DNA of 64,000 bases, from NCBI GenBank assembly GCA_026417735.1, contig JAOACR010000004.1, positions 139,001-203,000 of the forward strand, given 5' to 3'. The notes beneath the pieces are model-generated. The model made no database searches and was not told where the DNA came from. It saw only the letters and a program-made list of their open reading frames with translations. Below, piece after piece: positions 1-64,000 of the stretch. This DNA is from Kiritimatiellia bacterium (GTDB taxonomy: Bacteria > Verrucomicrobiota > Kiritimatiellia > PWTM01). Position 1 is the stretch's first letter, and each line of letters opens with the position of its first letter. A program made the position numbers and the translations under genes.

Positions 1-1271
1 TGGTCGGCGCGCATCAGCGGGCTGAGCCGCCACTGCTCATCGGCGAGGCCGAACTCACTGAGCAGCGCAGGGCGGTCGGGCGCGTTGCGGCGCAGCAGCG
101 CGGCGCGATCCAGAACCGCGGCGGCCGCATCGGTCCAGGGTCCGCTCCAGTTCGGCCGCAGGTACCAGTGCAGATCAGCCACATCGAGCGCGGGATCCTG
201 CCATAGCGCGGGGGAGGGCGCCCACGTGCTGGCGGTCCGTGGACGCCGCCAGGGATCGGTCCGGTCAAGATAGCCCGCAAGCTCCCGGTAGAAGCGGCCG
301 GCGGGCAGGCCCGGATCCAGTTCGTTCCAGTACTCCCAAACCGCAACGGCCGGGGAGGCACCCCAACGGGCAATCGCATAGCGGAATAGGCGGCATGCAT
401 CGCGAATCGCGGCGTCGTAGTCGGCGGCCGCGGGGTCGCGCAGCCGTCCCATGTAGCGATCGCGCGTGAGCAAACAAATCTGGAGATACACGCCAGCCGA
501 CTCCGCCGCATCGACGACCAGATCGAGCATCGCCGCATCCGGCTGGTTGACCGCCCCCATTCCACGGTTCGTCACCCCGCTTTCGTGAACGGGCCAGCGT
601 TCGGGGGATGGCCCCCCGCCCCCGCGGCCGGGCTCCAGCGAGATCGCCCAGTCATCGCAACCGGTCCAGATCCGAAGATAGTTCAGCCGATGCTCGGCGA
701 GACGCGCGATCACCTCGCCGATGCGGCCGGCAGAGACCCTTTGCATCGGACCGATGAAGCAGAGATTCTGGCCGATCGCGAAAAACGGCCGGCCATCATG
801 GAGCGCGAAAAACCGCGGGTCGCGACGGCTCACGCACACGCGCGCCACGTCGGCACCTGTTGCGACCGCCACCACCATCGGCGCCGAGGTGATCGTGAGG
901 CCCCGGAAGCGGGCGATCGCGGCGAGGGTGTGCGTGCCGGGCTGCGACGGCCGCCATGTGATCCGCCAATGCGGTTTGCCGTGCGGTTCCATCCACTCGC
1001 GATGGTAGCGGGGCGGCGCGGCTGGCCGTACCCGATAGGGTTCGATCCAGGCGGCCGGCAGCCGAACGGCGTCCCTATGCGCAGCGGCGAACTCCGCCTC
1101 GATCGAGACCTCGTCCGGGTCGAAGGGATTGATCACACGAGGCCCGAACTCGAGCGCGGCGATCCAGGCTTGCCCAACGCGGGCGGTCGGCGGCGCATCG
1201 AGCCAGCGCAGGTCCGAAGCCGCCGCCGGCAGCGCGGCCAGCGCGCTCGCAATGACTACTCGCCGGACCAT
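1..1271 (-). CDS. Clan GH-A glycoside hydrolase (mannanase/GH5-like), 3' end outside window
   Basis: An uninterrupted frame of 423 codons reads from an ATG at 1271 off the window edge, so the C-terminus is missing. It begins with a signal peptide (MVRRVVIASALAALPAAAS). The next 130 or so residues look like the beta-sandwich domain (DUF5060-like) that precedes many beta-mannanase-like enzymes. The catalytic TIM barrel shows the two expected clan GH-A glutamates: E317 in WEYWNELD (acid/base) and E406 in LLSEFG (nucleophile). It probably cleaves a beta-linked polysaccharide outside the cytoplasm; the substrate is unknown. The start overlaps the stop of the GspK-like gene by 16 bases, so the two are probably co-transcribed. 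The family assignment is from motifs only. Confidence 0.8.
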   Translation of the reverse strand, partial: MVRRVVIASALAALPAAASDLRWLDAPPTARVGQAWIAALEFGPRVINPFDPDEVSIEAEFAAAHRDAVRLPAAWIEPYRVRPAAPPRYHREWMEPHGKPHWRITWRPSQPGTHTLAAIARFRGLTITSAPMVVAVATGADVARVCVSRRDPRFFALHDGRPFFAIGQNLCFIGPMQRVSAGRIGEVIARLAEHRLNYLRIWTGCDDWAISLEPGRGGGGPSPERWPVHESGVTNRGMGAVNQPDAAMLDLVVDAAESAGVYLQICLLTRDRYMGRLRDPAAADYDAAIRDACRLFRYAIARWGASPAVAVWEYWNELDPGLPAGRFYRELAGYLDRTDPWRRPRTASTWAPSPALWQDPALDVADLHWYLRPNWSGPWTDAAAAVLDRAALLRRNAPDRPALLSEFGLADEQWRLSPLMRAD

Positions 1272-2248
1272 CGCACCACGCGTACACGGCCATCCGGACC
1301 GCGCCGGACCAACGCCTGTTCACTCAGAGCCTGGCGCGAGCCCCGAATACGGATACGCACACGGAACCATTCACTTTTCACATCAAGGTACGGTAGCAAC
1401 CGCACCATACGCAGGGGGTCGGCGAGCACCACGAGACCCTCGATGGAGCGCAACGGCGCGGCGGACCGCAGCGCGATCACCGCGCGCGGCAGGTGCTGCT
1501 GCCCGCGCCCGAAAAGCACCGCCAACAGAGGTTCTGGCGCGCTGTTGAGGTTGACCGGCGTGACGCGGCGGTGAGGACCGGGAATCAGCGTGACCAGATC
1601 CCGCAACGGGAGGCGACGATCGGCGGGAATGGCGCCGAGCGAAGGATCCCGGAGCCAGTCGTCGGGGAACCCGGCAATCCACTGTAGCTCGGCCCACGAC
1701 TCCAGCGGACGGTTGGGCGGCACGCGGCGCGGTACAAGTTCCGCATAGTGGGGCGCTTCCCGCGCGCCTTCGCGGTCTGCATCCATCCAGTCGCGCAGTG
1801 CGAGGATGCGGTCGGCGGGATCCGGATCGCCGGCGAGTCGAAAGAGGTCAGTGGCGATGTCCTCTGCGGGGCGGCGCGGTTGGGGGGAGGGTTCGGCGGA
1901 AAGGTTGTTCAGGTCCCAGCGCTGCTGCTCATCCTCGATCACGGTCTCGATGGCGTCGCCATCGGGCGTGCGACGGCGGTTGGGGCGGGCCCAGAGTTCG
2001 TCGGCGTGGTCGCAGAGTAGGTCGTCGTCGTCCGCGAGCCGTTGCAGGGCCTGCTCGAGTTCTGCGGCCGCGAGCGCACGCAGCCGCTCGCGTTCCAGCC
2101 GAGCGGCGGCAAGGGCCGCACGCCCGCGCGCTTCCGTGAGCGCGGCACCGAGCAACACGAGGACTGCGCCGAACACCGACAGCACAAGCACCAGCGCGCT
2201 GCCGTGGCGCGCAGCGCGGCGCCAGCCGGCGGAAGGGCGGCAGGGCAT
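1256..2248 (-). CDS. gspK: Type II secretion minor pseudopilin GspK-like protein
   Basis: A GspK-type minor pseudopilin caps the tip of the type II secretion pseudopilus and is inserted in the inner membrane by its N-terminal helix. A short basic leader is followed by a hydrophobic helix (GSALVLVLSVFGAVLVLLGAA). The mature domain carries GspK-family sequence patterns: RWDLNNL, the DWMDAD loop and VNLNSAPEPLL near the C-terminus. I chose the ATG at 2248, which gives a normal short leader and lies just after the upstream stop. A GTG at 2272 would add eight residues and overlap the upstream gene. No other gsp gene is in the window, so this is an orphan with a glycosyltransferase upstream and a glycosidase downstream. 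Confidence 0.75.
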   Translation of the reverse strand: MPCRPSAGWRRAARHGSALVLVLSVFGAVLVLLGAALTEARGRAALAAARLERERLRALAAAELEQALQRLADDDDLLCDHADELWARPNRRRTPDGDAIETVIEDEQQRWDLNNLSAEPSPQPRRPAEDIATDLFRLAGDPDPADRILALRDWMDADREGAREAPHYAELVPRRVPPNRPLESWAELQWIAGFPDDWLRDPSLGAIPADRRLPLRDLVTLIPGPHRRVTPVNLNSAPEPLLAVLFGRGQQHLPRAVIALRSAAPLRSIEGLVVLADPLRMVRLLPYLDVKSEWFRVRIRIRGSRQALSEQALVRRGPDGRVRVVRWSGE

Positions 2249-2256
2249 CGCCCGGC

Positions 2257-3984
2257 TCAGCGGCCGCCCCACCGGACGCGGTCGGTGAGGAAGAGCTGGT
2301 CCATGTTGTTCAACGGCAGGCCAGCAGTCAGCGGAAAATCGGTTGGCAGGCGGCCCTGCAGAATCGGGAACCAGTTCTTGTAGGGACCTGTCAGCAGCAC
2401 GCGCGCGAAAGGCAGGTCGCGGGTGAGCGTAGTGAAGTACAGGCCGCGGATCCGGATGCCCTCGGTGACGCGGTAATCGTTCAGCTCATAGAACTCTTCG
2501 AGCGCGATGGGCACATAGATCGACACGCGATCGCCGTACCAGGCCGTCGCCCATGGCATGTCGGTACACATTGTCTCGCGCGGCTCCAGCAGACCGCTGA
2601 CGAACTTCACAAATGCGGGCAGATAGGGCGGATACGGCAGGCCTTCCGCGGGCGGCAACAAGCCCGCCACGAACGGTATCGCGGAGAGTGCAACCACGCC
2701 TGCGGTCGCGCCGATCTGCGCAATGCGCAGCTGCCACTGGAGCCGGTCGAGCAAGACAAAGAAAAACGCCAGCGCATACGCTGCCATGATCGGCCAGAAG
2801 ATGTGGAACAGCCTCATTGCCGACTCGAACACCGTGCCGACCAGCAACACCGAAAGCATCGCGATCGCGACTGCCCAGCGGAACAGGCGAGTTTCCCGTC
2901 GGACAAAGCGAAACAGAAAGGTCGCGAAGAAGAGCGGGTAGAGCAGTCCTTCGCCCTGGCGGCCGAGCTCGAAGCGGTAGATCTCCGTGAACCGCCGGAC
3001 GGCCTTCGCGGTCACCGCCTGACGAATCGCACCAAAGGTCAGCCGCGAGTTCATGGTGCGGTCAATCGCGTCGCCCTCGGAGAGCTGGCTGTTGTACAGC
3101 GCCGTGCGGGGCGCATCGCCCCACAGCGTTCCGGTGACGCGCCAGTTGCGGTACAACCAGGGGGAAATCGTCGCCAATGCAATCGCGAGAAAGGCCGCCG
3201 GCGCCAGCACGCGGCGCCGTAGCGAAAACGCCAGGTGCGCGGCCATGCCGGCCCATAGCGCGAGCGCGGCGTAGCGGGTGAGCGCGGCCGCACCCGCGAA
3301 CACCGCCGCCAGCACCAAGAACAGCGCACCGCGGCGCGGCGCAGCCTCCTCGCCGAACGCGTCGGTGCAGCGCAGCAAAAAATACCAAGCGCCCAGACCG
3401 AAGAACCAGACCACCGGCAGGCCGAGCCCGGAAAGGCTGTCCTCCCACATCATCCGGCTGAGCAGGAACACAATCGTGGTCAGGCGAGCGATGCGCGCGC
3501 TGAAAAGCCGGCGTGCAATCCGAAACACGAAAAAGGCGGAGAGCGCCACAAAGAGGTGGTTCAGCGGAACGATGCACCACTGCTCCGGGGTGAACAGCTC
3601 GCCGGGGCGGGCACCCCCCGCAGAAAACGCCGCACGCGCCGGCGCGAACACCGCCGCCAGCAGCGCCGGATAGAGGGGCGGATGGCGTGTGTCGGGATAC
3701 CTCTCCACCGACAGCCGGCGCCCCCGCGCCTCCATAAACTGCATCGTCCCGGGCCGGATACACTGCGTGATCATGGAGCGATGGCGAAGGAGATTGTGCC
3801 CCAGCTGCGCCAGCTCCATGGCTTCGGCTTCCTTCAGGCCGCGAAACCGCACCGCCGTAAACCACAGCACCACAAAGCCCATCGCCAACAGCGCCAGCAC
3901 GGTCTGGACGATGCGCAGTCCAATGCCAACGTCAATGTTGTAAATCAGATCCTGAATTTTGACTTCAACCGGTTTGGTTTCCAT
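2257..3984 (-). CDS. GT-C (GT39/ArnT-like) integral membrane glycosyltransferase
   Basis: This 575-residue polytopic membrane protein has the look of the GT39/GT83 group, which move a sugar from a polyprenyl-phosphate donor to an acceptor on the outer face of the inner membrane. After a first membrane helix (about residues 20-45) comes an acidic loop (KEAEAMELA), then the characteristic YPDTRHPPLYPALLA segment. About ten more hydrophobic helices and a C-terminal soluble tail of about 110 residues follow. The start is the ATG at 3984; a GTG at 4002 would add six residues. It is first in a minus-strand set with the GspK-like protein and the glycosidase. Donor and acceptor cannot be told from sequence. 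Confidence 0.7.
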   Translation of the reverse strand: METKPVEVKIQDLIYNIDVGIGLRIVQTVLALLAMGFVVLWFTAVRFRGLKEAEAMELAQLGHNLLRHRSMITQCIRPGTMQFMEARGRRLSVERYPDTRHPPLYPALLAAVFAPARAAFSAGGARPGELFTPEQWCIVPLNHLFVALSAFFVFRIARRLFSARIARLTTIVFLLSRMMWEDSLSGLGLPVVWFFGLGAWYFLLRCTDAFGEEAAPRRGALFLVLAAVFAGAAALTRYAALALWAGMAAHLAFSLRRRVLAPAAFLAIALATISPWLYRNWRVTGTLWGDAPRTALYNSQLSEGDAIDRTMNSRLTFGAIRQAVTAKAVRRFTEIYRFELGRQGEGLLYPLFFATFLFRFVRRETRLFRWAVAIAMLSVLLVGTVFESAMRLFHIFWPIMAAYALAFFFVLLDRLQWQLRIAQIGATAGVVALSAIPFVAGLLPPAEGLPYPPYLPAFVKFVSGLLEPRETMCTDMPWATAWYGDRVSIYVPIALEEFYELNDYRVTEGIRIRGLYFTTLTRDLPFARVLLTGPYKNWFPILQGRLPTDFPLTAGLPLNNMDQLFLTDRVRWGGR

Positions 3985-4002
3985 GGCAGTCCGTTTGCCC
4001 AC

Positions 4003-4962
4003 GCTAGCCGTGATACCCCTCTAACGCAAGCGCGAAGGGGGCGATTCCCCACGAATGGGGTCCGGCGGGCGCCGTTTGCCGTACCTGACCCGTGAAAAAC
4101 TCATCACCCGCCCCGTTCCGAGCCGGAATAAGGAAGATCGAACTTCAGCCGATAGCTCAAAATGCAACATCCTTCGGCTGCAAAGCTGCAAGAGGACCTA
4201 CCGCCCCCTGCCCCCGTAGCCCGAAGTCCCGAGCGCCCCCCTTGGGGTTCGTGGCTCGCACGACCCAAAGTCTCTCGGCCCCGCGAACAGCTGCGGCTTT
4301 CGGACCAACGCCGAACAACTCTCTGCCGGCTGTACAACGCTGGCTTCCAGCCCTGTGAGGGGAAACGTCCGCGGGCACGGAAGGTCGGAGTCGGCCAGGG
4401 CGTTCACCTCGCAGCCCCGGCTGTGAGGTTGGCGCCCGCGGAACCACCGTTCCCAGCGCGGTCACGTCGTAAGAGCATCAGCCGTATCGTCTGGTGACAA
4501 CCGGCGAATGAGCGGTGTATCCATTCGTTGGAGGGGTTGCGGCCAGAGCTATCCAAGGCTTGGACGGTGGACGCCACGCACCACTCACGCCTACCTGACG
4601 CTGTCCAGGACGGTGTCCCCGCCGGCAGGATTCCCACTAGCCCGAGCGGATGGCCTCCAGGCGGGCGCCCCGGTGCCCGCCCGAGAAGCAAGGCGAGAGC
4701 CCGGCGACAGCGGGTGGAGCTTTGGCGCTTCTCAGGCCTCAGGGCGTGCGGACGGCGCCCCGTTCCGCGCGCGCCGCCTCAGACGCCACCCCCCACCGCA
4801 GCCGGCGCAGCCCACCGAAAGAAGATCGGGCGAACGACGACATCCGCCGCGGATTCACGACGGAGCGCTCTCGGGTTCGCCGCGCCAGCGGTCGCGGCGC
4901 GGACGCCTCCTTCCCGTAGGCCGCTGTACAGCGCGGATACCGGCTGCTTATCATCTTGAGCC
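4003..4962. other. 960-base non-coding region with many inverted repeats
   Basis: No reading frame here looks coding on either strand, which is unusual in so dense a window. It separates two divergent genes. It holds many perfect inverted repeats: CCGCGGGC at 4369-4376 with its complement at 4434-4441, enclosing a 10-bp hairpin at 4406-4429. Others are GCTGG/CCAGC at 4339-4351, CGAATG/CATTCG at 4505-4527, TCCAAG/CTTGGA at 4552-4564 and GGCGGGC/GCCCGCC at 4660-4681. I looked for RNase P RNA, SRP RNA, tmRNA, tRNA and the common riboswitch cores and found none. It may encode an unrecognised structured RNA or be decayed sequence. Confidence 0.5.
4925..4954 (+). promoter_or_regulatory. Possible sigma70-type promoter for UDP-glucuronate decarboxylase gene
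   Basis: TGTACA and TATCAT are separated by 18 bases. The -10-like hexamer ends eight bases before the ATG at 4963, so a transcript would start only about two bases upstream of the start codon. No Shine-Dalgarno sequence is present. Based on motif match alone. Confidence 0.4.
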
Positions 4963-5946
4963 ATGTCATCGCCTTCACCTGCCAGTCCAGCCGGCCGGTC
5001 GCCGGTTTCCGTTGTCACCGGCGGTGCCGGCTTCCTCGGTTCCCACCTTTGCGATCGTCTGCTCGCGGAGGGGCACACGGTCATTGCGCTGGACAACCTG
5101 ATCACCGGCAGCATCACCAACATCGAGCACCTCGCCGGTCACCGCTCGTTCCGGTTCATTTACCACGATGTCACCGAGTACATTTTTCTGCCCGGGCCGG
5201 TGGACTTTGTGTTTCACTTCGCGTCGCCCGCCAGTCCGATCGATTATCTCGAGTTGCCGATCCAGACGCTGAAAGTTGGCGCACTGGGTACGCACAAGGC
5301 GCTGGGGCTGGCACGCGCAAAAGGTGCGCGTTTCATTCTCGCCTCCACGTCCGAGGTCTACGGCGACCCGACGGTGCACCCCCAGCCGGAGACTTACTGG
5401 GGCAACGTGAATCCGATCGGCCCTCGCGGCGTGTACGACGAGGCCAAGCGCTTTGCGGAAGCAATGACGATGGCGTACCACCGTGCCCATCGGATGGACA
5501 CCAAAATTGTGCGGATTTTCAACACCTACGGCCCGCGGATGCGCCCCCGCGACGGCCGGGTGGTGCCGGCCTTCATCACCCAGGTCCTAAAGGGCGAACC
5601 GATCACGATTTTCGGGGATGGACGGCAAACACGAAGCTTCGGCTATGTAGACGACCTCATCGAGGGTATCTGGCGGCTCGCCAACAGCCCGCTACACGAA
5701 CCGGTGAACCTCGGCAATCCGCACGAAATGACCATCCTCGAAATCGCGGAGGCGATTCAGTTGGCCTGCGGACGGCGGGTGGAGCTAGTTTTCCGGCCGC
5801 TGCCGGTAGACGACCCGAGAGTGCGCCAGCCGGACATCACCCGCGCGCGCACGATGCTCGGCTGGGAACCAAAGGTGTCTCTGGAGGAGGGGCTGGCACG
5901 GACCGTGGCATATTTTCGACATCTGCTTGAAAGCGGGCGACTCTGA
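4963..5946 (+). CDS. uxs: UDP-glucuronate decarboxylase (UDP-xylose synthase), SDR family
   Basis: This 327-residue extended short-chain dehydrogenase is expected to convert UDP-glucuronate to UDP-xylose in the cytoplasm with bound NAD, supplying a sugar for surface glycans. The Rossmann motif GGAGFLG is at residues 20-26. The catalytic tyrosine and lysine are in YDEAK (Y158, K162). The [15 protein letters not shown] and [10 protein letters not shown] segments are typical of the UXS branch rather than dTDP-glucose dehydratase. The length fits the family. The downstream FHA gene begins 38 bases after its stop and may be co-transcribed. Related epimerases and dehydratases are the alternatives, but the motif set favours UXS. 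Confidence 0.85.
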
Positions 5947-5983
5947 GCGCAACATCGTTGCCGAAGCTGCGAACGAGCGGACC

Positions 5984-6523
5984 ATGATCCTCAGGTTCAA
6001 ACGCAAGGACGGCGCACAGGTGGAGTTTGAGATCGGCGACCGGCCGATCACGATCGGCCGCAGTCCAGAAGCGGATCTGGTGATTCTGGACGACAAGGTC
6101 TCGCGTCTGCACTGCGGCATTCGGTTGTGGGACGGCGACTTCGTGCTGAAGGACCTGAAGTCCCGCAACGGCACCTATGTGAACGGCCAGCGGGTGGAGA
6201 CCGCAAAGTTGCACGTCGGCGATCGCATCCGGATCGGCTCCTGTGTGTTCACGGTGGAGAACGAGCCGGGCAAGGGCACCGAAACCATCCTCCGGGAGCT
6301 TGCTGAGGAGATGGCGGAGGGCAAGGGTTACTCGACGATGCTGAAAGAAATCGTCGAGGATGCGTCGGCGCCCCCCGCGGCACCGCCGCCGGCCGAAGAC
6401 GCGGTAGAAGTCGTTGATGAAGCCCCGCCGGCCGCCAAGCAGGCGCCGGAGACCGTGATCGCGCCGGCCCGCCGAGTGGTCAAGGTGCGCGTTTCCCCTC
6501 CGCACAAGGGCCGGAGCAACTGA
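5984..6523 (+). CDS. FHA-domain protein
   Basis: A 179-residue cytoplasmic protein with one N-terminal forkhead-associated domain, which binds phosphothreonine peptides. The domain spans about residues 1-90 and shows the key blocks GRSPEADLVILDD, VSRLHCGI and SRNGTYVNG. The rest is an acidic, proline- and alanine-rich linker ending in a short basic tail, with no second domain recognised. I started it at the ATG at 5984 so that the FHA fold begins at residue 2; an in-frame ATG at 5927 would overlap the preceding gene by 20 bases. No Ser/Thr kinase or phosphatase of the usual partner type is next to it, so its phosphorylated partner is unknown. Confidence 0.8.
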   Translation: MILRFKRKDGAQVEFEIGDRPITIGRSPEADLVILDDKVSRLHCGIRLWDGDFVLKDLKSRNGTYVNGQRVETAKLHVGDRIRIGSCVFTVENEPGKGTETILRELAEEMAEGKGYSTMLKEIVEDASAPPAAPPPAEDAVEVVDEAPPAAKQAPETVIAPARRVVKVRVSPPHKGRSN

Positions 6524-6666
6524 GCTCCCTGGAAACGATCGTTCGCTGAGCGCGGTAGGGAGCCGCAACGCCAAGTCCGTGTGCGGCGGCATGGAGTTTG
6601 CGCCGGTGCGCGCAGCTATGGACCCAGGCTGTGGCCGCGAAACAGCGAGGGGAACAGCCGTGCGCC

Positions 6667-9600
6667 TTAGGAGTGCGGTGGCTCGCCGACCCGCACGCGG
6701 CGCCACGGCCGCAGTTCCACTGGCCCGAGCAGACCGGATGGCCGCAATGTCGCCTCCACCCGCTCAAACTTTGTGATGTTGGTGCGCGTTACGCGCTGAT
6801 TGAGCGGCCGTTTTGCGTCCCCGATCAGACGATTCGCCCAGGAGTTGATCACCTCGACACGTAATTTCACAGGGACAGCCGCTGGACCTTCGGCGTCGGG
6901 CAGCTCGGTGCGGTAAGGGGCCGTCCAGAGGGTGCCGAGGTCGCGTTCTCCCCACCACACGCCGCCAATCTCATGGAGCTGGCCGAGATCCAGCGTCCAG
7001 TGCAAACCGTCCTGGCGTGGCAGCTCGGGCACGTTCGTTTCATACACCGCGCGGCCGGCATAAAACCGGACACCCTCGTCTGGGTGCGTGGTCCAGTCGA
7101 ACAGTTGCTCCGTCTTCACCGTCGCAGGTGCGCCGCGGCCGTCAAGGAACCGCACCACCCATTCCCCGCCGACGCGTTGCGGCGGGGGCAGAGGAGGCAC
7201 CTCCACCGGCAGGACTCTCCCGTCACTCCACCGCACCTCATAGCGGCCGGCGACCCACGCATCGAGCCAAAGCCGGCCGTCGGAACGGCTCAGCCGCGCG
7301 ACCGGCCACGACCGCGGCTCTCGCTCGGAGGAGGGCCAGATTCTCTCGCCCTCACGCCACAGCTCCACCGGATGCACGGCGCCGGACGGGCGCCGGAACA
7401 CGACGAAGACCGATCCCTCGGGGGGAAGGCGCAGCGGTACCACTGTACGTCCACTCTCCTCTCTCCACAGCGCAACCTCTTCGATCGTGCCGGTGAGCGG
7501 ATCCCACAGCTCCGGAACACGCCCTCGGACCCGAAATGAGCACTCCACCTCTTCGTAGCGGTCCGGCAGGTCGAAACGGCGGCGATACTTCGTATCGAGA
7601 ACGTCGCGCCAGGTCCATCGATTCACGATAAAGTACACGTCGGCCGTGTCGGTCCGCCGGTGGATGCGGTCGAGCCAAGTGTTCGGCTGCAGGCTCTTGA
7701 CGATCACATCCGGCTCGATGCCCAGTCGAGCCAGTTCCGCGCGAGGCGAGTTGGTGGAAATTCGTCCACCGCCCCAGAGCCGCTCCGCGAGCGCCGCAAA
7801 CTCCCGGTCCGCCGCCTCTCCGCCGGACAATCCCGTGCGATGGACCGGACGCGGACCGACCACCGGTACCCCGGCCTCGACAAGCCGTTCGACGACCCGC
7901 AGCGCCTCCAGCGACATCACGCCCGCTGAGGGCAGCGAGAGCAGACGGTAGCTCATGCCGTCCGGCAAGATGATCCGGCCGTCCTTCGCGGAGACGCGAG
8001 TCCGCAGTGCTTCCTCGTTGATCACGTCATAGTCGTAGTCCGGCCAGACGCCGGCGGGATTGTCTTCGCGAAGGCGCACGAAGTTCGGGACATGGTCGCC
8101 GTAGTAGTGGAGCACGTCCGCGACGAAGCGGCCGGCCTGCAGCAGCGCCTGCGCGTGGTGCACGTAGGCAAAGAAACCGTCCGCTCGCGGCCACCAGGTG
8201 ACGTTTGGATTGAAGTGGGTGCCGGCAAAATACTCCTGACCGGGCAGCCCCGCAGAGGCGGGCGAACAGGTGAGGGTGTGCAGCATCACGTGGTTGAGCC
8301 CTTCGCAGAACGCGCGATCGAGATCGTGTTTGAGATCGCGGGGCGCCTGCTCCCAGTGCGGGCCGATCGAGGTGAACGATTCCGCCTGCATGCGCGGCCG
8401 ACCGTAGATGTGCGCGGCGCTCGCGCCCTGTTTGATGAAAAAGCGGAAGTTCTCTTCGACGCGGTGCCGGTCGTTGCGAATCCAGAACTCACCGGTTGGA
8501 AAGTCACAGATCCCCATCGTCTGCAGCGCGTCAATCGGCGCGGCATGAGGGCCGCCGGTTTCCGCCTGGAGCTTCAACCCCCGTGAGCGGGCCAGTTCGG
8601 CGAGCCGCCGCACGTGTTCCGCGAACAGGTCACCGAGTGTACGCCGAAAGTCCGCGAGGAAACGGTTGGACCGTTCGCGGCTGTCGAGGATGACACCGGC
8701 CAGCGCGGGCAGCCACGGTTCGAGGTCGTAGCCGCGCCGCTGCCGGAACTCGCGAGGCATGGCGCGCGTCCAGTTGATCGGCCCCAGTTCCCAGCTGTCG
8801 GTTTGGATTGCTGCCCAGGTGCGCCCGACGTGCGGCCCGCCCGCCGCCAGCAGCCGCTCCACCACCTCCCGCCAGTAGGCGTCCACCATCGCCGGGTCAA
8901 GATGGTCCACCGCCCAGCCCGCCCATCCCTCACTGCAGGTGGACACATGTGAGCCGGCGAGCGTGCTGCAAAAACGGAAGAGCCTCCAGCGCCCCGCTGG
9001 CGGTGCCCACTCAAGAACATCCGGCTCCACCCATCGCGGCGCCAGCACCACCACCTCACCCAATGGCACCGCCTCCCCCGGCAGGGTGGGTTCGGGCCGC
9101 ACCAGATGCTCCGCCGGCGGTGCGTTGAACGGGCCGGGATAACGGTGGTACGCCTTTTGTTCAAAATCGCGGATCCGAGGCGTTTCATCGGCCGGCAACC
9201 GCAGTCGCCGTCCCTCGCAGAAGAGTTCGATCTCTGCGACCTGCACGTTGCGCGGTGCCTGCGGCGAGCGTGGATCCCAAGCGCCGGTCACCAGCAGCCG
9301 CACCGCCGCCACGTCGCGCGTGGGAAACCTCAGCGAAATCGCGTCGGTTTCCGACGCGTTGGTGAACACCGCCACTGTGGTCATCCCGCCGTCCGGGCCG
9401 ACCACTTCCACGCGCCCGTCCCGCGGGCCGTATCGCGGCCGCGGTAGGACCGCGATCTGATCCACCCTCACCGGCGACGGCAGACGCACCTCCAGCCACA
9501 CCGGCGCGGTCGGCGCGGGGCCCGCACCCGGTTTCGCGGCTGCGACCCAGAACGTTTTGGGATCCCCATCCACCACCCGCCCGACCGGAAACTCCGGCGA

Positions 9601-10164
9601 ATCAGCGCTGCTGCGCACTTCAATGCCCCGCTGGCCAGCCGCGGGCCATCGCACCGCAACGATCGCGACGTCATCGCACACACCCTCGCGCCCTGGCGGC
9701 CTTGGCAGCCGGGTTCGCCGCGGCCCCCCGCCCTCCACCAACACTTCCGACCAAACAAGCCGACGCGTCGAGTCCTCCGGTCGGACGTGCGGCCCTCCGA
9801 GATTCCAACCGCTCATGATGTTCAGGCTCATCTCAAAGCCGTACCGCGAGGCCTCATCCAACGCGAAACGGAAGAGACGAAGCCATTCATCCGAGGCGAA
9901 GCGGGGACCGGCGGGAACCCTGCGGTGACCATCTTGTGCGGAGCCGTCGGCATCAATGATGGCGGCGCCGCCCATGCCGTGTCGCTGCATTTCACGGAGG
10001 TCGCGCGCAATCGCGTCCGCGTCCACATTGCCGTTCAGCCACCACCACCAGCAGCGCGTGCGGGCGGAGGGCGGCGGTTCCCGGAAGGAGGTTTCCAGCT
10101 CGTCCGGCCGCACCGTCCCCACCAACCATGCGGCGGCGATCAACAGACAGCGCGAGCGCTTCAT
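6667..10164 (-). CDS. GH106-like secreted glycoside hydrolase (alpha-L-rhamnosidase family)
   Basis: A large 1165-residue exported enzyme. It starts at an ATG at 10164 preceded by a strong Shine-Dalgarno sequence (AAGAGGAGG), and has a signal peptide (MKRSRCLLIAAAWLVG). The N-terminal pattern of PSARTRCWWWWLNGNV followed by a REMQRHGMGGAAIID block is typical of GH106 and relatives. Family-like segments follow in the catalytic part: TDSWELGPINWT, RRGYDLEPWLPALAG and LQAETGGPH. Galactose-binding-like beta domains appear within and after it (about residues 190-330 and the C-terminal 150). It probably removes rhamnose or a similar sugar from plant or algal polysaccharide. It converges with the FHA gene; no transporter or regulator is adjacent. 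Confidence 0.75.
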   Translation of the reverse strand: MKRSRCLLIAAAWLVGTVRPDELETSFREPPPSARTRCWWWWLNGNVDADAIARDLREMQRHGMGGAAIIDADGSAQDGHRRVPAGPRFASDEWLRLFRFALDEASRYGFEMSLNIMSGWNLGGPHVRPEDSTRRLVWSEVLVEGGGPRRTRLPRPPGREGVCDDVAIVAVRWPAAGQRGIEVRSSADSPEFPVGRVVDGDPKTFWVAAAKPGAGPAPTAPVWLEVRLPSPVRVDQIAVLPRPRYGPRDGRVEVVGPDGGMTTVAVFTNASETDAISLRFPTRDVAAVRLLVTGAWDPRSPQAPRNVQVAEIELFCEGRRLRLPADETPRIRDFEQKAYHRYPGPFNAPPAEHLVRPEPTLPGEAVPLGEVVVLAPRWVEPDVLEWAPPAGRWRLFRFCSTLAGSHVSTCSEGWAGWAVDHLDPAMVDAYWREVVERLLAAGGPHVGRTWAAIQTDSWELGPINWTRAMPREFRQRRGYDLEPWLPALAGVILDSRERSNRFLADFRRTLGDLFAEHVRRLAELARSRGLKLQAETGGPHAAPIDALQTMGICDFPTGEFWIRNDRHRVEENFRFFIKQGASAAHIYGRPRMQAESFTSIGPHWEQAPRDLKHDLDRAFCEGLNHVMLHTLTCSPASAGLPGQEYFAGTHFNPNVTWWPRADGFFAYVHHAQALLQAGRFVADVLHYYGDHVPNFVRLREDNPAGVWPDYDYDVINEEALRTRVSAKDGRIILPDGMSYRLLSLPSAGVMSLEALRVVERLVEAGVPVVGPRPVHRTGLSGGEAADREFAALAERLWGGGRISTNSPRAELARLGIEPDVIVKSLQPNTWLDRIHRRTDTADVYFIVNRWTWRDVLDTKYRRRFDLPDRYEEVECSFRVRGRVPELWDPLTGTIEEVALWREESGRTVVPLRLPPEGSVFVVFRRPSGAVHPVELWREGERIWPSSEREPRSWPVARLSRSDGRLWLDAWVAGRYEVRWSDGRVLPVEVPPLPPPQRVGGEWVVRFLDGRGAPATVKTEQLFDWTTHPDEGVRFYAGRAVYETNVPELPRQDGLHWTLDLGQLHEIGGVWWGERDLGTLWTAPYRTELPDAEGPAAVPVKLRVEVINSWANRLIGDAKRPLNQRVTRTNITKFERVEATLRPSGLLGPVELRPWRRVRVGEPPHS

Positions 10165-10230
10165 GTTTGAGCCTCCTCTTGTAGGTCCGCTGACCTGCCC
10201 GCCATGCCGCTGGCGCGGGCGCACACACGG

Positions 10231-10899
10231 TCACGGAGCTGACCCGCGAGTGATCTGAATCGGGACGGTTGCGCGCTTCAGAAACTCCCGCGAGGAGGCG
10301 GGGTCACCGTCGGTCGGACCCGCTCCAATCCGCACCAGCAGGTTCGCCAGCGCACCCCGACACAGCGGAATGTTCGCCTCCACCACGTTCAGCACTGGCA
10401 CCGCGTCGGGCAGGTTCATCCGCGCACGTACCCGCTCCGCCGGGGACACGATCTGGATCGGCTGATGACACGCCACACAACGTCCCCGGCGGCCGATCTC
10501 CTCCTCCAACACCCACAGTTTCTGCCCGCAATGGTCGCAGGAGATTTTGAACTGCCGCTCGGCCTGGGCACGGTAAATGAACACGCCCGCCGGCACACCG
10601 GCCATCGCCGCCTCCCGGACCAAGGCCGCCGCCGCCTCGAGCAGCCGGTGGTCCAGAAAGTGCACCAGCACCGCGGCCGCGTCCGCCTGGCGCAGCCGCG
10701 CTTTCCAGGCGGTATCCTCCACCGTCACAGCCGACACCGCCTCGAGGAACACATGATGGTTGGCAATGTCGACGACTCCCCCGGACGGCGAATCGGGCAG
10801 CAGCGCCGCGACAAAGCGAGCCGCAATCTCCGGCTCCGCGGCCAGCACCGGCACAAACCGCCGGCGTCGCTCTTCAGCTCTGGGTATCGCCGCCGTCAT
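10231..10899 (-). CDS. Uncharacterised protein with a four-cysteine zinc ribbon
   Basis: I do not recognise this 222-residue protein. It has no signal peptide or membrane segment. Residues 1-115 look like an alpha/beta domain. A compact zinc-ribbon motif follows, with CDHC at 121-124 and CVAC at 141-144 spaced 16 residues apart, and then about 75 residues that include a hydrophobic stretch (NVVEANIPLCRGALANLLV). The ATG at 10899 is preceded by AAGGAG. It is the last gene of the TPR/ExbB/ExbD set, 112 bases after the second exbD, so a role with that machinery is inferred from position only. The motif could bind zinc or act in protein contact. Confidence 0.6.
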   Translation of the reverse strand: MTAAIPRAEERRRRFVPVLAAEPEIAARFVAALLPDSPSGGVVDIANHHVFLEAVSAVTVEDTAWKARLRQADAAAVLVHFLDHRLLEAAAALVREAAMAGVPAGVFIYRAQAERQFKISCDHCGQKLWVLEEEIGRRGRCVACHQPIQIVSPAERVRARMNLPDAVPVLNVVEANIPLCRGALANLLVRIGAGPTDGDPASSREFLKRATVPIQITRGSAP

Positions 10900-11011
10900 C
10901 CGCTCCTTGCCTACACACTTTCCCGCCACGAGGCAAGCCCGCTGCCGTTGCACGACCAACGTGAACCCCGCCCCGCCGGTGGCGTGCCCTCCCGACGCAA
11001 CGCCCGAGAGG

Positions 11012-11422
11012 TCAGTTCACACTGATGACAGAAAGGTTCGACAGCTGGTGCCGGGCGCAGAGGTTGAGCACCTTCACCAGCAGTTCGTGAGGCGCCGCGC
11101 CGGAACACAAAATCAGAATCGTCTGTTTGCGGTCCAGCTCCGCGAGCCGTTGAATCAGCCCGTCCAGGTCCGCCTCGCGGACCGGCTTATCGTTGATGGT
11201 GTACCCATCGTAGAAAACGCCGATCCGGATCAGGTTTTTGGGCACCTCCAGCCGGTCGGAGCGCTGCTCGGGGCCGGGACGCGACACGTCCAGGTGCGCG
11301 AGGACGTCAATCGGTTTGATCGTGACCAGAAAGTAGACCAGAAGCTGGAACACGACGTCGATCATCGGCGTCATCGGCAGTTCCGGCTCTGGTGCCTCTT
11401 TGGGTTTGCGCTTTCGGGCCAT
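11012..11422 (-). CDS. exbD: ExbD/TolR-family protein (second copy)
   Basis: This 136-residue inner-membrane protein is the smaller component of an ExbB-ExbD type proton channel, which turns proton motive force into work on envelope proteins. A basic cytoplasmic N-terminus (MARKRKPKEAPEPELP) leads into one membrane helix with the conserved MTPMIDVVFQLLVYFLV signature; its aspartate is the proton-carrying residue of the family. The remaining 100 residues form the periplasmic domain. It lies 21 bases downstream of the other exbD. Two different ExbD subunits next to one ExbB is a common arrangement in PVC-type genomes, but the partner that uses the energy is unknown. Confidence 0.85.
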   Translation of the reverse strand: MARKRKPKEAPEPELPMTPMIDVVFQLLVYFLVTIKPIDVLAHLDVSRPGPEQRSDRLEVPKNLIRIGVFYDGYTINDKPVREADLDGLIQRLAELDRKQTILILCSGAAPHELLVKVLNLCARHQLSNLSVISVN

Positions 11423-11443
11423 CGCGCCGCCAGCTCCCTTGGG

Positions 11444-11854
11444 TTAGGCCTTTTCCTTGATCGCCGCGAACTTGATCCGCCAAAGACCGGCTTCACTGCA
11501 GATGTCCATCACGCGCCGGATGTACTCGTGGCGAGCCTTCATGTCGCCGCGGATCACTACCGGCAGCGTCTGACCGTGCCGTGCGACCGCGCCGCGGAGG
11601 ATCGAACGCAGCGCTGGCAGCGAGAGACGCTGCCGCGCGATGAAGATGCGCCCTTCGCTGTCCACGTCAATGTTGATCGTGCGAGGGTCCTTTCGCTCGA
11701 CCGCCTTACCGTCCGGCGCCATCGCCAGCCGGAGGTCCATCTCGATTTCTTTTTGCTGTTGCGCGATCGTGACGATGAAGAAGATGATGAGCTGGAACAC
11801 GACGTCGATCATCGGCGTCATGTTCAGGCCCATCTCTTCCCGGCGTTTGCGCAT
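11444..11854 (-). CDS. exbD: ExbD/TolR-family protein (first copy)
   Basis: A 136-residue ExbD/TolR protein with a short basic N-terminus, the family signature NMTPMIDVVFQLIIFF (conserved aspartate in the single membrane helix) and a periplasmic domain of about 100 residues. It lies 34 bases after the ExbB-like gene and just before a second, diverged exbD. The copies agree mainly in the membrane helix and differ in the periplasmic domain, so they probably form a mixed pair rather than being redundant. With ExbB it should make a proton-driven stator complex. No TonB or TonB-dependent receptor gene is near, so the complex may serve the adjacent TPR proteins instead. Confidence 0.85.
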   Translation of the reverse strand: MRKRREEMGLNMTPMIDVVFQLIIFFIVTIAQQQKEIEMDLRLAMAPDGKAVERKDPRTINIDVDSEGRIFIARQRLSLPALRSILRGAVARHGQTLPVVIRGDMKARHEYIRRVMDICSEAGLWRIKFAAIKEKA

Positions 11855-11888
11855 GACCGTAGTTCCCCGGCGACCGCCCGGGCGGCGG

Positions 11889-12728
11889 TTATTCCTCCTC
11901 CGCGACCACCTCGACGTTGCGCAGCGTCTTGATCAGATCGAGCGTCAGGCCCTCCATACCGAGAATGATCTTCGTCGCGGTGTTGCGGAAGAAGGTGTAG
12001 AAGCCGACGGAGGGGATCGCGATCATCAGCCCCGCCGCGGTGGTCCAGAGCGCCTGGCCGATGTTTTTCGCCAGCAGCGCGGTCTGCGCGGCACCGGCCT
12101 CCTGCATCGCCAGCGTCATGAACGCGTAGATCATGCCCTGCACCGTGCCGAGCAGCCCGAGCATCGGCGCGAGGTTTGCGCAGACGTTCAGGTAGGCGAC
12201 GCGCTGCAGCAGCTTCTCGCTCTCGAGGTCCGCCGCCACGCCGACGATGTCCTGAATCACGTCAAAGCCTTCCTGCACGTTCTGGAAACCGGCGGTGAGA
12301 ATGCTCGCCAGCGGCGTCGGGCGGCTCTCGCAGTGTTTGATTGCCTTCATCACGTCCCCTTGCGACATCGCCTCCCGCACGTCGTTCACAAGATCGGCGG
12401 GCGCGATTTTCTTCTCCTTGATCGTGATGAAAGAGTCGATGATCAGCGCCGCCGCCGCCACCGAACACAGCCCGAGCGCCAGCCACAGCACTGCGCCGAG
12501 CCAGCCGCTGCCCGTGACGACGGACCAGAACCCCATCCCTTCGCCGCCCTTCGCCTTCGCCTCGGCGGCCTGCGCCTCCGGCGTCAGCGTGGTCGTCCCC
12601 GGCGCAGGCTGCGCAGCGGCCGGCTGCGCCGCCGGCTGTCCCGCGGCCGGCTGTTGCGCGCGCGCCACCCACGTCATCGCGATCACTGCCAGTGTCGCCA
12701 CCGAGACCCATCGGATCCACGTCTTCAT
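11889..12728 (-). CDS. exbB: MotA/TolQ/ExbB proton channel protein with N-terminal signal sequence
   Basis: A 279-residue ExbB-like channel subunit. The chosen ATG at 12728 follows GAAGGGACGAG and gives a clear signal peptide (MKTWIRWVSVATLAVIAMTWVARA). A low-complexity linker rich in Gln, Pro and Ala (about residues 25-60) follows, then a first membrane helix (GWLGAVLWLALGLCSVAAAALI). The canonical MotA/TolQ/ExbB core comes after that, with LNVCANLAPMLGLLGTVQGM and the helix near AAGLMIAIPSVGFYTFF. A signal peptide plus extra periplasmic segment is absent from E. coli ExbB but seen in longer homologues. It sits between the small TPR protein and the two ExbD genes and should assemble with them in the inner membrane. 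Confidence 0.88.
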   Translation of the reverse strand: MKTWIRWVSVATLAVIAMTWVARAQQPAAGQPAAQPAAAQPAPGTTTLTPEAQAAEAKAKGGEGMGFWSVVTGSGWLGAVLWLALGLCSVAAAALIIDSFITIKEKKIAPADLVNDVREAMSQGDVMKAIKHCESRPTPLASILTAGFQNVQEGFDVIQDIVGVAADLESEKLLQRVAYLNVCANLAPMLGLLGTVQGMIYAFMTLAMQEAGAAQTALLAKNIGQALWTTAAGLMIAIPSVGFYTFFRNTATKIILGMEGLTLDLIKTLRNVEVVAEEE

Positions 12729-12812
12729 GCTCGTCCCTTCTTTGTCAGTTCGCCGGTTGCACTCCGCGGCCCGCAGTCTAGCGGGGCGAGCGGGCCGCCG
12801 CAACGTCATCGG

Positions 12813-13598
12813 CTAGGCTTTCCCTTTGGCGGCCGCCGCCTCCGGCGACTCCGGATACTCCTGCAGGAGTCGGCGGTAAAATTCTTTCGCGCGACCGTCG
12901 CGGTTTTTCTCCAGCGCCTGCGCCGTGCGCAGCAGCGCCGCCGGCATCAACGCGGTCTCGCGTTCGAAGAACAGCACGACCCGCAGATAGTCGCGAATCG
13001 CGAGCTCGATGTTGCCCTGCGCCTGCCGGATGTCGCCTCGCATCAGCAGGGCGCGACCGGCGTCGAGGCGGTTCTCGGACTTGATCAACGCCGGCAGCTG
13101 CTTTTCCACTTCCGCGAACTGGCGCGCAGCGATCAGCGCTTCGCGATACGCCCAGCCGACCTCGGGGTCGTTCGCGAGCGCTGGGTAATCTTTGATCAGC
13201 GTGTCATAGACCTTCAGCATTGCCGCGCCGTCGTTTTTCGCGCGGTACGCGCGCACCAGGAGCAACCCCGCCTCGCGGTCCCAGCGCAGAAACCGCAGGT
13301 CCGTCATGATCTTCTGCAGGATGGGGATCGCCTCGTCGTAGCGGCCCGCCTGCACCGCCGCCGCGGCGCGATCGAACTCCGCCGGCTTGTCGGTGCCGGC
13401 TTCCGTGTATTGATCGCGTGTGAGCGTGAGCTGCTGCCCATCCGGTCGAATCAGCACCACCGTTCCGTCCGAGCGTGCGCGGATGGTGGCGCCCTCAAGC
13501 CGTTGACCGGTCCTCAACACCACGTACGGCGCACCGGGCGCGCCGCCCGCCAGAACCGCCGCCACCGCGGCGGCCCACCACCATCGTCTCGTCGTCAT
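12813..13598 (-). CDS. Exported TPR-repeat protein (small)
   Basis: A 261-residue protein with a signal peptide (MTTRRWWWAAAVAAVLAGGAPGA). A short beta-rich segment follows (about residues 25-60, VLRTGQRLEGATIRARSDG, reminiscent of small SH3-like domains), then TPR-like helical repeats from residue 75 to the end. Typical repeat phrases are AGRYDEAIPILQKI and KEFYRRLLQEYPES. Its start codon overlaps the stop of the large TPR gene in an ATGA, so the two are probably translationally coupled. It is likely a periplasmic scaffold that links the large TPR protein to the ExbB/ExbD complex; that link is inferred from operon structure. Confidence 0.75.
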   Translation of the reverse strand: MTTRRWWWAAAVAAVLAGGAPGAPYVVLRTGQRLEGATIRARSDGTVVLIRPDGQQLTLTRDQYTEAGTDKPAEFDRAAAAVQAGRYDEAIPILQKIMTDLRFLRWDREAGLLLVRAYRAKNDGAAMLKVYDTLIKDYPALANDPEVGWAYREALIAARQFAEVEKQLPALIKSENRLDAGRALLMRGDIRQAQGNIELAIRDYLRVVLFFERETALMPAALLRTAQALEKNRDGRAKEFYRRLLQEYPESPEAAAAKGKA

Positions 13599-16483
13599 CG
13601 CTGGGTGCCTCCTGGGGCCGCGGCCGGCGCGCCCGCCGGCGCCGGCGTCGGCTCCACGGTTGCGGCCTTCAACCGCAGCGCCTGCTGCCGCCGCCGGACC
13701 TCCGCGGCCGCGGGCAGGTCGCCGAACTTCGCCAGATATCGGTCACAGGCGCTGATCGCGTCGTTGAACCGGCCGAGCTCCTCGTGCACATCCATCACGT
13801 GCCGCAGTGCCTCCTCGATCATCGGCCGAATCCGCTCGTTGGTCTCATCCGCCAGCAGAATGATCCGCTCATACGATGCCGCCGCTTGCCGCAGCGGTTC
13901 CTCCGCCGCCGCGGCCTTGTTCTCCGCCTTCAATTTCGCGGCGAACTCTCGGTAGACCTTCGCCAGCTCCATGTTCGCCTGGTTCACCACAACCGGGTCG
14001 GTCGCCACCTTGAAGATCTCGTTCAGCGTCGCGATCGCCTCCGGATATTTTCCGGTTTCCCGGTAGGCCTTCGACAGCAGCGTCCGTGCCTCATAGAAGA
14101 GCCCCGTGCGGGGATAGCGCGTCATCAAGTCTTCCAGCTTCTCGATGGCTTTCTCCTTCTGCCCCGCCTCGTACGCCGCGACGCCCAGCCCGAACAGACT
14201 GCGTTCGAGCAGCGCGCGGTCGGTGGCGCCCCCCGCCAGCACCTTTTCGAAGGCCTGAACCGCGGCGGGATACTTCTTGCCGTCGAGGAACCACTGGCCA
14301 ATGCGCACAAACTGCTCGGGCGTGTACAGCTTCGAGGGCTCGCCGGGTTTCTCGCCGGCCATCATCTTGCCGAACGCGTCCTCCGCGATGTCGTAGCGCT
14401 GGATCTCCACCGCAGCGCGAATCAGTGAAAACAGCGCGCTCTTGCCGTCTTCCGAGTTCGGATACTCGCGCCCGAGCCGTTCGAACGTCTTTGCCGCATC
14501 GTCCGAGCGGCCCAGCTCCAGTTGAATCGCCCCCACGAGGTTGATCGCTTTCGGCGCCAGCTCCGAGTTCCGATAGTCCTTCACAAACGACTCGAGCGCG
14601 GCGACCGCCTCCGCGCGGATCTTCGCCTTCGCTTCCCCTTCCGCGGGCTGCTTGAACCGACAGTACCCGATGTAGAAGCGGGCCTTCTCCACCAGTTCCG
14701 CCGCTTTCTTCACCTCTTCGGCGGTCTTGGCGTACGGATTGTTGTCCCGCGCCGAGAGCCACTCGACCACGCGCTGGTAGGACTCCGCCGCCTCCACAAA
14801 GCGGTTCAGTCGCATCTGGCAGTCCGCGAGGCTGAAGAGCGCCAGCGCCCGGTTGTGGGAAGGGGGACTCTCCTTCACAAATCGCGTGAACGCCTCGAGC
14901 GCCCCCTCGTAGTCCTGCATCTCGTAGCGGTCCCAGCCCAGCGTGCTCAGCGCGCGAAGGAAGAACTGGTCCTGCGGGTAGTTGTCAATGATCTGTTTCA
15001 AGAGATCCCGCGAGCCGGCCGTGTCCCCCTTCTTCTTCAGCATGGTCGCGGCCAGGAACAGCACCTGCGGCGCACGCTCGTGCTTCGGATAGGCGCTCGC
15101 AAAGGCCTTGTAGACCTCGATGCAGGAGTTCGTGTCGCCCTTGTCGAAATAGTGCTTGCCCAGCGCCAGCAGTGCCAACCCACTGCTCGCGTCCGCCTCG
15201 CGGGTTTCGCGGATGTGCGCCAGTGCCGCTTCCAGCTCGAGCCGCCGGCCGGTTTCCGCCCAGGAGATCAGCAGCGGGGTGAACAGGGAGCCCATTTCCG
15301 AGGCCTTTGGAAACGCGTTGATCACCTTCAGCGCGACGCCGGCGGCCTCCGCGTACTTCTTCTGCAGAAAATAGTCATCCACGAGCCTCTGCTGCGCGGC
15401 GACCGCCTTCTGCATGTGCGCTCCCCAGTCAATCCGGATCTCGCGGTTGAACTTCTGGCGCACCATCGCAACCAGCTTTTCCGTTCGCGCTCCGGCCTCT
15501 GGCGCCCACTCGCTGTCGGGGTACTTCGCGAACACGTTCGCGTACTCGCTCACCGCGGCCGCGTACGCGCGCAGCTGTTCATCACCCGACTTCTTCTCTG
15601 CCTCCTTTTCGTACAGTTCCCCCAGCAGGAAACGGGCGTACGCCATCGGGCTCTCGCCCAGCGGCAATTTCTCCTGCCGCAGAATCTCGTCCACCCCCTT
15701 CATCAGATCCATGTTGTTCCGCAGCAGCTTGATCGCCGCCTCGGGGCGCCCGCGCACAATCTCGATGTTCGCCATCGCCGCGATGGACTGGCAGAATGCG
15801 ACATCGATCCCCTCCTTGCCCCACTGGATCTCTTCGCAAAGCTTCCAAGCGCGATCCAACAGCTTCTTTTGCTCGTCGCCCTGCTTGGTACGGCCGACCT
15901 CGATCAGCAGCTGGCACAGGTCCACCTGAATCCTCCGCGCGATACCCGGTTCAGGTTTCGCCTTCAGGATGTTCTCGAACGCCGCAATCGCGCCTTCTCG
16001 GTCGCCCGCGCGCATCAGCATCTGCCCAAACCGATAGGCGGCGTCCATGTAGAAGCGCCGCAGGTCCGGATCGGTCGGCACCGTCTTGTACTGCGCGAAA
16101 AATTCCTGGTAGAGCTTGCGCGCGCGGTCGATCTCACGGTGGCGGTACATGTGGTTGGCCAGCGCCAGCCGGGCCGCCTGGGTTTTCGGATTCTCCGGCG
16201 GCATCTCGCGCAATAGCTTCTCGGCCTCATCGAACTTTCGGCGGGAACCGAGAATCTCCACCTGCACGACCCGCGCACGCTCCTTCAGCGCGGGATTCTC
16301 CAGCACCATCTGGTCGATCATCCGCTCCGCGTAGTCCGCGAAGCCGATCTCCACAAGCTTCGACGCGAAGACGAACTCCTGGTCGACGTCGTCCTGCGCC
16401 CGCGCGGCACCCACCACCAGCGCCGCGGCAGCCGCCGCCCGCGCAATCCACGCCCGCCGCAATGTCCAGTCCGACAGCCTCAT
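13595..16483 (-). CDS. Large exported TPR-repeat protein, 962 residues
   Basis: Starts with a signal peptide (MRLSDWTLRRAWIARAAAAAALVVGAARA) and is then almost wholly made of tetratricopeptide-like repeats, about 20 in all. Recurrent phrases include YEGALEAFTRFVKESP, DDAAKTFERLGREYPNSE and YPAAVQAFEKVLAGG. There is no enzymatic motif and no membrane segment after the signal peptide, so it should be a long periplasmic solenoid that binds other proteins. It is the first gene of a six-gene set (TPR, TPR, ExbB, ExbD, ExbD, zinc ribbon) with a promoter-like sequence at 16541-16568. The family resembles TPR proteins found next to exbB/exbD in PVC genomes; the cargo is unknown. Confidence 0.8.
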   Translation of the reverse strand: MRLSDWTLRRAWIARAAAAAALVVGAARAQDDVDQEFVFASKLVEIGFADYAERMIDQMVLENPALKERARVVQVEILGSRRKFDEAEKLLREMPPENPKTQAARLALANHMYRHREIDRARKLYQEFFAQYKTVPTDPDLRRFYMDAAYRFGQMLMRAGDREGAIAAFENILKAKPEPGIARRIQVDLCQLLIEVGRTKQGDEQKKLLDRAWKLCEEIQWGKEGIDVAFCQSIAAMANIEIVRGRPEAAIKLLRNNMDLMKGVDEILRQEKLPLGESPMAYARFLLGELYEKEAEKKSGDEQLRAYAAAVSEYANVFAKYPDSEWAPEAGARTEKLVAMVRQKFNREIRIDWGAHMQKAVAAQQRLVDDYFLQKKYAEAAGVALKVINAFPKASEMGSLFTPLLISWAETGRRLELEAALAHIRETREADASSGLALLALGKHYFDKGDTNSCIEVYKAFASAYPKHERAPQVLFLAATMLKKKGDTAGSRDLLKQIIDNYPQDQFFLRALSTLGWDRYEMQDYEGALEAFTRFVKESPPSHNRALALFSLADCQMRLNRFVEAAESYQRVVEWLSARDNNPYAKTAEEVKKAAELVEKARFYIGYCRFKQPAEGEAKAKIRAEAVAALESFVKDYRNSELAPKAINLVGAIQLELGRSDDAAKTFERLGREYPNSEDGKSALFSLIRAAVEIQRYDIAEDAFGKMMAGEKPGEPSKLYTPEQFVRIGQWFLDGKKYPAAVQAFEKVLAGGATDRALLERSLFGLGVAAYEAGQKEKAIEKLEDLMTRYPRTGLFYEARTLLSKAYRETGKYPEAIATLNEIFKVATDPVVVNQANMELAKVYREFAAKLKAENKAAAAEEPLRQAAASYERIILLADETNERIRPMIEEALRHVMDVHEELGRFNDAISACDRYLAKFGDLPAAAEVRRRQQALRLKAATVEPTPAPAGAPAAAPGGTQR

Positions 16484-16540
16484 GCTCGCATCCTCGGGAG
16501 TGCGCGCTGACGAGCGCGATCCGCCGGTCGTTCCCGCGCC

Positions 16541-16568
16541 ATCCTACCCCACCGGCCCCGCCGGTCAA
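16541..16568 (-). promoter_or_regulatory. Likely sigma70-type promoter of the TPR/ExbB/ExbD operon
   Basis: On the minus strand TTGACC and TAGGAT are separated by 16 bases. The predicted transcript start is near 16534, about 50 bases before the ATG at 16483. It lies in the 229-base gap between this operon and the ferrochelatase gene; I saw nothing else in that gap. Motif match only. Confidence 0.45.
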
Positions 16569-16712
16569 GCTGACACTCGCACGCCGCGCGCATCATCAGC
16601 CAGAGAGGAGAACAATGTCCGCGAACGCGCTCCCCGAGGGCGCAGCCCGCCGCTCTAGCCTGCCGCCAAGCGTCCTCCACCCCCGCCAACGCCGCAGGCG
16701 GCTCTCGCCGAC

Positions 16713-17642
16713 TCACTCGGGCGGCGCCCCCTTCTGTTCCGCCGCTTCCACCACATCGGCGAGCACGCCGATGAACCTCGCAGCGGTGTTCAACGACTCG
16801 ATCCTCCACAGCTCCATGCCCAGTTCGTCAGCGCGGCGCCGCGCCTCGACATCGAGATCGTAGAGCACTTCCATGTGGTCGCAGACAAAACCGATCGGGA
16901 CCACCAGCACGCGGCGCACGCCGGCGGCGGCGAGCCGCGCGAGCTCGTCGTGCAGCGAGGGGCTCAACCAGGGTTCCGGTGTCGCGCCGGCGCTCTGAAA
17001 TGCGAAGCTCCAGCTTCGCAACTGCATGCGCGCGGCGAGCGCGGCGGCGTGCTCGCGCAGATCGGCCTCGTAGGCGTCCGCCGAGCCGCCGGCACGCACC
17101 GGCAGGCTGTGTGCGGTGAATAGCACGTGGACGTCCGCCGCGCTCGCGCCGCGCCGCCGCAGCGCCTCGAGCATCCGCTCCGCGAACGCCTCGTCCAAAC
17201 CCCGCTGGCGCCACCATCGCTCCACCAGCCGAACCTCCGGCGCATCGGGAGTCGCGGCGAGCGCCTCGTTCAGCAGCTGCCGGTACCGTTCGACGCTCAC
17301 TCGCGCACCGTGCGGCGACATCACGATACCCACCGCTCGCCGTACGCCGTCACTCGCCATCCGCGCGACCGCCTCACGGATTCGGGGCTGCCAGTGCCGC
17401 ATGCCGACATAGACTCGGCGCGGCCGGCCGCGCCGGGCCAGCTCCTGCTCGAGCGCGACGGCCTGCTCGAGCGTGATCCGCGTCAGCGGCGAGCCGCCGA
17501 CCTCCGCATAGCGGCGCGTCATCTCCTCAACAAGCTGCGGAGAAGGCACCCGCCCGCCCGCGATGTCCTGGAGGTACTCCCGCATCCGGGAAAGATCGTC
17601 CACCGTTCCGTGCGCGAGCAGCAGCACGCCGCGGTCGTTCAT
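16713..17642 (-). CDS. hemH: Ferrochelatase (HemH)
   Basis: This 309-residue enzyme should insert ferrous iron into protoporphyrin or coproporphyrin at the end of haem synthesis. The conserved histidine is in FTAHSLPVR and the conserved acidic residue in VCDHMEVLYDLDVEA. The N-terminal LLLAHGTVD and the PLTRIT segment are also typical of the family. There is no C-terminal membrane anchor and no obvious [2Fe-2S] cysteine set, so it is the short, soluble bacterial form. No other haem gene is in the window. The dihydroxy-acid dehydratase gene (an iron-sulfur enzyme) lies 36 bases upstream on the same strand and may share its transcript. Confidence 0.88.
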   Translation of the reverse strand: MNDRGVLLLAHGTVDDLSRMREYLQDIAGGRVPSPQLVEEMTRRYAEVGGSPLTRITLEQAVALEQELARRGRPRRVYVGMRHWQPRIREAVARMASDGVRRAVGIVMSPHGARVSVERYRQLLNEALAATPDAPEVRLVERWWRQRGLDEAFAERMLEALRRRGASAADVHVLFTAHSLPVRAGGSADAYEADLREHAAALAARMQLRSWSFAFQSAGATPEPWLSPSLHDELARLAAAGVRRVLVVPIGFVCDHMEVLYDLDVEARRRADELGMELWRIESLNTAARFIGVLADVVEAAEQKGAPPE

Positions 17643-17678
17643 ACACGAGTCTCCGTTCGGGGCGGCCGGACGGGCGGC

Positions 17679-19382
17679 TCAAAACCGGTCCGTCACCGCG
17701 CCCTCGGAGGCGGAGCGGACGGTCTGCGCGTACTTCGCCAGTACGCCGCGCCGATAGCGGGGCGGCGGCGGGGTCCAGCCGGCGCGCCGCGCCGCGAGCT
17801 CCGCGTCCGGCACCTCCAGCGTGATCGTCTCGGCGACCGCGTCCACCGTAATGCGATCCCCGTCGCGCACCAGCGCAATCGGACCCCCGCAGGCCGCCTC
17901 CGGCGAGACGTGGCCGACCACGAACCCGTGGCTGCCGCCCGAGAAGCGTCCGTCCGTGATCAGCGCAACGTCGCGACCCAGCCCACGCCCCATGATCGCC
18001 GAGGTCGGCGCCAGCATCTCCCGCATGCCGGGGCCGCCGCGCGGTCCCTCGTAGCGGATCACCACCACGTGACCGGCCCGCACCCGGCCTGCCAGTATCG
18101 CGGCGAGCGCCTCCTCCTCCGACTCGAACACGATCGCGGTCCCCGAGAAGCGTTCTCCCTCCTGACCGCTGATCTTCGCCACCGCGCCCTCTGGCGCCAG
18201 GTTGCCGCGCAGAATCACGATGTGGCCGGTCGGCCGAACTGGATGGTCGAGCGGCCGGATGATCGTCTGCCCTTTCGGATAGGGACGAACGCTCCGCAGG
18301 TTCTCCGCGAGGGTGCGCCCTGTCACCGTCAGGCTTCCGCCGTTCAGCAGACCCGCCTCGAGCAGCATTTTCATCAGCGGCAGCACACCACCGATGCGCA
18401 CCAGGTCGGCCATGTGGTGGCGCCCGCTCGGTTTCAGGTCCGCCAGCACCGGCGTGCGCCGGCCGACGGTACGGAAGTCCTCCAGCGTGAGCTCCACCCC
18501 GGCGGCGTCCGCGATCGCCAGCAGATGCAGCACTGCGTTCGTGGAGCCCCCCAGCGCCATCACGATCGTCACCGCGTTCAGAAACGCCTCGCGGGTGAGG
18601 ATGTCGGAGGGGCGGATCCCGCGCCGGGCCAGCTGCACCACCGCGCGGCCGGCGGCCTCCGCGTCGCGCCGTTTCGCGACCGACACCGCGGTCTGCGCAC
18701 TGCTGCCGGGCAAGCTTAGACCGAGCACCTCGATCGCGCAGGCCATCGTGTTCGCGGTGTACATGCCGCCACAGGCGCCAGGGCCGGGAATGGCGCTGTC
18801 CTCGATCGCACGCAGCTGGCGCGCGCTGATCTCACCCCGCGCGCGCCGGCCGACCGCCTCGAACACGGTGACGATGTCCACCGCCTGCCCACCACAGCGG
18901 CCGGGCAGGATCGTGCCGCCATACACAAACACCGCGGGCCGGTTCAGCCGAGCGATCGCGATCATCGCGCCGGGCATGTTCTTGTCACATCCGCCGATCG
19001 CCACCAGCCCGTCGAAATGGGCGGCGCCCGCGACCGTCTCGATCGAGTCCGCGATCACCTCGCGCGACACCAACGAGTACTTCATCCCCTCGGTACCCAT
19101 CGAGATGCCATCCGAAACGGTGATCGTCGCAAACTGCTGCGCCTTGCCGCCGGCCGCCTCCGCGCCGCGCGCGGCCGCGCGCGAGAGACGGTCGAGGTGC
19201 ACGTTGCAGGGCGTCACCTCGCTCCACGACGACACCACGCCGATCAGCGGCTTGCGAAAGTCCGCCCGGGAAAAGCCCACGGCGCGCAGCATCGCGCGGC
19301 TCGGCGCGCGCTCCATCGGTTCGGTGATCACGCGCGACCAGGCGCGGGGGTCAATACGACGGGTGGTCCGTTGCTGGCTCAT
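17679..19382 (-). CDS. ilvD: Dihydroxy-acid dehydratase (IlvD)
   Basis: This 567-residue iron-sulfur enzyme catalyses the third step of valine, leucine and isoleucine synthesis, dehydrating 2,3-dihydroxy-acids to 2-oxo-acids. The cysteines expected to bind the cluster are C59 (EVTPCN), C132 (GGCDKNMPG) and C204 ([14 protein letters not shown]). The [10 protein letters not shown] block and the C-terminal [16 protein letters not shown] segment are also present. I chose the ATG at 19382, after GAGCAGGG, because the frame upstream has no IlvD homology and would overlap the divergent lysS. A weak promoter-like pair (TTGCGG, TAAATT) lies upstream on the minus strand. No other branched-chain gene is nearby. 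Confidence 0.95.
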
Positions 19383-19471
19383 GGTCGGGTACCCTGCTCG
19401 CACATCGCGGGCCTCGCTCAATTTATCCGGTCTGCCCACGTCCGCAACTGCGTACGCCATCGCTTCGAGGT

Positions 19472-19501
19472 TTGACGCGGAGCGCCGGCGCGCCCTACTC
19501 T
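19472..19501 (+). promoter_or_regulatory. Likely promoter for the lysS-lolC/E-lolD operon
   Basis: TTGACG and TACTCT are separated by 18 bases on the plus strand. The predicted start near 19508 gives a leader of about 20 bases to the ATG at 19529, which is preceded by GCAGGGG. It lies in the divergent gap with ilvD. Motif match only. Confidence 0.4.
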
Positions 19502-19528
19502 GCGGCGGTTGTCCGCAGGGGTCACCCG

Positions 19529-20974
19529 ATGAATCTGCCCCGGCATCTCGACCACGAGTACCGCGCGGTGCGGCTGGCGCATCTGCGCGAGCTGGCCGCG
19601 CGCGGCCGCGCGCCGTTCGGCCGCGCGTTCCCGCGCGACGGCCGCATTGCGGAAATCCGCGCGGCGTTCGCGGAGGGCCGCACGGTCCGCATCGCGGGGC
19701 GGCTGATCGCACGCCGCGACATGGGCAAAACCGTCTTCGGCCACCTGCAGGACTCCACCGGCCGCCTGCAGATCTATCTGCGCCGCGACGACCTCGGCGA
19801 CGAGGCCTTCGACACCTTCTCGCTGGTGGACCTCGGCGACCACCTCGGCATCGAGGGCGAATGCTTCACCACCCGCACCGGCGAGCCCACCGTCCGCGCG
19901 CGCACCTGGACGCTGCTCGCGAAGGCGCTGCAGGTGCCGCCCGAAAAGTGGCACGGGCTGCAGGACATCGAACTGCGCTACCGCAAGCGGTACCTCGACC
20001 TGATCGCGCGGCCCGAGGCCGCCCAGCTCTTTCGCCGCCGTGCGGAAATCTTGCGCCGCACCCGCCAGTTCCTCGCCGATCGCGGCTTCGAAGAGGTCGA
20101 AACTCCGATGCTGCAGCCGCTGGCCGGCGGCGCGGCGGCGCGCCCCTTCGAGACCTATTTCCAAGCGCTCGGCGTGAAAATGTACCTGCGCATCGCGCCG
20201 GAACTGTACCTGAAACGGCTGCTCGTCGGCGGGTTCGACAAGGTCTTCGAGCTGAACCGCAACTTCCGCAACGAGGGGCTCGACCGCTCGCACAACCCTG
20301 AGTTCACCATGCTCGAACTCTACGAGGCCTATGGCGACCTCCGCTCGATGCGCACGCTGGTCGAGGAGCTGATCCTCACGCTCGCGCGGGAGGTGGTCGG
20401 CTCGCTGCGCGTCGGCCCGCCGGAGCAGCCGGTGGACCTCACCCCTCCCTGGCGCGAGGCGACCTACGCGGAGCTGATCCGCGAGGCCGCCGGCGAGGAC
20501 TGGGACCAGCTCGATCTCGATGGCGCGCGCGAGCGGGCGCGCGCGCTCGGCCTGACGATCGCGCCGGACTGGGACCGCGCCGCGATCGCGCACGAAATCT
20601 ACCAAAAGATCGTCGAACGCTCGCTGGTAAACCCGACGTTCGTCACCCGGCTGCCCGCGGAGCTGATCCCGTTGGCCCGGCCCTGCGAAGACGATCCCAG
20701 CTGCGCGGACGTGTTCGAGCTGGTGATTGGTGGCCGGGAGATCGCGCCCGCCTACAACGAGCTGAACGATCCGATTGAGCAGCGGCGTCGCCTCGAGGCG
20801 CAGGCCGGCGGCGACCCTTCGCGAGTGGACGAGGACTTCCTCGAGGCGCTCGAATACGGCATGCCGCCCGCGGGTGGGATGGGCGTGGGGATGGACCGGC
20901 TCGTGATGCTGCTGACTGGTCAGGAGTCCATCCGCGACGTGCTGCTGTTCCCCCATCTGAAGCCGCACGGATGA
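19529..20974 (+). CDS. lysS: Lysyl-tRNA synthetase, class II (LysS)
   Basis: This 481-residue class II synthetase charges tRNA-Lys. The N-terminal OB-fold anticodon-binding domain spans about residues 40-140 ([24 protein letters not shown]). The catalytic core shows motif 2 ([24 protein letters not shown]) and motif 3 ([15 protein letters not shown]). The segment [17 protein letters not shown] is typical of LysS and not of aspartyl or asparaginyl enzymes. I chose the ATG at 19529; a longer frame from 19472 would begin inside the promoter. The stop overlaps the start of the lipoprotein-export permease by four bases, so the lipoprotein export genes probably share its transcript. Confidence 0.95.
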
Positions 20975-22203
20975 GCCCGCCTCCGCCGGTGTCGCTGTAT
21001 CTGGCGCTCCGCTACCTTCGGCCCCGCCGCACGCTCTTTTCGGTGATCACCGTGATCTCCGTGCTGGGTGTGCTGATCGGCGTCGCGGTGCTGCTGATCG
21101 TGATCTCGGTGATGACCGGCTTCGACCTGGTCTGGCGCGACCGGATCCTCGGCTTCCAGGCGCACGTGACCGTCAGCGGCAGCGGCCCGATCGAAGCCGA
21201 CGAGTCGCTGCTGCGTACGATCGAATCGGTGCCCGGCGTGCTCGGCGCAGCACCGTACGTGCAGGGGCTGGTGTTTCTGTCGCATCGCGGGCTGGTGAAA
21301 GAAGCGCTGCTGCGGGGCGTGGACCCGCGGTTGGAAGCGCGCGCAAGCCGGGTACCGGAATCGGTCGTCGAAGGTCGCTTCGAACTCGACGGCGGCGGCA
21401 TCGTGCTCGGGCGCGCGCTTGCGCGTCAGCTCGGCGTGCGCGCCGGCGACACCGTGACCGTTCTCTCCCCCGCCAGCCTCGCGCGGTCGGGGTCGCTGCG
21501 GCTGCCGGACGACCTGGTGGTGGCCGGGATCTTCGACGTCGGCATGTACGATCTGGATCTCGGCTACGCGTTCGTCGCGCTGCCGGTCGCACGGGATCTG
21601 TTCGGACTGGACCGCGGCGTGCACGCGATCCAGATCCGCACCGCGAATCCCGACCGCGCGCCCGAGGTCGTCGCCGCGCTCGCGCCGAGGCTGCCGCCCG
21701 GCGTCGAGGCGCGCTCCTGGATGGAGATCAACCGACAGCTTTTCGCGGTGCTGCAGACAGAGAAGAACATGATGTTTTTCCTGCTGATCTTCATCACCAT
21801 CGTCGCGGCGTTCGGCATCATGAACACGCTGATCACGGTGACGGTGCAGAAGACCCGCGAGATCGGGCTGCTGAAGGCACTGGGCATGCCCCGTGCGGGC
21901 ATCATGGGCATCTTTCTGTGGCAGGGTGCGCTGGCGGGAGCGGTGGGGACGGTCGCCGGCATCGCCGCGGGCCTCACGGCGCTGCACTGGCGCAACGACT
22001 TGCTGCGCTTTCTGAACCGCCGGCTCGGCGTGTCGCTGCTGCCGCCGGAGTTCTACCAGCTGGCCGAAATCCCCTCGCGAACGCTGCCGTCCGACGTCGC
22101 GCTGATCGCACTCTCGGTGCTTGGAATCTGCCTGCTGGCCGGACTGCTCCCCGCCTGGCGCGCCGCGCAACTCGATCCCGCGCGCGCGCTGCGCTATGAG
22201 TGA
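20971..22203 (+). CDS. lolC: Lipoprotein-releasing ABC transporter permease (LolC/LolE)
   Basis: This 410-residue permease extracts mature lipoproteins from the inner membrane and passes them on toward the outer membrane. It has the LolC/E layout: one N-terminal membrane helix (about residues 22-45), a large periplasmic MacB/Lol-type domain (about 50-255) and three membrane helices in the C-terminal FtsX domain (about 262-400). The segment KTREIGLLKALGMPRAGIM is the conserved coupling region. There is a single permease gene, so the transporter is probably a homodimer, as in many bacteria outside the gamma-proteobacteria. It overlaps lysS by four bases and lolD by eight (ATGAGTGA). Confidence 0.9.
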   Translation: MSPPPPVSLYLALRYLRPRRTLFSVITVISVLGVLIGVAVLLIVISVMTGFDLVWRDRILGFQAHVTVSGSGPIEADESLLRTIESVPGVLGAAPYVQGLVFLSHRGLVKEALLRGVDPRLEARASRVPESVVEGRFELDGGGIVLGRALARQLGVRAGDTVTVLSPASLARSGSLRLPDDLVVAGIFDVGMYDLDLGYAFVALPVARDLFGLDRGVHAIQIRTANPDRAPEVVAALAPRLPPGVEARSWMEINRQLFAVLQTEKNMMFFLLIFITIVAAFGIMNTLITVTVQKTREIGLLKALGMPRAGIMGIFLWQGALAGAVGTVAGIAAGLTALHWRNDLLRFLNRRLGVSLLPPEFYQLAEIPSRTLPSDVALIALSVLGICLLAGLLPAWRAAQLDPARALRYE

Positions 22204-22915
22204 GCCCGCCGCCCGCACCGACGCGCCCCGGATCGAGGCGCGCGGTATCCATCGACGATTTGCGATCGGGCCGTGCACAATCGAGGTGCTGCGCGGGGTG
22301 GACCTGGCGGTGCGCCCAGGCGAGCGGCTGGCGATCGTCGGTGCGAGCGGATCGGGTAAGACTACGCTACTGCACATCTTGGCCGGGCTCGACCGCCCGA
22401 GCGCGGGCAGCGCGCACCTGGACGGTCTCGACCTCTATGCGTTGCCGGAGCGCGCGCGCGCCGCACTGCGGCACCGACGGATCGGCCTGGTGTTCCAGGC
22501 CTACCACCTGCTGCCGGAGCTCAGCGTGTTCGACAACGTGCTGCTGCCGGCGCGCATCGGCCGGCCCTCGCCGTCGCGCTTTGCCGCCGCGCGGCAGCGG
22601 GCGCGAGAGCTGCTGGACAAAGTCGGGCTGGGTGACCGCGCCGAGCATCGCCCCAACGAGCTCTCCGGCGGGGAGCAGCAGCGCGTCGCACTCGCCCGCG
22701 CGTTGATGAACGATCCGGACGTCGTGTTCGCGGATGAGCCCACCGGCAACCTCGACTCACACACCGGCGACGCGGTGCTCCGGTGTCTGTTCGAGCTGTC
22801 CGCGGGGCCGCGGCGCACCGTCGTGCTGGTCACGCACAACCCCGACATCGCCGCGCGCTGCGACCGAGCAGTACTGCTGCGGGACGGCCGCATCGAGGGC
22901 AGCACCGACGGCTGA
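22196..22915 (+). CDS. lolD: Lipoprotein-releasing ABC transporter ATP-binding protein (LolD)
   Basis: A 239-residue ATPase that powers the LolC/E permease encoded just upstream. The Walker A motif GASGSGKTT is at residues 49-57. The signature LSGGEQQRVALARAL, the Walker B region VVFADEPTGNLDS and the switch histidine in LVTHNPD are all present. The spacing between motifs matches the MacB/LolD branch. The start is the ATG in ATGAGTGA overlapping the permease stop; a frame beginning at 22121 is only the upstream extension. It is the last gene of the lysS operon and converges with holB, with 92 bases between them in which I saw no terminator. Confidence 0.92.
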   Translation: MSEPAARTDAPRIEARGIHRRFAIGPCTIEVLRGVDLAVRPGERLAIVGASGSGKTTLLHILAGLDRPSAGSAHLDGLDLYALPERARAALRHRRIGLVFQAYHLLPELSVFDNVLLPARIGRPSPSRFAAARQRARELLDKVGLGDRAEHRPNELSGGEQQRVALARALMNDPDVVFADEPTGNLDSHTGDAVLRCLFELSAGPRRTVVLVTHNPDIAARCDRAVLLRDGRIEGSTDG

Positions 22916-23007
22916 ATGGCCAACTCGCCCGCGCGCCGCCGCCGACCTCGCCGGCTGTTCGCTCGCCTCGCGCTTCCGCCGCGGCGCATCAGGCGCGCCG
23001 ACCGCGC

Positions 23008-24009
23008 TCAATGCGCGGGCCAGGCGTCCCGGAAGAACGCGCACAGCGCAGCAGGTTCGCTCAGGTTCAGATTCAAACGGCGTTCGAGCGTGTCCAGTTG
23101 CCGCAACCGCTCCCGGATGCCTTGCACGCCGGCACGGCGCGCCTCCTCCGCGAGCGCGGCCGCATGTGCGGCCGGGCGCCCGCTTCCGGCGGCCGCTCCC
23201 ATCGCGAGCGCCAGTGCGTCTCGCTCCCACCGTTGCCACTCGGCCAGGAACAACGCGCGCAGCTCGATCCAGGCGGCCCGCCCTCGCGCCTCCGCGACCG
23301 CCGCCTCCGGTGTTTCTCCTTCTTTTTCCTCCCGGGCGTCGGCCTCGGCCTGCGCACCGGCCTCTGCCCAGAGCGCTACCATCGCCGCCGCCGTTGCGAG
23401 GCGGCGCGCAAGCGAGTCGTCCGCGGCGGTCGCCGCCAGCAAGTCGAGAAAACGGGTCCGCCACGGCTCCGGCGGGGCGGCCTCAACCGCGAGCGCAATG
23501 CGCTGGCAGCGCGAAAGCACGGTTGCCGGAATCTGGTGCGGTGCCTCGGAGACCAACAGCAGCAGGGTCTCGGGCGGAGGCTCTTCGAGCGTCTTCAGCA
23601 GCGCGTTCGCCGCGGGGAGCGTTAGCCGGTCCGCGGCCAGCACAACGCCCGCCTTCCATCCCCCCTCCACCGGCGACCTCCACAGCGGTTCGATCAGGCC
23701 GTAGCGCACGCCGGGATCGCTCTCACGGCTCATTGGATCGCCAATGGTGATCCGCCGGCTGCGGCTTTCCGGTTCCAGCCAGTGCACGTCGGGATGCATC
23801 CGGCGCTCCACCCGACGACAGCCCCGACACTGGCCGCAGGCGGCACCCGCCTCGCCGCAGAACACCAGCTGCAGCATCCGCACCGCCGCCCGCAGGCCCT
23901 CGCGACGGGGCGCCCCGACGATCAGATACGCATGGGCCAGCTTGCCGGCCCGCGCCGCCGCGCACAGCGCCGTCCACCCCGGAATCGCCTCATCAGCCGA
24001 AAAGGGCAC
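23008..24009 (-). CDS. holB: DNA polymerase III delta' subunit (HolB)
   Basis: A 333-residue AAA+ clamp-loader subunit that acts as the stator when the sliding clamp is loaded on DNA. The N-terminal part has the family layout, with LAHAYLIVGAPRREG where an ATP loop would be; the loop lacks the GKT lysine, as is normal for delta'. A zinc-binding set follows (C51, C58, C61, C64), then the segment ANALLKTLEEPP and sensor region TVLSRCQRI. The C-terminal helical domain is only weakly conserved. The start overlaps the end of tmk by 17 bases, and tmk-holB adjacency is common in bacteria, which supports the call. Last gene of the ubiA-cysS-tmk-holB set. Confidence 0.88.
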   Translation of the reverse strand: MPFSADEAIPGWTALCAAARAGKLAHAYLIVGAPRREGLRAAVRMLQLVFCGEAGAACGQCRGCRRVERRMHPDVHWLEPESRSRRITIGDPMSRESDPGVRYGLIEPLWRSPVEGGWKAGVVLAADRLTLPAANALLKTLEEPPPETLLLLVSEAPHQIPATVLSRCQRIALAVEAAPPEPWRTRFLDLLAATAADDSLARRLATAAAMVALWAEAGAQAEADAREEKEGETPEAAVAEARGRAAWIELRALFLAEWQRWERDALALAMGAAAGSGRPAAHAAALAEEARRAGVQGIRERLRQLDTLERRLNLNLSEPAALCAFFRDAWPAH

Positions 24010-24643
24010 GCTCGACCTCGCGCCAGACCGCCATCTCGACCTGTTCGGTGGAACCTGCGGCGGGGATCAACCGGCAGCGCTCGGGCTCCCGGCGCGCCAG
24101 CTCGAGATAGCCGGCCCGCACCTTCTCCTGAAACTTCGCGCCCTCCCGCTCCATACGGTCCGGCGCCCCGCCCGTCTCACGGTCCCGCTCCGCGCGCCGG
24201 CGCCGTCCCTCCTCCGGCTCCAAATCCAAAATCAACGTCAGGTCCGGCCAAACCCGGCCCACTGCGAAGCGGTGCACCGCAGCCACCGCCTCCAGATCCA
24301 GGCCCCGCGCCAGTCCCTGATAGACGGTCGTCGAATCCGCGAATCGGTCCGCAACCACCCACAACCCCGCCTCCAGCGCCGGCGAAATCACCCGGCGGAC
24401 CAGCTGCGCACGGCTCGCGGAAAACAACAGCAGCTCGGCCTCCGCACAGATGGGCTCCCGGAACTCCTCGTGCTGCAGGATGCGACGGATCGCCTCACCC
24501 GCCTCTGTGCCCCCCGGTTCGCGCACTGCCACCACCGATACCCCCCGGCGCTCCAGGTGCGCAACCAGCCGCCGCGCCTGCGTGGTTTTGCCGGCGCCGT
24601 CCGGCCCTTCAATCGAGATGAAACGGCCCCGTGACATCATCAT
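23993..24643 (-). CDS. tmk: Thymidylate kinase (Tmk)
   Basis: A 216-residue kinase that phosphorylates dTMP to dTDP with ATP. The P-loop GPDGAGKTT is at residues 13-21, the DRX motif ([14 protein letters not shown]) follows in the middle, and the lid segment near [13 protein letters not shown] is arginine-rich as in the family. Its start shares bases with the cysS stop in an ATGA, and its end overlaps holB by 17 bases. Three consecutive methionines precede [11 protein letters not shown] used the first because it makes the ATGA overlap, but either of the next two is possible. Confidence 0.92.
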
Positions 24644-26043
24644 CGGCGCCGCAGTTTCGGTCCCTGCGGCGTGTCCTGCACCAGCCAGCCCCGCGCGGCC
24701 AGCTCCGCCCGCAAGCGGTCCGCCTCCGCCCAGTTGCGCGCCTTCCGCGCCGCCTCCCGCCGGCAGAGGAGCTCCTGCACCACCGCGTCGTCGGCCGCGC
24801 TCTCTCCCTCCGGCCGCAAAACCGCCAGCACCCGATCCCAGTCCGCCAGCAGGGCCAGCAGCGCCGCGGCGCCCGCAGGCTCAAGCGCTCCCGCGTCCAT
24901 CGCGCGATGCCCGTCCCTCACTAGGTCAAACAGCACGCCCAGCGCACCGGAAATGTTGAGGTCGTCGGCCAGCGCCGCCCGAAAGGCATCGGGCGCGCCG
25001 GCCGCCCACGCTGGCAATGCCCCCGCCACCGCCCCTCCGGCGCACTCCTGCAGCCGCTCACGGAACTCGTCGAGCCGCCGCAGCGCCGCGCGTGCCGCGC
25101 CGAGCGAGTCAAACGTGAAGTTCAAGCTCTGCCGGTACTGCGTGCCCAGCAGCACATACCGCACCTCCCGCCCGGTCCAGCCGCGCTCGAGCAGATCTCG
25201 CAGCGTGAAAAAATTGTTCAGCGACTTCGACATTTTCCGCCCCTCCACGATCAGATGCGCGCAGTGCAGCCAGAACCGCGCCAACGGCCGACCGGTCGCC
25301 GCCTCGCTCTGCGCGATCTCGTCCTCGTGGTGCGGAAAAATGTTGTCCTGCCCGCCGGTGTGAATGTCGAAGCTCTCTCCCAAATAGCGCATGCTCATCG
25401 CGGAGCACTCGATGTGCCAGCCCGGCCGTCCCCGACCCCACGGAGAGTCCCAGGCGACATCGCCGTCTGACTCGTCCCACGCCTTCCACAGCGCGAAATC
25501 ACCGACGTGCTCTTTCTCGTATTCGTCCTGCGCGACCCGCGCGCCCGGTTTCAGCCCCGACAGGTCTAGCCGCGCCAGCCGCCCATAGGCGGGGAAGCGC
25601 TCGATGCGGAAGTACACCGACCCGTCCTCGGACCTGTACGCAAAGCCGCCGGCGATGAGCCGTTCGATCAGCCGGATCATGTCCGGAACATGGTCGGTCG
25701 CCGCCGGATAGTGTTCCGCCCGCTCAATGCGCAGCGCGTCGAGGTCTTCAAAAAACGCCGCGATGTACCGGGCGGTATACTCGCGCAGCGGCAGACCCGC
25801 CGCGCGAGACTTGCGGATCGTCTTGTCGTCCACGTCGGTCAGGTTCATCACCTGCCGGACGCCCCAGCCGTGGAACTTCAGGACGCGGCGCAGCAGGTCC
25901 TCGAACACATACGCACGGAAGTTGCCGATGTGCGCGTAGTCGTGGACGGTCGGGCCGCAGGTGTACATGCGCACCGTCGTGCCCTCGAGGGGTTCGAACG
26001 GCTCGATCGTGCGCGTCAGCGTGTTGAAGAAACGGGGTTGCAT
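24640..26043 (-). CDS. cysS: Cysteinyl-tRNA synthetase (CysS)
   Basis: This 467-residue class I synthetase charges tRNA-Cys. C29 (MYTCGPT) is the first zinc ligand, HIGN at residues 38-41 is the HIGH motif, and KMSKS is at 270-274. The zinc site continues with GWHIECSAM and [10 protein letters not shown], as expected. The C-terminal helical anticodon-binding region ([16 protein letters not shown]) is also family-like. It lies 70 bases after the UbiA-like gene and overlaps tmk by four bases, so the whole minus-strand set is probably one transcript. Confidence 0.95.
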
Positions 26044-26113
26044 GTGCCTGTGCGCGTTGTCGCGCCCGCCTCATCGTACCGCGCCGGTGTGCGCCGGCGC
26101 AATCAGCGGCCGT

Positions 26114-26989
26114 TCAGCGGTGCACGAGCCAGGCGGCCACCGCCGTCCACGCCGCCACGGTGGCCAGCAGCGGGCGGTCCGCCCACAGCGCCCGCTCCGG
26201 TCGGCCGGTCGCGTCGCCCCGCTGCATCAGCCACAGATACCGGAACACTCCGGCAACGACGAACGGCAGCGTCCAAATCAGCCGGTGGTCGCCAAACTTG
26301 CGCACGGTCTGCTCCGAGAGCGTGTACAGCGAGTAGCTGACGATCGTCGTCGCGGCCGCGACTCCGACCCACTGATCCAGCACCGGCAGCGGGCAGCCCG
26401 CCAGCGAGGCCCGATGCTCGCGCGCGCCCTCCTCCAAACTCGCAGCCTCGTGCCGCCGCTTGGCCAGCGCCAGAAACAGCGCCAGATGAAACGCACACAC
26501 TAGCATCCACGGCGATACCTCCACCGCCAGCACCCAGGCGCCCGCAAATGCACGCAGCACAAAGCCCGCCGAGAGCGAGAGCACATCCAGCACCGGCCAA
26601 CGGCGAAAGAGCGCGTTGTACCCCGCCTGCAGCGCCCAATATCCCAGAACGCTGATCAGCAGCCGCGCCCCCACGCCCGCCGCGATCCCGAGCGCGCCCG
26701 AAGCGGTCATCAGCCCCGCGACCACCGCCTCGCCCACCGTGATCTCCCCCGCCGCCAGCGGCCGGCGCGACTTCACCGGATGGCGCCGGTCCGCCTCCCG
26801 GTCCAGCAGGTCATTGACGACGTAGGCGGCGCTGGAGGCCAGGCAAAACGCCGCAAACGCCGCCAGGCTGATCAGAACGGATGAGGGGTCTTTCAGCCGC
26901 TGCGCGAAGATCGCTCCCGCAAACACCGCGGCATTTTTGGTCCATTGTTCCGGCCGAAGAAGTCGGATTGTGCTCCGCAGCCGGTTCAT
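26114..26989 (-). CDS. UbiA-family prenyltransferase, decaprenyl-phosphate phosphoribosyltransferase-like
   Basis: A 291-residue protein with eight or nine predicted membrane helices. The two Asp-rich motifs of UbiA enzymes are present: NDLLDREADRRHP at residues 59-71, running into VKSRRPLAAG, and a second acidic region near AKRRHEAASLEEG. The first motif and its continuation match the DPPR-synthase branch, which joins phosphoribosyl diphosphate to a polyprenyl phosphate for cell-wall arabinose in actinobacteria. Here the product is unknown, and no DprE1 or DprE2 gene is present. The ATG at 26989 is chosen because the upstream extension is non-homologous. A promoter-like pair ends only ten bases before it. 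Confidence 0.82.
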   Translation of the reverse strand: MNRLRSTIRLLRPEQWTKNAAVFAGAIFAQRLKDPSSVLISLAAFAAFCLASSAAYVVNDLLDREADRRHPVKSRRPLAAGEITVGEAVVAGLMTASGALGIAAGVGARLLISVLGYWALQAGYNALFRRWPVLDVLSLSAGFVLRAFAGAWVLAVEVSPWMLVCAFHLALFLALAKRRHEAASLEEGAREHRASLAGCPLPVLDQWVGVAAATTIVSYSLYTLSEQTVRKFGDHRLIWTLPFVVAGVFRYLWLMQRGDATGRPERALWADRPLLATVAAWTAVAAWLVHR

Positions 26990-26999
26990 CGCGCGCCAG

Positions 27000-27028
27000 C
27001 TTATCCGCGTCAGGGTTGGCCAGGTCAA
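27000..27028 (-). promoter_or_regulatory. Possible promoter for the ubiA-like/cysS/tmk/holB set
   Basis: On the minus strand TTGACC and GATAAG are separated by 17 bases. The -10-like hexamer ends ten bases before the ATG at 26989, so the transcript leader would be about four bases, with no Shine-Dalgarno sequence. Motif match only. Confidence 0.4.
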
Positions 27029-27235
27029 GCGGGATCCGCGCGGCAGTCGGCGAACGAGGAGCCCCGGCCGGGTGGAAGCGTCCCCTCGAAAGGCATCGCG
27101 CCGGCGAGGCGCCCGCTCATGACAACGCAAACCGAGAGCGCTGTTCCACCGTCGGCAGCGGACCCGCCGCACAGGCGGCCGTTCTGGCTGTGAACGGCTT
27201 GTCGCCGCGCCGGCCGCGGGTCAAGCTTGCAGGAC

Positions 27236-28951
27236 ATGAACCGGATCGTGGTGGCGCTGGCGCAGATCAACCCCACCGTCGGCGCGTTGATTCCGAACGC
27301 GGACAAGGTCGTGCGCTTCGCGGAGGAGGCTGCCCGGCAGGGCGCGGTGCTCGCGGTGTTTCCGGAAATGTGCATCGCCGGATATCCGCCCGAAGACCTT
27401 GTGCAGAAACCACACTTCATCGAAGACTGCGGCGTGGAGATCGCACGCCTCGCGGCCCGGCTGCCGCGGGAGATCGTCGTGATCGTTGGTGCGCCGCAGC
27501 GGGGCGACGATCCTGCCGAAGGCCGCCCCTACAACGCCGCGTTCGTGTTTCACGGCGGATTCGTCCGGGGCATCGCGCGCAAGTCCGCACTGGCCGCCTA
27601 CGGCGTCTATGACGAACGGCGCCTGTTTTCCGCTGGCCGTCGTCCCACGGTGCTGCGGATCGGCCGCTCGGCCATCGGCATTCACATCTGCCAGGACTCC
27701 TGGAACACCGCCGCGCCGCCCTGCCAGACGATGCGCGGCGGCCGGCTCGACCTGCTCGTGAATCTCTCGGCCTCTCCCTTCCACCGCGGGCGCAGCCGCC
27801 AACGTGTCGCGATCCTACGGGCCGCCGCATCGGCGGTGGATGCGCCGGTAATGATGGCCAATCTGGTCGGCGGACAGGACGAGCTGGTCTTCGACGGTGC
27901 GAGCTTCGCGGTGGAGCCGACCGGTCGCGTGCTCGCGCAGGCCCGGCCATTCGCGGAGGACCTGCTGCTGCTCGAAGTCCCCGCCCGCTACCGCGCCGAA
28001 GACGTGGTGTTTGCGGAGTGCGATCTCGTCGACATCGCCGCGGCGCCGACGGGCGAGGTGAGTCAACGGCCGCCACCCCGGCTCGAACGGTGGCCGGAGG
28101 GACCGGAGGAGGTGTACCGCGCGCTGTCGCTGGGCCTGCGCGACTACATGGACAAGAACGGGTTTCAGCGCTGTGTCGTCGCGCTGAGTGGCGGCATTGA
28201 CTCGGCGCTGGTCGCGACGATCGCGGCCGATGCGCTCGGGCCGGAGCGGGTCGTCGGTGTGACGATGCCCTCCCGCCATACCTCGGCCGAGACACGCACG
28301 GATGCCGAGCGCGTCGCGCGCAACCTTGGCATCGAGTTCCGCGAGGTGGACATCGACGGACTTTTCGGCGCCTTTCTGGAGCAGCTATCGGCGCAGTGGA
28401 GCGGTCGCCGGCCCGACGTCACGGAGGAGAACCTGCAAGCGCGAATTCGCGCAGTGGTGCTGATGGCGCTGTCGAACAAGTTCGGCTGGCTCGCACTTTC
28501 GTGCGGCAACAAGAGCGAGCTGGCGACCGGCTACTGTACCTTGTACGGCGATATGTCCGGGGGCTACACGTTGCTGAAGGATGTGACGAAGACCCTCGTG
28601 TACGAGCTGGCGCGTTGGCGCAACGGTCGGGGCGGCCCACCGCCGATTCCGGATACGGTGCTGACGCGCCCGCCCACCGCCGAGCTGCGGCCGGGCCAGC
28701 GGGACGAGGACACACTGCCTCCCTACTCGATACTGGACCCCATTCTCGAGCTCTATGTCGAGCAGGACCTGTCGTTCGACCGTATCGTTGCCCGCGGATT
28801 TCCACCTGAGACCGTCCGGCGTGTGATCCGGATGGTGGACGCCGCCGAGTACAAGCGGCGTCAGGGTGCCCCCGGTGTGAAGATCACGCCCAAGGCGTTC
28901 GGTCGGGACCGATGCATGCCCATCACCAATCTCTATCGCGAACGCACCTAG
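27236..28951 (+). CDS. nadE: Glutamine-dependent NAD+ synthetase (NadE)
   Basis: A 571-residue two-domain enzyme that makes NAD+ from nicotinic acid adenine dinucleotide, ATP and glutamine. The N-terminal carbon-nitrogen hydrolase domain has the catalytic triad E44 (FPEMC), K116 (ARKSAL) and C152 (HICQDSWN). The C-terminal ATP-pyrophosphatase domain has SGGIDSAL at residues 318-325 and the later GNKSELATGYCTLYGDMSGG block. Having both domains means it can use glutamine directly. I used the ATG at 27236; an in-frame TTG nine bases upstream is less likely. Its end overlaps the start of the GH43 gene by 40 bases. Confidence 0.93.
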   Translation: MNRIVVALAQINPTVGALIPNADKVVRFAEEAARQGAVLAVFPEMCIAGYPPEDLVQKPHFIEDCGVEIARLAARLPREIVVIVGAPQRGDDPAEGRPYNAAFVFHGGFVRGIARKSALAAYGVYDERRLFSAGRRPTVLRIGRSAIGIHICQDSWNTAAPPCQTMRGGRLDLLVNLSASPFHRGRSRQRVAILRAAASAVDAPVMMANLVGGQDELVFDGASFAVEPTGRVLAQARPFAEDLLLLEVPARYRAEDVVFAECDLVDIAAAPTGEVSQRPPPRLERWPEGPEEVYRALSLGLRDYMDKNGFQRCVVALSGGIDSALVATIAADALGPERVVGVTMPSRHTSAETRTDAERVARNLGIEFREVDIDGLFGAFLEQLSAQWSGRRPDVTEENLQARIRAVVLMALSNKFGWLALSCGNKSELATGYCTLYGDMSGGYTLLKDVTKTLVYELARWRNGRGGPPPIPDTVLTRPPTAELRPGQRDEDTLPPYSILDPILELYVEQDLSFDRIVARGFPPETVRRVIRMVDAAEYKRRQGAPGVKITPKAFGRDRCMPITNLYRERT

Positions 28952-30012
28952 CGCACCCGTCCAGAGGTGTCCGCCGACTCCGCGTTGCGGTCGCGGCCCT
29001 TCTGACGCACGCGCTCGCCGGCGCGGAGCCGCCGCCGGCCACCTATCGCAACCCGCTGCCCGGCCTCGAGGGGCTGGCGGATCCGTTTGTGCTGCGTCAT
29101 CACGACCGCTATCTGCTGTATGCGACCGGCGACGCCCGCTCGTATCCAGTGTTCGAGTCGACGGACCTGGTGCGCTGGCGGCGCCTCGGCGACTGCTGGA
29201 GCGACCCGCGCGGAGGACTGTGGGCGCCAGAGGTGCTCGCGGCGCCAGACGGCCGCTTTTACCTCTACTACACCGTGAACGCGCATAGTGGCGCGACTGG
29301 GCTGCGCAAGACGATCGGGGTCGCAACCGCCGACCGTCCGGAAGGCCCGTTCCGCGAGCCCATGGACCTCGTCGCGCGCGCGATCGATGCTCACCCCTTT
29401 CTCGATCAGGACGGCCGGCTGTACCTGTACTACGCCGACCTCGCGCAGGGCTTTCGGATCATGGTCCGACCGATGGCCGACCCGCGCCGTCCTGCGGGAG
29501 AGGCGGTGGAACTGCTGCGCCCGACCGAACCGTGGGAAACCGCCTACGGCCGCGTCACGGAAGGTCCGTTCGTGATCCGACGCGGCCCGACCTATTATCT
29601 CATGTACTCCGGCAGCGGCGCCGACAGCCCCCACTACGCGATCGGCTACGCCACGGCGGACTCACCGTTGGGGCCATTTCGGAAACATCCCCGCAACCCG
29701 ATTGCGCGGTCGGGGAACGGTGTGCTGGGCCCCGGCCATCACTGCGTGGTCCGGGGGCCCGACGAGGGTTGGTGGATGTTCTATCACCAGAAGTTCGACG
29801 ACGGCATCAACTTCCGTCGCTTCCTTGCGCTGGACCCCCTGGTCTTCGAGGCGGACGGCGCGCTGCGCGTAGAAGTCAGCCGCAACCGCGACCGGCCCGC
29901 GCCGACGTCCAAGGGTCGCCCCTCCTCCGTCACCGCCGGCCACCCGCCGGCCGCACCTTCTCGGCCGGATGCGAAAGCGGCCCCCTCCCCCGCGCCATCG
30001 GGTCAGCACTGA
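28912..30012 (+). CDS. GH43-family glycoside hydrolase, exported
   Basis: A 366-residue enzyme with the five-bladed beta-propeller pattern of GH43, which includes arabinofuranosidases, xylosidases and arabinanases. The three catalytic acids appear in their usual contexts: GLADPFVLRH (base), IDAHPFLDQDG (pKa modulator) and TEGPFVIRRG (acid). A basic stretch plus hydrophobic run (RRLRVAVAALLTHALAGAE) reads as a signal peptide after an unusually long leader. The C-terminal 45 residues are Pro/Ala/Ser-rich low complexity. No in-frame start closer to the signal peptide was found, so the 40-base overlap with nadE is accepted. Substrate not predictable. Confidence 0.82.
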   Translation: MHAHHQSLSRTHLAHPSRGVRRLRVAVAALLTHALAGAEPPPATYRNPLPGLEGLADPFVLRHHDRYLLYATGDARSYPVFESTDLVRWRRLGDCWSDPRGGLWAPEVLAAPDGRFYLYYTVNAHSGATGLRKTIGVATADRPEGPFREPMDLVARAIDAHPFLDQDGRLYLYYADLAQGFRIMVRPMADPRRPAGEAVELLRPTEPWETAYGRVTEGPFVIRRGPTYYLMYSGSGADSPHYAIGYATADSPLGPFRKHPRNPIARSGNGVLGPGHHCVVRGPDEGWWMFYHQKFDDGINFRRFLALDPLVFEADGALRVEVSRNRDRPAPTSKGRPSSVTAGHPPAAPSRPDAKAAPSPAPSGQH

Positions 30013-30052
30013 GCCACGGCGTTGAGTGGGCGAAGCGCCGGCTGTTCGGTTC

Positions 30053-30091
30053 AAAAACCACGACACCCCGACCGCGGGCCGGGGTGTCGTG
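30053..30091 (-). terminator. Rho-independent terminator after the pilin-like gene
   Basis: Perfect 12-bp inverted repeat (CACGACACCCCG at 30059-30070 and its complement at 30080-30091) with a 9-base loop. On the minus strand the stem is followed by GG and five T (30057-30053), so it terminates the pilin-like gene whose stop is 20 bases upstream. It may also slow transcription from the GH43 side. Confidence 0.85.
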
Positions 30092-30110
30092 CCTCACCGC
30101 TCCCGATTGA

Positions 30111-30797
30111 TTACGGCTCCAGCACTCGGTTGGTCAGCGCGGTGCCATCCAGCGTCGCGCGCGTGAAGATATTCGTGAAGGCAACGAGCTTGAGGTCGTC
30201 CTTGATCAATTTCTGCGCGCTGGCGCCCTTCGCGACGATCACGAGTCCCTTCGTCGCGAACGGTTGAATGTCTTCCAGCTTCTGTGGCAGCCCATTCGGC
30301 CGCGGGGTGATGTTCTCGCCGATCGTCGTCAGGCTGAGGTTCTTCGTCCACAGCACGGGTGCGGTTTCCGGATAGCTTTCGGTGACATCCGCGACCATGC
30401 GCCAGGCGTGATTGGTGCCGGTGAACGTGTCCGCGCCGGTTGCGGGCGGCACGCCCGGACCGGTGAAGAACGCCCAGTTCACCGCCATCACCTCGCCCGT
30501 CACCAGATAGCGGAAGAAGTCCGCGACGTTTTTGAAGGCGTTGTTGGTGACGACGGTCGTCGGACTGTACTTCGGGAAGCCAACGATGCGCGCGGTGTAC
30601 ACCGATTCACCGCCCACTTGCACCACCGACTCAATGATACGCTTGCCGTTGTTCATCAGCCCGGTCAGCCTCGCCTGCAGGATCGCGTTGCTGATCTGCG
30701 GCACCAGCAGTCCCATCAGAATGCCGATGATCGTGATCACAACCAGCATTTCGACGAGGGTGAAGCCCCGGCGAATCCAGCTCCGCAGCCTCTTCAT
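30111..30797 (-). CDS. Prepilin-type (type II/IV pseudopilin-like) protein
   Basis: A 228-residue protein with a classical prepilin leader: a basic start, then RRGFTLVEMLVVITIIGILMG with the G-F cleavage site and E5 of the mature protein, then a hydrophobic helix. The processed protein would be assembled by a type II or type IV pilus machine. The remaining 200 residues are a globular domain without recognisable sub-motifs and look unlike the short GspG major pseudopilin. I used the ATG at 30797 because AAAGGA lies eight bases before it; upstream in-frame ATGs at 30806 and 30815 are possible. A strong terminator follows it. No pilus assembly gene is adjacent. Confidence 0.85.
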   Translation of the reverse strand: MKRLRSWIRRGFTLVEMLVVITIIGILMGLLVPQISNAILQARLTGLMNNGKRIIESVVQVGGESVYTARIVGFPKYSPTTVVTNNAFKNVADFFRYLVTGEVMAVNWAFFTGPGVPPATGADTFTGTNHAWRMVADVTESYPETAPVLWTKNLSLTTIGENITPRPNGLPQKLEDIQPFATKGLVIVAKGASAQKLIKDDLKLVAFTNIFTRATLDGTALTNRVLEP

Positions 30798-30919
30798 GGT
30801 GTCCATCCTTTCCATCTCGTTCGACCCGCGCACGACCACCCCGCCGCGAACCCGGGGGGCTCCGCACCAGATACGATGCCATCGGTATGTGGCCGGGTCA
30901 AGAGCCGAACGGCTCGCCG

Positions 30920-31348
30920 TCATCGCGCCAGCGAGTACACGATGTAGGCGAGGATCGCGACGACGATCAGCATCACAATCGCGCGGTTCCGCTGCAGGCG
31001 ACGTTCGACGCTGGGCGGCGGCCCGCGCAGGAAACTGCTGCCGAAGTAGTGCGCAAAGCGTTCGCGGTCGGGAGGCGGCGCGATGGCGCGGCCAGGGCGG
31101 CCGACGGACGCGCCCGGCGGCGGAGCGGCCTCCGTCACAGTGCTGTGCTGCGGTGATGGGGAGGGGGGCGGTGGGTCGGAGGCGCGCGGCGCGCTCCGCG
31201 GCCGAACGGTCTGCAGGTCGGGCGGCAGAGTGACCGGCCGGCCACGTTCCGCCGCCGCGATCGCGCGCCGCACTTCACGCAGCCGCCGCTCCAGCTCGGC
31301 GGCCCGCTCCTCGAGATCTCGGCGCTGCTGGAAGTCCGGCGGCGACAT
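30920..31348 (-). CDS. Small tail-anchored protein with N-terminal coiled coil
   Basis: I do not recognise this 142-residue protein. Residues 8-38 form a charged coiled coil (DLEERAAELERRLREVRRA). A proline- and serine-rich linker follows (about 45-100), and the C-terminus is a single membrane helix (IVMLIVVAILAYIVYSLA). It should be a cytoplasmic coiled coil anchored in the inner membrane by its tail. It starts seven bases after the stop of another coiled-coil/tail-anchor protein with the same layout, which suggests that the two act together. It ends 123 bases before the pilin-like gene. Confidence 0.65.
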   Translation of the reverse strand: MSPPDFQQRRDLEERAAELERRLREVRRAIAAAERGRPVTLPPDLQTVRPRSAPRASDPPPPSPSPQHSTVTEAAPPPGASVGRPGRAIAPPPDRERFAHYFGSSFLRGPPPSVERRLQRNRAIVMLIVVAILAYIVYSLAR

Positions 31349-31355
31349 CGGCCGC

Positions 31356-32108
31356 TCAGAACATCAGCCCGCGCGCGATCAACACCGCGACGAGAATCAC
31401 CGCGGTAATGATCGCCGGCAAGCTCACCATCAGCCCGATCACAAACCATTCGCGCAGCGTACGGTCGGGACGCGCCGCGGGAGCCGTCACGATGGGTTCC
31501 GCCCGTAACAGCGGCGCCGAACCGCCGGCGCCCCCCTCCGCCGACACCGACCCGAGCGCCGCTTCGATCTTCGCCATTGTCTTGTTGTACTCCATCCGGA
31601 GATCGTCCACGCGGGCGAGCGCCTCTTTCAACTTCTCCCGGATCGTCTCTTCGGTCCACTCCTCCTCGCGGATCGCTTGGATCTCGTCAAGCATCGCGCG
31701 AAAGCGCTGCCGCGCCGCCTGCAACAGCTCCGCGGTCTGCACCGCCTGCAGCTCGCGGCGCTCAATCGTCACGACGCTTTGCGTGAGACGGTCCAGCAGT
31801 TCCTGGCGGCCGCGCAGAAACGACTCCTGGGTGGCCCGGGCCTCTTCAATTTCCCGCTTCTCCCGCTCGAGGTCCGCGGCGATGCGGCGCAGCCGCTCCA
31901 GCTCCTGCGTGCGCTGCGCGTCCTGCTCATCCAGCGCCTGCTTGTGACGGACCATCAACGGCAAGTTGAGGTCCGAAACGCTCCGGCCGGCGTCCGGGCC
32001 GGCCACCCCTTCCGGCGGCGGCGGCTCATCGGCCGGACCCACCTTCACGCGGGGCAGCTCCTCGCGACGGGCGTACAGATCGCCATCGAAGAAATCACGG
32101 CCGGGCAT
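31356..32108 (-). CDS. Tail-anchored coiled-coil protein
   Basis: A 250-residue protein of unknown function. After a Pro/Glu-rich N-terminus, residues about 50-185 form a long charged coiled coil (for example QELERLRRIAADLEREKREIEEARA and WTEETIREKLKEALARVDDLR). A Gly/Ala/Pro linker leads to a C-terminal membrane helix (VIGLMVSLPAIITAVILVAVLIA). No signal peptide is present, so most of the protein should be cytoplasmic. It starts 12 bases after the LysM/TPR lipoprotein gene and is followed seven bases later by a smaller protein of similar design. The tight spacing suggests a shared envelope-associated role. Confidence 0.65.
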   Translation of the reverse strand: MPGRDFFDGDLYARREELPRVKVGPADEPPPPEGVAGPDAGRSVSDLNLPLMVRHKQALDEQDAQRTQELERLRRIAADLEREKREIEEARATQESFLRGRQELLDRLTQSVVTIERRELQAVQTAELLQAARQRFRAMLDEIQAIREEEWTEETIREKLKEALARVDDLRMEYNKTMAKIEAALGSVSAEGGAGGSAPLLRAEPIVTAPAARPDRTLREWFVIGLMVSLPAIITAVILVAVLIARGLMF

Positions 32109-32120
32109 GGGAGGTCTCCT

Positions 32121-32912
32121 TCAGCGCGGAATGACGAGCACCTGGCCGGGCCGGACGCTGCCCGGCCCGGAGAGCTGTGACTTGTTCGCATCGTAGATGC
32201 GGCGCCACTGGTTCGCATCGCCGTAGACTTTCGCCGCAATCGCCGCCAGCGTGTCGCCACTCTGCACGGTGTAGGTGCGGACCTCGGGGACCGCCGGAGC
32301 GGGAGCCGGCGGCGGCAGGCCGGCTGCACCCGGGCGGGGGGCGGTGGGGGCGGCCGGCGCGTTGGTCGCGCGCGCTGGCGCGAGCGGAGCGGCGGCGACC
32401 GTGGGCGCGGCGGAGGTCGCCAGCCGGCGCTGCAGCGCGACGATCTCCTCCTTCAGCACCGCGTTTTCCCGTTTCAGCTCGGCGATGATCTTCGCCGCTT
32501 CGGCGGGGCGGTCCGCGAGCGAGGCGGCCAGCGACCAGCGCGCCCGCATCAGCAACTCACCGACGGTGCGGCGGGTCTTTTCGTCACGCGACAACTGTAC
32601 GTACCGCTCGTAGTGGTAGATCGCCCGAGCGTAGTTCTCCTTGGCGTCGCTGTCGAAGAGCCGCCCGAGGTGCAGGTGGGGGCGGGCCATGCGGGGATAC
32701 CGATCGAGCACCCTCTCGTAGGCGGCGATTGCGCCGTCGAGATCGCCCGCACGCTCGAGCGCCTGTGCGCGGCGCATCAGCGGGTGCTGTTCCTCCCGGC
32801 TCTCCGCGGCGCCCTCATAGCCGGCGCCGCAGCCCGCCAGCAGCAGCGCGCCGAGCGCCGCGCCCAGCGCCGCGCCCGCACCGCCGAGGAGTCCGCAGCC
32901 GCTCCACCGCAT
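32121..32912 (-). CDS. Lipoprotein with TPR-like repeats and C-terminal LysM domain
   Basis: A 263-residue envelope protein. It begins with a long hydrophobic leader ending in a lipobox (LLAGC), so it should be lipid-anchored. Residues 40-130 contain TPR-like repeats (LERAGDLDGAIAAYERVLDRYP), then a short coiled coil (ELKRENAVLKEEIVALQRRL), a low-complexity linker and a C-terminal LysM domain (YTVQSGDTLAAIAAKVYG to GQVLVIPR) that binds peptidoglycan. This links the lipid anchor to the cell wall. It is the first gene of a minus-strand set with two tail-anchored coiled-coil proteins. A promoter-like pair ends seven bases before its start codon. Confidence 0.8.
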   Translation of the reverse strand: MRWSGCGLLGGAGAALGAALGALLLAGCGAGYEGAAESREEQHPLMRRAQALERAGDLDGAIAAYERVLDRYPRMARPHLHLGRLFDSDAKENYARAIYHYERYVQLSRDEKTRRTVGELLMRARWSLAASLADRPAEAAKIIAELKRENAVLKEEIVALQRRLATSAAPTVAAAPLAPARATNAPAAPTAPRPGAAGLPPPAPAPAVPEVRTYTVQSGDTLAAIAAKVYGDANQWRRIYDANKSQLSGPGSVRPGQVLVIPR

Positions 32913-32919
32913 GGTGCCC

Positions 32920-32949
32920 TTCCTAACACCCGGTGCTGCGCACCGTCAA
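32920..32949 (-). promoter_or_regulatory. Possible promoter for the LysM/TPR lipoprotein gene
   Basis: On the minus strand TTGACG and TAGGAA are separated by 18 bases. The second hexamer ends seven bases before the ATG at 32912, implying a transcript with almost no leader. Motif match only. Confidence 0.35.
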
Positions 32950-33041
32950 GGCGGCCGGCTCACCGGCAGCGCCGCGGTTTGACAGCGGCGAGGTGATTCC
33001 GATTGTGTAGTGCGGCGCCGGTCGGCGCGGAGTGTGCGGCG

Positions 33042-34577
33042 ATGCTGGCAACCATACGGTCCGGGGCCGTGGTGGGGGTGGACGCGGTACCCGTGGAAAT
33101 CGAGGTGAACGCGGGGGGCGGGGATCCGAAGACGATCCTCGTCGGCCTGCCAGACACCGCGGTGCGAGAGAGCATCGACCGCGTGTGGACGGCGCTGGCC
33201 AACTCGGGGTTTCCGCCTCCCCGTGGTCGCACCACGATCAACCTGGCGCCCGCGGACCTGCGCAAGGAAGGACCGATCTACGATCTGCCGATCGCGCTGG
33301 GCACGCTGGTGGCCACCGGCGCGCTGGATGGCAGCCGGCTGGAGGGGCTGGCCGCCGTCGGCGAGCTGGCGCTCAGCGGCGAAGTGCGGCGCGTGCGCGG
33401 CGTGCTGCCGATCGCGGTCGGCGCCCGCCGCGCGGGGCTGCGGGGCATCCTTGTACCGCCGGAGAACGGCGAGGAGGCCGCGGTGGTGGAGGGGCTAGAG
33501 GTCTATCCGGTGGACACGCTGCGGGATGCGGCGGACTTTCTGGCGGGCGCTTTGCAGATCCCGCCGCTCCGACTCGATGCGGCCCAACGGTTCGCCGAGA
33601 GCTGGCAGGCCGCGGAGGACTTCGCCGACGTGAAGGGCCAGGAGTTCGCCAAGCGCGCGATCGAGGTCGCGGTCGCCGGCGGTCACAACCTGCTGGCGAT
33701 CGGGCCACCGGGAACCGGCAAGACGATGCTCGCGCGGCGGGTACCCTCGATCCTGCCGCCAATGACGCTCGAAGAAGCGCTCGAGGTGACGAAGATCCAC
33801 AGCATCGCCGGTACGCTGGCCTCGCACCAGCCGCTGGTGACAACCCGGCCGTTCCGCGCCCCGCACCACACCATCTCCGACGCGGGCCTGCTCGGCGGCG
33901 GCACCCATCCGATGCCCGGCGAGGTGAGCCTCGCGCATCACGGCGTGCTATTCCTCGACGAACTTCCGGAGTTTCACCGCAACGTGCTCGAGGTGCTGCG
34001 CCAACCACTCGAGGACGGGTTCGTGACGATTTCGCGCGCCGCCGCCGCGGTGACGTTCCCCTGCCGGTTCATGCTCGTCGCCGCGATGAACCCCTGCCCG
34101 TGCGGATACTTCGGCGACGTGCAGCGCGAATGTCGCTGCACCCCGCTGCAGATCCAGCGCTACCGCAACCGGATCTCCGGCCCGCTGCTGGACCGCATTG
34201 ACCTGCACATCGAGGTGCCGTCGGTGCGCTACGCGGAGCTCGCCAGCCTCGACCGCGGCGAACCCTCCGCCGCGATCCGCGAGCGCGTGGTCGCCGCGCG
34301 CCGGCGCCAGCAGGAACGGTTCCGCGATATCCCCGGCGTCCACTGCAACGCCGCGATGCGAGCCGCGGAAGTGCAGCGGTACGCGCGGCCGGACGCGGCC
34401 GGCGGCGAGCTGCTGCGCGCGGCGGTGACGGACCTGCACCTGAGCGCGCGCGCCTACGACCGCATCCTGAAAGTCGCGCGAACGATCGCGGATCTCGACG
34501 GCTCCGACGAGGTGCGCGCGGCGCACGTGTCCGAGGCGATTCAGTACCGGACGCTGGACCGGCAGGTGTGGGCGTGA
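33042..34577 (+). CDS. comM: YifB/ComM-family Mg-chelatase-like AAA+ ATPase
   Basis: A 511-residue protein of the ComM/YifB family; Vibrio ComM is a hexameric helicase that drives branch migration during natural transformation. The N-terminal ChlI-like domain (about 1-170) is followed by an AAA+ core with Walker [12 protein letters not shown] near residue 222, Walker [10 protein letters not shown] and the conserved ACP-type motif [11 protein letters not shown]. The C-terminal Mg-chelatase domain closes it. I chose the ATG at 33042 because family members begin with this segment ([15 protein letters not shown]). A TTGACA at 32979 may be its -35 element, but no good -10 was seen. Its stop overlaps the amidase start in a GTGA. 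Confidence 0.92.
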
Positions 34578-35530
34578 ACCGACCGGCCGCCGCCGCGCTG
34601 CTGGCCGTCGCTGGCGTCGCCGCGGCGGGCGAGTCGTACGTGCCGCTCGAGGCGCTCGCGCGCAGCTGGAGCATGACGGTCACGCGCTCGTCGAAGACGC
34701 TCGTCGAGCTGCGCGGCGAGCGGACCACCCTTCAGTTCCAGCCGCTCACCCGCCAGCTCCGCGTGAACGGCACGCTCGTGTGGTTGAACGATACCGTCCG
34801 CGAGGACCGCGGCCGCTGGGCGCTCAACATCGCCGACCGCGTCGGCACGGTTGAGCCGATCCTGTGGCCGAGCCGCCATCTGGCGGGCCGCTCCGCCACA
34901 CTCGTGCTGCTGGATCCGGGCCACGGGGGCGACGACCCGGGCGCGTCCGGTCCGGACGGCCTGCTGGAAAAGTTTCTCACGCTCGACCTCGCGCGTCGTG
35001 TACGGGTGCACCTCGCAAACGCGGGCATTCGCTCGATGCTCACGCGCGACGCGGACCGCACGCTCGGGCTCGACGAGCGCGCCGCACTGATCCGGCGGCA
35101 CCGCGCGCAGGTGTTCGTGAGCCTCCACTTCAACACCGCCGCGTCGCGCGAGATCTGCGGCGTCGAGACCTTTGTGCTGACGCCGCGCGGCTACCAGTCC
35201 ACCGCCGGCGGTGAGAGCGCGGCCTGGCGGCAGAGCGCATTTCCGGGGAACCGTCACGACAGCGCGAACGTGGTGCTCGCCTATCAGATTCAACGCTCGC
35301 TGCGGCAGTGGCTGGGGCCCGCGCACGACCGCGGACTCCGGCGCGCACGTTTTCAGGTGCTGCGCGAGGCGACCTGCCCCGCGGTGCTGGTCGAGTGCGG
35401 CTTCCTCAGCCACCCCGCGACCGCCCGGCGGCTGCGCTCGGCGGAATATCTGGATGCGCTCGCGCAACGCGTCGCGCTCGGCGTCCAGGACTACGTGCGG
35501 CTCGTGCGCGCGGCCGCGCCGGCGCGCTGA
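34574..35530 (+). CDS. N-acetylmuramoyl-L-alanine amidase (Amidase_3)
   Basis: A 318-residue cell-wall hydrolase that cuts the bond between N-acetylmuramic acid and the stem peptide. It has a signal peptide ([21 protein letters not shown]). An N-terminal beta domain of about 80 residues resembles the copper-amine-oxidase-N-like domains found on some amidases. The zinc-dependent Amidase_3 domain has the metal and catalytic residues in [32 protein letters not shown] and [14 protein letters not shown] used the GTG at 34574, whose GTGA overlaps the comM stop; a GTG six bases earlier is also in frame. Its last codons lie just before the DtxR-type promoter. Confidence 0.88.
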
Positions 35531-35543
35531 GGCGCCCCCCCGC

Positions 35544-35573
35544 TTGACGCGATCGGAGCGCGGGCGCTAAAGT
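35544..35573 (+). promoter_or_regulatory. Promoter of the DtxR/MntR-feoA-feoB operon
   Basis: TTGACG and TAAAGT are separated by 18 bases. The -10-like hexamer overlaps the left arm of the palindrome at 35569-35590, so a regulator bound there would block RNA polymerase. The predicted start is near 35580, about 14 bases before the ATG. Confidence 0.55.
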
Positions 35574-35590
35574 TAGAGTCGTCTAACTTT
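35569..35590. promoter_or_regulatory. Palindromic operator, probable DtxR/MntR-type metal box
   Basis: Perfect inverted repeat with 9-base arms AAAGTTAGA and TCTAACTTT and a 4-base centre. It is strikingly AT-rich in a GC-rich window and lies over the predicted -10 element and transcript start, ending four bases before the regulator start codon. DtxR-family boxes are palindromes of this size containing TTAG/CTAA half-sites. Autoregulation plus control of feoAB is the likely role. Confidence 0.7.
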
Positions 35591-35593
35591 TCC

Positions 35594-36037
35594 ATGTGCC
35601 CGGACCTGCACGACATCACCGCGAGCCAGGAGGACTATCTGGAGGCGATCCTCGAGCTCGGCGGCGCGTCGGCGCCGGTGCGCACCGGCCAGATCGCGGA
35701 GCGTCTCGGTGTGCGGCGCGCGACCGTTTCGGCGACGCTCCGGCTGCTGGCCGCGCGCGGGCTGGTAGAGCACCGCGCCTACGGGCGCACCTGGCTGACG
35801 GCGCGCGGCCGCGCGCGCGCGGTCGCGGTGCGCCGACGGCACCGATCGTTGCGCGAGTTCTTCGCCGAGGTGCTCGGCCTGCCGCTGGCCCACGCCGACG
35901 CGGCCGCCTGCGCGATGGAGCACGCGGCCCCGCGCGCACTGGCCCCCCGGCTGCGCGCGCTGACGCGGTGGCTGCGCGGCCTGCCGGACCGCTGGCGCTG
36001 GACCGCCCCGACCGGCAGCGGAGCCCGCCGCCCATGA
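35594..36037 (+). CDS. DtxR/MntR-family metal-dependent transcriptional regulator
   Basis: A 147-residue repressor with the N-terminal winged helix-turn-helix (about residues 10-70) and dimerisation domain of the DtxR family. By comparison with MntR and DtxR the metal ligands would be D14 and E17 (SQEDYLEAI), H83 (RRRHRSL), C106, E109 and H110 (ACAMEH). This mixes the aspartate/glutamate pair of MntR with the cysteine of DtxR, so iron or manganese sensing cannot be decided. It lacks the C-terminal SH3-like domain of DtxR. A palindromic operator lies right at its start, and feoA overlaps its stop in an ATGA. Repression of ferrous iron uptake is the likely role. Confidence 0.88.
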   Translation: MCPDLHDITASQEDYLEAILELGGASAPVRTGQIAERLGVRRATVSATLRLLAARGLVEHRAYGRTWLTARGRARAVAVRRRHRSLREFFAEVLGLPLAHADAAACAMEHAAPRALAPRLRALTRWLRGLPDRWRWTAPTGSGARRP

Positions 36038-36285
36038 ACACTCCCCGCGCCACCGCGATCGCGCTGGCCAGCTGCGCCACGGGCACCGACGCGGTGATGG
36101 TCGCCGCCGACACGTCCCCCCCAGTGCGCGGCCGCCTCGCCGCGATGGGGCTGGTGCCAGGCGTGCGGCTGCACGTGCTCCGAAAGGACCGTGCCGGACC
36201 CGTCGTCGTCGCGGTGCACGGTACACGGCTGGCTGTCGGTCGAAGCGTTGCGGAGCGCATTCACGTGCGGCCATGCGGCCGATGA
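36034..36285 (+). CDS. feoA: FeoA-like ferrous iron transport protein
   Basis: An 83-residue cytoplasmic SH3-like protein thought to help FeoB. The signature SPPVRGRLAAMGLVPGVRLHVLRK, with its MGLVPG turn, and the strand VAVHGTRLAVGRSVAERIHV identify it. It starts in an ATGA shared with the regulator stop and ends in another ATGA shared with feoB, so the three genes are tightly coupled. The N-terminus (ATAIALASCATGTDA) is longer than in the shortest FeoA proteins but has no signal peptide. Confidence 0.88.
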   Translation: MNTPRATAIALASCATGTDAVMVAADTSPPVRGRLAAMGLVPGVRLHVLRKDRAGPVVVAVHGTRLAVGRSVAERIHVRPCGR

Positions 36286-38348
36286 ACGGGCGCGTCGTTC
36301 GAATCGCGCTGGCCGGCAACCCGAACGTCGGCAAGACCACGCTCTTCAACCGGCTGACCGGCTCGCGCCACCGCGTCGCAAACTATCCCGGCACCACCGT
36401 GGAAACCCGAGAGGGACGCCTCCGCGCCGCTCCCGCGGACGTGGTGGTGGTGGATCTGCCGGGCACCTACGCGCTGGGCGGCTACACAGACGAGGAGCGG
36501 GTGGCGCGCGCCGCACTGACGGAACCGCCGCCGGACCTGGTGGTGCAGGTCGTCGACGCGTCCAACCTCGAACGCAATCTCTATCTGACGATGCAACTGT
36601 TCGAGGCGGGCCTGCCGGTGGTGCTGGCGCTGAACATGAGCGACGCGGCCGCCGCGCAGGGGATCGAGGTAGACCGCGCCGCGCTCGAAGCGGCACTCGG
36701 CATCCCTGTGGTGCCGACGGTGGCGCACGAGGGGCGGGGGGTCCCGGAGCTGGCCGCGACGATCTGCCGAGTGCTCCGCCAGCCGTCTCCCCCCCGCGGC
36801 CGTTCTCCCGTATACGACGAGGCGATCGAACGCGCAGTGGAAAACCTGGCCGCCACAGTGGTCCGTCCCCGACGGCCCGCAGAACCACCCCAGGTGGTCC
36901 GGTGGCGTGCGCTGCTACTGCTGGAACACGAGGGGACGACGGGGGAGCCGGCCCTGCATGATCCCGAGGTGGCGGCGGCGGTGGAGCGGGCCCGCCGGCA
37001 GGTCACCGCGGCCAGCGGTGCCACCGTCGCGGAACGGTTGGCGGCGGCCCGCTACGCGAACATCGCGCAGGTTTGTGCGCTCGCGGTGCGTCGCCAGCAG
37101 GAGCCGAACGTCACGCGTTCGGACCGACTCGATCGGGTATTGGCGCATCCGGTCTGGGGCGCACCGGTGTTCCTCGCGGTGATGTACGCGATGTTCACGC
37201 TGGTGTTCCGGCTCGGCGATCCACCGATGCGGTGGCTCGAAGCGCGGTTTGAGCAGGCCGGTGCCGCGATCCGCGCCCTCTGGCCCGACGGGCGTGCGCT
37301 CTGGGTGGAGTCGCTGCTGGTGGATGGTGTGCTCGCGGGCGTCGGCGGCGTGCTCGCCTTCGTGCCGAACATCCTGCTGCTGTTCGGTGCGATCGCGCTC
37401 CTGGAGGACAGTGGCTACCTCGCGCGCGCCGCGCTGCTGAGCGACCGGCTGATGCGCCGGATCGGGCTGCATGGGCGCAGCTTCATTCCGCTGCTGATCG
37501 GCTTCGGCTGCACCGTGCCCGCGATCCTGGCCACCCGCACGCTCGAGACGCGCCGCGACCGGCTGACGACGATGCTGATCCTGCCGCTGATCTCCTGTGG
37601 CGCCCGGCTGCCGATCTACTCGCTGCTGATTCCCGCCTTTTTCCCCCCGCGCGCACGCGCCCCCATGCTGTTTGGACTCTACCTCACTGGTATTGCGCTG
37701 GCGGTGTTGGCTGCGATGGTGCTGCGGCGCACCGTCTTCCGTGGAGATCCGGAGCCGCTGCTGCTGGAGCTGCCGCCGTACCGGCGCCCCTCGGCGCGCG
37801 CAGTGCTCGCGCACATGCTGGACCGCGGCTGGATGTACGTGCGCAAGGCCGGCACGCTGATTCTCGCCATCTCGATGGTCCTTTGGGCGCTCACCCGTTT
37901 CCCCCGCCCGCCCGCCGGAGCGCTCGAAGGTCGTTCCAGCGCGGAAGCTCGCGCGGCCGCGCTCGCCCACTCCGCCGCTGGCCGCGTCGGGCGAGCGATC
38001 GAACCGCTGCTGCGCCCGATGGGGTTCGACTGGCGCATCGGCACCGCGATGATCGGCGCGTTTGCGGCAAAGGAAGTGTTCGTCGCGCAGCTGGGCATCG
38101 TGTTCGCGGTCGGCGAGGACGACCCTGCTCCGCTGCGGGAACGGCTGCAGGCCGCATATCCGCCCCGCACCGGCTTGTGCATGATGCTGTTCATGCTGAT
38201 CGGCACCCCCTGCATGGCCACCGTCGCGGTGACCCGCCGCGAGAGCGGTTCTTGGCGATGGGCGATGCTGCAGTTCGGCGGCCTCACCGCGCTGGCCTGG
38301 CTCGTCACTACCGCCGTCAACCAGATTCTCCGGCTGCTGGGCGGTTGA
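36282..38348 (+). CDS. feoB: Ferrous iron transporter FeoB
   Basis: A 688-residue inner-membrane transporter that brings Fe(II) into the cell, with a cytoplasmic GTPase domain. G1 is GNPNVGKT at residues 12-19, followed by NYPGTTVE (G2), VVDLPGTYAL (G3) and LALNMSDAA (G4). A helical guanine-dissociation-inhibitor-like domain spans about residues 165-270. About ten membrane helices follow with the Gate motifs, including FGCTVPAILATRTLETRRDR and IGAFAAKEVF. It is somewhat shorter than E. coli FeoB (773 residues). The start shares an ATGA with feoA. No FeoC is present. A non-coding gap of 454 bases follows. Confidence 0.95.
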   Translation: MNGRVVRIALAGNPNVGKTTLFNRLTGSRHRVANYPGTTVETREGRLRAAPADVVVVDLPGTYALGGYTDEERVARAALTEPPPDLVVQVVDASNLERNLYLTMQLFEAGLPVVLALNMSDAAAAQGIEVDRAALEAALGIPVVPTVAHEGRGVPELAATICRVLRQPSPPRGRSPVYDEAIERAVENLAATVVRPRRPAEPPQVVRWRALLLLEHEGTTGEPALHDPEVAAAVERARRQVTAASGATVAERLAAARYANIAQVCALAVRRQQEPNVTRSDRLDRVLAHPVWGAPVFLAVMYAMFTLVFRLGDPPMRWLEARFEQAGAAIRALWPDGRALWVESLLVDGVLAGVGGVLAFVPNILLLFGAIALLEDSGYLARAALLSDRLMRRIGLHGRSFIPLLIGFGCTVPAILATRTLETRRDRLTTMLILPLISCGARLPIYSLLIPAFFPPRARAPMLFGLYLTGIALAVLAAMVLRRTVFRGDPEPLLLELPPYRRPSARAVLAHMLDRGWMYVRKAGTLILAISMVLWALTRFPRPPAGALEGRSSAEARAAALAHSAAGRVGRAIEPLLRPMGFDWRIGTAMIGAFAAKEVFVAQLGIVFAVGEDDPAPLRERLQAAYPPRTGLCMMLFMLIGTPCMATVAVTRRESGSWRWAMLQFGGLTALAWLVTTAVNQILRLLGG

Positions 38349-38802
38349 ATTTGCCGCCGACGTTGCCCGCCCGAGCGCATTCCACTAGCGTTGCCGCCGT
38401 GAGGCTTCGCGCGTAGTGTAGAAGCATCAGCACAAAAGGCCGCCCGTGACGCGGAAAAGGGAAACTCGAAGTCTGCGTGCGTATCGCCGCGCGGATCTCG
38501 GCATCCCCAGCAGCACTCGCACAGGCCGTCGCAGGTGGTTTGGGAGCCCTTCGGCGGGCCGCCCGTGGCTCCGCGCCGCTGATGGGAGCGAGCAGCGGTG
38601 CGCGTGGCCGGAGCATTCACCCTCGCATCGCCTTCGAGGTTTTGCCGGTGCCGCCGTCGTTGCCGGTCCCGTGGACAGTGCCGCGCGGCACAGAAACGCA
38701 GGCAGACGGGTGCTCATCGCCGACGGTGGCACCGTCCGGTGACACCATTCGGCGTCGGGGGTCGGACAGTGTGGTTTGGTCGGCGGACGGGGGAAATCAG
38801 CG
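38349..38802. other. Non-coding gap between feoB and the aldo/keto reductase gene
   Basis: Some open frames cross this stretch on both strands, but none has a recognisable domain, a good ribosome-binding site or a sensible start. I saw no tRNA, no terminator with a T-run and no long repeat. GGGGGAAA at about 38789-38796 is the ribosome-binding site of the next gene. Confidence 0.5.
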
Positions 38803-39795
38803 ATGAAGTATCGAGAGCTGGGCGACACCGGGATTCGAGTGTCCACAATCGCGCTGGGCACCTGGTCGGCGGGCGGCGGGCCGTGGTGGGGCGAGACGGA
38901 TGCGGAGGAGGCAGTACGGGCGATCCAGGCTTCCCTGGATGCGGGCGTGAACCTGATCGACACCGCGCCCATGTATGGCTTTGGCCGCGCGGAGGAGCTG
39001 ATCGCTCGGGCGATCCGTGGCCGGCGAGACCGCGTTGTACTGGCCACAAAGTGTGGGCTCTGGTGGCGCGATGAGCGCGGTAGCCCGTGGTTCGAGCATC
39101 AGGGGCGAACGATCCGCCGCTCGCTGCGGCCGGACACGATCCGACTCGAGCTGGAGGACAGCCTGCGGCGTCTGCGCGTGGACTGCATTGATCTTTACCA
39201 GACCCACTGGCCCTCAATGCCGCCGGACCTCACCCCCATCGCGGAGACGATGGCGTGTTTGCTGGAGCTCCGCGACCAGGGCAAGATCCGTGCGATCGGC
39301 GTTTCGAACGTCACGCCCGCCCAAATCGAGGAATACCTCGCGGTCGGGCCGGTTGCCGCCTGCCAGCCGCGCTATAGTCTGCTTGACCGCCGCATCGAGC
39401 GCGACCTGTTGCCGTACTGCCGCGCGCACAACATCGCAACGCTTGTCTATTCCCCGCTCGAACAGGGGCTGCTGACCGGCCGCATCGGCATGGATCGGAC
39501 GTTTGCGCCGGGTGAATACCGCAACATGATCCCGTGGTTTCGGCCGGCGAACCGACGGCGCGTGCTCGAGCTGTTGGAGGGCTGGCGCGACCTCTGCGAG
39601 GCGCACCGGTGCACGATGGGACAGCTGGTGCTGGCCTGCACGGTTGCCCAGCCGGGAATCACCTCCGCGCTGGTGGGCGCCCGCAAAGTCGCGCACGCGG
39701 AGGAAAACGCGGCCGCGGGCGATATCGAACTGACGGACGCGGAACTGGCCCGCATGCGCCGTGATGTCGAACTGCTCGGCGAGCCGGTCGAGTGA
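38803..39795 (+). CDS. Aldo/keto reductase
   Basis: A 330-residue NADPH-dependent oxidoreductase with a TIM-barrel fold. The catalytic tetrad is visible: the aspartate and tyrosine in NLIDTAPMYGFG, the lysine in VVLATKCG and the histidine in LYQTHWPS. The C-terminal ALVGARKVAHAEENAAA block binds the cofactor. The sequence is closest in style to the YajO/Gpr-like AKR group, whose substrates are various aldehydes and sugars. The ATG at 38803 follows GGGGGAAA at good spacing. It stands alone between two gaps, with no operon partner to suggest a substrate. Confidence 0.88.
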   Translation: MKYRELGDTGIRVSTIALGTWSAGGGPWWGETDAEEAVRAIQASLDAGVNLIDTAPMYGFGRAEELIARAIRGRRDRVVLATKCGLWWRDERGSPWFEHQGRTIRRSLRPDTIRLELEDSLRRLRVDCIDLYQTHWPSMPPDLTPIAETMACLLELRDQGKIRAIGVSNVTPAQIEEYLAVGPVAACQPRYSLLDRRIERDLLPYCRAHNIATLVYSPLEQGLLTGRIGMDRTFAPGEYRNMIPWFRPANRRRVLELLEGWRDLCEAHRCTMGQLVLACTVAQPGITSALVGARKVAHAEENAAAGDIELTDAELARMRRDVELLGEPVE

Positions 39796-39864
39796 CCCGT
39801 TTGGTGCTCTCGCATCGCCCCTCAGCCGCCTTTTGCGCGTCTCCGCCGGGTGCCCGCGGTGGCC

Positions 39865-39886
39865 GATCGCTTCATGATCGCTTCAG
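39865..39886. repeat. Tandem 11-base repeat
   Basis: GATCGCTTCA followed by one variable base occurs twice in direct succession in the gap before the EF-hand gene. It is too short to interpret and might be a regulator-binding site or chance. Confidence 0.4.
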
Positions 39887-39998
39887 GTTCGAGATGCGAT
39901 GATCCCGCGCGTGGCCGGCGGAGACGCGTCCCCGGAGCTGGTGTGGGAAACGGCCGGGCGGACGGCGCGGAGCCGGTCGAAGCAGAAGGAGACAAAGG

Positions 39999-40517
39999 AT
40001 GAGCGCAAAGGTGTTCGGAATCGCGACCGCGGCCGTGGGGCTGGTCGCTGCACTCGCCCAGGCCCAGGGGCCGGGTGGAGGTCCGGAACGCGGACCCGGC
40101 GGCCGACCGGGGTTCGGCCCGCCTCGGGGGCAGTTCGGTCCACCGCCCGGGTTCGTCGCGGGCGAACGCCCCGAAGGCCGCCCAATGCCGCCGCGCCCGC
40201 CGCCGCTGTTCGGCATTCTCGACCTGAACAACGACGGTGTGCTGGACGATCACGAGATTCGGGAGGCGCCCGATTCCCTGCGCAAGCTCGATCGTGACGG
40301 CGATGGGAAGGTCTCGATTCGCGAGTGCTTCGGCGCGCCGGACCGCCAGCCCGGCGGACCGGAGGCCGGCCCGCGGGGTCCGCGCGGCGACCGTGAGCGG
40401 CCCGAAGGCGAAGGCCGCCCGCGGGGACCCCGAGATCGCGAGGAACCGCGAGAGCGTCGCGGGCCGCATGGCGAAGGTGGTGACCAGCCACGGCCGGCGC
40501 GCCCGCCTGCGGAATAG
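39999..40517 (+). CDS. Exported EF-hand protein with Pro/Gly/Arg-rich low-complexity regions
   Basis: A 172-residue protein with a signal peptide (MSAKVFGIATAAVGLVAALAQA). Two calcium-binding EF-hand loops sit in the middle: DLNNDGVLDDHE (about residues 75-86) and DRDGDGKVSIRE (about 99-110). On either side are long stretches rich in Gly, Pro and Arg (for example RGPRGDRERPEGEGRPRGPR) that should be disordered. It probably binds calcium outside the cytoplasm. The ATG follows AAGGAG. A T-run terminator lies just after it, so it is a single-gene transcript. Similar EF-hand proteins with Gly/Pro/Arg-rich regions occur in PVC bacteria but their role is unknown. Confidence 0.78.
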   Translation: MSAKVFGIATAAVGLVAALAQAQGPGGGPERGPGGRPGFGPPRGQFGPPPGFVAGERPEGRPMPPRPPPLFGILDLNNDGVLDDHEIREAPDSLRKLDRDGDGKVSIRECFGAPDRQPGGPEAGPRGPRGDRERPEGEGRPRGPRDREEPRERRGPHGEGGDQPRPARPPAE

Positions 40518-40548
40518 CGCCCAACCCGCTGTTCAGATCCGTCCCGTT

Positions 40549-40587
40549 GACGGGAGGGCGGCGGAGACCGCTCTCCCGTCTTTTGTT
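40549..40587 (+). terminator. Rho-independent terminator after the EF-hand gene
   Basis: GACGGGAG at 40549-40556 pairs with CTCCCGTC at 40573-40580, with a further GCGG/CCGC pairing inside the loop. TTTTGTT follows directly at 40581-40587. It lies 31 bases after the stop and is read on the plus strand. Confidence 0.85.
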
Positions 40588-40616
40588 CCCGGTGCGCCTC
40601 CGCACGCGTGGCAGGG

Positions 40617-41126
40617 TCAGCGCCGCTCGGATGGCGGCCAGACGTCAACGACGACCCGGCGTCGTCCCCAGCGCAACGCGTCGTCGTGGGAGTAGTGGAA
40701 AAGGTCAATCGCGTACCCCCGGATCGCGCTGCCGGTGTCCTCGACCCGTCCCCAGCCGTAGCCGGGCACGCGCAGAATCGTGCCGAACGGCAGAACCGCG
40801 GGATCGGCGGCCACCGTGCCGGGGCGGGCAGGCGTGCCGGTGGCGGTGATGCCGACCGCCTTCGGCCGGCCCTTTGAGGGACCCGACGCGATCACCGGCG
40901 GACCGAGCCCGAACCACGAGCGCCGCCAGTTGCAGCAACGTCCGCAGGGACAGTACGCGGTGGCCTCGACGATCAACCGACGGGGCCGGCCGAGGTGCTC
41001 CGGCGGCACCGAAGGCTCGAACGGCGGCCCACGAACCAGCGGAGTCGCACAGCCGGCCACCAGCAGCGAGGGAACCGCCACCGCCGCTATGCGCCAGCCG
41101 GTTGCGGGTTTGTGTTTTGCGGCCAC
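40617..41126 (-). CDS. 3D-domain (MltA-like) lipoprotein
   Basis: A 169-residue protein with a hydrophobic leader ending in a lipobox (SLLVAGC), so it should be membrane-anchored. The C-terminal two thirds form a 3D (Asp-Asp-Asp) domain, as in lytic transglycosylase MltA and resuscitation-type proteins: GTVAADPAVLPFGTILRVPG, GRVEDTGSAIRGYAIDLF and HDDALRWGRR contain the three aspartates. An extra cysteine-rich stretch (YCPCGRCCN) precedes the domain. It probably trims peptidoglycan. Translation starts at a GTG (41126) near a TGTGA-N6-TCACA box that lies between it and the divergent SH3-domain gene. Confidence 0.8.
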   Translation of the reverse strand: MAAKHKPATGWRIAAVAVPSLLVAGCATPLVRGPPFEPSVPPEHLGRPRRLIVEATAYCPCGRCCNWRRSWFGLGPPVIASGPSKGRPKAVGITATGTPARPGTVAADPAVLPFGTILRVPGYGWGRVEDTGSAIRGYAIDLFHYSHDDALRWGRRRVVVDVWPPSERR

Positions 41127-41136
41127 GCGGGGTACA

Positions 41137-41152
41137 TGTGAATCAATTCACA
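41137..41152. promoter_or_regulatory. CRP/FNR-type operator (TGTGA-N6-TCACA)
   Basis: A perfect palindrome with 7-base arms, TGTGAAT and ATTCACA, and a 2-base centre. It matches the CRP consensus TGTGA-N6-TCACA in both half-sites. It is AT-rich and lies in the divergent gap between the 3D-domain lipoprotein and the SH3-domain protein. No Crp/Fnr-family gene is in the window. Confidence 0.5.
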
Positions 41153-41207
41153 AATGGCGCGTCAATACCTGCAGAGCACGGCAACGGAACATCGGGAGCT
41201 GATCGCG

Positions 41208-41693
41208 ATGCGACGGTGGTGGATGACGGCGGTGATCACACTCGCGGCCGCGTGCGGGGTGAGCGCGGGGCCAGAGACGATGAGCGTTCAAGTGCGGGTC
41301 GGGCAGGTGCGCGCATCGGCCTCGTACCTTGGTGCGGTCGTTGCGGAGCTGCCCTACGGCACCGCGGTGCAGGTGGATGCTGCCTCCAAACCCTGGATGC
41401 GCGTCCGGCTCGCCGATGGCCGCACCGGCTGGATGCACGAGTCGGCGCTGGTGCGCGGTCGGTTGCAGATGAAGGGCGGCAGCGACGTGCAGGCCGGCGC
41501 GTCGGTCGGCGAGGTCGCGCTCGCCGCGAAGGGGTTTACGCAACAGGTGGAAAAAGAGTTTCGGCGCCAGAACCCCACACTGAGCTTTGAGTGGGTGGAT
41601 CGCATGGAAAGCTACCGCGTCACGCCGGCCGAGGCGCAAGCGTTTCTGCGGACCGGCCGGCTGACGCCCGCCGCGGAGGCTTCGCGACCATGA
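41208..41693 (+). CDS. Exported bacterial SH3-domain protein
   Basis: A 161-residue protein starting at an ATG at 41208 preceded by CGGGAG, with a signal peptide (MRRWWMTAVITLAAACGVSAG). Residues about 25-85 form a bacterial SH3 (SH3_3-type) domain (SVQVRVGQVRASASYLGAVVAELPYG to GRTGWMHESALV), which usually binds peptidoglycan. The second half has no recognised domain. Its stop overlaps the start of the M48 protease in an ATGA, so the two are probably coupled and work together in the envelope. It shares a divergent gap with the 3D-domain lipoprotein gene. Confidence 0.78.
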   Translation: MRRWWMTAVITLAAACGVSAGPETMSVQVRVGQVRASASYLGAVVAELPYGTAVQVDAASKPWMRVRLADGRTGWMHESALVRGRLQMKGGSDVQAGASVGEVALAAKGFTQQVEKEFRRQNPTLSFEWVDRMESYRVTPAEAQAFLRTGRLTPAAEASRP

Positions 41694-42616
41694 ACGCAAG
41701 GGCGCGCGCTCTCATGCGTGGCATGGCCGCCGCGCTCCCACTGTTGGGCACGGCCGGCTGTCAGACGATGAAGGCCGTCAGCGAGACCGTCGCGGTCGTC
41801 GGTGTCGCGACCGGCGCGGTGACCGAGGAGCAAGCGCAGTCCATCGTCCGCACCGGTGAGGCGCTCGGCTCGGCGATGGAGCAGCTGACGCCGGAAAACG
41901 AGTACTGGATCGGCCGGGCGGTGACCGCGACGATCCTCTCGCGCTATCCGCCGCTGGACCGGCCGAACCTGAACCGCTACGTGAATCTGGTGGGTCAGAC
42001 GCTGGCGCTGTTTTCTGACCGGCCCGAGACGTTCGGTGGCTATCACTTCCTGGTGCTGGATTCCGAGGAGATCAACGCGTTCGCGGGTCCGGGCGGTCTG
42101 ATCACGGTCACGCGCGGCATGCTGCGGTTGTGCCGCACCGAGGACGAGCTCGCCGCGGTGCTCGCGCACGAGATCGGCCACGTGCAGCACCGACACGGCC
42201 TGCAGGCGATCAAGAAGAGCCGTTGGACCGGCGCGTTCACGACGATCGTCGTCGAGGCCGGCAAGACGTTGGGCGGCGCAGATCTGGCCGAGGCGGTGCG
42301 CGCGTTCGAGGGCTCGATCAGCGACGTGACGCAGACGCTCGTGAACAGCGGATATGGCCGCGCCGCGGAGCGGGAAGCCGACGCCGCCGCAGTGCGGATT
42401 CTGCGCGCGGCCGGATACGACCCGCACGCGCTGGTGACCATGCTCGACGAGATGAAACGCCGGTTGAGACCGGGCGGGCTGGACTTCGCGAAGACCCATC
42501 CCGACCCCGCCGACCGGATCCGGGACGTGCTCAAACTCATCGGCGAGGCGCGGGGAACTACAACGACGCCGGCGGAGCGACAGCGGCGGTTCGCCGCCGC
42601 AATTGCGGAGCTGTAA
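41690..42616 (+). CDS. M48-family zinc metalloprotease, lipoprotein
   Basis: A 308-residue protease of the BepA/LoiP-like M48 group, which degrade misfolded outer-membrane proteins. The leader ends in a lipobox with C24 (LLGTAGC). The metal site is HEIGH at residues 160-164, followed by the downstream glutamate in the segment AAEREADAAAVRIL. There is no TPR tail, so it is closer to YggG/LoiP than to full BepA. It starts in an ATGA overlapping the SH3 gene. It converges with the parvulin-like gene, with 37 bases between them. Confidence 0.88.
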   Translation: MNARARALMRGMAAALPLLGTAGCQTMKAVSETVAVVGVATGAVTEEQAQSIVRTGEALGSAMEQLTPENEYWIGRAVTATILSRYPPLDRPNLNRYVNLVGQTLALFSDRPETFGGYHFLVLDSEEINAFAGPGGLITVTRGMLRLCRTEDELAAVLAHEIGHVQHRHGLQAIKKSRWTGAFTTIVVEAGKTLGGADLAEAVRAFEGSISDVTQTLVNSGYGRAAEREADAAAVRILRAAGYDPHALVTMLDEMKRRLRPGGLDFAKTHPDPADRIRDVLKLIGEARGTTTTPAERQRRFAAAIAEL

Positions 42617-42653
42617 TTCTCCCCCGGACCACGAGCCGCCTGGCGACCCGCCG

Positions 42654-43577
42654 TCAGCCGCCGCCGGAGATCGCCGGGTCGGAGGGCAGGCCGATCACCT
42701 CGATCACCGCGGCTGCCCTCAGGCGATCGGCCTCTCGGCCGATGCATTCCTCCTTACGCCCGTTCCACAGGCGTTGCTCGATCTCCCGCCACACCTCCGC
42801 AAAGGGTGCCGGACCCGCCGGTCGGCGGTCCACGACCCTCACCAGGTGATGGCCGGCAGGGCTCGCAAACACCTCGCTGATGGCCCCCGGCGCGAGGCCG
42901 CCGACCGCCGTACGCAGCGCGGACGCGAGGCGTTGCATTTCCTGCCAGCCCAGATCGTCCGCGCTCAGCCATCCGCCCGCCTCACGCGTGATCGCCTCCA
43001 GCGGTTCGCCCGCGAGCCAACGCTCCCGCGCGTTGAGCAGCGCCCGTACCCGCTCGTGCGGGCCGGGCCCGCCAGGCCGTGCAGGCAGCGTGATCAGCAA
43101 CAGGCGGACCTGCTCGTCCCGCTGCAGCTCCTGCGAGTGCTCCGCGTACCAGGCGCGCAGTTCGTCGGTCGTCGGCCGCGGCACCGCCTCACAGAGCTGC
43201 TCGAAGAATCGGTCGAGCAGCAACTGTTCCGCGATCGCCTCGCGCATCTGAGCGGTCTCCGCTGCTGTCGGCTCCGGCGAACCGGGCGGCCGTTCCCGAC
43301 GCCACCGAGTCAGCGCCGACTCGATCTGAGCCGTGGGCACCGGCCCGAGGCGACGGCGGGCCTCCTCGAGCAGCAGCGTGCGCTCGATCGCGTTTTCGAC
43401 CGCGTCACGTCGAATCCGCTCCCGTTGCGCCGCCAGTTCCTCCGCGGACATCTGCACCGCATACCCGGCGCACAGCGTCCGGTACTCCGAGAGCAGACGC
43501 TCGGCGGGCAGTCGCTCACCGTTGATCCGCACTTCGACGGAAGCCAGCCAGCCCGCATCGGCCAGTTCGTTGTTCAT
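42654..43577 (-). CDS. Parvulin/SurA-like peptidyl-prolyl isomerase family protein
   Basis: A 307-residue protein with the SurA/PpiD-like layout: a long N-terminal helical chaperone region (about 1-165), then a parvulin-type domain (about 165-265). The phrases LRAWYAEHSQELQRDEQVRLLLI and GAISEVFASPAGHHLVRVVDRRPAG are characteristic. A C-terminal helix with EIEQRLWNGRKEE completes it. Unusually, the N-terminus (MNNELADAGWLASVEVRING) has no signal peptide or lipobox, although most such proteins are exported; no better upstream start is available. It may therefore be cytoplasmic. It converges with the M48 protease gene and is divergent from the LamG-like gene. Confidence 0.72.
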   Translation of the reverse strand: MNNELADAGWLASVEVRINGERLPAERLLSEYRTLCAGYAVQMSAEELAAQRERIRRDAVENAIERTLLLEEARRRLGPVPTAQIESALTRWRRERPPGSPEPTAAETAQMREAIAEQLLLDRFFEQLCEAVPRPTTDELRAWYAEHSQELQRDEQVRLLLITLPARPGGPGPHERVRALLNARERWLAGEPLEAITREAGGWLSADDLGWQEMQRLASALRTAVGGLAPGAISEVFASPAGHHLVRVVDRRPAGPAPFAEVWREIEQRLWNGRKEECIGREADRLRAAAVIEVIGLPSDPAISGGG

Positions 43578-43672
43578 GCTCGCACATTGGCGAAGCGATC
43601 GACGCCGCGCAAGCCCGGCCGCGCCGCGGTGCCGCTTGCGGCGATCCCGTCGGTGAGGGAAGAATCCGGGTG

Positions 43673-44965
43673 ATGTGTTCGATCGCGATGCGTGGAGCGC
43701 TGCCCATGCTGGCGGGACTGCTGGCGGCGGCCGCCGCCGCGGGTGACCCGCTGGCCCGCCGCGTTGCGGTGGTCACCGGTATACCCGGCTGCGTCGCGTT
43801 CTGGGATTTCGTACGGCGGGAGCCGGCCCCCCCGCATCGGTTCTGCGCGCATGTGCCAGCCGGTTCCCCCACCGACTATCCGCTGGAGGTGATGAACTAC
43901 GTGCGCGAGTACTGGGGCGAGGGCCGGGAGGCGACGTGGGACGACATCCCGCAGCTTGGCCGCGGGCCGTTCGGCAACGCGATCCGAATCCGGCGAGAAA
44001 CCGACCCGATGTTCCGGCCGCTGCTGCTGGTGCCGCGCGAGCGGTTGCAGGACACTCCGCTGGACATCAAGGGCCAGGGCCGCGGCGTGAGCGTGGTGGT
44101 CTGGGCGATCCGCGAGAGCGGCAACCACGCGCTGGCGGGCATCTGGCATGAAGGGACGGACCTCAAGCAACCCTCCACCGAAACGATCCGCAAGGTCGTG
44201 CGCGGCCAGCGGCAGTATGGCCTGTTCGCGGGGCTGAACATCGAGGGGAGCGCCTGCGGTCACGTCTCCGAAAACGGCGGCGCTTCGTTCCGCAACCGCT
44301 ACGCGCTGCACAAGTGCAACTCAGCCGGCGTTTCGCCGGCGGTGCCGGCCGACAGCCCCCCCGAGGTGCTCGACTCCGCATGGCAGTGCTTCGCGATGAC
44401 GTTCGACCCGTCCCGGCAGGAGATCACCGGCTGGCTGAACGGCGAGGCCGGCGACCGATGGCTGGACCACCCCGCGAAGGACCGGCTGATCTCCTCGGTG
44501 GTCGAGGCGTGGCGGCAGGGGTGGCTGCACCGCGAGCCCGGTCTGCAGCCCGGCGAGGATCCCGACTACCCGGCTGACCAGTTTTACAATCCGCCCGAGC
44601 AGGAACCGATCGCGCTCCGGGTGCTCGAAGAGCGGGACGATGTGCGCGTGGAGCTGCGCGAGTACCGCTACACGAGGGTGAACGTGACGCTCGTGCGCGA
44701 GGGATCGGGCTGGCGAATCGCGGAGCGGGAGCTGGTCGCGCTGCGGCTGAACCCGTGGTGGTATCCCCACGGCATCTGGTCGCCGCCGCCCGGCCTCGGC
44801 GGGCCGTTCACGATTGGGCGGGTGATCCACAGTTCGCGCGGTGTCGGGTTCACCGGCTGGATCGGTGGCGTCGCGGTCTACAACCGGGCGCTGACCGCCG
44901 ACGAGCTGCGCCGTCTCGCCGATCTGCGCCACGGGCCGGTCGCGATGCCGCCGGCCCCGCGTTGA
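43673..44965 (+). CDS. Exported LamG/concanavalin-like domain protein
   Basis: A 430-residue protein with a signal peptide (MRGALPMLAGLLAAAAAAGDP from an internal methionine). The body looks like one long concanavalin/LamG-like beta sandwich with an insert: GCVAFWDFVRRE near the start, and the typical ending IGGVAVYNRALTADELRRLADL. These domains usually bind carbohydrate. It is followed by a DUF3311-like protein and a sodium:solute symporter on the same strand, so the three may take part in taking up a sugar or sugar acid. I used the ATG at 43673; the one at 43688 is equally possible. Confidence 0.7.
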   Translation: MCSIAMRGALPMLAGLLAAAAAAGDPLARRVAVVTGIPGCVAFWDFVRREPAPPHRFCAHVPAGSPTDYPLEVMNYVREYWGEGREATWDDIPQLGRGPFGNAIRIRRETDPMFRPLLLVPRERLQDTPLDIKGQGRGVSVVVWAIRESGNHALAGIWHEGTDLKQPSTETIRKVVRGQRQYGLFAGLNIEGSACGHVSENGGASFRNRYALHKCNSAGVSPAVPADSPPEVLDSAWQCFAMTFDPSRQEITGWLNGEAGDRWLDHPAKDRLISSVVEAWRQGWLHREPGLQPGEDPDYPADQFYNPPEQEPIALRVLEERDDVRVELREYRYTRVNVTLVREGSGWRIAERELVALRLNPWWYPHGIWSPPPGLGGPFTIGRVIHSSRGVGFTGWIGGVAVYNRALTADELRRLADLRHGPVAMPPAPR

Positions 44966-45062
44966 AGTGGCGCATCGCCTGCGCGCCTTGCCACCGCAGT
45001 GGTGCTGCAGGATGATCAGTCGCGCGCGGCCCGCGCTCGCGGTGCGCGCGGAGATCCGTTGG

Positions 45063-45308
45063 ATGACAGCCAGTCCAAATCTCCGACGGCGACGGCTCGC
45101 CGCGGTGTGGGGGGCAGGTGTCGTGCTCGCGGTGGCGGTATTCACTCCGCTGGTGACACCGGCCGGCCGCATTGAGCCCCGGCTCGCCGCGATGCCGTAT
45201 ACCCTGTGGATGGGCATCCTCGTCGCGGCGATGTTCGTCGGCCTCACCGCGGCCGCGGCGCGGCTGTGCGCGGAGGAAGACGCCGACGGCAACGGAGCCC
45301 CGCGATGA
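45063..45308 (+). CDS. Small membrane protein, DUF3311-like
   Basis: An 81-residue protein with two predicted membrane helices (LAAVWGAGVVLAVAVFTPLV and PYTLWMGILVAAMFVGLTAAA). A small protein of this type next to a sodium:solute symporter is a known pairing, and the central PRLAAMPYTLWM segment fits the DUF3311 pattern. The ATG at 45063 follows GGAG at good spacing; an ATG at 45012 would add 17 residues. Its stop overlaps the symporter start in an ATGA. It probably stabilises or assists the symporter. Confidence 0.65.
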   Translation: MTASPNLRRRRLAAVWGAGVVLAVAVFTPLVTPAGRIEPRLAAMPYTLWMGILVAAMFVGLTAAAARLCAEEDADGNGAPR

Positions 45309-46723
45309 GCCTGCGGGGATGGGTCTACCTGCTCGGCGGCGTGTACCTCGGGCTGCTGGCGCTGGCCGCGCGCGCATCGTGGCGGCGCCACCGCAGCACG
45401 GACGAATTCATGTTCGCGGGCCGCAGCCTCGGCGTGCGGCTCGGCGTGTTGACGTATGCGGCCGCGCTGTTCAGCGCGTTCACATTTCAGGGCATGCCGG
45501 ACTTCTTCCGCACGCACGGCGTCGCCGCATGGATTTTTCTGGCGGTGTCGGACGGCATGATGGTGCTGCTGATTGTGGCGTTCGGCCGAGCAATCCGTCG
45601 GCGCGTCCGCGAGCTGGGCTTCGACGGGGTGGCGGGGCTGATGAGCGCCGCCTACCGCTGGCGTCCGGCGGGTTGGGCGATGTTCGCCAGCTCGTTCATC
45701 TTCCTGGTCCCCTACGTCGCGATTCAGATCCGCGGCATTGCGATCTTCCTGCGCAGCACGTTCCCGGATCTGCTCGCGCCATGGCAGTGGGCGGCGCTGA
45801 TTGTGCTGATCATGCTCGCGTTCAGCGAACTCGGCGGTTTTCGTGCGATCGTCTTCGCGGACGCGATCCAGGGACTCTCGCTGCTGTTGATCCTGTGGGC
45901 GATCGGGCTGGCGTGCGTGCGCGCCGCAGGCGGCTGGGTCGCGCTGTGGGACGGGATGCTGGCGACGGATCCGGCCCTCGGTTCCGCGCCAGGTCCGAAG
46001 GGGCTCTTCACCACGCAGTTTCTGATCGCCTCCGCGGTCGCGATTGTGATGATCCCGGTCACGCAGCCGCAGTTGACGACGCGGCTGGTGGTGATGAAGA
46101 GCACGGCGGCGATGTATCGGATGGCGGTGTCGGTGGGGGTGTTCGCGATTCTGGTGATCTTCCCCACCGCGCTGATCGGCGCGCTCGGCGCGGCGCGTTA
46201 TGCGGGCCTGCCGACTGATCGCTTTCTGGGCGCCGCGCTGTTGCATGACCGCGCGCCCTGGCTCGGAGGACTCTCGCTGGTGGGGCTGTTTGCGGCGGGC
46301 CTTTCGACCACGAACGCGCAGCTGTTTGCGCTGGGGGCGGAGCTTCGCTCGATGCTGCACGGCAGCGATCGCGGCGTGATGGCCGCGACGCGCGTCGCCA
46401 TTCTGGTGTTCGCGGGCATCGTATTTGCGTTTTCGGTGGTGATGAGCGACCAGCTCGTGCTGCTGGCCCGCACCAGTTTCTCCGGCACCTCGATGATGGC
46501 GCCGATGGTGCTCGGCGCGGTGACGCTGCGCCAGCCGCCCCGCTCCCTGGTCGCGATGTCCTTCGCCGCGATGTTGATCTTTTTCGCCTCTCAGCTGGCT
46601 GTTGTGCCGGCCGCGGTCGGGGGCTGGCGGCTCGACCTGGTGCTGGCCGCCGTGCTGGCCGCGGGCGCGACGCCGGTGATCTTGGCGGCCCGACGCCGCG
46701 AGGCCGCCGCCGCGCGCGGTTGA
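45305..46723 (+). CDS. Sodium:solute symporter (SSS family)
   Basis: A 472-residue transporter with about 13 membrane helices of the LeuT-type fold, which couples sodium entry to uptake of a solute such as a sugar, amino acid or carboxylate. The N-terminal RRHRSTDEFMFAGRSLG segment is the conserved cytoplasmic loop of the family. The regions near ALFSAFTFQGMPDFF and GLFAAGLSTTNAQLFALGAELRS match the sodium and substrate sites. Substrate cannot be read from sequence. It starts in an ATGA shared with the small membrane protein. Its stop codon lies within the -35 region of the rplM promoter. Confidence 0.88.
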   Translation: MSLRGWVYLLGGVYLGLLALAARASWRRHRSTDEFMFAGRSLGVRLGVLTYAAALFSAFTFQGMPDFFRTHGVAAWIFLAVSDGMMVLLIVAFGRAIRRRVRELGFDGVAGLMSAAYRWRPAGWAMFASSFIFLVPYVAIQIRGIAIFLRSTFPDLLAPWQWAALIVLIMLAFSELGGFRAIVFADAIQGLSLLLILWAIGLACVRAAGGWVALWDGMLATDPALGSAPGPKGLFTTQFLIASAVAIVMIPVTQPQLTTRLVVMKSTAAMYRMAVSVGVFAILVIFPTALIGALGAARYAGLPTDRFLGAALLHDRAPWLGGLSLVGLFAAGLSTTNAQLFALGAELRSMLHGSDRGVMAATRVAILVFAGIVFAFSVVMSDQLVLLARTSFSGTSMMAPMVLGAVTLRQPPRSLVAMSFAAMLIFFASQLAVVPAAVGGWRLDLVLAAVLAAGATPVILAARRREAAAARG

Positions 46724-46748
46724 CAACCGCCCGCCCGCTCCCTATCCT
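46720..46748 (+). promoter_or_regulatory. Promoter of rplM-rpsI
   Basis: TTGACA and TATCCT are separated by 17 bases, a near-consensus sigma70-type promoter. The predicted start near 46755 leaves a leader of about 33 bases containing GGAGGA. The -35 hexamer overlaps the stop codon of the symporter gene. Confidence 0.65.
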
Positions 46749-46787
46749 GCGCCGTTCGCGTTGAGTCCGGAGGACGTTGCAACGAGC

Positions 46788-47222
46788 ATGAAAACAACGA
46801 TGGCGCACGGGCCGAGCGTGACGCACCCGTGGAAGCTGGTGGACGCCGAAGGGCAGCCGGTTGGCCGGCTCGCCGTCGCGGTCGCGAACCTGCTCCGCGG
46901 CAAGGACCGGCCCGACTACACGCCGCACGTCTGCACCGGCGCAATGGTCGTGGTGATCAACGCGGCGAAGATCCGCTTCACCGGCACGAAGGAAACCGCG
47001 AAGATCTACACGCGGTACAGCGGCTACCCCGGCGGGCTGAAGCGGTTCACGCCCGCGATGGTCCGCGCGAAGAATCCCGCGTTCATCCTGCGCCATGCGG
47101 TCAGCGGCATGCTCCCGAAGAATCACACCCGCGCGGTCTTGCTGCGCCGGCTGAAGATCTATCCCGGCGCGGAGCACCCGCACGCGGCGCAGAAGCCGGA
47201 GCCGGTCACGCTCCGTGGCTAG
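46788..47222 (+). CDS. rplM: 50S ribosomal protein L13 (RplM)
   Basis: A 144-residue large-subunit ribosomal protein that binds 23S rRNA early in assembly. The family blocks are clear: WKLVDAEGQPVGRLAVAVANLLRGKDRPDY, VVVINAAKIRFTGTK, YSGYPGGLK and AVSGMLPKNHTRAVLLRRLKIYPG. The ATG at 46788 is preceded by GGAGGA at slightly long spacing. It is 12 bases from rpsI, the usual partner, and both probably come from the promoter at 46720-46748. Confidence 0.97.
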   Translation: MKTTMAHGPSVTHPWKLVDAEGQPVGRLAVAVANLLRGKDRPDYTPHVCTGAMVVVINAAKIRFTGTKETAKIYTRYSGYPGGLKRFTPAMVRAKNPAFILRHAVSGMLPKNHTRAVLLRRLKIYPGAEHPHAAQKPEPVTLRG

Positions 47223-47234
47223 GAGGATTCGCAG

Positions 47235-47639
47235 GTGACGACCACCACCGTCAGCCCCGTGAGCGCGGCGACCGGCCGGCGCAAGACTGCCGTCGCACGT
47301 GTGCGGCTGTTCCCCGGCGAAGGCCGGTATTCGATCAACGGGCGCCCGTTCGAGGAATACTTCAAGATCCCCGCGCTGCGGCCGTATGTGGAGCAGCCGC
47401 TGGCGCTGACCGAACGGCTTGGACGCTTTGACGTCGTCGCGACGGTTCGCGGCGGTGGCATCACCGGTCAGGCCGGCGCGCTGCGGCATGCGATTTCGCG
47501 CGCACTGGTCGCCGCGGAACCGGAGCTGCGCCCAATTCTGAAGAAGGCCGGCTGTCTGACGCGCGACCCGAGGATGAAGGAGCGCAAGAAGGCGGGGCAG
47601 CCGGGCGCCCGCAAGCGGTTCCAGTTCTCGAAGCGCTGA
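47235..47639 (+). CDS. rpsI: 30S ribosomal protein S9 (RpsI)
   Basis: A 134-residue small-subunit ribosomal protein whose C-terminal tail reaches the P-site tRNA. Family blocks: [69 protein letters not shown] (the conserved basic tail ending in SKR). It begins at a GTG preceded by TAGGAGG. A hairpin terminator follows 26 bases after its stop. Confidence 0.97.
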
Positions 47640-47664
47640 TCCTTCCAGGCGCCCGAGCCGCCGG

Positions 47665-47693
47665 CCCCGAATGTCCCCTCCGGACGTTCGGGG
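47665..47693 (+). terminator. Hairpin terminator after rpsI
   Basis: CCCCGAATGTCC at 47665-47676 pairs with GGACGTTCGGGG at 47682-47693 (one G-T wobble) around a 5-base loop. The following TCGTTGCTT is only modestly T-rich, so termination may be partial and argJ could receive read-through. Confidence 0.65.
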
Positions 47694-47721
47694 TCGTTGC
47701 TTGGACGGAGGCATGACGACG

Positions 47722-48933
47722 ATGCGACAGATCCGATCGACCCCACCCCTCGGCACGGAAGAGCTCCGGTTGCCCGCCGGCTACCGCGCCGCCGGTGTCG
47801 CGGCCGGCATCAAGGCCGGCGCAGAACGGCCCGACATGGCGCTGATCGTCTCCGACCAGCCCGCGGTGGTCGCCGGCGTCTTCACGACCAACCAGGTCCA
47901 GGCCGCACCGGTGCGACTGGACCGAGAACACCTGCGCGGCCGCATCGCGCGCGCGATCGTGGTGAACAGCGGAAATGCGAACGCCTGCACCGGGCCACGC
48001 GGCCGTCGCGATGCGCTCCGCATGGCCGCGGAAACCGCCCGGCGGCTCGGCGTGCCGGTGCGGCAGGTGTTCGTTTGCTCCACCGGCACGATCGGGGTTC
48101 CCCTGCCGATGGACCGGGTGTTGGTCGGCATCGAGCGGCTCGTCGCGCAGTTGTCGCCCGACGGCGCCGAGGCCGCCGCCACCGCGATCCTCACCACCGA
48201 CACCCGCCCGAAGCGCTGGACTGTGCCGCTTTCGATTGGCGGCCGGCCGGCGATCGTCGCGGGGTTCGCGAAGGGGGCCGGCATGATCGAGCCGCGTATG
48301 GCGACGATGCTCGCGTTTTTGCTCACCGACGTCGCCGCGCCGGCCGGTGCGCTGCAGCGACTGCTGCGCGCGGCAGCGGACGAGAGCTTCAACCGCATCA
48401 CCGTGGACGGCGACCGCAGCACAAACGACACCGCACTGTTGCTGGCCAACGGCGCCTCGGGCATTCGGCTGGCGCCCGGTCGGCCCGGGTGGCGCGAGTT
48501 CGAAAGGGCGGTACGCGCAACGGCCCGCGCGCTCGCGCGGATGATCGTCGCCGACGGAGAGGGTGCCACCCGCTTCATCACGGTCCGCGTGCGCGGCGCC
48601 CGCTCCGACCGCGAGGCGGACCTCGCCGCGCGCAGCGTCGCGAACTCGCTGCTGGTGAAGACCGCCTGGGCAGGGCCGAACGCGAACTGGGGCCGCGTGA
48701 TGGATGCGCTCGGCTACTCCGCCGCGAAGGTCGTCGAGTCCCGCGTTGCGATCTGGTTCGACGGGCTGTGCGCGGTGCGGCGCGGCGCGCCAGGCCCGGC
48801 AACGCGCGAGCAGCTCCGCGAGGTGATCGCGCGGCCCGAGTTCACCGTGGAGATCGACCTCGGCCTCGGCCGCGGCCGCGCGGAGATCTGGACCTGCAAC
48901 TGTACGGAGGAGTACGTTCGAATCAACATGTAG
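47722..48933 (+). CDS. argJ: Bifunctional ornithine acetyltransferase / N-acetylglutamate synthase (ArgJ)
   Basis: A 403-residue proenzyme that moves the acetyl group from N-acetylornithine to glutamate, the cyclic arginine route. It cleaves itself before T195 in the motif KGAGMIEPRMATMLAF, giving alpha and beta chains. Other family segments are VVNSGNANACTG, STGTIGVPLP and FNRITVDGDRSTNDT, plus the C-terminal TEEYVRINM. The start is uncertain: GGAGG lies ten bases before the ATG at 47722 but only one base before the ATG at 47713. Followed by argB and argD, so it is an arginine operon. Confidence 0.94.
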   Translation: MRQIRSTPPLGTEELRLPAGYRAAGVAAGIKAGAERPDMALIVSDQPAVVAGVFTTNQVQAAPVRLDREHLRGRIARAIVVNSGNANACTGPRGRRDALRMAAETARRLGVPVRQVFVCSTGTIGVPLPMDRVLVGIERLVAQLSPDGAEAAATAILTTDTRPKRWTVPLSIGGRPAIVAGFAKGAGMIEPRMATMLAFLLTDVAAPAGALQRLLRAAADESFNRITVDGDRSTNDTALLLANGASGIRLAPGRPGWREFERAVRATARALARMIVADGEGATRFITVRVRGARSDREADLAARSVANSLLVKTAWAGPNANWGRVMDALGYSAAKVVESRVAIWFDGLCAVRRGAPGPATREQLREVIARPEFTVEIDLGLGRGRAEIWTCNCTEEYVRINM

Positions 48934-48962
48934 CCGGACGCGGGGGCCGGCGCGGAGGTGGG

Positions 48963-49865
48963 ATGCAACTGCTCGTGGAAAAAGCGGCGGTGCTGATCGA
49001 GGCGCTGCCCTATCTCCAGAAGTTTCACGGCGAGACGATCGTCGTGAAGTTCGGCGGCAGCATCATGGACAACGAGGGGGGGGTGCGCGCGATCCTGCAG
49101 GACGTCGCGTTCATGGCGGTGGTCGGGCTGCGACCGGTGCTGGTGCACGGTGGCGGCAAGGCGATCTCCCAGAAGATGAAAGCCGCGGGCCTGACGCCGG
49201 AGTTTCGGCTCGGACTGCGCGTCACCGACGAGGCGACGATCCGGATCGTCGAGCAGACCCTGAACCAGGAGATCAACCCCCACATGGTGCGGCTGCTGCG
49301 CGAGTTCGACTGTAAGGCCCGTGGCATTCACGGCGAGGACATCCTGCAGGTCCGGCCGAAGACGGGCCGCGACCCGGCCACCGGGCAGGTCGTGTCGTGG
49401 GGGTACGTCGGCGAAGTGGTCGAGGTGGACGTTGAGCCGGTGCTCGCGTTTCTGGCGGCGGGCATCGTACCGCTGATCACGCCGCTCGGCCGCGGGCCTG
49501 ATCGGCGGGTGTACAACGTGAACGCGGACGAGGTGGCCTCCGCGATCGCGCGCGCGCTGCGGGCACGCAAACTCGTGTTTCTGTCCGACGTACCGGGTCT
49601 GCTCGCGGACCCGTCCGACCCGACCAGCATCATCTCGAGCGTGCGCGCGGACGAGATCGACCGTCTCGTTGAGCGCGGCGTGATATCGGGGGGGATGCTT
49701 CCGAAAATCGGCGGCGCGCTCGAAGCGGTCCGCGCCGGCGTCGCGAAGGTGCACATCATTGATTCGTTTCTGCCCCATTCACTGCTGCTGGAGCTGTTCA
49801 CCGACCGTGGCGTCGGCACCGAGATCGTCGGCGGCGACGTGAACGGCGCGCGGGAGGGCACATGA
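48963..49865 (+). CDS. argB: N-acetylglutamate kinase (ArgB)
   Basis: A 300-residue amino-acid kinase that phosphorylates N-acetylglutamate, usually the feedback-controlled step of the cyclic arginine route. Family residues: the lysine and glycines of VVKFGGSIM, PVLVHGGGKAISQKM, and the ATP-side segment NVNADEVASAIARALRARKLVFLSDVPGL. An extended N-terminal helix (LLVEKAAVLIEALPYLQKFHG) is the type linked with arginine-sensitive hexamers. The ATG at 48963 is preceded by GGAGG. The stop overlaps argD in an ATGA. Confidence 0.95.
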   Translation: MQLLVEKAAVLIEALPYLQKFHGETIVVKFGGSIMDNEGGVRAILQDVAFMAVVGLRPVLVHGGGKAISQKMKAAGLTPEFRLGLRVTDEATIRIVEQTLNQEINPHMVRLLREFDCKARGIHGEDILQVRPKTGRDPATGQVVSWGYVGEVVEVDVEPVLAFLAAGIVPLITPLGRGPDRRVYNVNADEVASAIARALRARKLVFLSDVPGLLADPSDPTSIISSVRADEIDRLVERGVISGGMLPKIGGALEAVRAGVAKVHIIDSFLPHSLLLELFTDRGVGTEIVGGDVNGAREGT

Positions 49866-51070
49866 GCGCAGAATCTCCGGAGGGTCTTGCAGCCGGCGAA
49901 ATCGAGGCGTTGTACCGGCGGTACGTGCTGACCACCTATGCGCCGGCGAGCCTCGCGCTCGCGCGCGGGCGCGGCGCGTGGGTGTGGGATGTGGCGGGGC
50001 GTCGCTATCTCGACTTTCTCTCCGGCATCGCGGTCACCGGTGTCGGGCACGCGCATCCGACGCTGGTGCGCGCGATCCGGCGTCAGGCGGGCCGCCTGAT
50101 GCACACCTCGAACCTCTTCTACCACGAGCCGCAGGCGCGTCTCGCCGAGGCGCTGGCGACTCGCTCGATGGGCGGGGGATGTTTCTTCTGCAACTCCGGC
50201 GCGGAGGCGAACGAAGCGCTCATCAAGCTCGCACGACTGTGGGGCTCGCAGAACGGCGGCCGCTGGCGGATCGTCACGATGCGCAACTCGTTTCACGGCC
50301 GCACGCTCGCGACGCTCACCGCGACCGGCCAGGCGAAGGTGCAGCGTGGCTTCGAACCGTTGCCGGATGGCTTCGACTACGCAGACTTCAACGATCTGGA
50401 CTCCGTGCGCGCGGCCATCAGCGAGCAAACCGCCGCAGTGCTTGTGGAAGCGATCCAGGGTGAGGGCGGCATCGTGCCGGCCACCGAACGGTTCTTGAGC
50501 GGGCTGCGGCGGCTGTGCACCGAGAGCGGCGTGCTTCTGATGATGGATGAGGTGCAGTGCGGTATGGGCCGAACCGGGCGCTGGTGGGCGTGGCAGGCGT
50601 ACGGGATCGAACCGGATGCGTTTTCGATCGCGAAGGGACTCGGCGGAGGCTTTCCGATCGGCGCAATTGTGGTCGCGCCGGGCCTCACACAGGTGTTTCA
50701 GCCCGGCACTCACGCTTCGACCTTCGGAGGAACCCCGCTGGCCTGCGTCGCCGCGCTCGCGGTGATCCGGATCATCGAGGAGGAAGGCCTGCTCGAGAAC
50801 GCCGCGCGGCGCGGCGAACAGTTCATGGAGGGCCTGCGCGAGCTTCAAAAGCGACATGCCGCGCTCGTTGAAGTGCGCGGTCGCGGCCTGATGGTCGGAT
50901 TGGTGCTCGACCGTCCGGCCAAACCGTTCGAAGCACGGCTGCGCGAGCTGGGGCTGCTGTCGCTGGCCACCGCGGAGCGGGTGATCCGGTTCCTGCCGCC
51001 GCTGACCATCCGCGAACGGGAGGTCGAGCGCGCATTGAGCATCGTCGCCCGCGCATGCCGGGACCTGTGA
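49862..51070 (+). CDS. argD: Acetylornithine aminotransferase (ArgD)
   Basis: A 402-residue PLP-dependent class III aminotransferase that makes N-acetylornithine from N-acetylglutamate semialdehyde. The PLP lysine is K258 in AFSIAKGLGGGFPIGA. FFCNSGAEANEALIKLAR, MRNSFHGRTLATLTATGQ and MMDEVQCGMGRTG are the usual phosphate- and ring-binding segments. It overlaps argB (ATGA) and the following methyltransferase by 16 bases. Some ArgD proteins also act in lysine synthesis (DapC), which cannot be excluded. Confidence 0.93.
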   Translation: MSAESPEGLAAGEIEALYRRYVLTTYAPASLALARGRGAWVWDVAGRRYLDFLSGIAVTGVGHAHPTLVRAIRRQAGRLMHTSNLFYHEPQARLAEALATRSMGGGCFFCNSGAEANEALIKLARLWGSQNGGRWRIVTMRNSFHGRTLATLTATGQAKVQRGFEPLPDGFDYADFNDLDSVRAAISEQTAAVLVEAIQGEGGIVPATERFLSGLRRLCTESGVLLMMDEVQCGMGRTGRWWAWQAYGIEPDAFSIAKGLGGGFPIGAIVVAPGLTQVFQPGTHASTFGGTPLACVAALAVIRIIEEEGLLENAARRGEQFMEGLRELQKRHAALVEVRGRGLMVGLVLDRPAKPFEARLRELGLLSLATAERVIRFLPPLTIREREVERALSIVARACRDL

Positions 51071-51816
51071 CGCCGCCGCACCACGAATCGGCGCCGCTGC
51101 GAGTGATCGCGGCCGACCCGGCCGCTCGCCGGCGGTTCAACCGCCTGCTGTTCGATATGCTCGCGCCCCGCTACGACCGTCAGAATCGTTGGATCTCGTT
51201 TGGTCGCGACCCGCACTGGAAGCATCGCCTGATCGCGTCGCTGCCGACCGCGCCGAACCTGGACGCGGTCGACCTCGCCTGCGGCACCGGTGACCTCACG
51301 CGGCGCCTGGCCAGCCGCTACCCGAGCGGGACGGTGACCGGCGTGGACCTGAGCCCCGCGATGCTCGACCTCGCCCGGCGAAGCGACCGGAGCGGCCGCA
51401 TCCGTTGGATTTGTGCGGACATGAGCCGTACCGGCCTGCCCGATCGCTGCGCGGACGTGGTCACCGGCGCATGGGCATTGCGGCTGGCCGAGTCGGTGGA
51501 GGCCGGTCTGAGGGAGAGCGCGCGCCTGCTGCGACCCGGTGGCACCGCCGCGTTTCTGGACTTTGCGCGTCCCGACTCCGCGCTCGGCAACGCGCTGCTG
51601 TTCACCCTGCTTGGGGTCTGGAGCCTTCTGGCCAGCATATTGATCTGCGGTCACACGCGCGCCCACACGTGGATTCCGGTCACACTGCGCGATGTGCCCC
51701 CACGCCGCGAACTGCACCGTTGCTTTCAGCGCTGCGGGTTTGCGGAGATCCGTCGTGTCTCTGCCTTCTTTGGCGCAGTGGACCTGTGGACCGCACGGCG
51801 GTGTCCGCAGGGTTGA
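51055..51816 (+). CDS. UbiE/MenG-like class I methyltransferase
   Basis: A 253-residue SAM-dependent methyltransferase. Motif I is VDLACGTGDLTRRLA and the later blocks GTVTGVDLSPAMLDLARR and LPDRCADVVTGAWALRLAESVEAGLRE follow the UbiE/MenG pattern used in quinone synthesis, including the N-terminal FDMLAPRYDRQNRWISFG segment. It is thus a candidate demethylmenaquinone or ubiquinone methyltransferase. It overlaps argD by 16 bases, an odd place for a quinone gene. Other substrates are possible. No other quinone gene is in the window. Confidence 0.78.
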   Translation: MPGPVTPPHHESAPLRVIAADPAARRRFNRLLFDMLAPRYDRQNRWISFGRDPHWKHRLIASLPTAPNLDAVDLACGTGDLTRRLASRYPSGTVTGVDLSPAMLDLARRSDRSGRIRWICADMSRTGLPDRCADVVTGAWALRLAESVEAGLRESARLLRPGGTAAFLDFARPDSALGNALLFTLLGVWSLLASILICGHTRAHTWIPVTLRDVPPRRELHRCFQRCGFAEIRRVSAFFGAVDLWTARRCPQG

Positions 51817-51870
51817 GCCGGCTGGCGCGCGATGAACAATGTGATGTACCCCTCCTTCGTTGTTTCCCGT

Positions 51871-52833
51871 ATGAAGACGATTACACTCCTAATCTTCGGC
51901 GTTGTGTTCGCACTGGGGGCCCTGGCCTGGGCGGCGGAAAGCGCGCCGGGACGGTTGATTCCGCTGTGTGATCTTTCGGGCGGCGACGGCCGACCGCCCG
52001 AGGAGATCGGCCTCTACGGCCACGGGCATAACGAGCCGCCGGAGCCATGGCGGACGCGTCTGCTCGATGTGGTCCGCACGATCCGCCCCCGCGATCGCGA
52101 GGGCCGGCCGGCGGCGGACGGGCGCATCGTGCTCACTGCGTTCAGCATGTCGAACGCCTCGATGGAATTCGAACTTTTCGAGACGGTCGCGATGCTGGCG
52201 GCCGAGCGTTCTCCCTCGGTCGCGGTCGTCAACTGCGCGCAGGGAGGACAGGCGATGGCAGAGTGGGCGGATCCGGCGGCAAGACCGTGGGCAGTGGCGG
52301 CGGAACGCCTAGAGCGCGCCGGCGTGACAACCGCGCAGGTCCAGGCCGCGTGGGTGAAGCTCGCGAACATCTGCCGCGGAGAATCGCCAGAGGAGTACGC
52401 CGCGAAACTCGAGCAAGACACGGTCGCGGTGTTGCGATCCGCGAAGCTGCGATGTCCGAACCTTGCGATCGTCTACCTCGGCAGTCGCATCTATGGCGGC
52501 TACGCGACCACTCGGCTCAATCCGGAGCCGTTCGCATACGAAAGCGGCCGTGTCGCCCGCCGCATCCTTCAGCGCCAGATGCGGGGCGATGCGGCGCTGA
52601 ATCCCGATCCCGCGCGGGGCCAGGTGCGGGCGCCCTGGCTATGCTGGGGCCCCTATCTCTGGGCGGACGGCGAGAGGGGACGCGCGGCGGATGACCTCGT
52701 TTGGCGACGCGGCGACTTCGTCGCGGATGGCACGCATCCCTCCCCCGCCGGCTGCGCCAAGGTGGCAGAGCAGCTGATGGAGTTTTTCCTCCGCAACCCG
52801 CTCGCACGGCCGTGGTTTGTGAAAAACCCCTGA
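51871..52833 (+). CDS. Exported SGNH-hydrolase-like protein
   Basis: A 320-residue secreted protein with a signal peptide (MKTITLLIFGVVFALGALAWA). The C-terminal DGTHPSPAG carries the aspartate-histidine pair of SGNH/GDSL hydrolases, and an internal NCAQGGQAM may be the Gly block; a clear N-terminal GDS serine block was not identified, so activity is uncertain. Relatives include carbohydrate esterases. In-frame ATGs at 51832 and 51844 would lengthen the leader. The 221 bases after it contain the NUDIX promoter and a hairpin at 52847-52862 without a T-run. Confidence 0.62.
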   Translation: MKTITLLIFGVVFALGALAWAAESAPGRLIPLCDLSGGDGRPPEEIGLYGHGHNEPPEPWRTRLLDVVRTIRPRDREGRPAADGRIVLTAFSMSNASMEFELFETVAMLAAERSPSVAVVNCAQGGQAMAEWADPAARPWAVAAERLERAGVTTAQVQAAWVKLANICRGESPEEYAAKLEQDTVAVLRSAKLRCPNLAIVYLGSRIYGGYATTRLNPEPFAYESGRVARRILQRQMRGDAALNPDPARGQVRAPWLCWGPYLWADGERGRAADDLVWRRGDFVADGTHPSPAGCAKVAEQLMEFFLRNPLARPWFVKNP

Positions 52834-53001
52834 CAGTTTAGCTGCGACGGCGCACACGCCGTTCAACCCTCTCGCGGAGTTCGCAGCGGCGCGGTCGGGG
52901 CCCACGTATGGGGCCGTCGGCAGCGGGGCTGGCGTGCCGGCAGAAGCGTCAGGGCGCTCGCGCGGGCGGCCCTACGCCGCCGCATCGCTCCGCCCGTTCG
53001 A

Positions 53002-53030
53002 TTGACAGCGCCGCACCATTACGGGATATC
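53002..53030 (+). promoter_or_regulatory. Possible promoter for the NUDIX/helicase genes
   Basis: TTGACA and GATATC are separated by 17 bases; the -35 element is perfect, the -10 poor. The predicted start near 53037 leaves a short leader to the ATG at 53055, which follows AGAGGA. Confidence 0.45.
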
Positions 53031-53054
53031 CCACACCGCAAGAGGACCACCCGC

Positions 53055-53603
53055 ATGCATGAGCGAACACTGGCCACGCAGACCATCTACGACGGACGCG
53101 TCGTACGGCTGGAGGTGACGGAGGTCGAACTGGCGGACGGACGCCGGTCGGTCCGCGAGATCGTGCGGCACGCGCCGGCCGTCGCGGTGTTGCCCCGGCT
53201 GCCCGACGGCGACTTTCTGCTGGTGCGCCAGTATCGCAAGGCGGTGGAGGCTGAGGTGATCGAGCTGTGTGCGGGTCTCTGCGAGCCGGGTGAGGCGCCG
53301 GAGGCGGCGGCGCGACGCGAGCTGCTCGAGGAGACCGGCCGCACTGCGAGGCTCCTGCGGCATCTCGGCCGCGTGCTCGCCTCCCCCGGCTACACCGACG
53401 AGTGGATCGATCTGTTCTTTGCGGAGTGCGACGGTTCCAGCACCGAAGCCGACTGGGACGCGGACGAGCACCTCGAGCTGGTGCGATTCCGCCCGGAGGA
53501 GCTGCGACGGGCGCTGCGTGACAACGTGATCCGCGACGGCAAGACGCTGGCGGCCTGGGCGCTCGCGGAACTGAAGGGCTGGCTCGATGCCGGTGGACTT
53601 TGA
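53055..53603 (+). CDS. NUDIX hydrolase, ADP-ribose pyrophosphatase-like
   Basis: A 182-residue NUDIX enzyme of the NudF/ADP-ribose pyrophosphatase group, which hydrolyses nucleoside diphosphate sugars. The NUDIX box runs from GLCEPGEAPEAAARRELLEETG, with glutamates in the usual metal-binding positions; the last hydrophobic residue of the consensus is an arginine here. The preceding LLVRQYRKAVEAEVIEL and following YTDEWIDLFFAE segments are typical of ADP-ribose enzymes. The ATG at 53055 follows AGAGGA. It overlaps the helicase gene by 17 bases. Confidence 0.85.
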   Translation: MHERTLATQTIYDGRVVRLEVTEVELADGRRSVREIVRHAPAVAVLPRLPDGDFLLVRQYRKAVEAEVIELCAGLCEPGEAPEAAARRELLEETGRTARLLRHLGRVLASPGYTDEWIDLFFAECDGSSTEADWDADEHLELVRFRPEELRRALRDNVIRDGKTLAAWALAELKGWLDAGGL

Positions 53604-55518
53604 TCGCGATCTGAACCCGGAGCAGCGCGCTGCCGCGCTCGCGCCGGACGGACCGGTGCTGGTGATCGCCGCGGCCGGCACCGGCAAAACGCGCACGCTC
53701 ACCTACCGCGTCGCGCATCTGGTCGAGCGCGGCGTGCCACCGGAGCGGATCCTGCTGCTCACCTTCACCAACCGGGCTGCCCGCGAGATGCTCGACCGCG
53801 CACGGCGCCTTGTCGGCGAAGCGGTCGGCGGCGTCTGGGGCGGCACGTTCCACCACTTCGCCCACCGGCTGCTGCGGCGGCACGGCGCCCGCATCGGCCT
53901 TGATCCGGCCTTCGTGATCCTCGACGACGACGACGCGCAGTCGGTGCTGCGACGCGCGACCGCGGAAGCGCGACGGGCTCACCCCCACTTTCCGAAGGTC
54001 GAGGTGCTGCACGACGCGATCAGCCTGGCGCGGAACCGCGGAGAGGATCCGCTCGTCGCGGTGCCCGAACGGTTCGCGGAGCTGCCGGTGCCGCCAGAGG
54101 TCATCGTCGCGGCGGTCCGCGACTACGCGGCCGCGAAGCGGGCGGTCCGCGGCGTGGACTTCGACGACCTGCTCGAGTTCGCGCTCGTGCTGTTCCAGCA
54201 GGCGCCGGACGTGCTGGAGCGCTATCGGGAACAGTTTCAGCACGTGCTGGTGGACGAGTATCAGGACACCAATCCGATCCAGGCGCGGCTGGTGGACGAG
54301 GTCGCTGCGCGGCACCGGAACCTGCTGGTGGTCGGCGACGACTTCCAGAGCATCTACTCGTGGCGCGGCGCGGACTATCGTCATTTTCTCTCTTTTCCGC
54401 AGCGCTATCCGGACGCCTTTGTGGTGCGGCTTGAAACCAACTACCGCAGCGTGCCCGGGATTCTCGCGGTCGCGAACGCCTGCATCGCGGGCAACCCGGA
54501 CCAGTTCCAGAAGACGCTGCGGCCGGTGCGCGGCGAGGACCTCGCGCCGTACCGCGCCGACCTGCGCGACGGCGCGCAGCAGGCGCGCTTCGTGCGCGAG
54601 ACCGCGGAAGAGCTGCACGCGGCCGGCTATGCCTGGCGCGACATCGCGGTGCTCTATCGCTCCCACTACCACGCGCTCGAACTGCAGTTGGAGCTGCAGC
54701 GGGCGCGGGTCCCCTTCCGGATCGTCTCCGGCGTGCGATTCTTCGAGCAGGCGCACATCAAGGACGTGCTCGCGCCGCTGCGGCTGGCGGTGGACCCGAC
54801 CGACGCGCTCGCGTTCGTGCGCCTGCTGCCGCTGCTGCCGCGCGTCGGCGAGGCGACCGCGCGCGCGTTGTGGCGCCGGCTCGGCGGACGGTGGTCGCCG
54901 ATGGTCGAGGAAGACCGCCGGCGGCTCGCCGCCGCACTGCCGGAGGCGGCTGCGGCCGACTGGGCCGCGTGGGCGGAGGCGTTCGCGGGCGCCGACCCCG
55001 CGCAACCGGCGGAGCTGATCCACCGCTTCACCGAGGCGTTCTACGCGCGCCACCTTCGCGAGACCTTCGAAGACCCCGAGCGCCGTCGCGAGGACATCGA
55101 GGAGCTGGAACGTTTCATCGCGCGCTTCCGCAGCGCCGCGGAGTTTCTGGAGGAGGTCGCGCTGCTGACGAACGTGGACACCGCCGCGCCGGCGGACGAG
55201 CCGGACGCGGAGGACCGCCTGCTGTTGACCACCGTGCACCAGGCAAAGGGCCTCGAGTGGCCGGTGGTGTTTGTGGTGTGGCTCGCGGAGGGCATGTTTC
55301 CCTCCGGGCGCGCGGTCGCGGACGACGGCCGCGAGGGCCTCGCGGAGGAGCGCCGGCTGTTCTACGTGGCGGTCACGCGCGCGCGCGACCACCTGTTTCT
55401 CTGCGTGCCCCGCATGCGGCTGGCGCGGGACCAGTCGCCGCAGTTCTACTCCCCGTCGCGCTTTTTGCAGGAATTGCCGCCCGGCCTGCTGCAGCGTGTC
55501 TCGCTGCGCGCGTTCTGA
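53587..55518 (+). CDS. UvrD/PcrA-family ATP-dependent DNA helicase
   Basis: A 643-residue superfamily 1 helicase. Motifs in order: Q-motif region LNPEQRAAAL, Walker A AAAGTGKTRTLTYRV, motif Ia LTFTNRAAREM, Walker B VLVDEYQDTNPIQ, motif III VVGDDFQSIYSWRGAD, motif IV LETNYRS, motif V TVHQAKGLEWPVVFVV and motif VI RRLFYVAVTRARDHL. This layout is that of UvrD, PcrA and Rep. It is shorter than E. coli UvrD and lacks the long C-terminal tail. It should unwind DNA 3' to 5' in repair or replication restart. It overlaps the NUDIX gene by 17 bases. Confidence 0.93.
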   Translation: MPVDFDRDLNPEQRAAALAPDGPVLVIAAAGTGKTRTLTYRVAHLVERGVPPERILLLTFTNRAAREMLDRARRLVGEAVGGVWGGTFHHFAHRLLRRHGARIGLDPAFVILDDDDAQSVLRRATAEARRAHPHFPKVEVLHDAISLARNRGEDPLVAVPERFAELPVPPEVIVAAVRDYAAAKRAVRGVDFDDLLEFALVLFQQAPDVLERYREQFQHVLVDEYQDTNPIQARLVDEVAARHRNLLVVGDDFQSIYSWRGADYRHFLSFPQRYPDAFVVRLETNYRSVPGILAVANACIAGNPDQFQKTLRPVRGEDLAPYRADLRDGAQQARFVRETAEELHAAGYAWRDIAVLYRSHYHALELQLELQRARVPFRIVSGVRFFEQAHIKDVLAPLRLAVDPTDALAFVRLLPLLPRVGEATARALWRRLGGRWSPMVEEDRRRLAAALPEAAAADWAAWAEAFAGADPAQPAELIHRFTEAFYARHLRETFEDPERRREDIEELERFIARFRSAAEFLEEVALLTNVDTAAPADEPDAEDRLLLTTVHQAKGLEWPVVFVVWLAEGMFPSGRAVADDGREGLAEERRLFYVAVTRARDHLFLCVPRMRLARDQSPQFYSPSRFLQELPPGLLQRVSLRAF

Positions 55519-55601
55519 ACTGCTGGGGCACTTGCGCGGCGGGCGCGCGGGCGTACACTGCGGCGCGGCCGGTGCGATGGCGCCGGCGAGGGCCCCGCAC
55601 G

Positions 55602-56738
55602 ATGCCGGACGTGGACACACCCTGTTACCTCATCGACGAACGCCGGCTGGCCCGCAATCTCGCGATCGTGCGCCGCGTGCGCGAGCGCGCGGGCGTGAAG
55701 GCGGTGCTGGCGCTGAAGTGTTTCTCCACCTGGGGCGTATTCGGCCTGATGCGCGACTCGCTCGACGGCACCACCAGCAGCAGCGTCTACGAGGCGCGGC
55801 TGGGCCGCGAGACGTTCGGCAAGGAAGTGCACGCGTACTGCGTCGGTTTTCGGCGCGACGAAATCCGCGAGGCGGCCCGCTATGCGGACAAGGTGATCTT
55901 CAACTCGCTCTCGCAGCTGGAGGCGCTCGCCGACGCGTGCGACGGCCGACCGCTCGGCGTGCGCGTGAACCCGGGATTCAGCTATTCGCACTACGACTTG
56001 GCGGACCCGGCGCGCCGCTATTCGCGGCTCGGCGTCGTGGACCGCGCCGCGCTGCTGCGGGCGGCGGACCGGCTCGACGGCCTGATGTTCCACATCAACT
56101 GTGAAAACGCCGACCTCGCCGCGCTGGCGCAACAGCTGCGGCGGCTCGGCCGCGAGTTCGGCCCACTGCTGCGTCGGGTGCGATGGGTGAGCCTCGGCGG
56201 CGGCATTGCGTTCACCAGCCCCGGCTATCCGCTGGCGGACTTGATCCGGCTGCTGGCGGACTTCCGCCGCGAGTTCGACCTCGAGCTCTACCTCGAGCCC
56301 GGCGACGCGGTGGTCAGCCGCACCGCGGAGCTGGTGGTGACGGTGGTCGACGTGGTCCGCAACCGCGCGGACATCGCGATCGTGGACGCATCGATCGAAG
56401 CGCACATGCTCGACCACCTCGTCTACCGCACGTCGCCGCGCATCGCTTGGCCTCCGCCGGGCCGCTACGAGGTGTTCATCGCAGGGCGTTCCTGCCTGGC
56501 CGGCGACGTGTTTGGCCGCTACCGCCTCGCTCGCCGGCTGCGCGTCGGCGACCGGGTACGCATCGCGGACGCAGCGGGTTACACGATGGTGAAGAAGAAC
56601 TGGTTCAACGGGCTGCCCATGCCGGCGATTCGGCTGCGCCGCGCGGATGGCCACATCGAGACGCTCGCACAGTTTGGCTACGAGGACTACCGCGACTCGC
56701 TCACGCAGCGTTGCGCCACCGCCCGCGATTCGCAATAG
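55602..56738 (+). CDS. nspC: Carboxynorspermidine decarboxylase (NspC)
   Basis: A 378-residue PLP-dependent fold-III decarboxylase that removes carbon dioxide from carboxyspermidine or carboxynorspermidine to give the polyamine. K39 in VLALKCFST should hold PLP. The family blocks FGLMRDSLDGTTSSSVYE, VNPGFSYSHYDLADPARRYSRLG, MFHINCEN and the C-terminal FIAGRSCLAGDVFG, DAAGYTMVKKNWFNGLPMPAI are all present. The next gene, 55 bases on, is the matching synthase, so the two probably form an alternative spermidine route. Spermidine or norspermidine as product cannot be told apart here. Confidence 0.92.
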   Translation: MPDVDTPCYLIDERRLARNLAIVRRVRERAGVKAVLALKCFSTWGVFGLMRDSLDGTTSSSVYEARLGRETFGKEVHAYCVGFRRDEIREAARYADKVIFNSLSQLEALADACDGRPLGVRVNPGFSYSHYDLADPARRYSRLGVVDRAALLRAADRLDGLMFHINCENADLAALAQQLRRLGREFGPLLRRVRWVSLGGGIAFTSPGYPLADLIRLLADFRREFDLELYLEPGDAVVSRTAELVVTVVDVVRNRADIAIVDASIEAHMLDHLVYRTSPRIAWPPPGRYEVFIAGRSCLAGDVFGRYRLARRLRVGDRVRIADAAGYTMVKKNWFNGLPMPAIRLRRADGHIETLAQFGYEDYRDSLTQRCATARDSQ

Positions 56739-56793
56739 TAGGCGCGACCGCAGCGGCCGCGGCGCGCCGCGGCGGCGGAGTGGAGACCACCCG

Positions 56794-58260
56794 ATGAAGA
56801 CGAACGTGATGATCATCGGCGCCGGCGGCGTCGCGCACGTCGCCGCGCACAAGGCGGCGATGAACAACGACGTGCTCGGCGACATCTGCATCGCTTCCCG
56901 CACGGTCGCAAAGTGCGAGGAGATCATCGAGAGCGTGCGCCGGAAACAGCACCTGAAGGATCCCTCGCGGCGGCTCTACGCGCGCGAGCTAAACGCGCTC
57001 GACGTGCCCGCCACCGCACAGCTGATCCGCGAGACCCAGACGCAGATCGTGATCAACCTCGCGAACGCGTTCGTCAACATGTCCGTGCTCGAGGCCTGCC
57101 TCCAAACCGGCGCCGCCTACATCGACACCGCGATCCACGAGGAGCCGGACAAGGTCTGCGAAAACCCGCCGTGGTACGCGAACTACGAGTGGAAACGCCG
57201 CGACCGTTGCCGCGAGCGCGGCGTCACCGCGATCCTCGGCGCCGGCTTCGATCCAGGCGTCGTGAACGCGTACGCGGCCTACGCGAAGAAACACTACTTT
57301 GACCGGCTCGACACCATTGACATCGTGGACGTGAACGCGGGCAGCCACGGCCGCTACTTCGCCACCAACTTCGACCCGGAGATCAACTTCCGCGAGTTCA
57401 TCAAGGTGTGGACCTGGATCGACCGCCAGTGGCGGGAGTATCCGACCCACACCGTGAAGCGCGTGCACGAGTTCCCGGTGGTGGGCTCGCAGCCGGTGTA
57501 CCTGAACGGACACGACGAGCTCCATTCGCTGTCGCAGACGATGGACGCGAACAGCGTCCGGTTCTGGATGGGGTTCAGCAATCACTACATCAACGTGTTC
57601 ACCGTGCTGCGCACGCTCGGGTTGCTCTCGCATCTGCCTGTGCGGTTGTCCACCGGCCAGGAGGTCGTCCCGCTGAAGGTGGTGAAGGCGCTGTTACCAG
57701 ACCCGAAGACGCTCGCGCCCAACTACGTCGGTAAGACCTGGATCGGCGACTTCGTTAAGGGCTGGAAGAACGGCCGACGGCGCGAAGTGCTGCTGTACCA
57801 GGTCTCCGATCACAAAAAGTGCTACGAGGAGGTCGAATCGCAGGCGATCAGCTACACCGCCGGCGTACCGCCGGTCGCCGCGGCGATGTTGATCGCGCAG
57901 GGCCCGTGGGACTGCCGCACGATGGTGAACGTCGAAGAGCTAGATCCGGACCCATTCCTCGAGCTGCTCGCCCGGCTCGGCCTTCCGACGGAGATCGAGG
58001 AGCTGCGGCCCGGCAGCCCGCGCTCGTTCGACGGCACCGTTGGCCCCCTCGAGGAGGAGATCGCCCGCTCAACGGTCACGATCACCATTTCCGCCGCAAA
58101 TCCGATGATTTCGGTACCGCGGCCACCGTCCGAGCCCCCCGCGGCCACACCGGCGCCGGGCGCCCCTTCGAAACCGAAGGCTCGGCGGCGGCGCGTTGCG
58201 TCCTCGAAGGCCTCCCCCACCGCACGCCGCCGCGCGCGCGCGCGGCGGTCCCGGCGGTAG
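56794..58260 (+). CDS. Carboxynorspermidine synthase (saccharopine dehydrogenase-like) with basic C-terminal tail
   Basis: A 488-residue saccharopine-dehydrogenase-family reductase that joins diaminobutane or diaminopropane to aspartate semialdehyde to give carboxyspermidine or carboxynorspermidine. The N-terminal Rossmann motif is IIGAGGVAHVAAH, and FATNFDPEINFREF, KRVHEFPVVGSQPVYLNGHDELHSL, YINVFTVLRTLGL and SDHKKCYEEVESQAISYTAG are family blocks. The last 45 residues are very unlike the enzyme: Pro/Ala-rich, then strings of arginine and lysine like a histone H1 tail. The ATG at 56794 follows GGAG at good spacing. Confidence 0.9.
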   Translation: MKTNVMIIGAGGVAHVAAHKAAMNNDVLGDICIASRTVAKCEEIIESVRRKQHLKDPSRRLYARELNALDVPATAQLIRETQTQIVINLANAFVNMSVLEACLQTGAAYIDTAIHEEPDKVCENPPWYANYEWKRRDRCRERGVTAILGAGFDPGVVNAYAAYAKKHYFDRLDTIDIVDVNAGSHGRYFATNFDPEINFREFIKVWTWIDRQWREYPTHTVKRVHEFPVVGSQPVYLNGHDELHSLSQTMDANSVRFWMGFSNHYINVFTVLRTLGLLSHLPVRLSTGQEVVPLKVVKALLPDPKTLAPNYVGKTWIGDFVKGWKNGRRREVLLYQVSDHKKCYEEVESQAISYTAGVPPVAAAMLIAQGPWDCRTMVNVEELDPDPFLELLARLGLPTEIEELRPGSPRSFDGTVGPLEEEIARSTVTITISAANPMISVPRPPSEPPAATPAPGAPSKPKARRRRVASSKASPTARRRARARRSRR

Positions 58261-58300
58261 CTCCGAGGCCGCGGACGCCGCCCCCGTGCGGGTGACGCGC

Positions 58301-59782
58301 GTGAAATACGCGATCGTCTCCGACCTCCACGCGAACCTGCCCGCCTGGCGGGCGGTGCTGCGCGACATCGTGCTGCAGCAGGCCGATCGCATCCTCTGCC
58401 TCGGCGACGTGGTCGGTTACGGACCGCAGCCGGTGGAGGTGCTCGAGTCGCTGTATGCGGAGGCGTGGCGCGTCGCGCTCGGCAACCACGACGCGGTGCT
58501 CACCGGCCGGCTGCCGGCGGATGGGTTCCACGAGCTCGCACGCGACATTCTCGAACGCAGCCGGCGGTGCGTCGGGCCTGACGCGCTACGCTGGATGGCC
58601 ACCTGGCCGCTGCAGCTGGTCGGCCGGGGGTTCCGCTGCGCCCACGCCAGCTCTGCCGCGCCCGGCCGGTTCGACTACGTCGAAGATCCGGCCGATGCGC
58701 TCGCCGCCCTGTCCGCAGTGCCGGAGCCGTTGGTCTTCATCGGCCATACCCACCGCCCCGCACTGTTTGTCTTGGGCAACAGCGGTACGCCACACCGGCT
58801 CGAGCCGCAAGACTTCGAGCTGGAACCCGGTAAACGATACCTGGTCAACGTCGGCTCGGTCGGCTGTCCGCGGGACGGCGATCCCCGGGCATCGTACGTA
58901 CTCTTTGACGCCGCCCACGGTGCGGTCTGGTTCCGACGTGTTGCGTTTGATCTCGACGCTTGCCGCATTGCGATCGCCGCGACCGGCTGGCCCGAGGCTG
59001 CTGCCGCCTTTCTCCGAGCCGATCCGTTGCTCGCGCACCGGCCGATCCGCGAAGTCGTCTCGTTCCGGCCACCCCAGCGCGAGGAGGACGGCGCGCGGGG
59101 CGCGCCCGCCGCCGATGACATCGAGCGGCTGCGCGGCCGTGCGCGCCGGTGGCGCCACACCGCGCTCGTGCTGGCAGGCGCGCTGGTGGCGCTTGTCGCC
59201 GCCACGCTCGGCGCGCTGTGGTGGGTGGCGGGCCGCAGCGCGGTGATCCCCGCGCTCGAGCCCTCCGTCGCTGCGCTCGTCGAGGGCAACCTACTCGCCG
59301 CGCCGCGCCCCGGTCCCCCGCCCTTCGAGGGCTGGAGCGTCCGCTACGGCAACCGCCGCACGCAGAGTGTCACCGCGCTGCGCGCGGCGGCCGACGCCCC
59401 GGGACCTGCCTTCCGGCTCGAATCCGATGATCCCGCGCGGGCAGTCGAACTGGTCAGTCGCCCGCTCGACGTAACGCCCGGCCGGCGGCTGCAAATGGAG
59501 ATGCTGGTGGACGAGGTGCCGCCGGGCGGCGAGATCTCGATCGCCGCCGCGCTGCGCCGGATACGGAACGACCGAGAGGAAATCATCCCCGCGTTCGTGA
59601 CACGGACGCCCTCACTCCGCCGTCGCGAGGGCTGGCTGGCGCAGGTCACCGCGGAGATTCCGGCCGGCGGCCGCGAGATCGAGGTCCGCATCTACGGCCG
59701 CTTCCGTGGCGCGGTGAACGTGCGCAGCGTTCGCGCAGTCTGGAAGGGCAACGAGGAACCGCCGGGGGGCGCCGTGCGATGA
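58301..59782 (+). CDS. Metallophosphoesterase fused to membrane helix and C-terminal beta domain
   Basis: A 493-residue fusion. Residues 1-240 form a calcineurin-like phosphoesterase of the YfcE/diadenosine-tetraphosphatase style, with metal ligands in SDLHANL (D8, H10), LGDVVGYGP, ALGNHDAVL and FIGHTHRPA. A charged linker leads to a membrane helix at about 288-308 (ALVLAGALVALVAATLGALWW). The last 180 residues look like a beta-sandwich (AFRLESDDPARAVELVSRPL), expected outside the membrane. No signal peptide precedes the catalytic domain, so the enzyme should face the cytoplasm. The GTG at 58301 is the best start; others at 58286 and 58292 are in frame. Its stop overlaps the MBL gene. Confidence 0.75.
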   Translation: MKYAIVSDLHANLPAWRAVLRDIVLQQADRILCLGDVVGYGPQPVEVLESLYAEAWRVALGNHDAVLTGRLPADGFHELARDILERSRRCVGPDALRWMATWPLQLVGRGFRCAHASSAAPGRFDYVEDPADALAALSAVPEPLVFIGHTHRPALFVLGNSGTPHRLEPQDFELEPGKRYLVNVGSVGCPRDGDPRASYVLFDAAHGAVWFRRVAFDLDACRIAIAATGWPEAAAAFLRADPLLAHRPIREVVSFRPPQREEDGARGAPAADDIERLRGRARRWRHTALVLAGALVALVAATLGALWWVAGRSAVIPALEPSVAALVEGNLLAAPRPGPPPFEGWSVRYGNRRTQSVTALRAAADAPGPAFRLESDDPARAVELVSRPLDVTPGRRLQMEMLVDEVPPGGEISIAAALRRIRNDREEIIPAFVTRTPSLRRREGWLAQVTAEIPAGGREIEVRIYGRFRGAVNVRSVRAVWKGNEEPPGGAVR

Positions 59783-60399
59783 GAGTGATCCGGCTTCCGC
59801 TGGGGCCGTTTGAAACGAACGCGTACCTCGTCGCCGCACCGGGCTCGAAGCAAGCAGTGATTGTCGATCCGGCCGCGGAACCCGAGACGATCGAGCAGGC
59901 GCTGCGCGGCGAGGGATGGACACTTGAGGCGGTGCTGCTCACGCACGGACACGCGGACCACGTCAGCGCGGCCGGTGAGCTCGCGCGGCGTCACGGCGTG
60001 GCGGTCTATCTGCACCCCGCCGACGCGGTCTGGGCGTTCACGGAGATCAACCAGCTTCCGCCCTGGTATTCGCCGCCCCTTCCGCCGCCCGAGCCAGTCC
60101 GCGAGCTGACCGACGGCGCGCGCCTCTCGCTGGCGGGGCTGGAGTGGCGCGTGTTGCACACGCCCGGCCACACGCCCGGCGGAGTCTGCTTCCAGGTTCC
60201 CTGCGAGCAAACGGTGTTTTGCGGTGACCTCGTGTTCCAGGGCAGCGTCGGTCGCACCGACCTGCCCGGCGGCGATCCCGAGCAGCTGCGCGCCTCGATC
60301 CGCCGGCTCTGCGAACTGCCGGCATCAACGCGCCTGTGGCCGGGGCACGGGCCGCCGACGACGCTGGCGGCGGAACTGCGGTTCAATCCGTTCTTTTAG
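59779..60399 (+). CDS. MBL-fold metallo-hydrolase (glyoxalase II-like)
   Basis: A 206-residue zinc hydrolase with the metallo-beta-lactamase fold. The metal site is THGHADH (H56, H58, D60, H61), followed by the histidine in LHTPGHTPGGVCF, the aspartate in VFCGDLVFQGSVGRTD and the C-terminal WPGHGP. The pattern is that of small glyoxalase II-like enzymes (YcbL group). Substrate is likely a thioester but not proven. It starts in an ATGA shared with the phosphoesterase stop. The next gene begins 53 bases later. Confidence 0.88.
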   Translation: MRVIRLPLGPFETNAYLVAAPGSKQAVIVDPAAEPETIEQALRGEGWTLEAVLLTHGHADHVSAAGELARRHGVAVYLHPADAVWAFTEINQLPPWYSPPLPPPEPVRELTDGARLSLAGLEWRVLHTPGHTPGGVCFQVPCEQTVFCGDLVFQGSVGRTDLPGGDPEQLRASIRRLCELPASTRLWPGHGPPTTLAAELRFNPFF

Positions 60400-60452
60400 G
60401 CGTGCGGCGCGAAGGGTTGAAGCGGCGTCGGCAGCGTGACATTGTCGGGCGC

Positions 60453-61304
60453 ATGGGCCGAATCCGCGAACTGGACGTCGCCGAGTTGCGCGCCGCGGTG
60501 ATCCGCTGCATTGAACGCACCAGCTTTGAGATGGACGGCGCCGAGCTGGCGGAGCTGCGGCGGCGCCGCGCGCGCGAATCAAGCTGCATGGGCTGCGCGG
60601 TGCTCGATCAGCTGCTGGACAATGCGGAGGTCGCGCGCTCGGACCGCCGCCCACTGTGCCAGGACACCGGGCTGGTGGTCGTGCGGGTCACGCTCGGCCA
60701 AGACGTGCACCTGGTGGGAGGGGAGCTCGAGCCCGCGATCCACTCCGCCGTCGCGGAGGCATGGTCGCGCTGCCGCTTGCGCCCTAGCGTGGTGCGGCAT
60801 CCGCTCGCGCGCCGCAACACCGGCGACAACACACCGGCAGTGATCCACATTCGGCTGGCGCCGGGCGAGCAGGTGGAGCTGGACGTGATGGAAAAGGGGG
60901 GCGGGTGTGAAAACATGTCGCGCCTCGCGATGCTGACGCCCGCAGACGGTCGCGAGGGTGTGGTGGACTTTGTGGTGCGATCGGTCGTCGAGTCCGGCGG
61001 AAACGCGTGTCCGCCGCTGGTGGTGGGGGTTGGCCTAGGCGGCTCGTTCGAGCGGGCCGCGCAACTTGCGAAGGAGGCGCTCTGGCGCCCGTTCGGTGCG
61101 CCGGCGGAGGACCCGCTCGACCGGGAGCTTGAGGCGGAGCTAATGGAGCGGCTGAACGCGACCGGACTGGGTCCGATGGGGCTGGGCGGTGACACCACCG
61201 CGTTGGCGGTGCACGTGCAATCGCATCCGTGCCATATCGCCTCGCTGCCGGTCGCGGTCAACCTCGACTGTCACAGCCACCGCCACGCGCGCGAAGTGCT
61301 GTGA
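60453..61304 (+). CDS. Class I fumarate/tartrate dehydratase alpha subunit
   Basis: A 283-residue iron-sulfur hydratase subunit, converting fumarate to malate or a related acid. The cluster cysteines are C69 (PLCQDTG), C186 (NACPPLV) and C273 (VNLDCHSHRH). The usual GGGSEN motif reads GGGCEN here (C152), an extra cysteine in the active-site region. In two-subunit enzymes a beta subunit is normally encoded next door, but the next gene is a membrane protein, so the beta subunit must lie elsewhere or is missing. The ATG at 60453 gives the family-like start; the longer upstream frame is not homologous. It ends in a GTGA with the next gene. Confidence 0.85.
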   Translation: MGRIRELDVAELRAAVIRCIERTSFEMDGAELAELRRRRARESSCMGCAVLDQLLDNAEVARSDRRPLCQDTGLVVVRVTLGQDVHLVGGELEPAIHSAVAEAWSRCRLRPSVVRHPLARRNTGDNTPAVIHIRLAPGEQVELDVMEKGGGCENMSRLAMLTPADGREGVVDFVVRSVVESGGNACPPLVVGVGLGGSFERAAQLAKEALWRPFGAPAEDPLDRELEAELMERLNATGLGPMGLGGDTTALAVHVQSHPCHIASLPVAVNLDCHSHRHAREVL

Positions 61305-62932
61305 GCGAATCCACCCACCGACGCGGTGGTGCGGCGGTCGCGGTGGCCGCCGCACTGGCGATTGCCGCCGCCTATGCGGGGACGGCCCCGCGCAACCGCA
61401 CCGAGGCGGAGGATACCTGGGACTTTGCCTGGAAGGTTGAACGCGCGCCGGCGCGTGAGCTGCTGCATCCCCATCACCTCCTTCACCTGCCGGTGATGCG
61501 CACGCTATGGGCGATCGCGCGGCGGGTGATGCCCGCTGTGCGGGCACACACGGTGATGGCCGGCGCCAGCGCGGTGGCCGCCGGCGCAACGGTGGTGTTG
61601 GTGTATGCGCTGCTGCGCTGTGCCGCAGGGGCTGGCCGCGCGCGGGCGGCGGCCAGCGCGGCGGTCTGCGCGGTCTCTTACGGTGTGTGGCGCTACGCGG
61701 CGGAGGCCGAGGCGTACGCGCCCGCCGCCGCGCTCGCGCTAGCCGCCTGGTGGTGCGCGGCGCGCTCGCGACGCGCCGCCGCGGCGGTCGCCGGCGCGGC
61801 GGCGATCGGCATGCACATCTTCGCGCTGCCCGCCGTTGGCGGTGCAGTTCCGCTCTGGCTCTGGCGTCGCCGCGGCTCGCGCGCGGCGCTCGCGCACGGT
61901 GGCGCGACCGTCGCGCTCGCGGCGCTCGCCTACGCGGTCGCCGGCGTGGTCCCCACGCACACCGTCGGCGGCCCCGATCCGCTGCGCGCAGAAGGCGGAT
62001 TCACGCCGTCGGCCGCCGCGAAGGCGACGCTCGCGTTCGGCTCCACGGTCGCGTCTGCGAACTTCCTCTTTGGCGAGCCCGCGGTTGCGGCGGCGATCGC
62101 GCGACGGTTTCCCGCGCGCATGACGGCGGAGGAGGAGTTCCTCGGCCGCGCGATTCCCGAGCTCCAACGCCGTGCGGCACGGGGCACGCTCGCGCTGACG
62201 TTTGCGGTGGCGCTCACGCTCGCCGTCGCGATGCTGCGCGGTGCGCGGGGCGCGACGGAGGCCACCGCGTTCCAAGGGTTGGACCGCGACGTGGCCGGCG
62301 CCTCCAATCCTTGGACGGCGTTCGCGGCAGCCGCAGGCGCGTGGTTCGCCACGCACGCGCTGCTGTTGCTGGTGATGGAGCCGGGCAATCCGGAGCTGTG
62401 GGTGATGGCGCTGCCGCCGCTGTGGCTGGCGGTCGGGGCGGCGGCGGAGGGATGCGCGGTGCGGCCGATATTGCTCGGCGCGCTCGCGGGGGCACTCGGC
62501 GCGCACAACTGGCTGGGCGGCCTCGAACCGCTGCGCCGGCCGGAGGGCGATCTGCATCGCGCCCGCGCGAGGGCGGTGTTGCGCGTCTGTACCGCGCCCG
62601 ATCAGATCCTGACTGCCGGCGGACCGGTGTTCTTCCGTTATCTGCGCTATCACGCGCCGCCCGGCGTGACGGTTGTGGATCTGTGGAGCGAAGACCCTCC
62701 TCCGCCGCCGGTCGGAGGACGGTGCCTGGTGATGGGCGATGTGTTCCGGCCGCCACCTGCTCTCCGCGTGCGGTTTCCCGGCCGCGCCGCCCAGCTCGAG
62801 GCACTCACCGGGGCCTGGCGCAGCCGCGCGCGGCTCCTCGCCGCCGACCCCTGGGACGGCATTTGGGAGCTCTCCCAACACCCCTCCCCGGCCGCCCTGC
62901 CTCTCCCTGCGGACGGGGCGCCCGGCACATAG
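61301..62932 (+). CDS. Polytopic membrane protein, possibly GT-C type glycosyltransferase
   Basis: A 543-residue protein that begins at a GTG sharing GTGA with the fumarase stop. It has about ten very Ala-rich membrane helices. After the first helix comes an acidic segment (TEAEDTWDFAWKVE) and the motif LLHPHHLLHLPVMRTLW, which resemble the first loop of GT-C/DUF2723-type enzymes that use polyprenyl-phosphate sugars. The last 110 residues are soluble. I cannot assign a substrate. It precedes gyrB but is not expected to share its transcript, because gyrB has its own promoter. Confidence 0.6.
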   Translation: MSESTHRRGGAAVAVAAALAIAAAYAGTAPRNRTEAEDTWDFAWKVERAPARELLHPHHLLHLPVMRTLWAIARRVMPAVRAHTVMAGASAVAAGATVVLVYALLRCAAGAGRARAAASAAVCAVSYGVWRYAAEAEAYAPAAALALAAWWCAARSRRAAAAVAGAAAIGMHIFALPAVGGAVPLWLWRRRGSRAALAHGGATVALAALAYAVAGVVPTHTVGGPDPLRAEGGFTPSAAAKATLAFGSTVASANFLFGEPAVAAAIARRFPARMTAEEEFLGRAIPELQRRAARGTLALTFAVALTLAVAMLRGARGATEATAFQGLDRDVAGASNPWTAFAAAAGAWFATHALLLLVMEPGNPELWVMALPPLWLAVGAAAEGCAVRPILLGALAGALGAHNWLGGLEPLRRPEGDLHRARARAVLRVCTAPDQILTAGGPVFFRYLRYHAPPGVTVVDLWSEDPPPPPVGGRCLVMGDVFRPPPALRVRFPGRAAQLEALTGAWRSRARLLAADPWDGIWELSQHPSPAALPLPADGAPGT

Positions 62933-62986
62933 CGCAAATCATTACTGGTCATTCTGTTACGTTGCGCTGGGCCACCCGGTTCCGCC

Positions 62987-63015
62987 TTGATCTGCGGGGC
63001 CGTTTTCGGTATGAT
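62987..63015 (+). promoter_or_regulatory. Promoter of gyrB
   Basis: TTGATC and TATGAT are separated by 17 bases, close to the sigma70 consensus. TATGAT ends ten bases before the ATG at 63026 and is followed by a run of six T. The transcript would begin about four bases before the start codon, and no Shine-Dalgarno sequence is seen. Confidence 0.6.
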
Positions 63016-63025
63016 TTTTTCTCAA

Positions 63026-64000
63026 ATGAGCGAGACTTTGCAGAAGGAAGAATCCGCGGAAACGGCCCCCGCTGAGCCCACCTCCACCTACGGCGCCGAA
63101 TCCATCACGGTGCTGGCCGGCCTAGAGGCGGTTCGCAAGCGGCCGGCGATGTACATCGGCGACACCGGCATTCGCGGCCTACACCACTGTGTGTTTGAGG
63201 TGGTGGACAACAGCGTGGACGAGGCGCTGGCGGGCTTTTGCCGCCGGATCGCGGTGACGCTGAACTCGGACGGGTCGGTGACGGTTGAGGACGACGGCCG
63301 CGGCATTCCGGTGGAGGAACACCCGACGGAGAAGCGCTCCGCGCTCGAGGTCGTGATGACGGTGCTGCACGCGGGCGGCAAGTTCGACCACAGCTCCTAC
63401 AAGGTCTCCGGCGGGCTGCACGGCGTGGGGGTGTCGTGCGTGAACGCGCTCAGCGAATGGCTCGAGGTGGAGGTGCGGCGCAACGGCCGCGTGTACCACC
63501 AGCGCTACGAGCGCGGCAAACCGGTGACCGGGGTCGAGCCGATCGGCAAGTCGCGCACCACCGGCACGACCGTCACCTTTCTGCCGGACCGGGAAATCTT
63601 TTCGACGACCCAGTTCAACTGGGACATCCTCGCGAACCGGCTGCGCGAACTGGCGTTTCTGAACCGCGGCATCGAGATCTCGCTGCGGCAGGAGGACCCG
63701 CCTCGCGAGGAGGTGTACCGCTACAAGGGCGGCATCGTTGAGTTCGTTGAACACCTGAACCGCGCGAAAAATCCGCTGCATCCGAAAGTGATCCTGCTGG
63801 AGGGAGAGCGGGACGGCGTACAGGTCGAGATCGCACTGCAGTACTGCGACGCGTTCAACGAGAGCGTGTTCTCGTTCGCGAACAACATCAACACGACCGA
63901 GGGGGGCACACACCTGAGCGGCTTCCGGTCCGCGCTGACCCGAACCGTGAACGCGTACGCGCGCGCGAACAAGCTCTTCAAGAACGAGGCGGACGCGATG
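63026..64000 (+). CDS. gyrB: DNA gyrase subunit B (GyrB), 3' end outside window
   Basis: The first 325 residues of GyrB, the ATPase subunit that powers DNA supercoiling with GyrA. The GHKL ATPase motifs are clear: GLEAVRKRPAMYIGDTG, VFEVVDNSVDEALAG (Mg and ATP site), DDGRGIPVEEHP and VSGGLHGVGVSCVNALS. The transducer domain begins after about residue 220, with NNINTTEGGTHLSGFR. The frame is open to the window edge. An N-terminal extension of about 20 polar residues precedes the family start. The ParE topoisomerase IV subunit is the alternative, but the overall pattern favours GyrB. Confidence 0.95.
   Translation, partial: MSETLQKEESAETAPAEPTSTYGAESITVLAGLEAVRKRPAMYIGDTGIRGLHHCVFEVVDNSVDEALAGFCRRIAVTLNSDGSVTVEDDGRGIPVEEHPTEKRSALEVVMTVLHAGGKFDHSSYKVSGGLHGVGVSCVNALSEWLEVEVRRNGRVYHQRYERGKPVTGVEPIGKSRTTGTTVTFLPDREIFSTTQFNWDILANRLRELAFLNRGIEISLRQEDPPREEVYRYKGGIVEFVEHLNRAKNPLHPKVILLEGERDGVQVEIALQYCDAFNESVFSFANNINTTEGGTHLSGFRSALTRTVNAYARANKLFKNEADAM

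Follow-up and report, generated by a model that had tools for sequence, protein, structure and literature searches.

A conserved TPR-ExbB-ExbD unit of Kiritimatiellia and Lentisphaeria and its probable toroid-headed transducer, encoded at a distance in one genome

We analyzed 64,000 nucleotides (the window) of a 3.09-Mb Kiritimatiellia genome (G000) and found that five of its genes, encoding two TPR proteins, one ExbB, and two ExbD proteins, probably supply the motor and the periplasmic scaffold for a force machine of the TonB/TolA type, the transducer of which, TOR, is encoded in trans. For a long time, to our knowledge, TonB and TolA were the only proteins known to let the inner membrane exert a pull on the outer one, until vWA-headed transducers joined them in 2025 (PMC12204202). 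The toroid-headed TOR would be a further class of force transducer, with conservation in two bacterial classes and a scattered distribution in the Verrucomicrobiota.

As a sequence-only reading of the window had proposed, we found six ORFs running in one direction on the minus strand (16483 to 10231), each backed by a codon-usage gene caller. TPR1 (13595 to 16483) encodes a TPR solenoid of 962 residues with a signal peptide and no lipobox (Pfam TPR_6, 1.7e-40). TPR2 (12813 to 13598) encodes a second TPR protein of 261 residues (TPR_6, 2.5e-12), and the two genes overlap at an ATGA (13595 to 13598). They are followed by an ExbB/TolQ-family stator of 279 residues (11889 to 12728; MotA_ExbB, 1.4e-25), by ExbD1 (11444 to 11854; ExbD, 8.4e-26), and by a second, diverged ExbD, ExbD2 (11012 to 11422; ExbD, 2e-16). 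The last ORF (10231 to 10899; 222 residues) encodes a C-X2-C...C-X2-C zinc ribbon and matched no Pfam family above the cutoff. The most likely start of ExbB is 12728 rather than 12809, and that of the zinc-ribbon ORF is 10899. The one promoter-like site, 5' of TPR1 on the same strand (16541 to 16568; TTGACC-16-TAGGAT), is present and weak, with 9 of 12 matches and 0.3 expected in shuffles. The ATGA coupling and the set of one ExbB and two diverged ExbDs are thus as first described. Downstream of the zinc-ribbon ORF, we observed a large GH106 alpha-L-rhamnosidase gene (6667 to 10164).

We found that TPR1 is predicted by AF2 to be an all-helical solenoid (mean pLDDT, 88) and that it has orthologues in 49 of 58 relatives. 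A fold search with TPR1 returned generic TPR/HAT solenoids at low TM-scores, plus a distant match to a Campylobacter flagellar periplasmic scaffold. In TPR2, an N-terminal stretch is conserved (APYVVLxxGxRxEGxxIRARxDG). Both proteins carry signal peptides and the lipobox is almost absent family-wide, so TPR1 and TPR2 should be soluble periplasmic proteins.

The motor residues are kept in the stator proteins. In an alignment of 74 ExbB sequences, T195 and T230, the pore threonines, are each 98% conserved, and P239, the TM3 proline of ExbB, is invariant (100%). The transmembrane aspartate is present in every aligned sequence of both ExbD1 (D17, 72 of 72) and ExbD2 (D22, 71 of 71). ExbB matches the structures of TolQ (8odt) and ExbB (5sv0), and ExbD1 matches the ExbD structure 7ajq. 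In an ExbB tree, the operon ExbB falls into a clade of its own (support, 98/98) that contains none of the genome's six ExbB paralogues, and support within that clade is partly weak. About 90% of the family share a signal-peptide-like ExbB N terminus ending in AQ, which is unusual for ExbB.

The same reading had described a six-gene operon, and we found that five of the six genes belong together. The order TPR1-TPR2-ExbB-ExbD1-ExbD2 is kept in 32/32 relatives (fetched loci whose contig reaches ExbD2), which is far beyond chance; among the loci, L054 has split reading frames and L046 an extra ExbD2. These five genes form a unit conserved across Kiritimatiellia and Lentisphaeria that probably encodes a proton-driven envelope machine. 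The zinc-ribbon gene has homologues in 30 of 58 relatives, lies near the operon only in this genome and one sister (G001), and occurs in four genomes (G009, G028, G039, and G050) that lack both TPR1 and full-length TOR. We therefore rejected its product as a subunit of the machine, and the gene is probably a bystander.

The conserved sixth gene is TOR, not the zinc-ribbon gene. Using a TOR alignment to scan named genomes, we found 80 loci, which belong to Kiritimatiellia or Lentisphaeria wherever the group is named. In 57 of the 71 loci with room upstream to be counted, ExbD2 lies directly upstream of TOR. This order reaches Oligosphaera (L140) and Victivallales (L153), and the same gene order is found in distant Verrucomicrobiota families (e.g., L173, L177, and L180). 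Of 195 Verrucomicrobiota genomes sampled, 80 contain TOR. Six genomes (G009, G023, G028, G039, G046, and G050) have neither TPR1 nor full-length TOR, a shared absence that favors the pairing; the match in G039 is to the toroid only. One genome (G043) has the five genes, and TOR was not detected in it; there, mutL is directly 3' of the five-gene unit (L036).

TOR is a protein of about 490 residues with one transmembrane helix, a Pro/Glu-rich disordered linker, and a globular head. TonB and TolA dock to ExbB and TolQ through the SHLS motif, Ser-X3-His-X6-Leu-X3-Ser (PMC12215075). We found that the TOR of this genome carries S38-X3-H42-X6-L49, with the last Ser replaced by Val. Among 71 aligned proteins, the Ser is present in 63 and the His in 60; the roughly 11 TORs without the His have Pro in one sub-clade and Asn in L034. 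The AF2 model places the transmembrane helix at residues 35 to 54 and a confident helical toroid at 144 to 470 (pLDDT mostly >90), and pLDDT is below 50 in the linker at 55 to 72 and 88 to 138. Foldseek matched the head to squalene-hopene cyclase and GH76 (alpha/alpha)6 toroids, with TM-scores of up to 0.71 of the target. Consistently with this, sequence profiles gave SQHop_cyclase and Prenyltrans matches. The head is thus modeled as a squalene-cyclase-like alpha/alpha toroid of about 330 residues; TOR has no TonB match, and its head is not a vWA domain.

Because the folds closest to its head are those of squalene-hopene cyclases and GH76 mannanases and many of its residues are invariant, TOR could be mainly an enzyme of the cyclase or GH76 type that is tethered to the membrane and that the motor merely positions. 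The invariant columns include H206-G207-E208-T209, Y242, E253, and R469, and some of these residues may line the toroid lumen. However, the acid motif of the cyclases, D-X-D-D, is absent from them, a D.DD string after residue 130 being found in just 25 of 136 proteins, and the docking motif and linker match those of force transducers. We consider a chiefly enzymatic TOR unlikely and favor TOR as a transducer.

In the genome that contains the window, TOR is encoded outside the window at 67692 to 69182 of the same contig (C4, minus strand; L060:8693-10183), about 80.8 kb from ExbD2. It is the single full-length match of its kind in the genome and is 83% identical to the copy that adjoins ExbD2 in a congener (G002). 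Among congeners, TOR is adjacent to ExbD2 in G002 and G006 and detached in G001 and G003, where the surroundings differ in G003. Since the gene is adjacent in some congeners and detached in this genome and others, the detachment looks secondary. Between ExbD2 and the zinc-ribbon gene, we found no TOR remnant, whether in the window or in G001, where 936 bp separate the two genes. That gap is apparently noncoding (L020, 4586 to 5523) and corresponds to about 110 bp in the window's species. The detached transducer is a warning that gene neighborhood alone can hide a key partner.

The location of TOR bears on the proposal that the stator drives the TPR proteins itself, without a transducer. In favor of this view, the TPR genes adjoin those of the motor, the arrangement is conserved, and TOR is not adjacent here. 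However, TPR1 and TPR2 have signal peptides only and as a rule no lipobox, no Ser-X3-His anchor helix was found in either, and in most relatives a dedicated TonB-like TOR comes after ExbD2; this genome encodes one too. We consider direct drive very unlikely, and this part of the sequence-only reading was not supported. A distant TonB or TolA partner had been named there as the finding that would count against the proposal; what we found is a variant of it, a TonB-like TOR about 80 kb away. The preferred reading, in which the motor drives TOR, most likely applies in this genome, as judged from orthology, from how the genes are linked in relatives, and from the docking motif. Counting against the pairing are the nonadjacent TOR here, the genome with no detectable TOR (G043), and the TORs without the His.

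TonB, TolA, TolB, and Pal had been reported missing. We confirmed that none is found in the operon neighborhood, but all are encoded elsewhere in the genome, so that "no TonB" is true only locally. The genome has seven ExbB-type and eight ExbD-type genes. One set is ordered like the TonB2 system of Vibrio, with a receptor, TtpB-, TtpC- (long ExbB), and TtpD-like genes, ExbB, ExbD, and TonB, and includes a TPR protein (L015, 3852 to 12545, C7). A TolQ-TolR-TolA-like set lies on C3 (L014), with TolB-Pal apart from it on C17 (L018). Another locus, a paralogous operon, has the order TPR-TPR-ExbB-ExbD-ExbD with an SxxxH-anchored vWA protein (L012, 7686 to 14607, C9). Two sets have no recognized transducer: a PPIase gene with an ExbB-ExbD pair and a large TPR gene (L013, 7208 to 12653) and a large TPR-ExbB-ExbD set (L016, 6669 to 10226). 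The genome has three TonB-dependent receptor plug domains, none near the operon. The TonB, TolA, and vWA transducers each adjoin their own ExbB and ExbD, and none of them is an obvious orphan awaiting the operon's motor. In E. coli, ExbBD can stand in for TolQR in part, and vice versa (PMC12215075), but these adjacent partners, the separate ExbB clade (98/98), and the conserved neighbor TOR make it very unlikely that ExbB, ExbD1, and ExbD2 are a spare energizer shared with the TonB (C7), TolA (C3), or vWA (C9) transducer. The conserved unit, its ExbB clade, and its separation from the TonB and TolA systems instead support the earlier suggestion that the genes would encode a distinct energized envelope machine.

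By analogy, the TOR system would work like TonB and TolA and would most resemble the systems with vWA transducers that Williams-Jones et al. described in PVC bacteria in 2025 (PMC12204202). Those systems likewise have one or more TPR genes, one TolQ-like gene, and two heterologous TolR-like genes, and their transducers join an SHLS helix through a disordered linker to a globular head that is not of the TonB kind. They differ in that the head has a vWA fold rather than the alpha/alpha toroid of TOR, and the ExbBs fall into separate clades; the present genome carries both systems (vWA, L012). That paper mentions neither toroid nor squalene, and we found no description of a toroid-headed transducer in the literature searched, which covered ExbD in combination with squalene cyclase or prenyltransferase, ExbD in Kiritimatiellia, and alpha-alpha toroids in connection with TonB. 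With TonB-ExbB-ExbD, the system shares the proton motive force motor residues, the Ser-X3-His docking helix, and a Pro-rich linker. In contrast to TonB, TOR has no TonB C-terminal domain, and the operon has two ExbDs and has TPR proteins where a TonB-dependent receptor would adjoin. Tol-Pal (TolQRA-TolB-Pal-CpoB) is similar in its layout of motor and transducer and in having a TPR protein (CpoB), but the operon locus has no TolB or Pal, and TolQRA (L014) and TolB-Pal (L018) are separate. Vibrio TonB2, with TtpB2, TtpC2, and TtpD2, also has a TPR protein encoded with ExbB and ExbD (PMC6957404); it differs in having a real TonB, and its look-alike in this genome is a separate locus (L015). A defense system, such as one of the Zorya type (ZorAB), was rejected, with no PADLOC match.

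In the mechanism that we propose, a pentamer of ExbB with ExbD1 and ExbD2, probably as a heterodimer, would use the proton gradient. The motor would bind the Ser-X3-His helix of TOR, and the disordered Pro/Glu-rich linker would carry the toroid head into the periplasm. There, we infer, the head would pull on or remodel a partner that TPR1 and TPR2 hold as a scaffold. Our best guess is that the machine moves a polymer (glycan or protein) between the outer membrane and the periplasm or, alternatively, that it tethers the outer membrane. The six genes, with TOR as the sixth, are stably linked and the group has cultured members (Oligosphaera ethanolica, L140), so the cargo could be identified experimentally.

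Tandem TOR copies are found at three loci (L110, L122, and L188). Their docking halves are 86 to 100% identical, and their heads are 49 to 73% identical. We tentatively suggest, as a possibility that is more doubtful than the mechanism itself, that one docking module of helix and linker bears interchangeable heads (toroid, vWA, TonB, and TolA) in the same group and that the toroid machine with its TPR scaffold imports or moves envelope polymers, e.g., glycans. If so, tandem TOR copies would offer a single motor a choice of competing heads.

A possible functional lead for the toroid machine comes from Akkermansia (G147). There, one locus has the order ExbB-ExbD-ExbD-TPR (1,077 residues) followed by a TPR-like protein of 340 residues (L186, 641.8 to 649.1 kb), and the toroid proteins are encoded elsewhere (L188). 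The ExbB lies on a long branch in the tree and is not assignable to the toroid or the vWA clade. The locus lies at about the position of the mucin utilization locus MUL1 of A. muciniphila and may correspond to it. MUL1 is described as encoding a complex in the periplasm that mucin uptake requires (see the reviews PMC12418764 and PMC12928651). At L188 (14713 to 17888), the two tandem toroid proteins have identical N-terminal 145 residues and heads that are 73% identical, and their genes sit beside GH95, sulfatase, and other genes.
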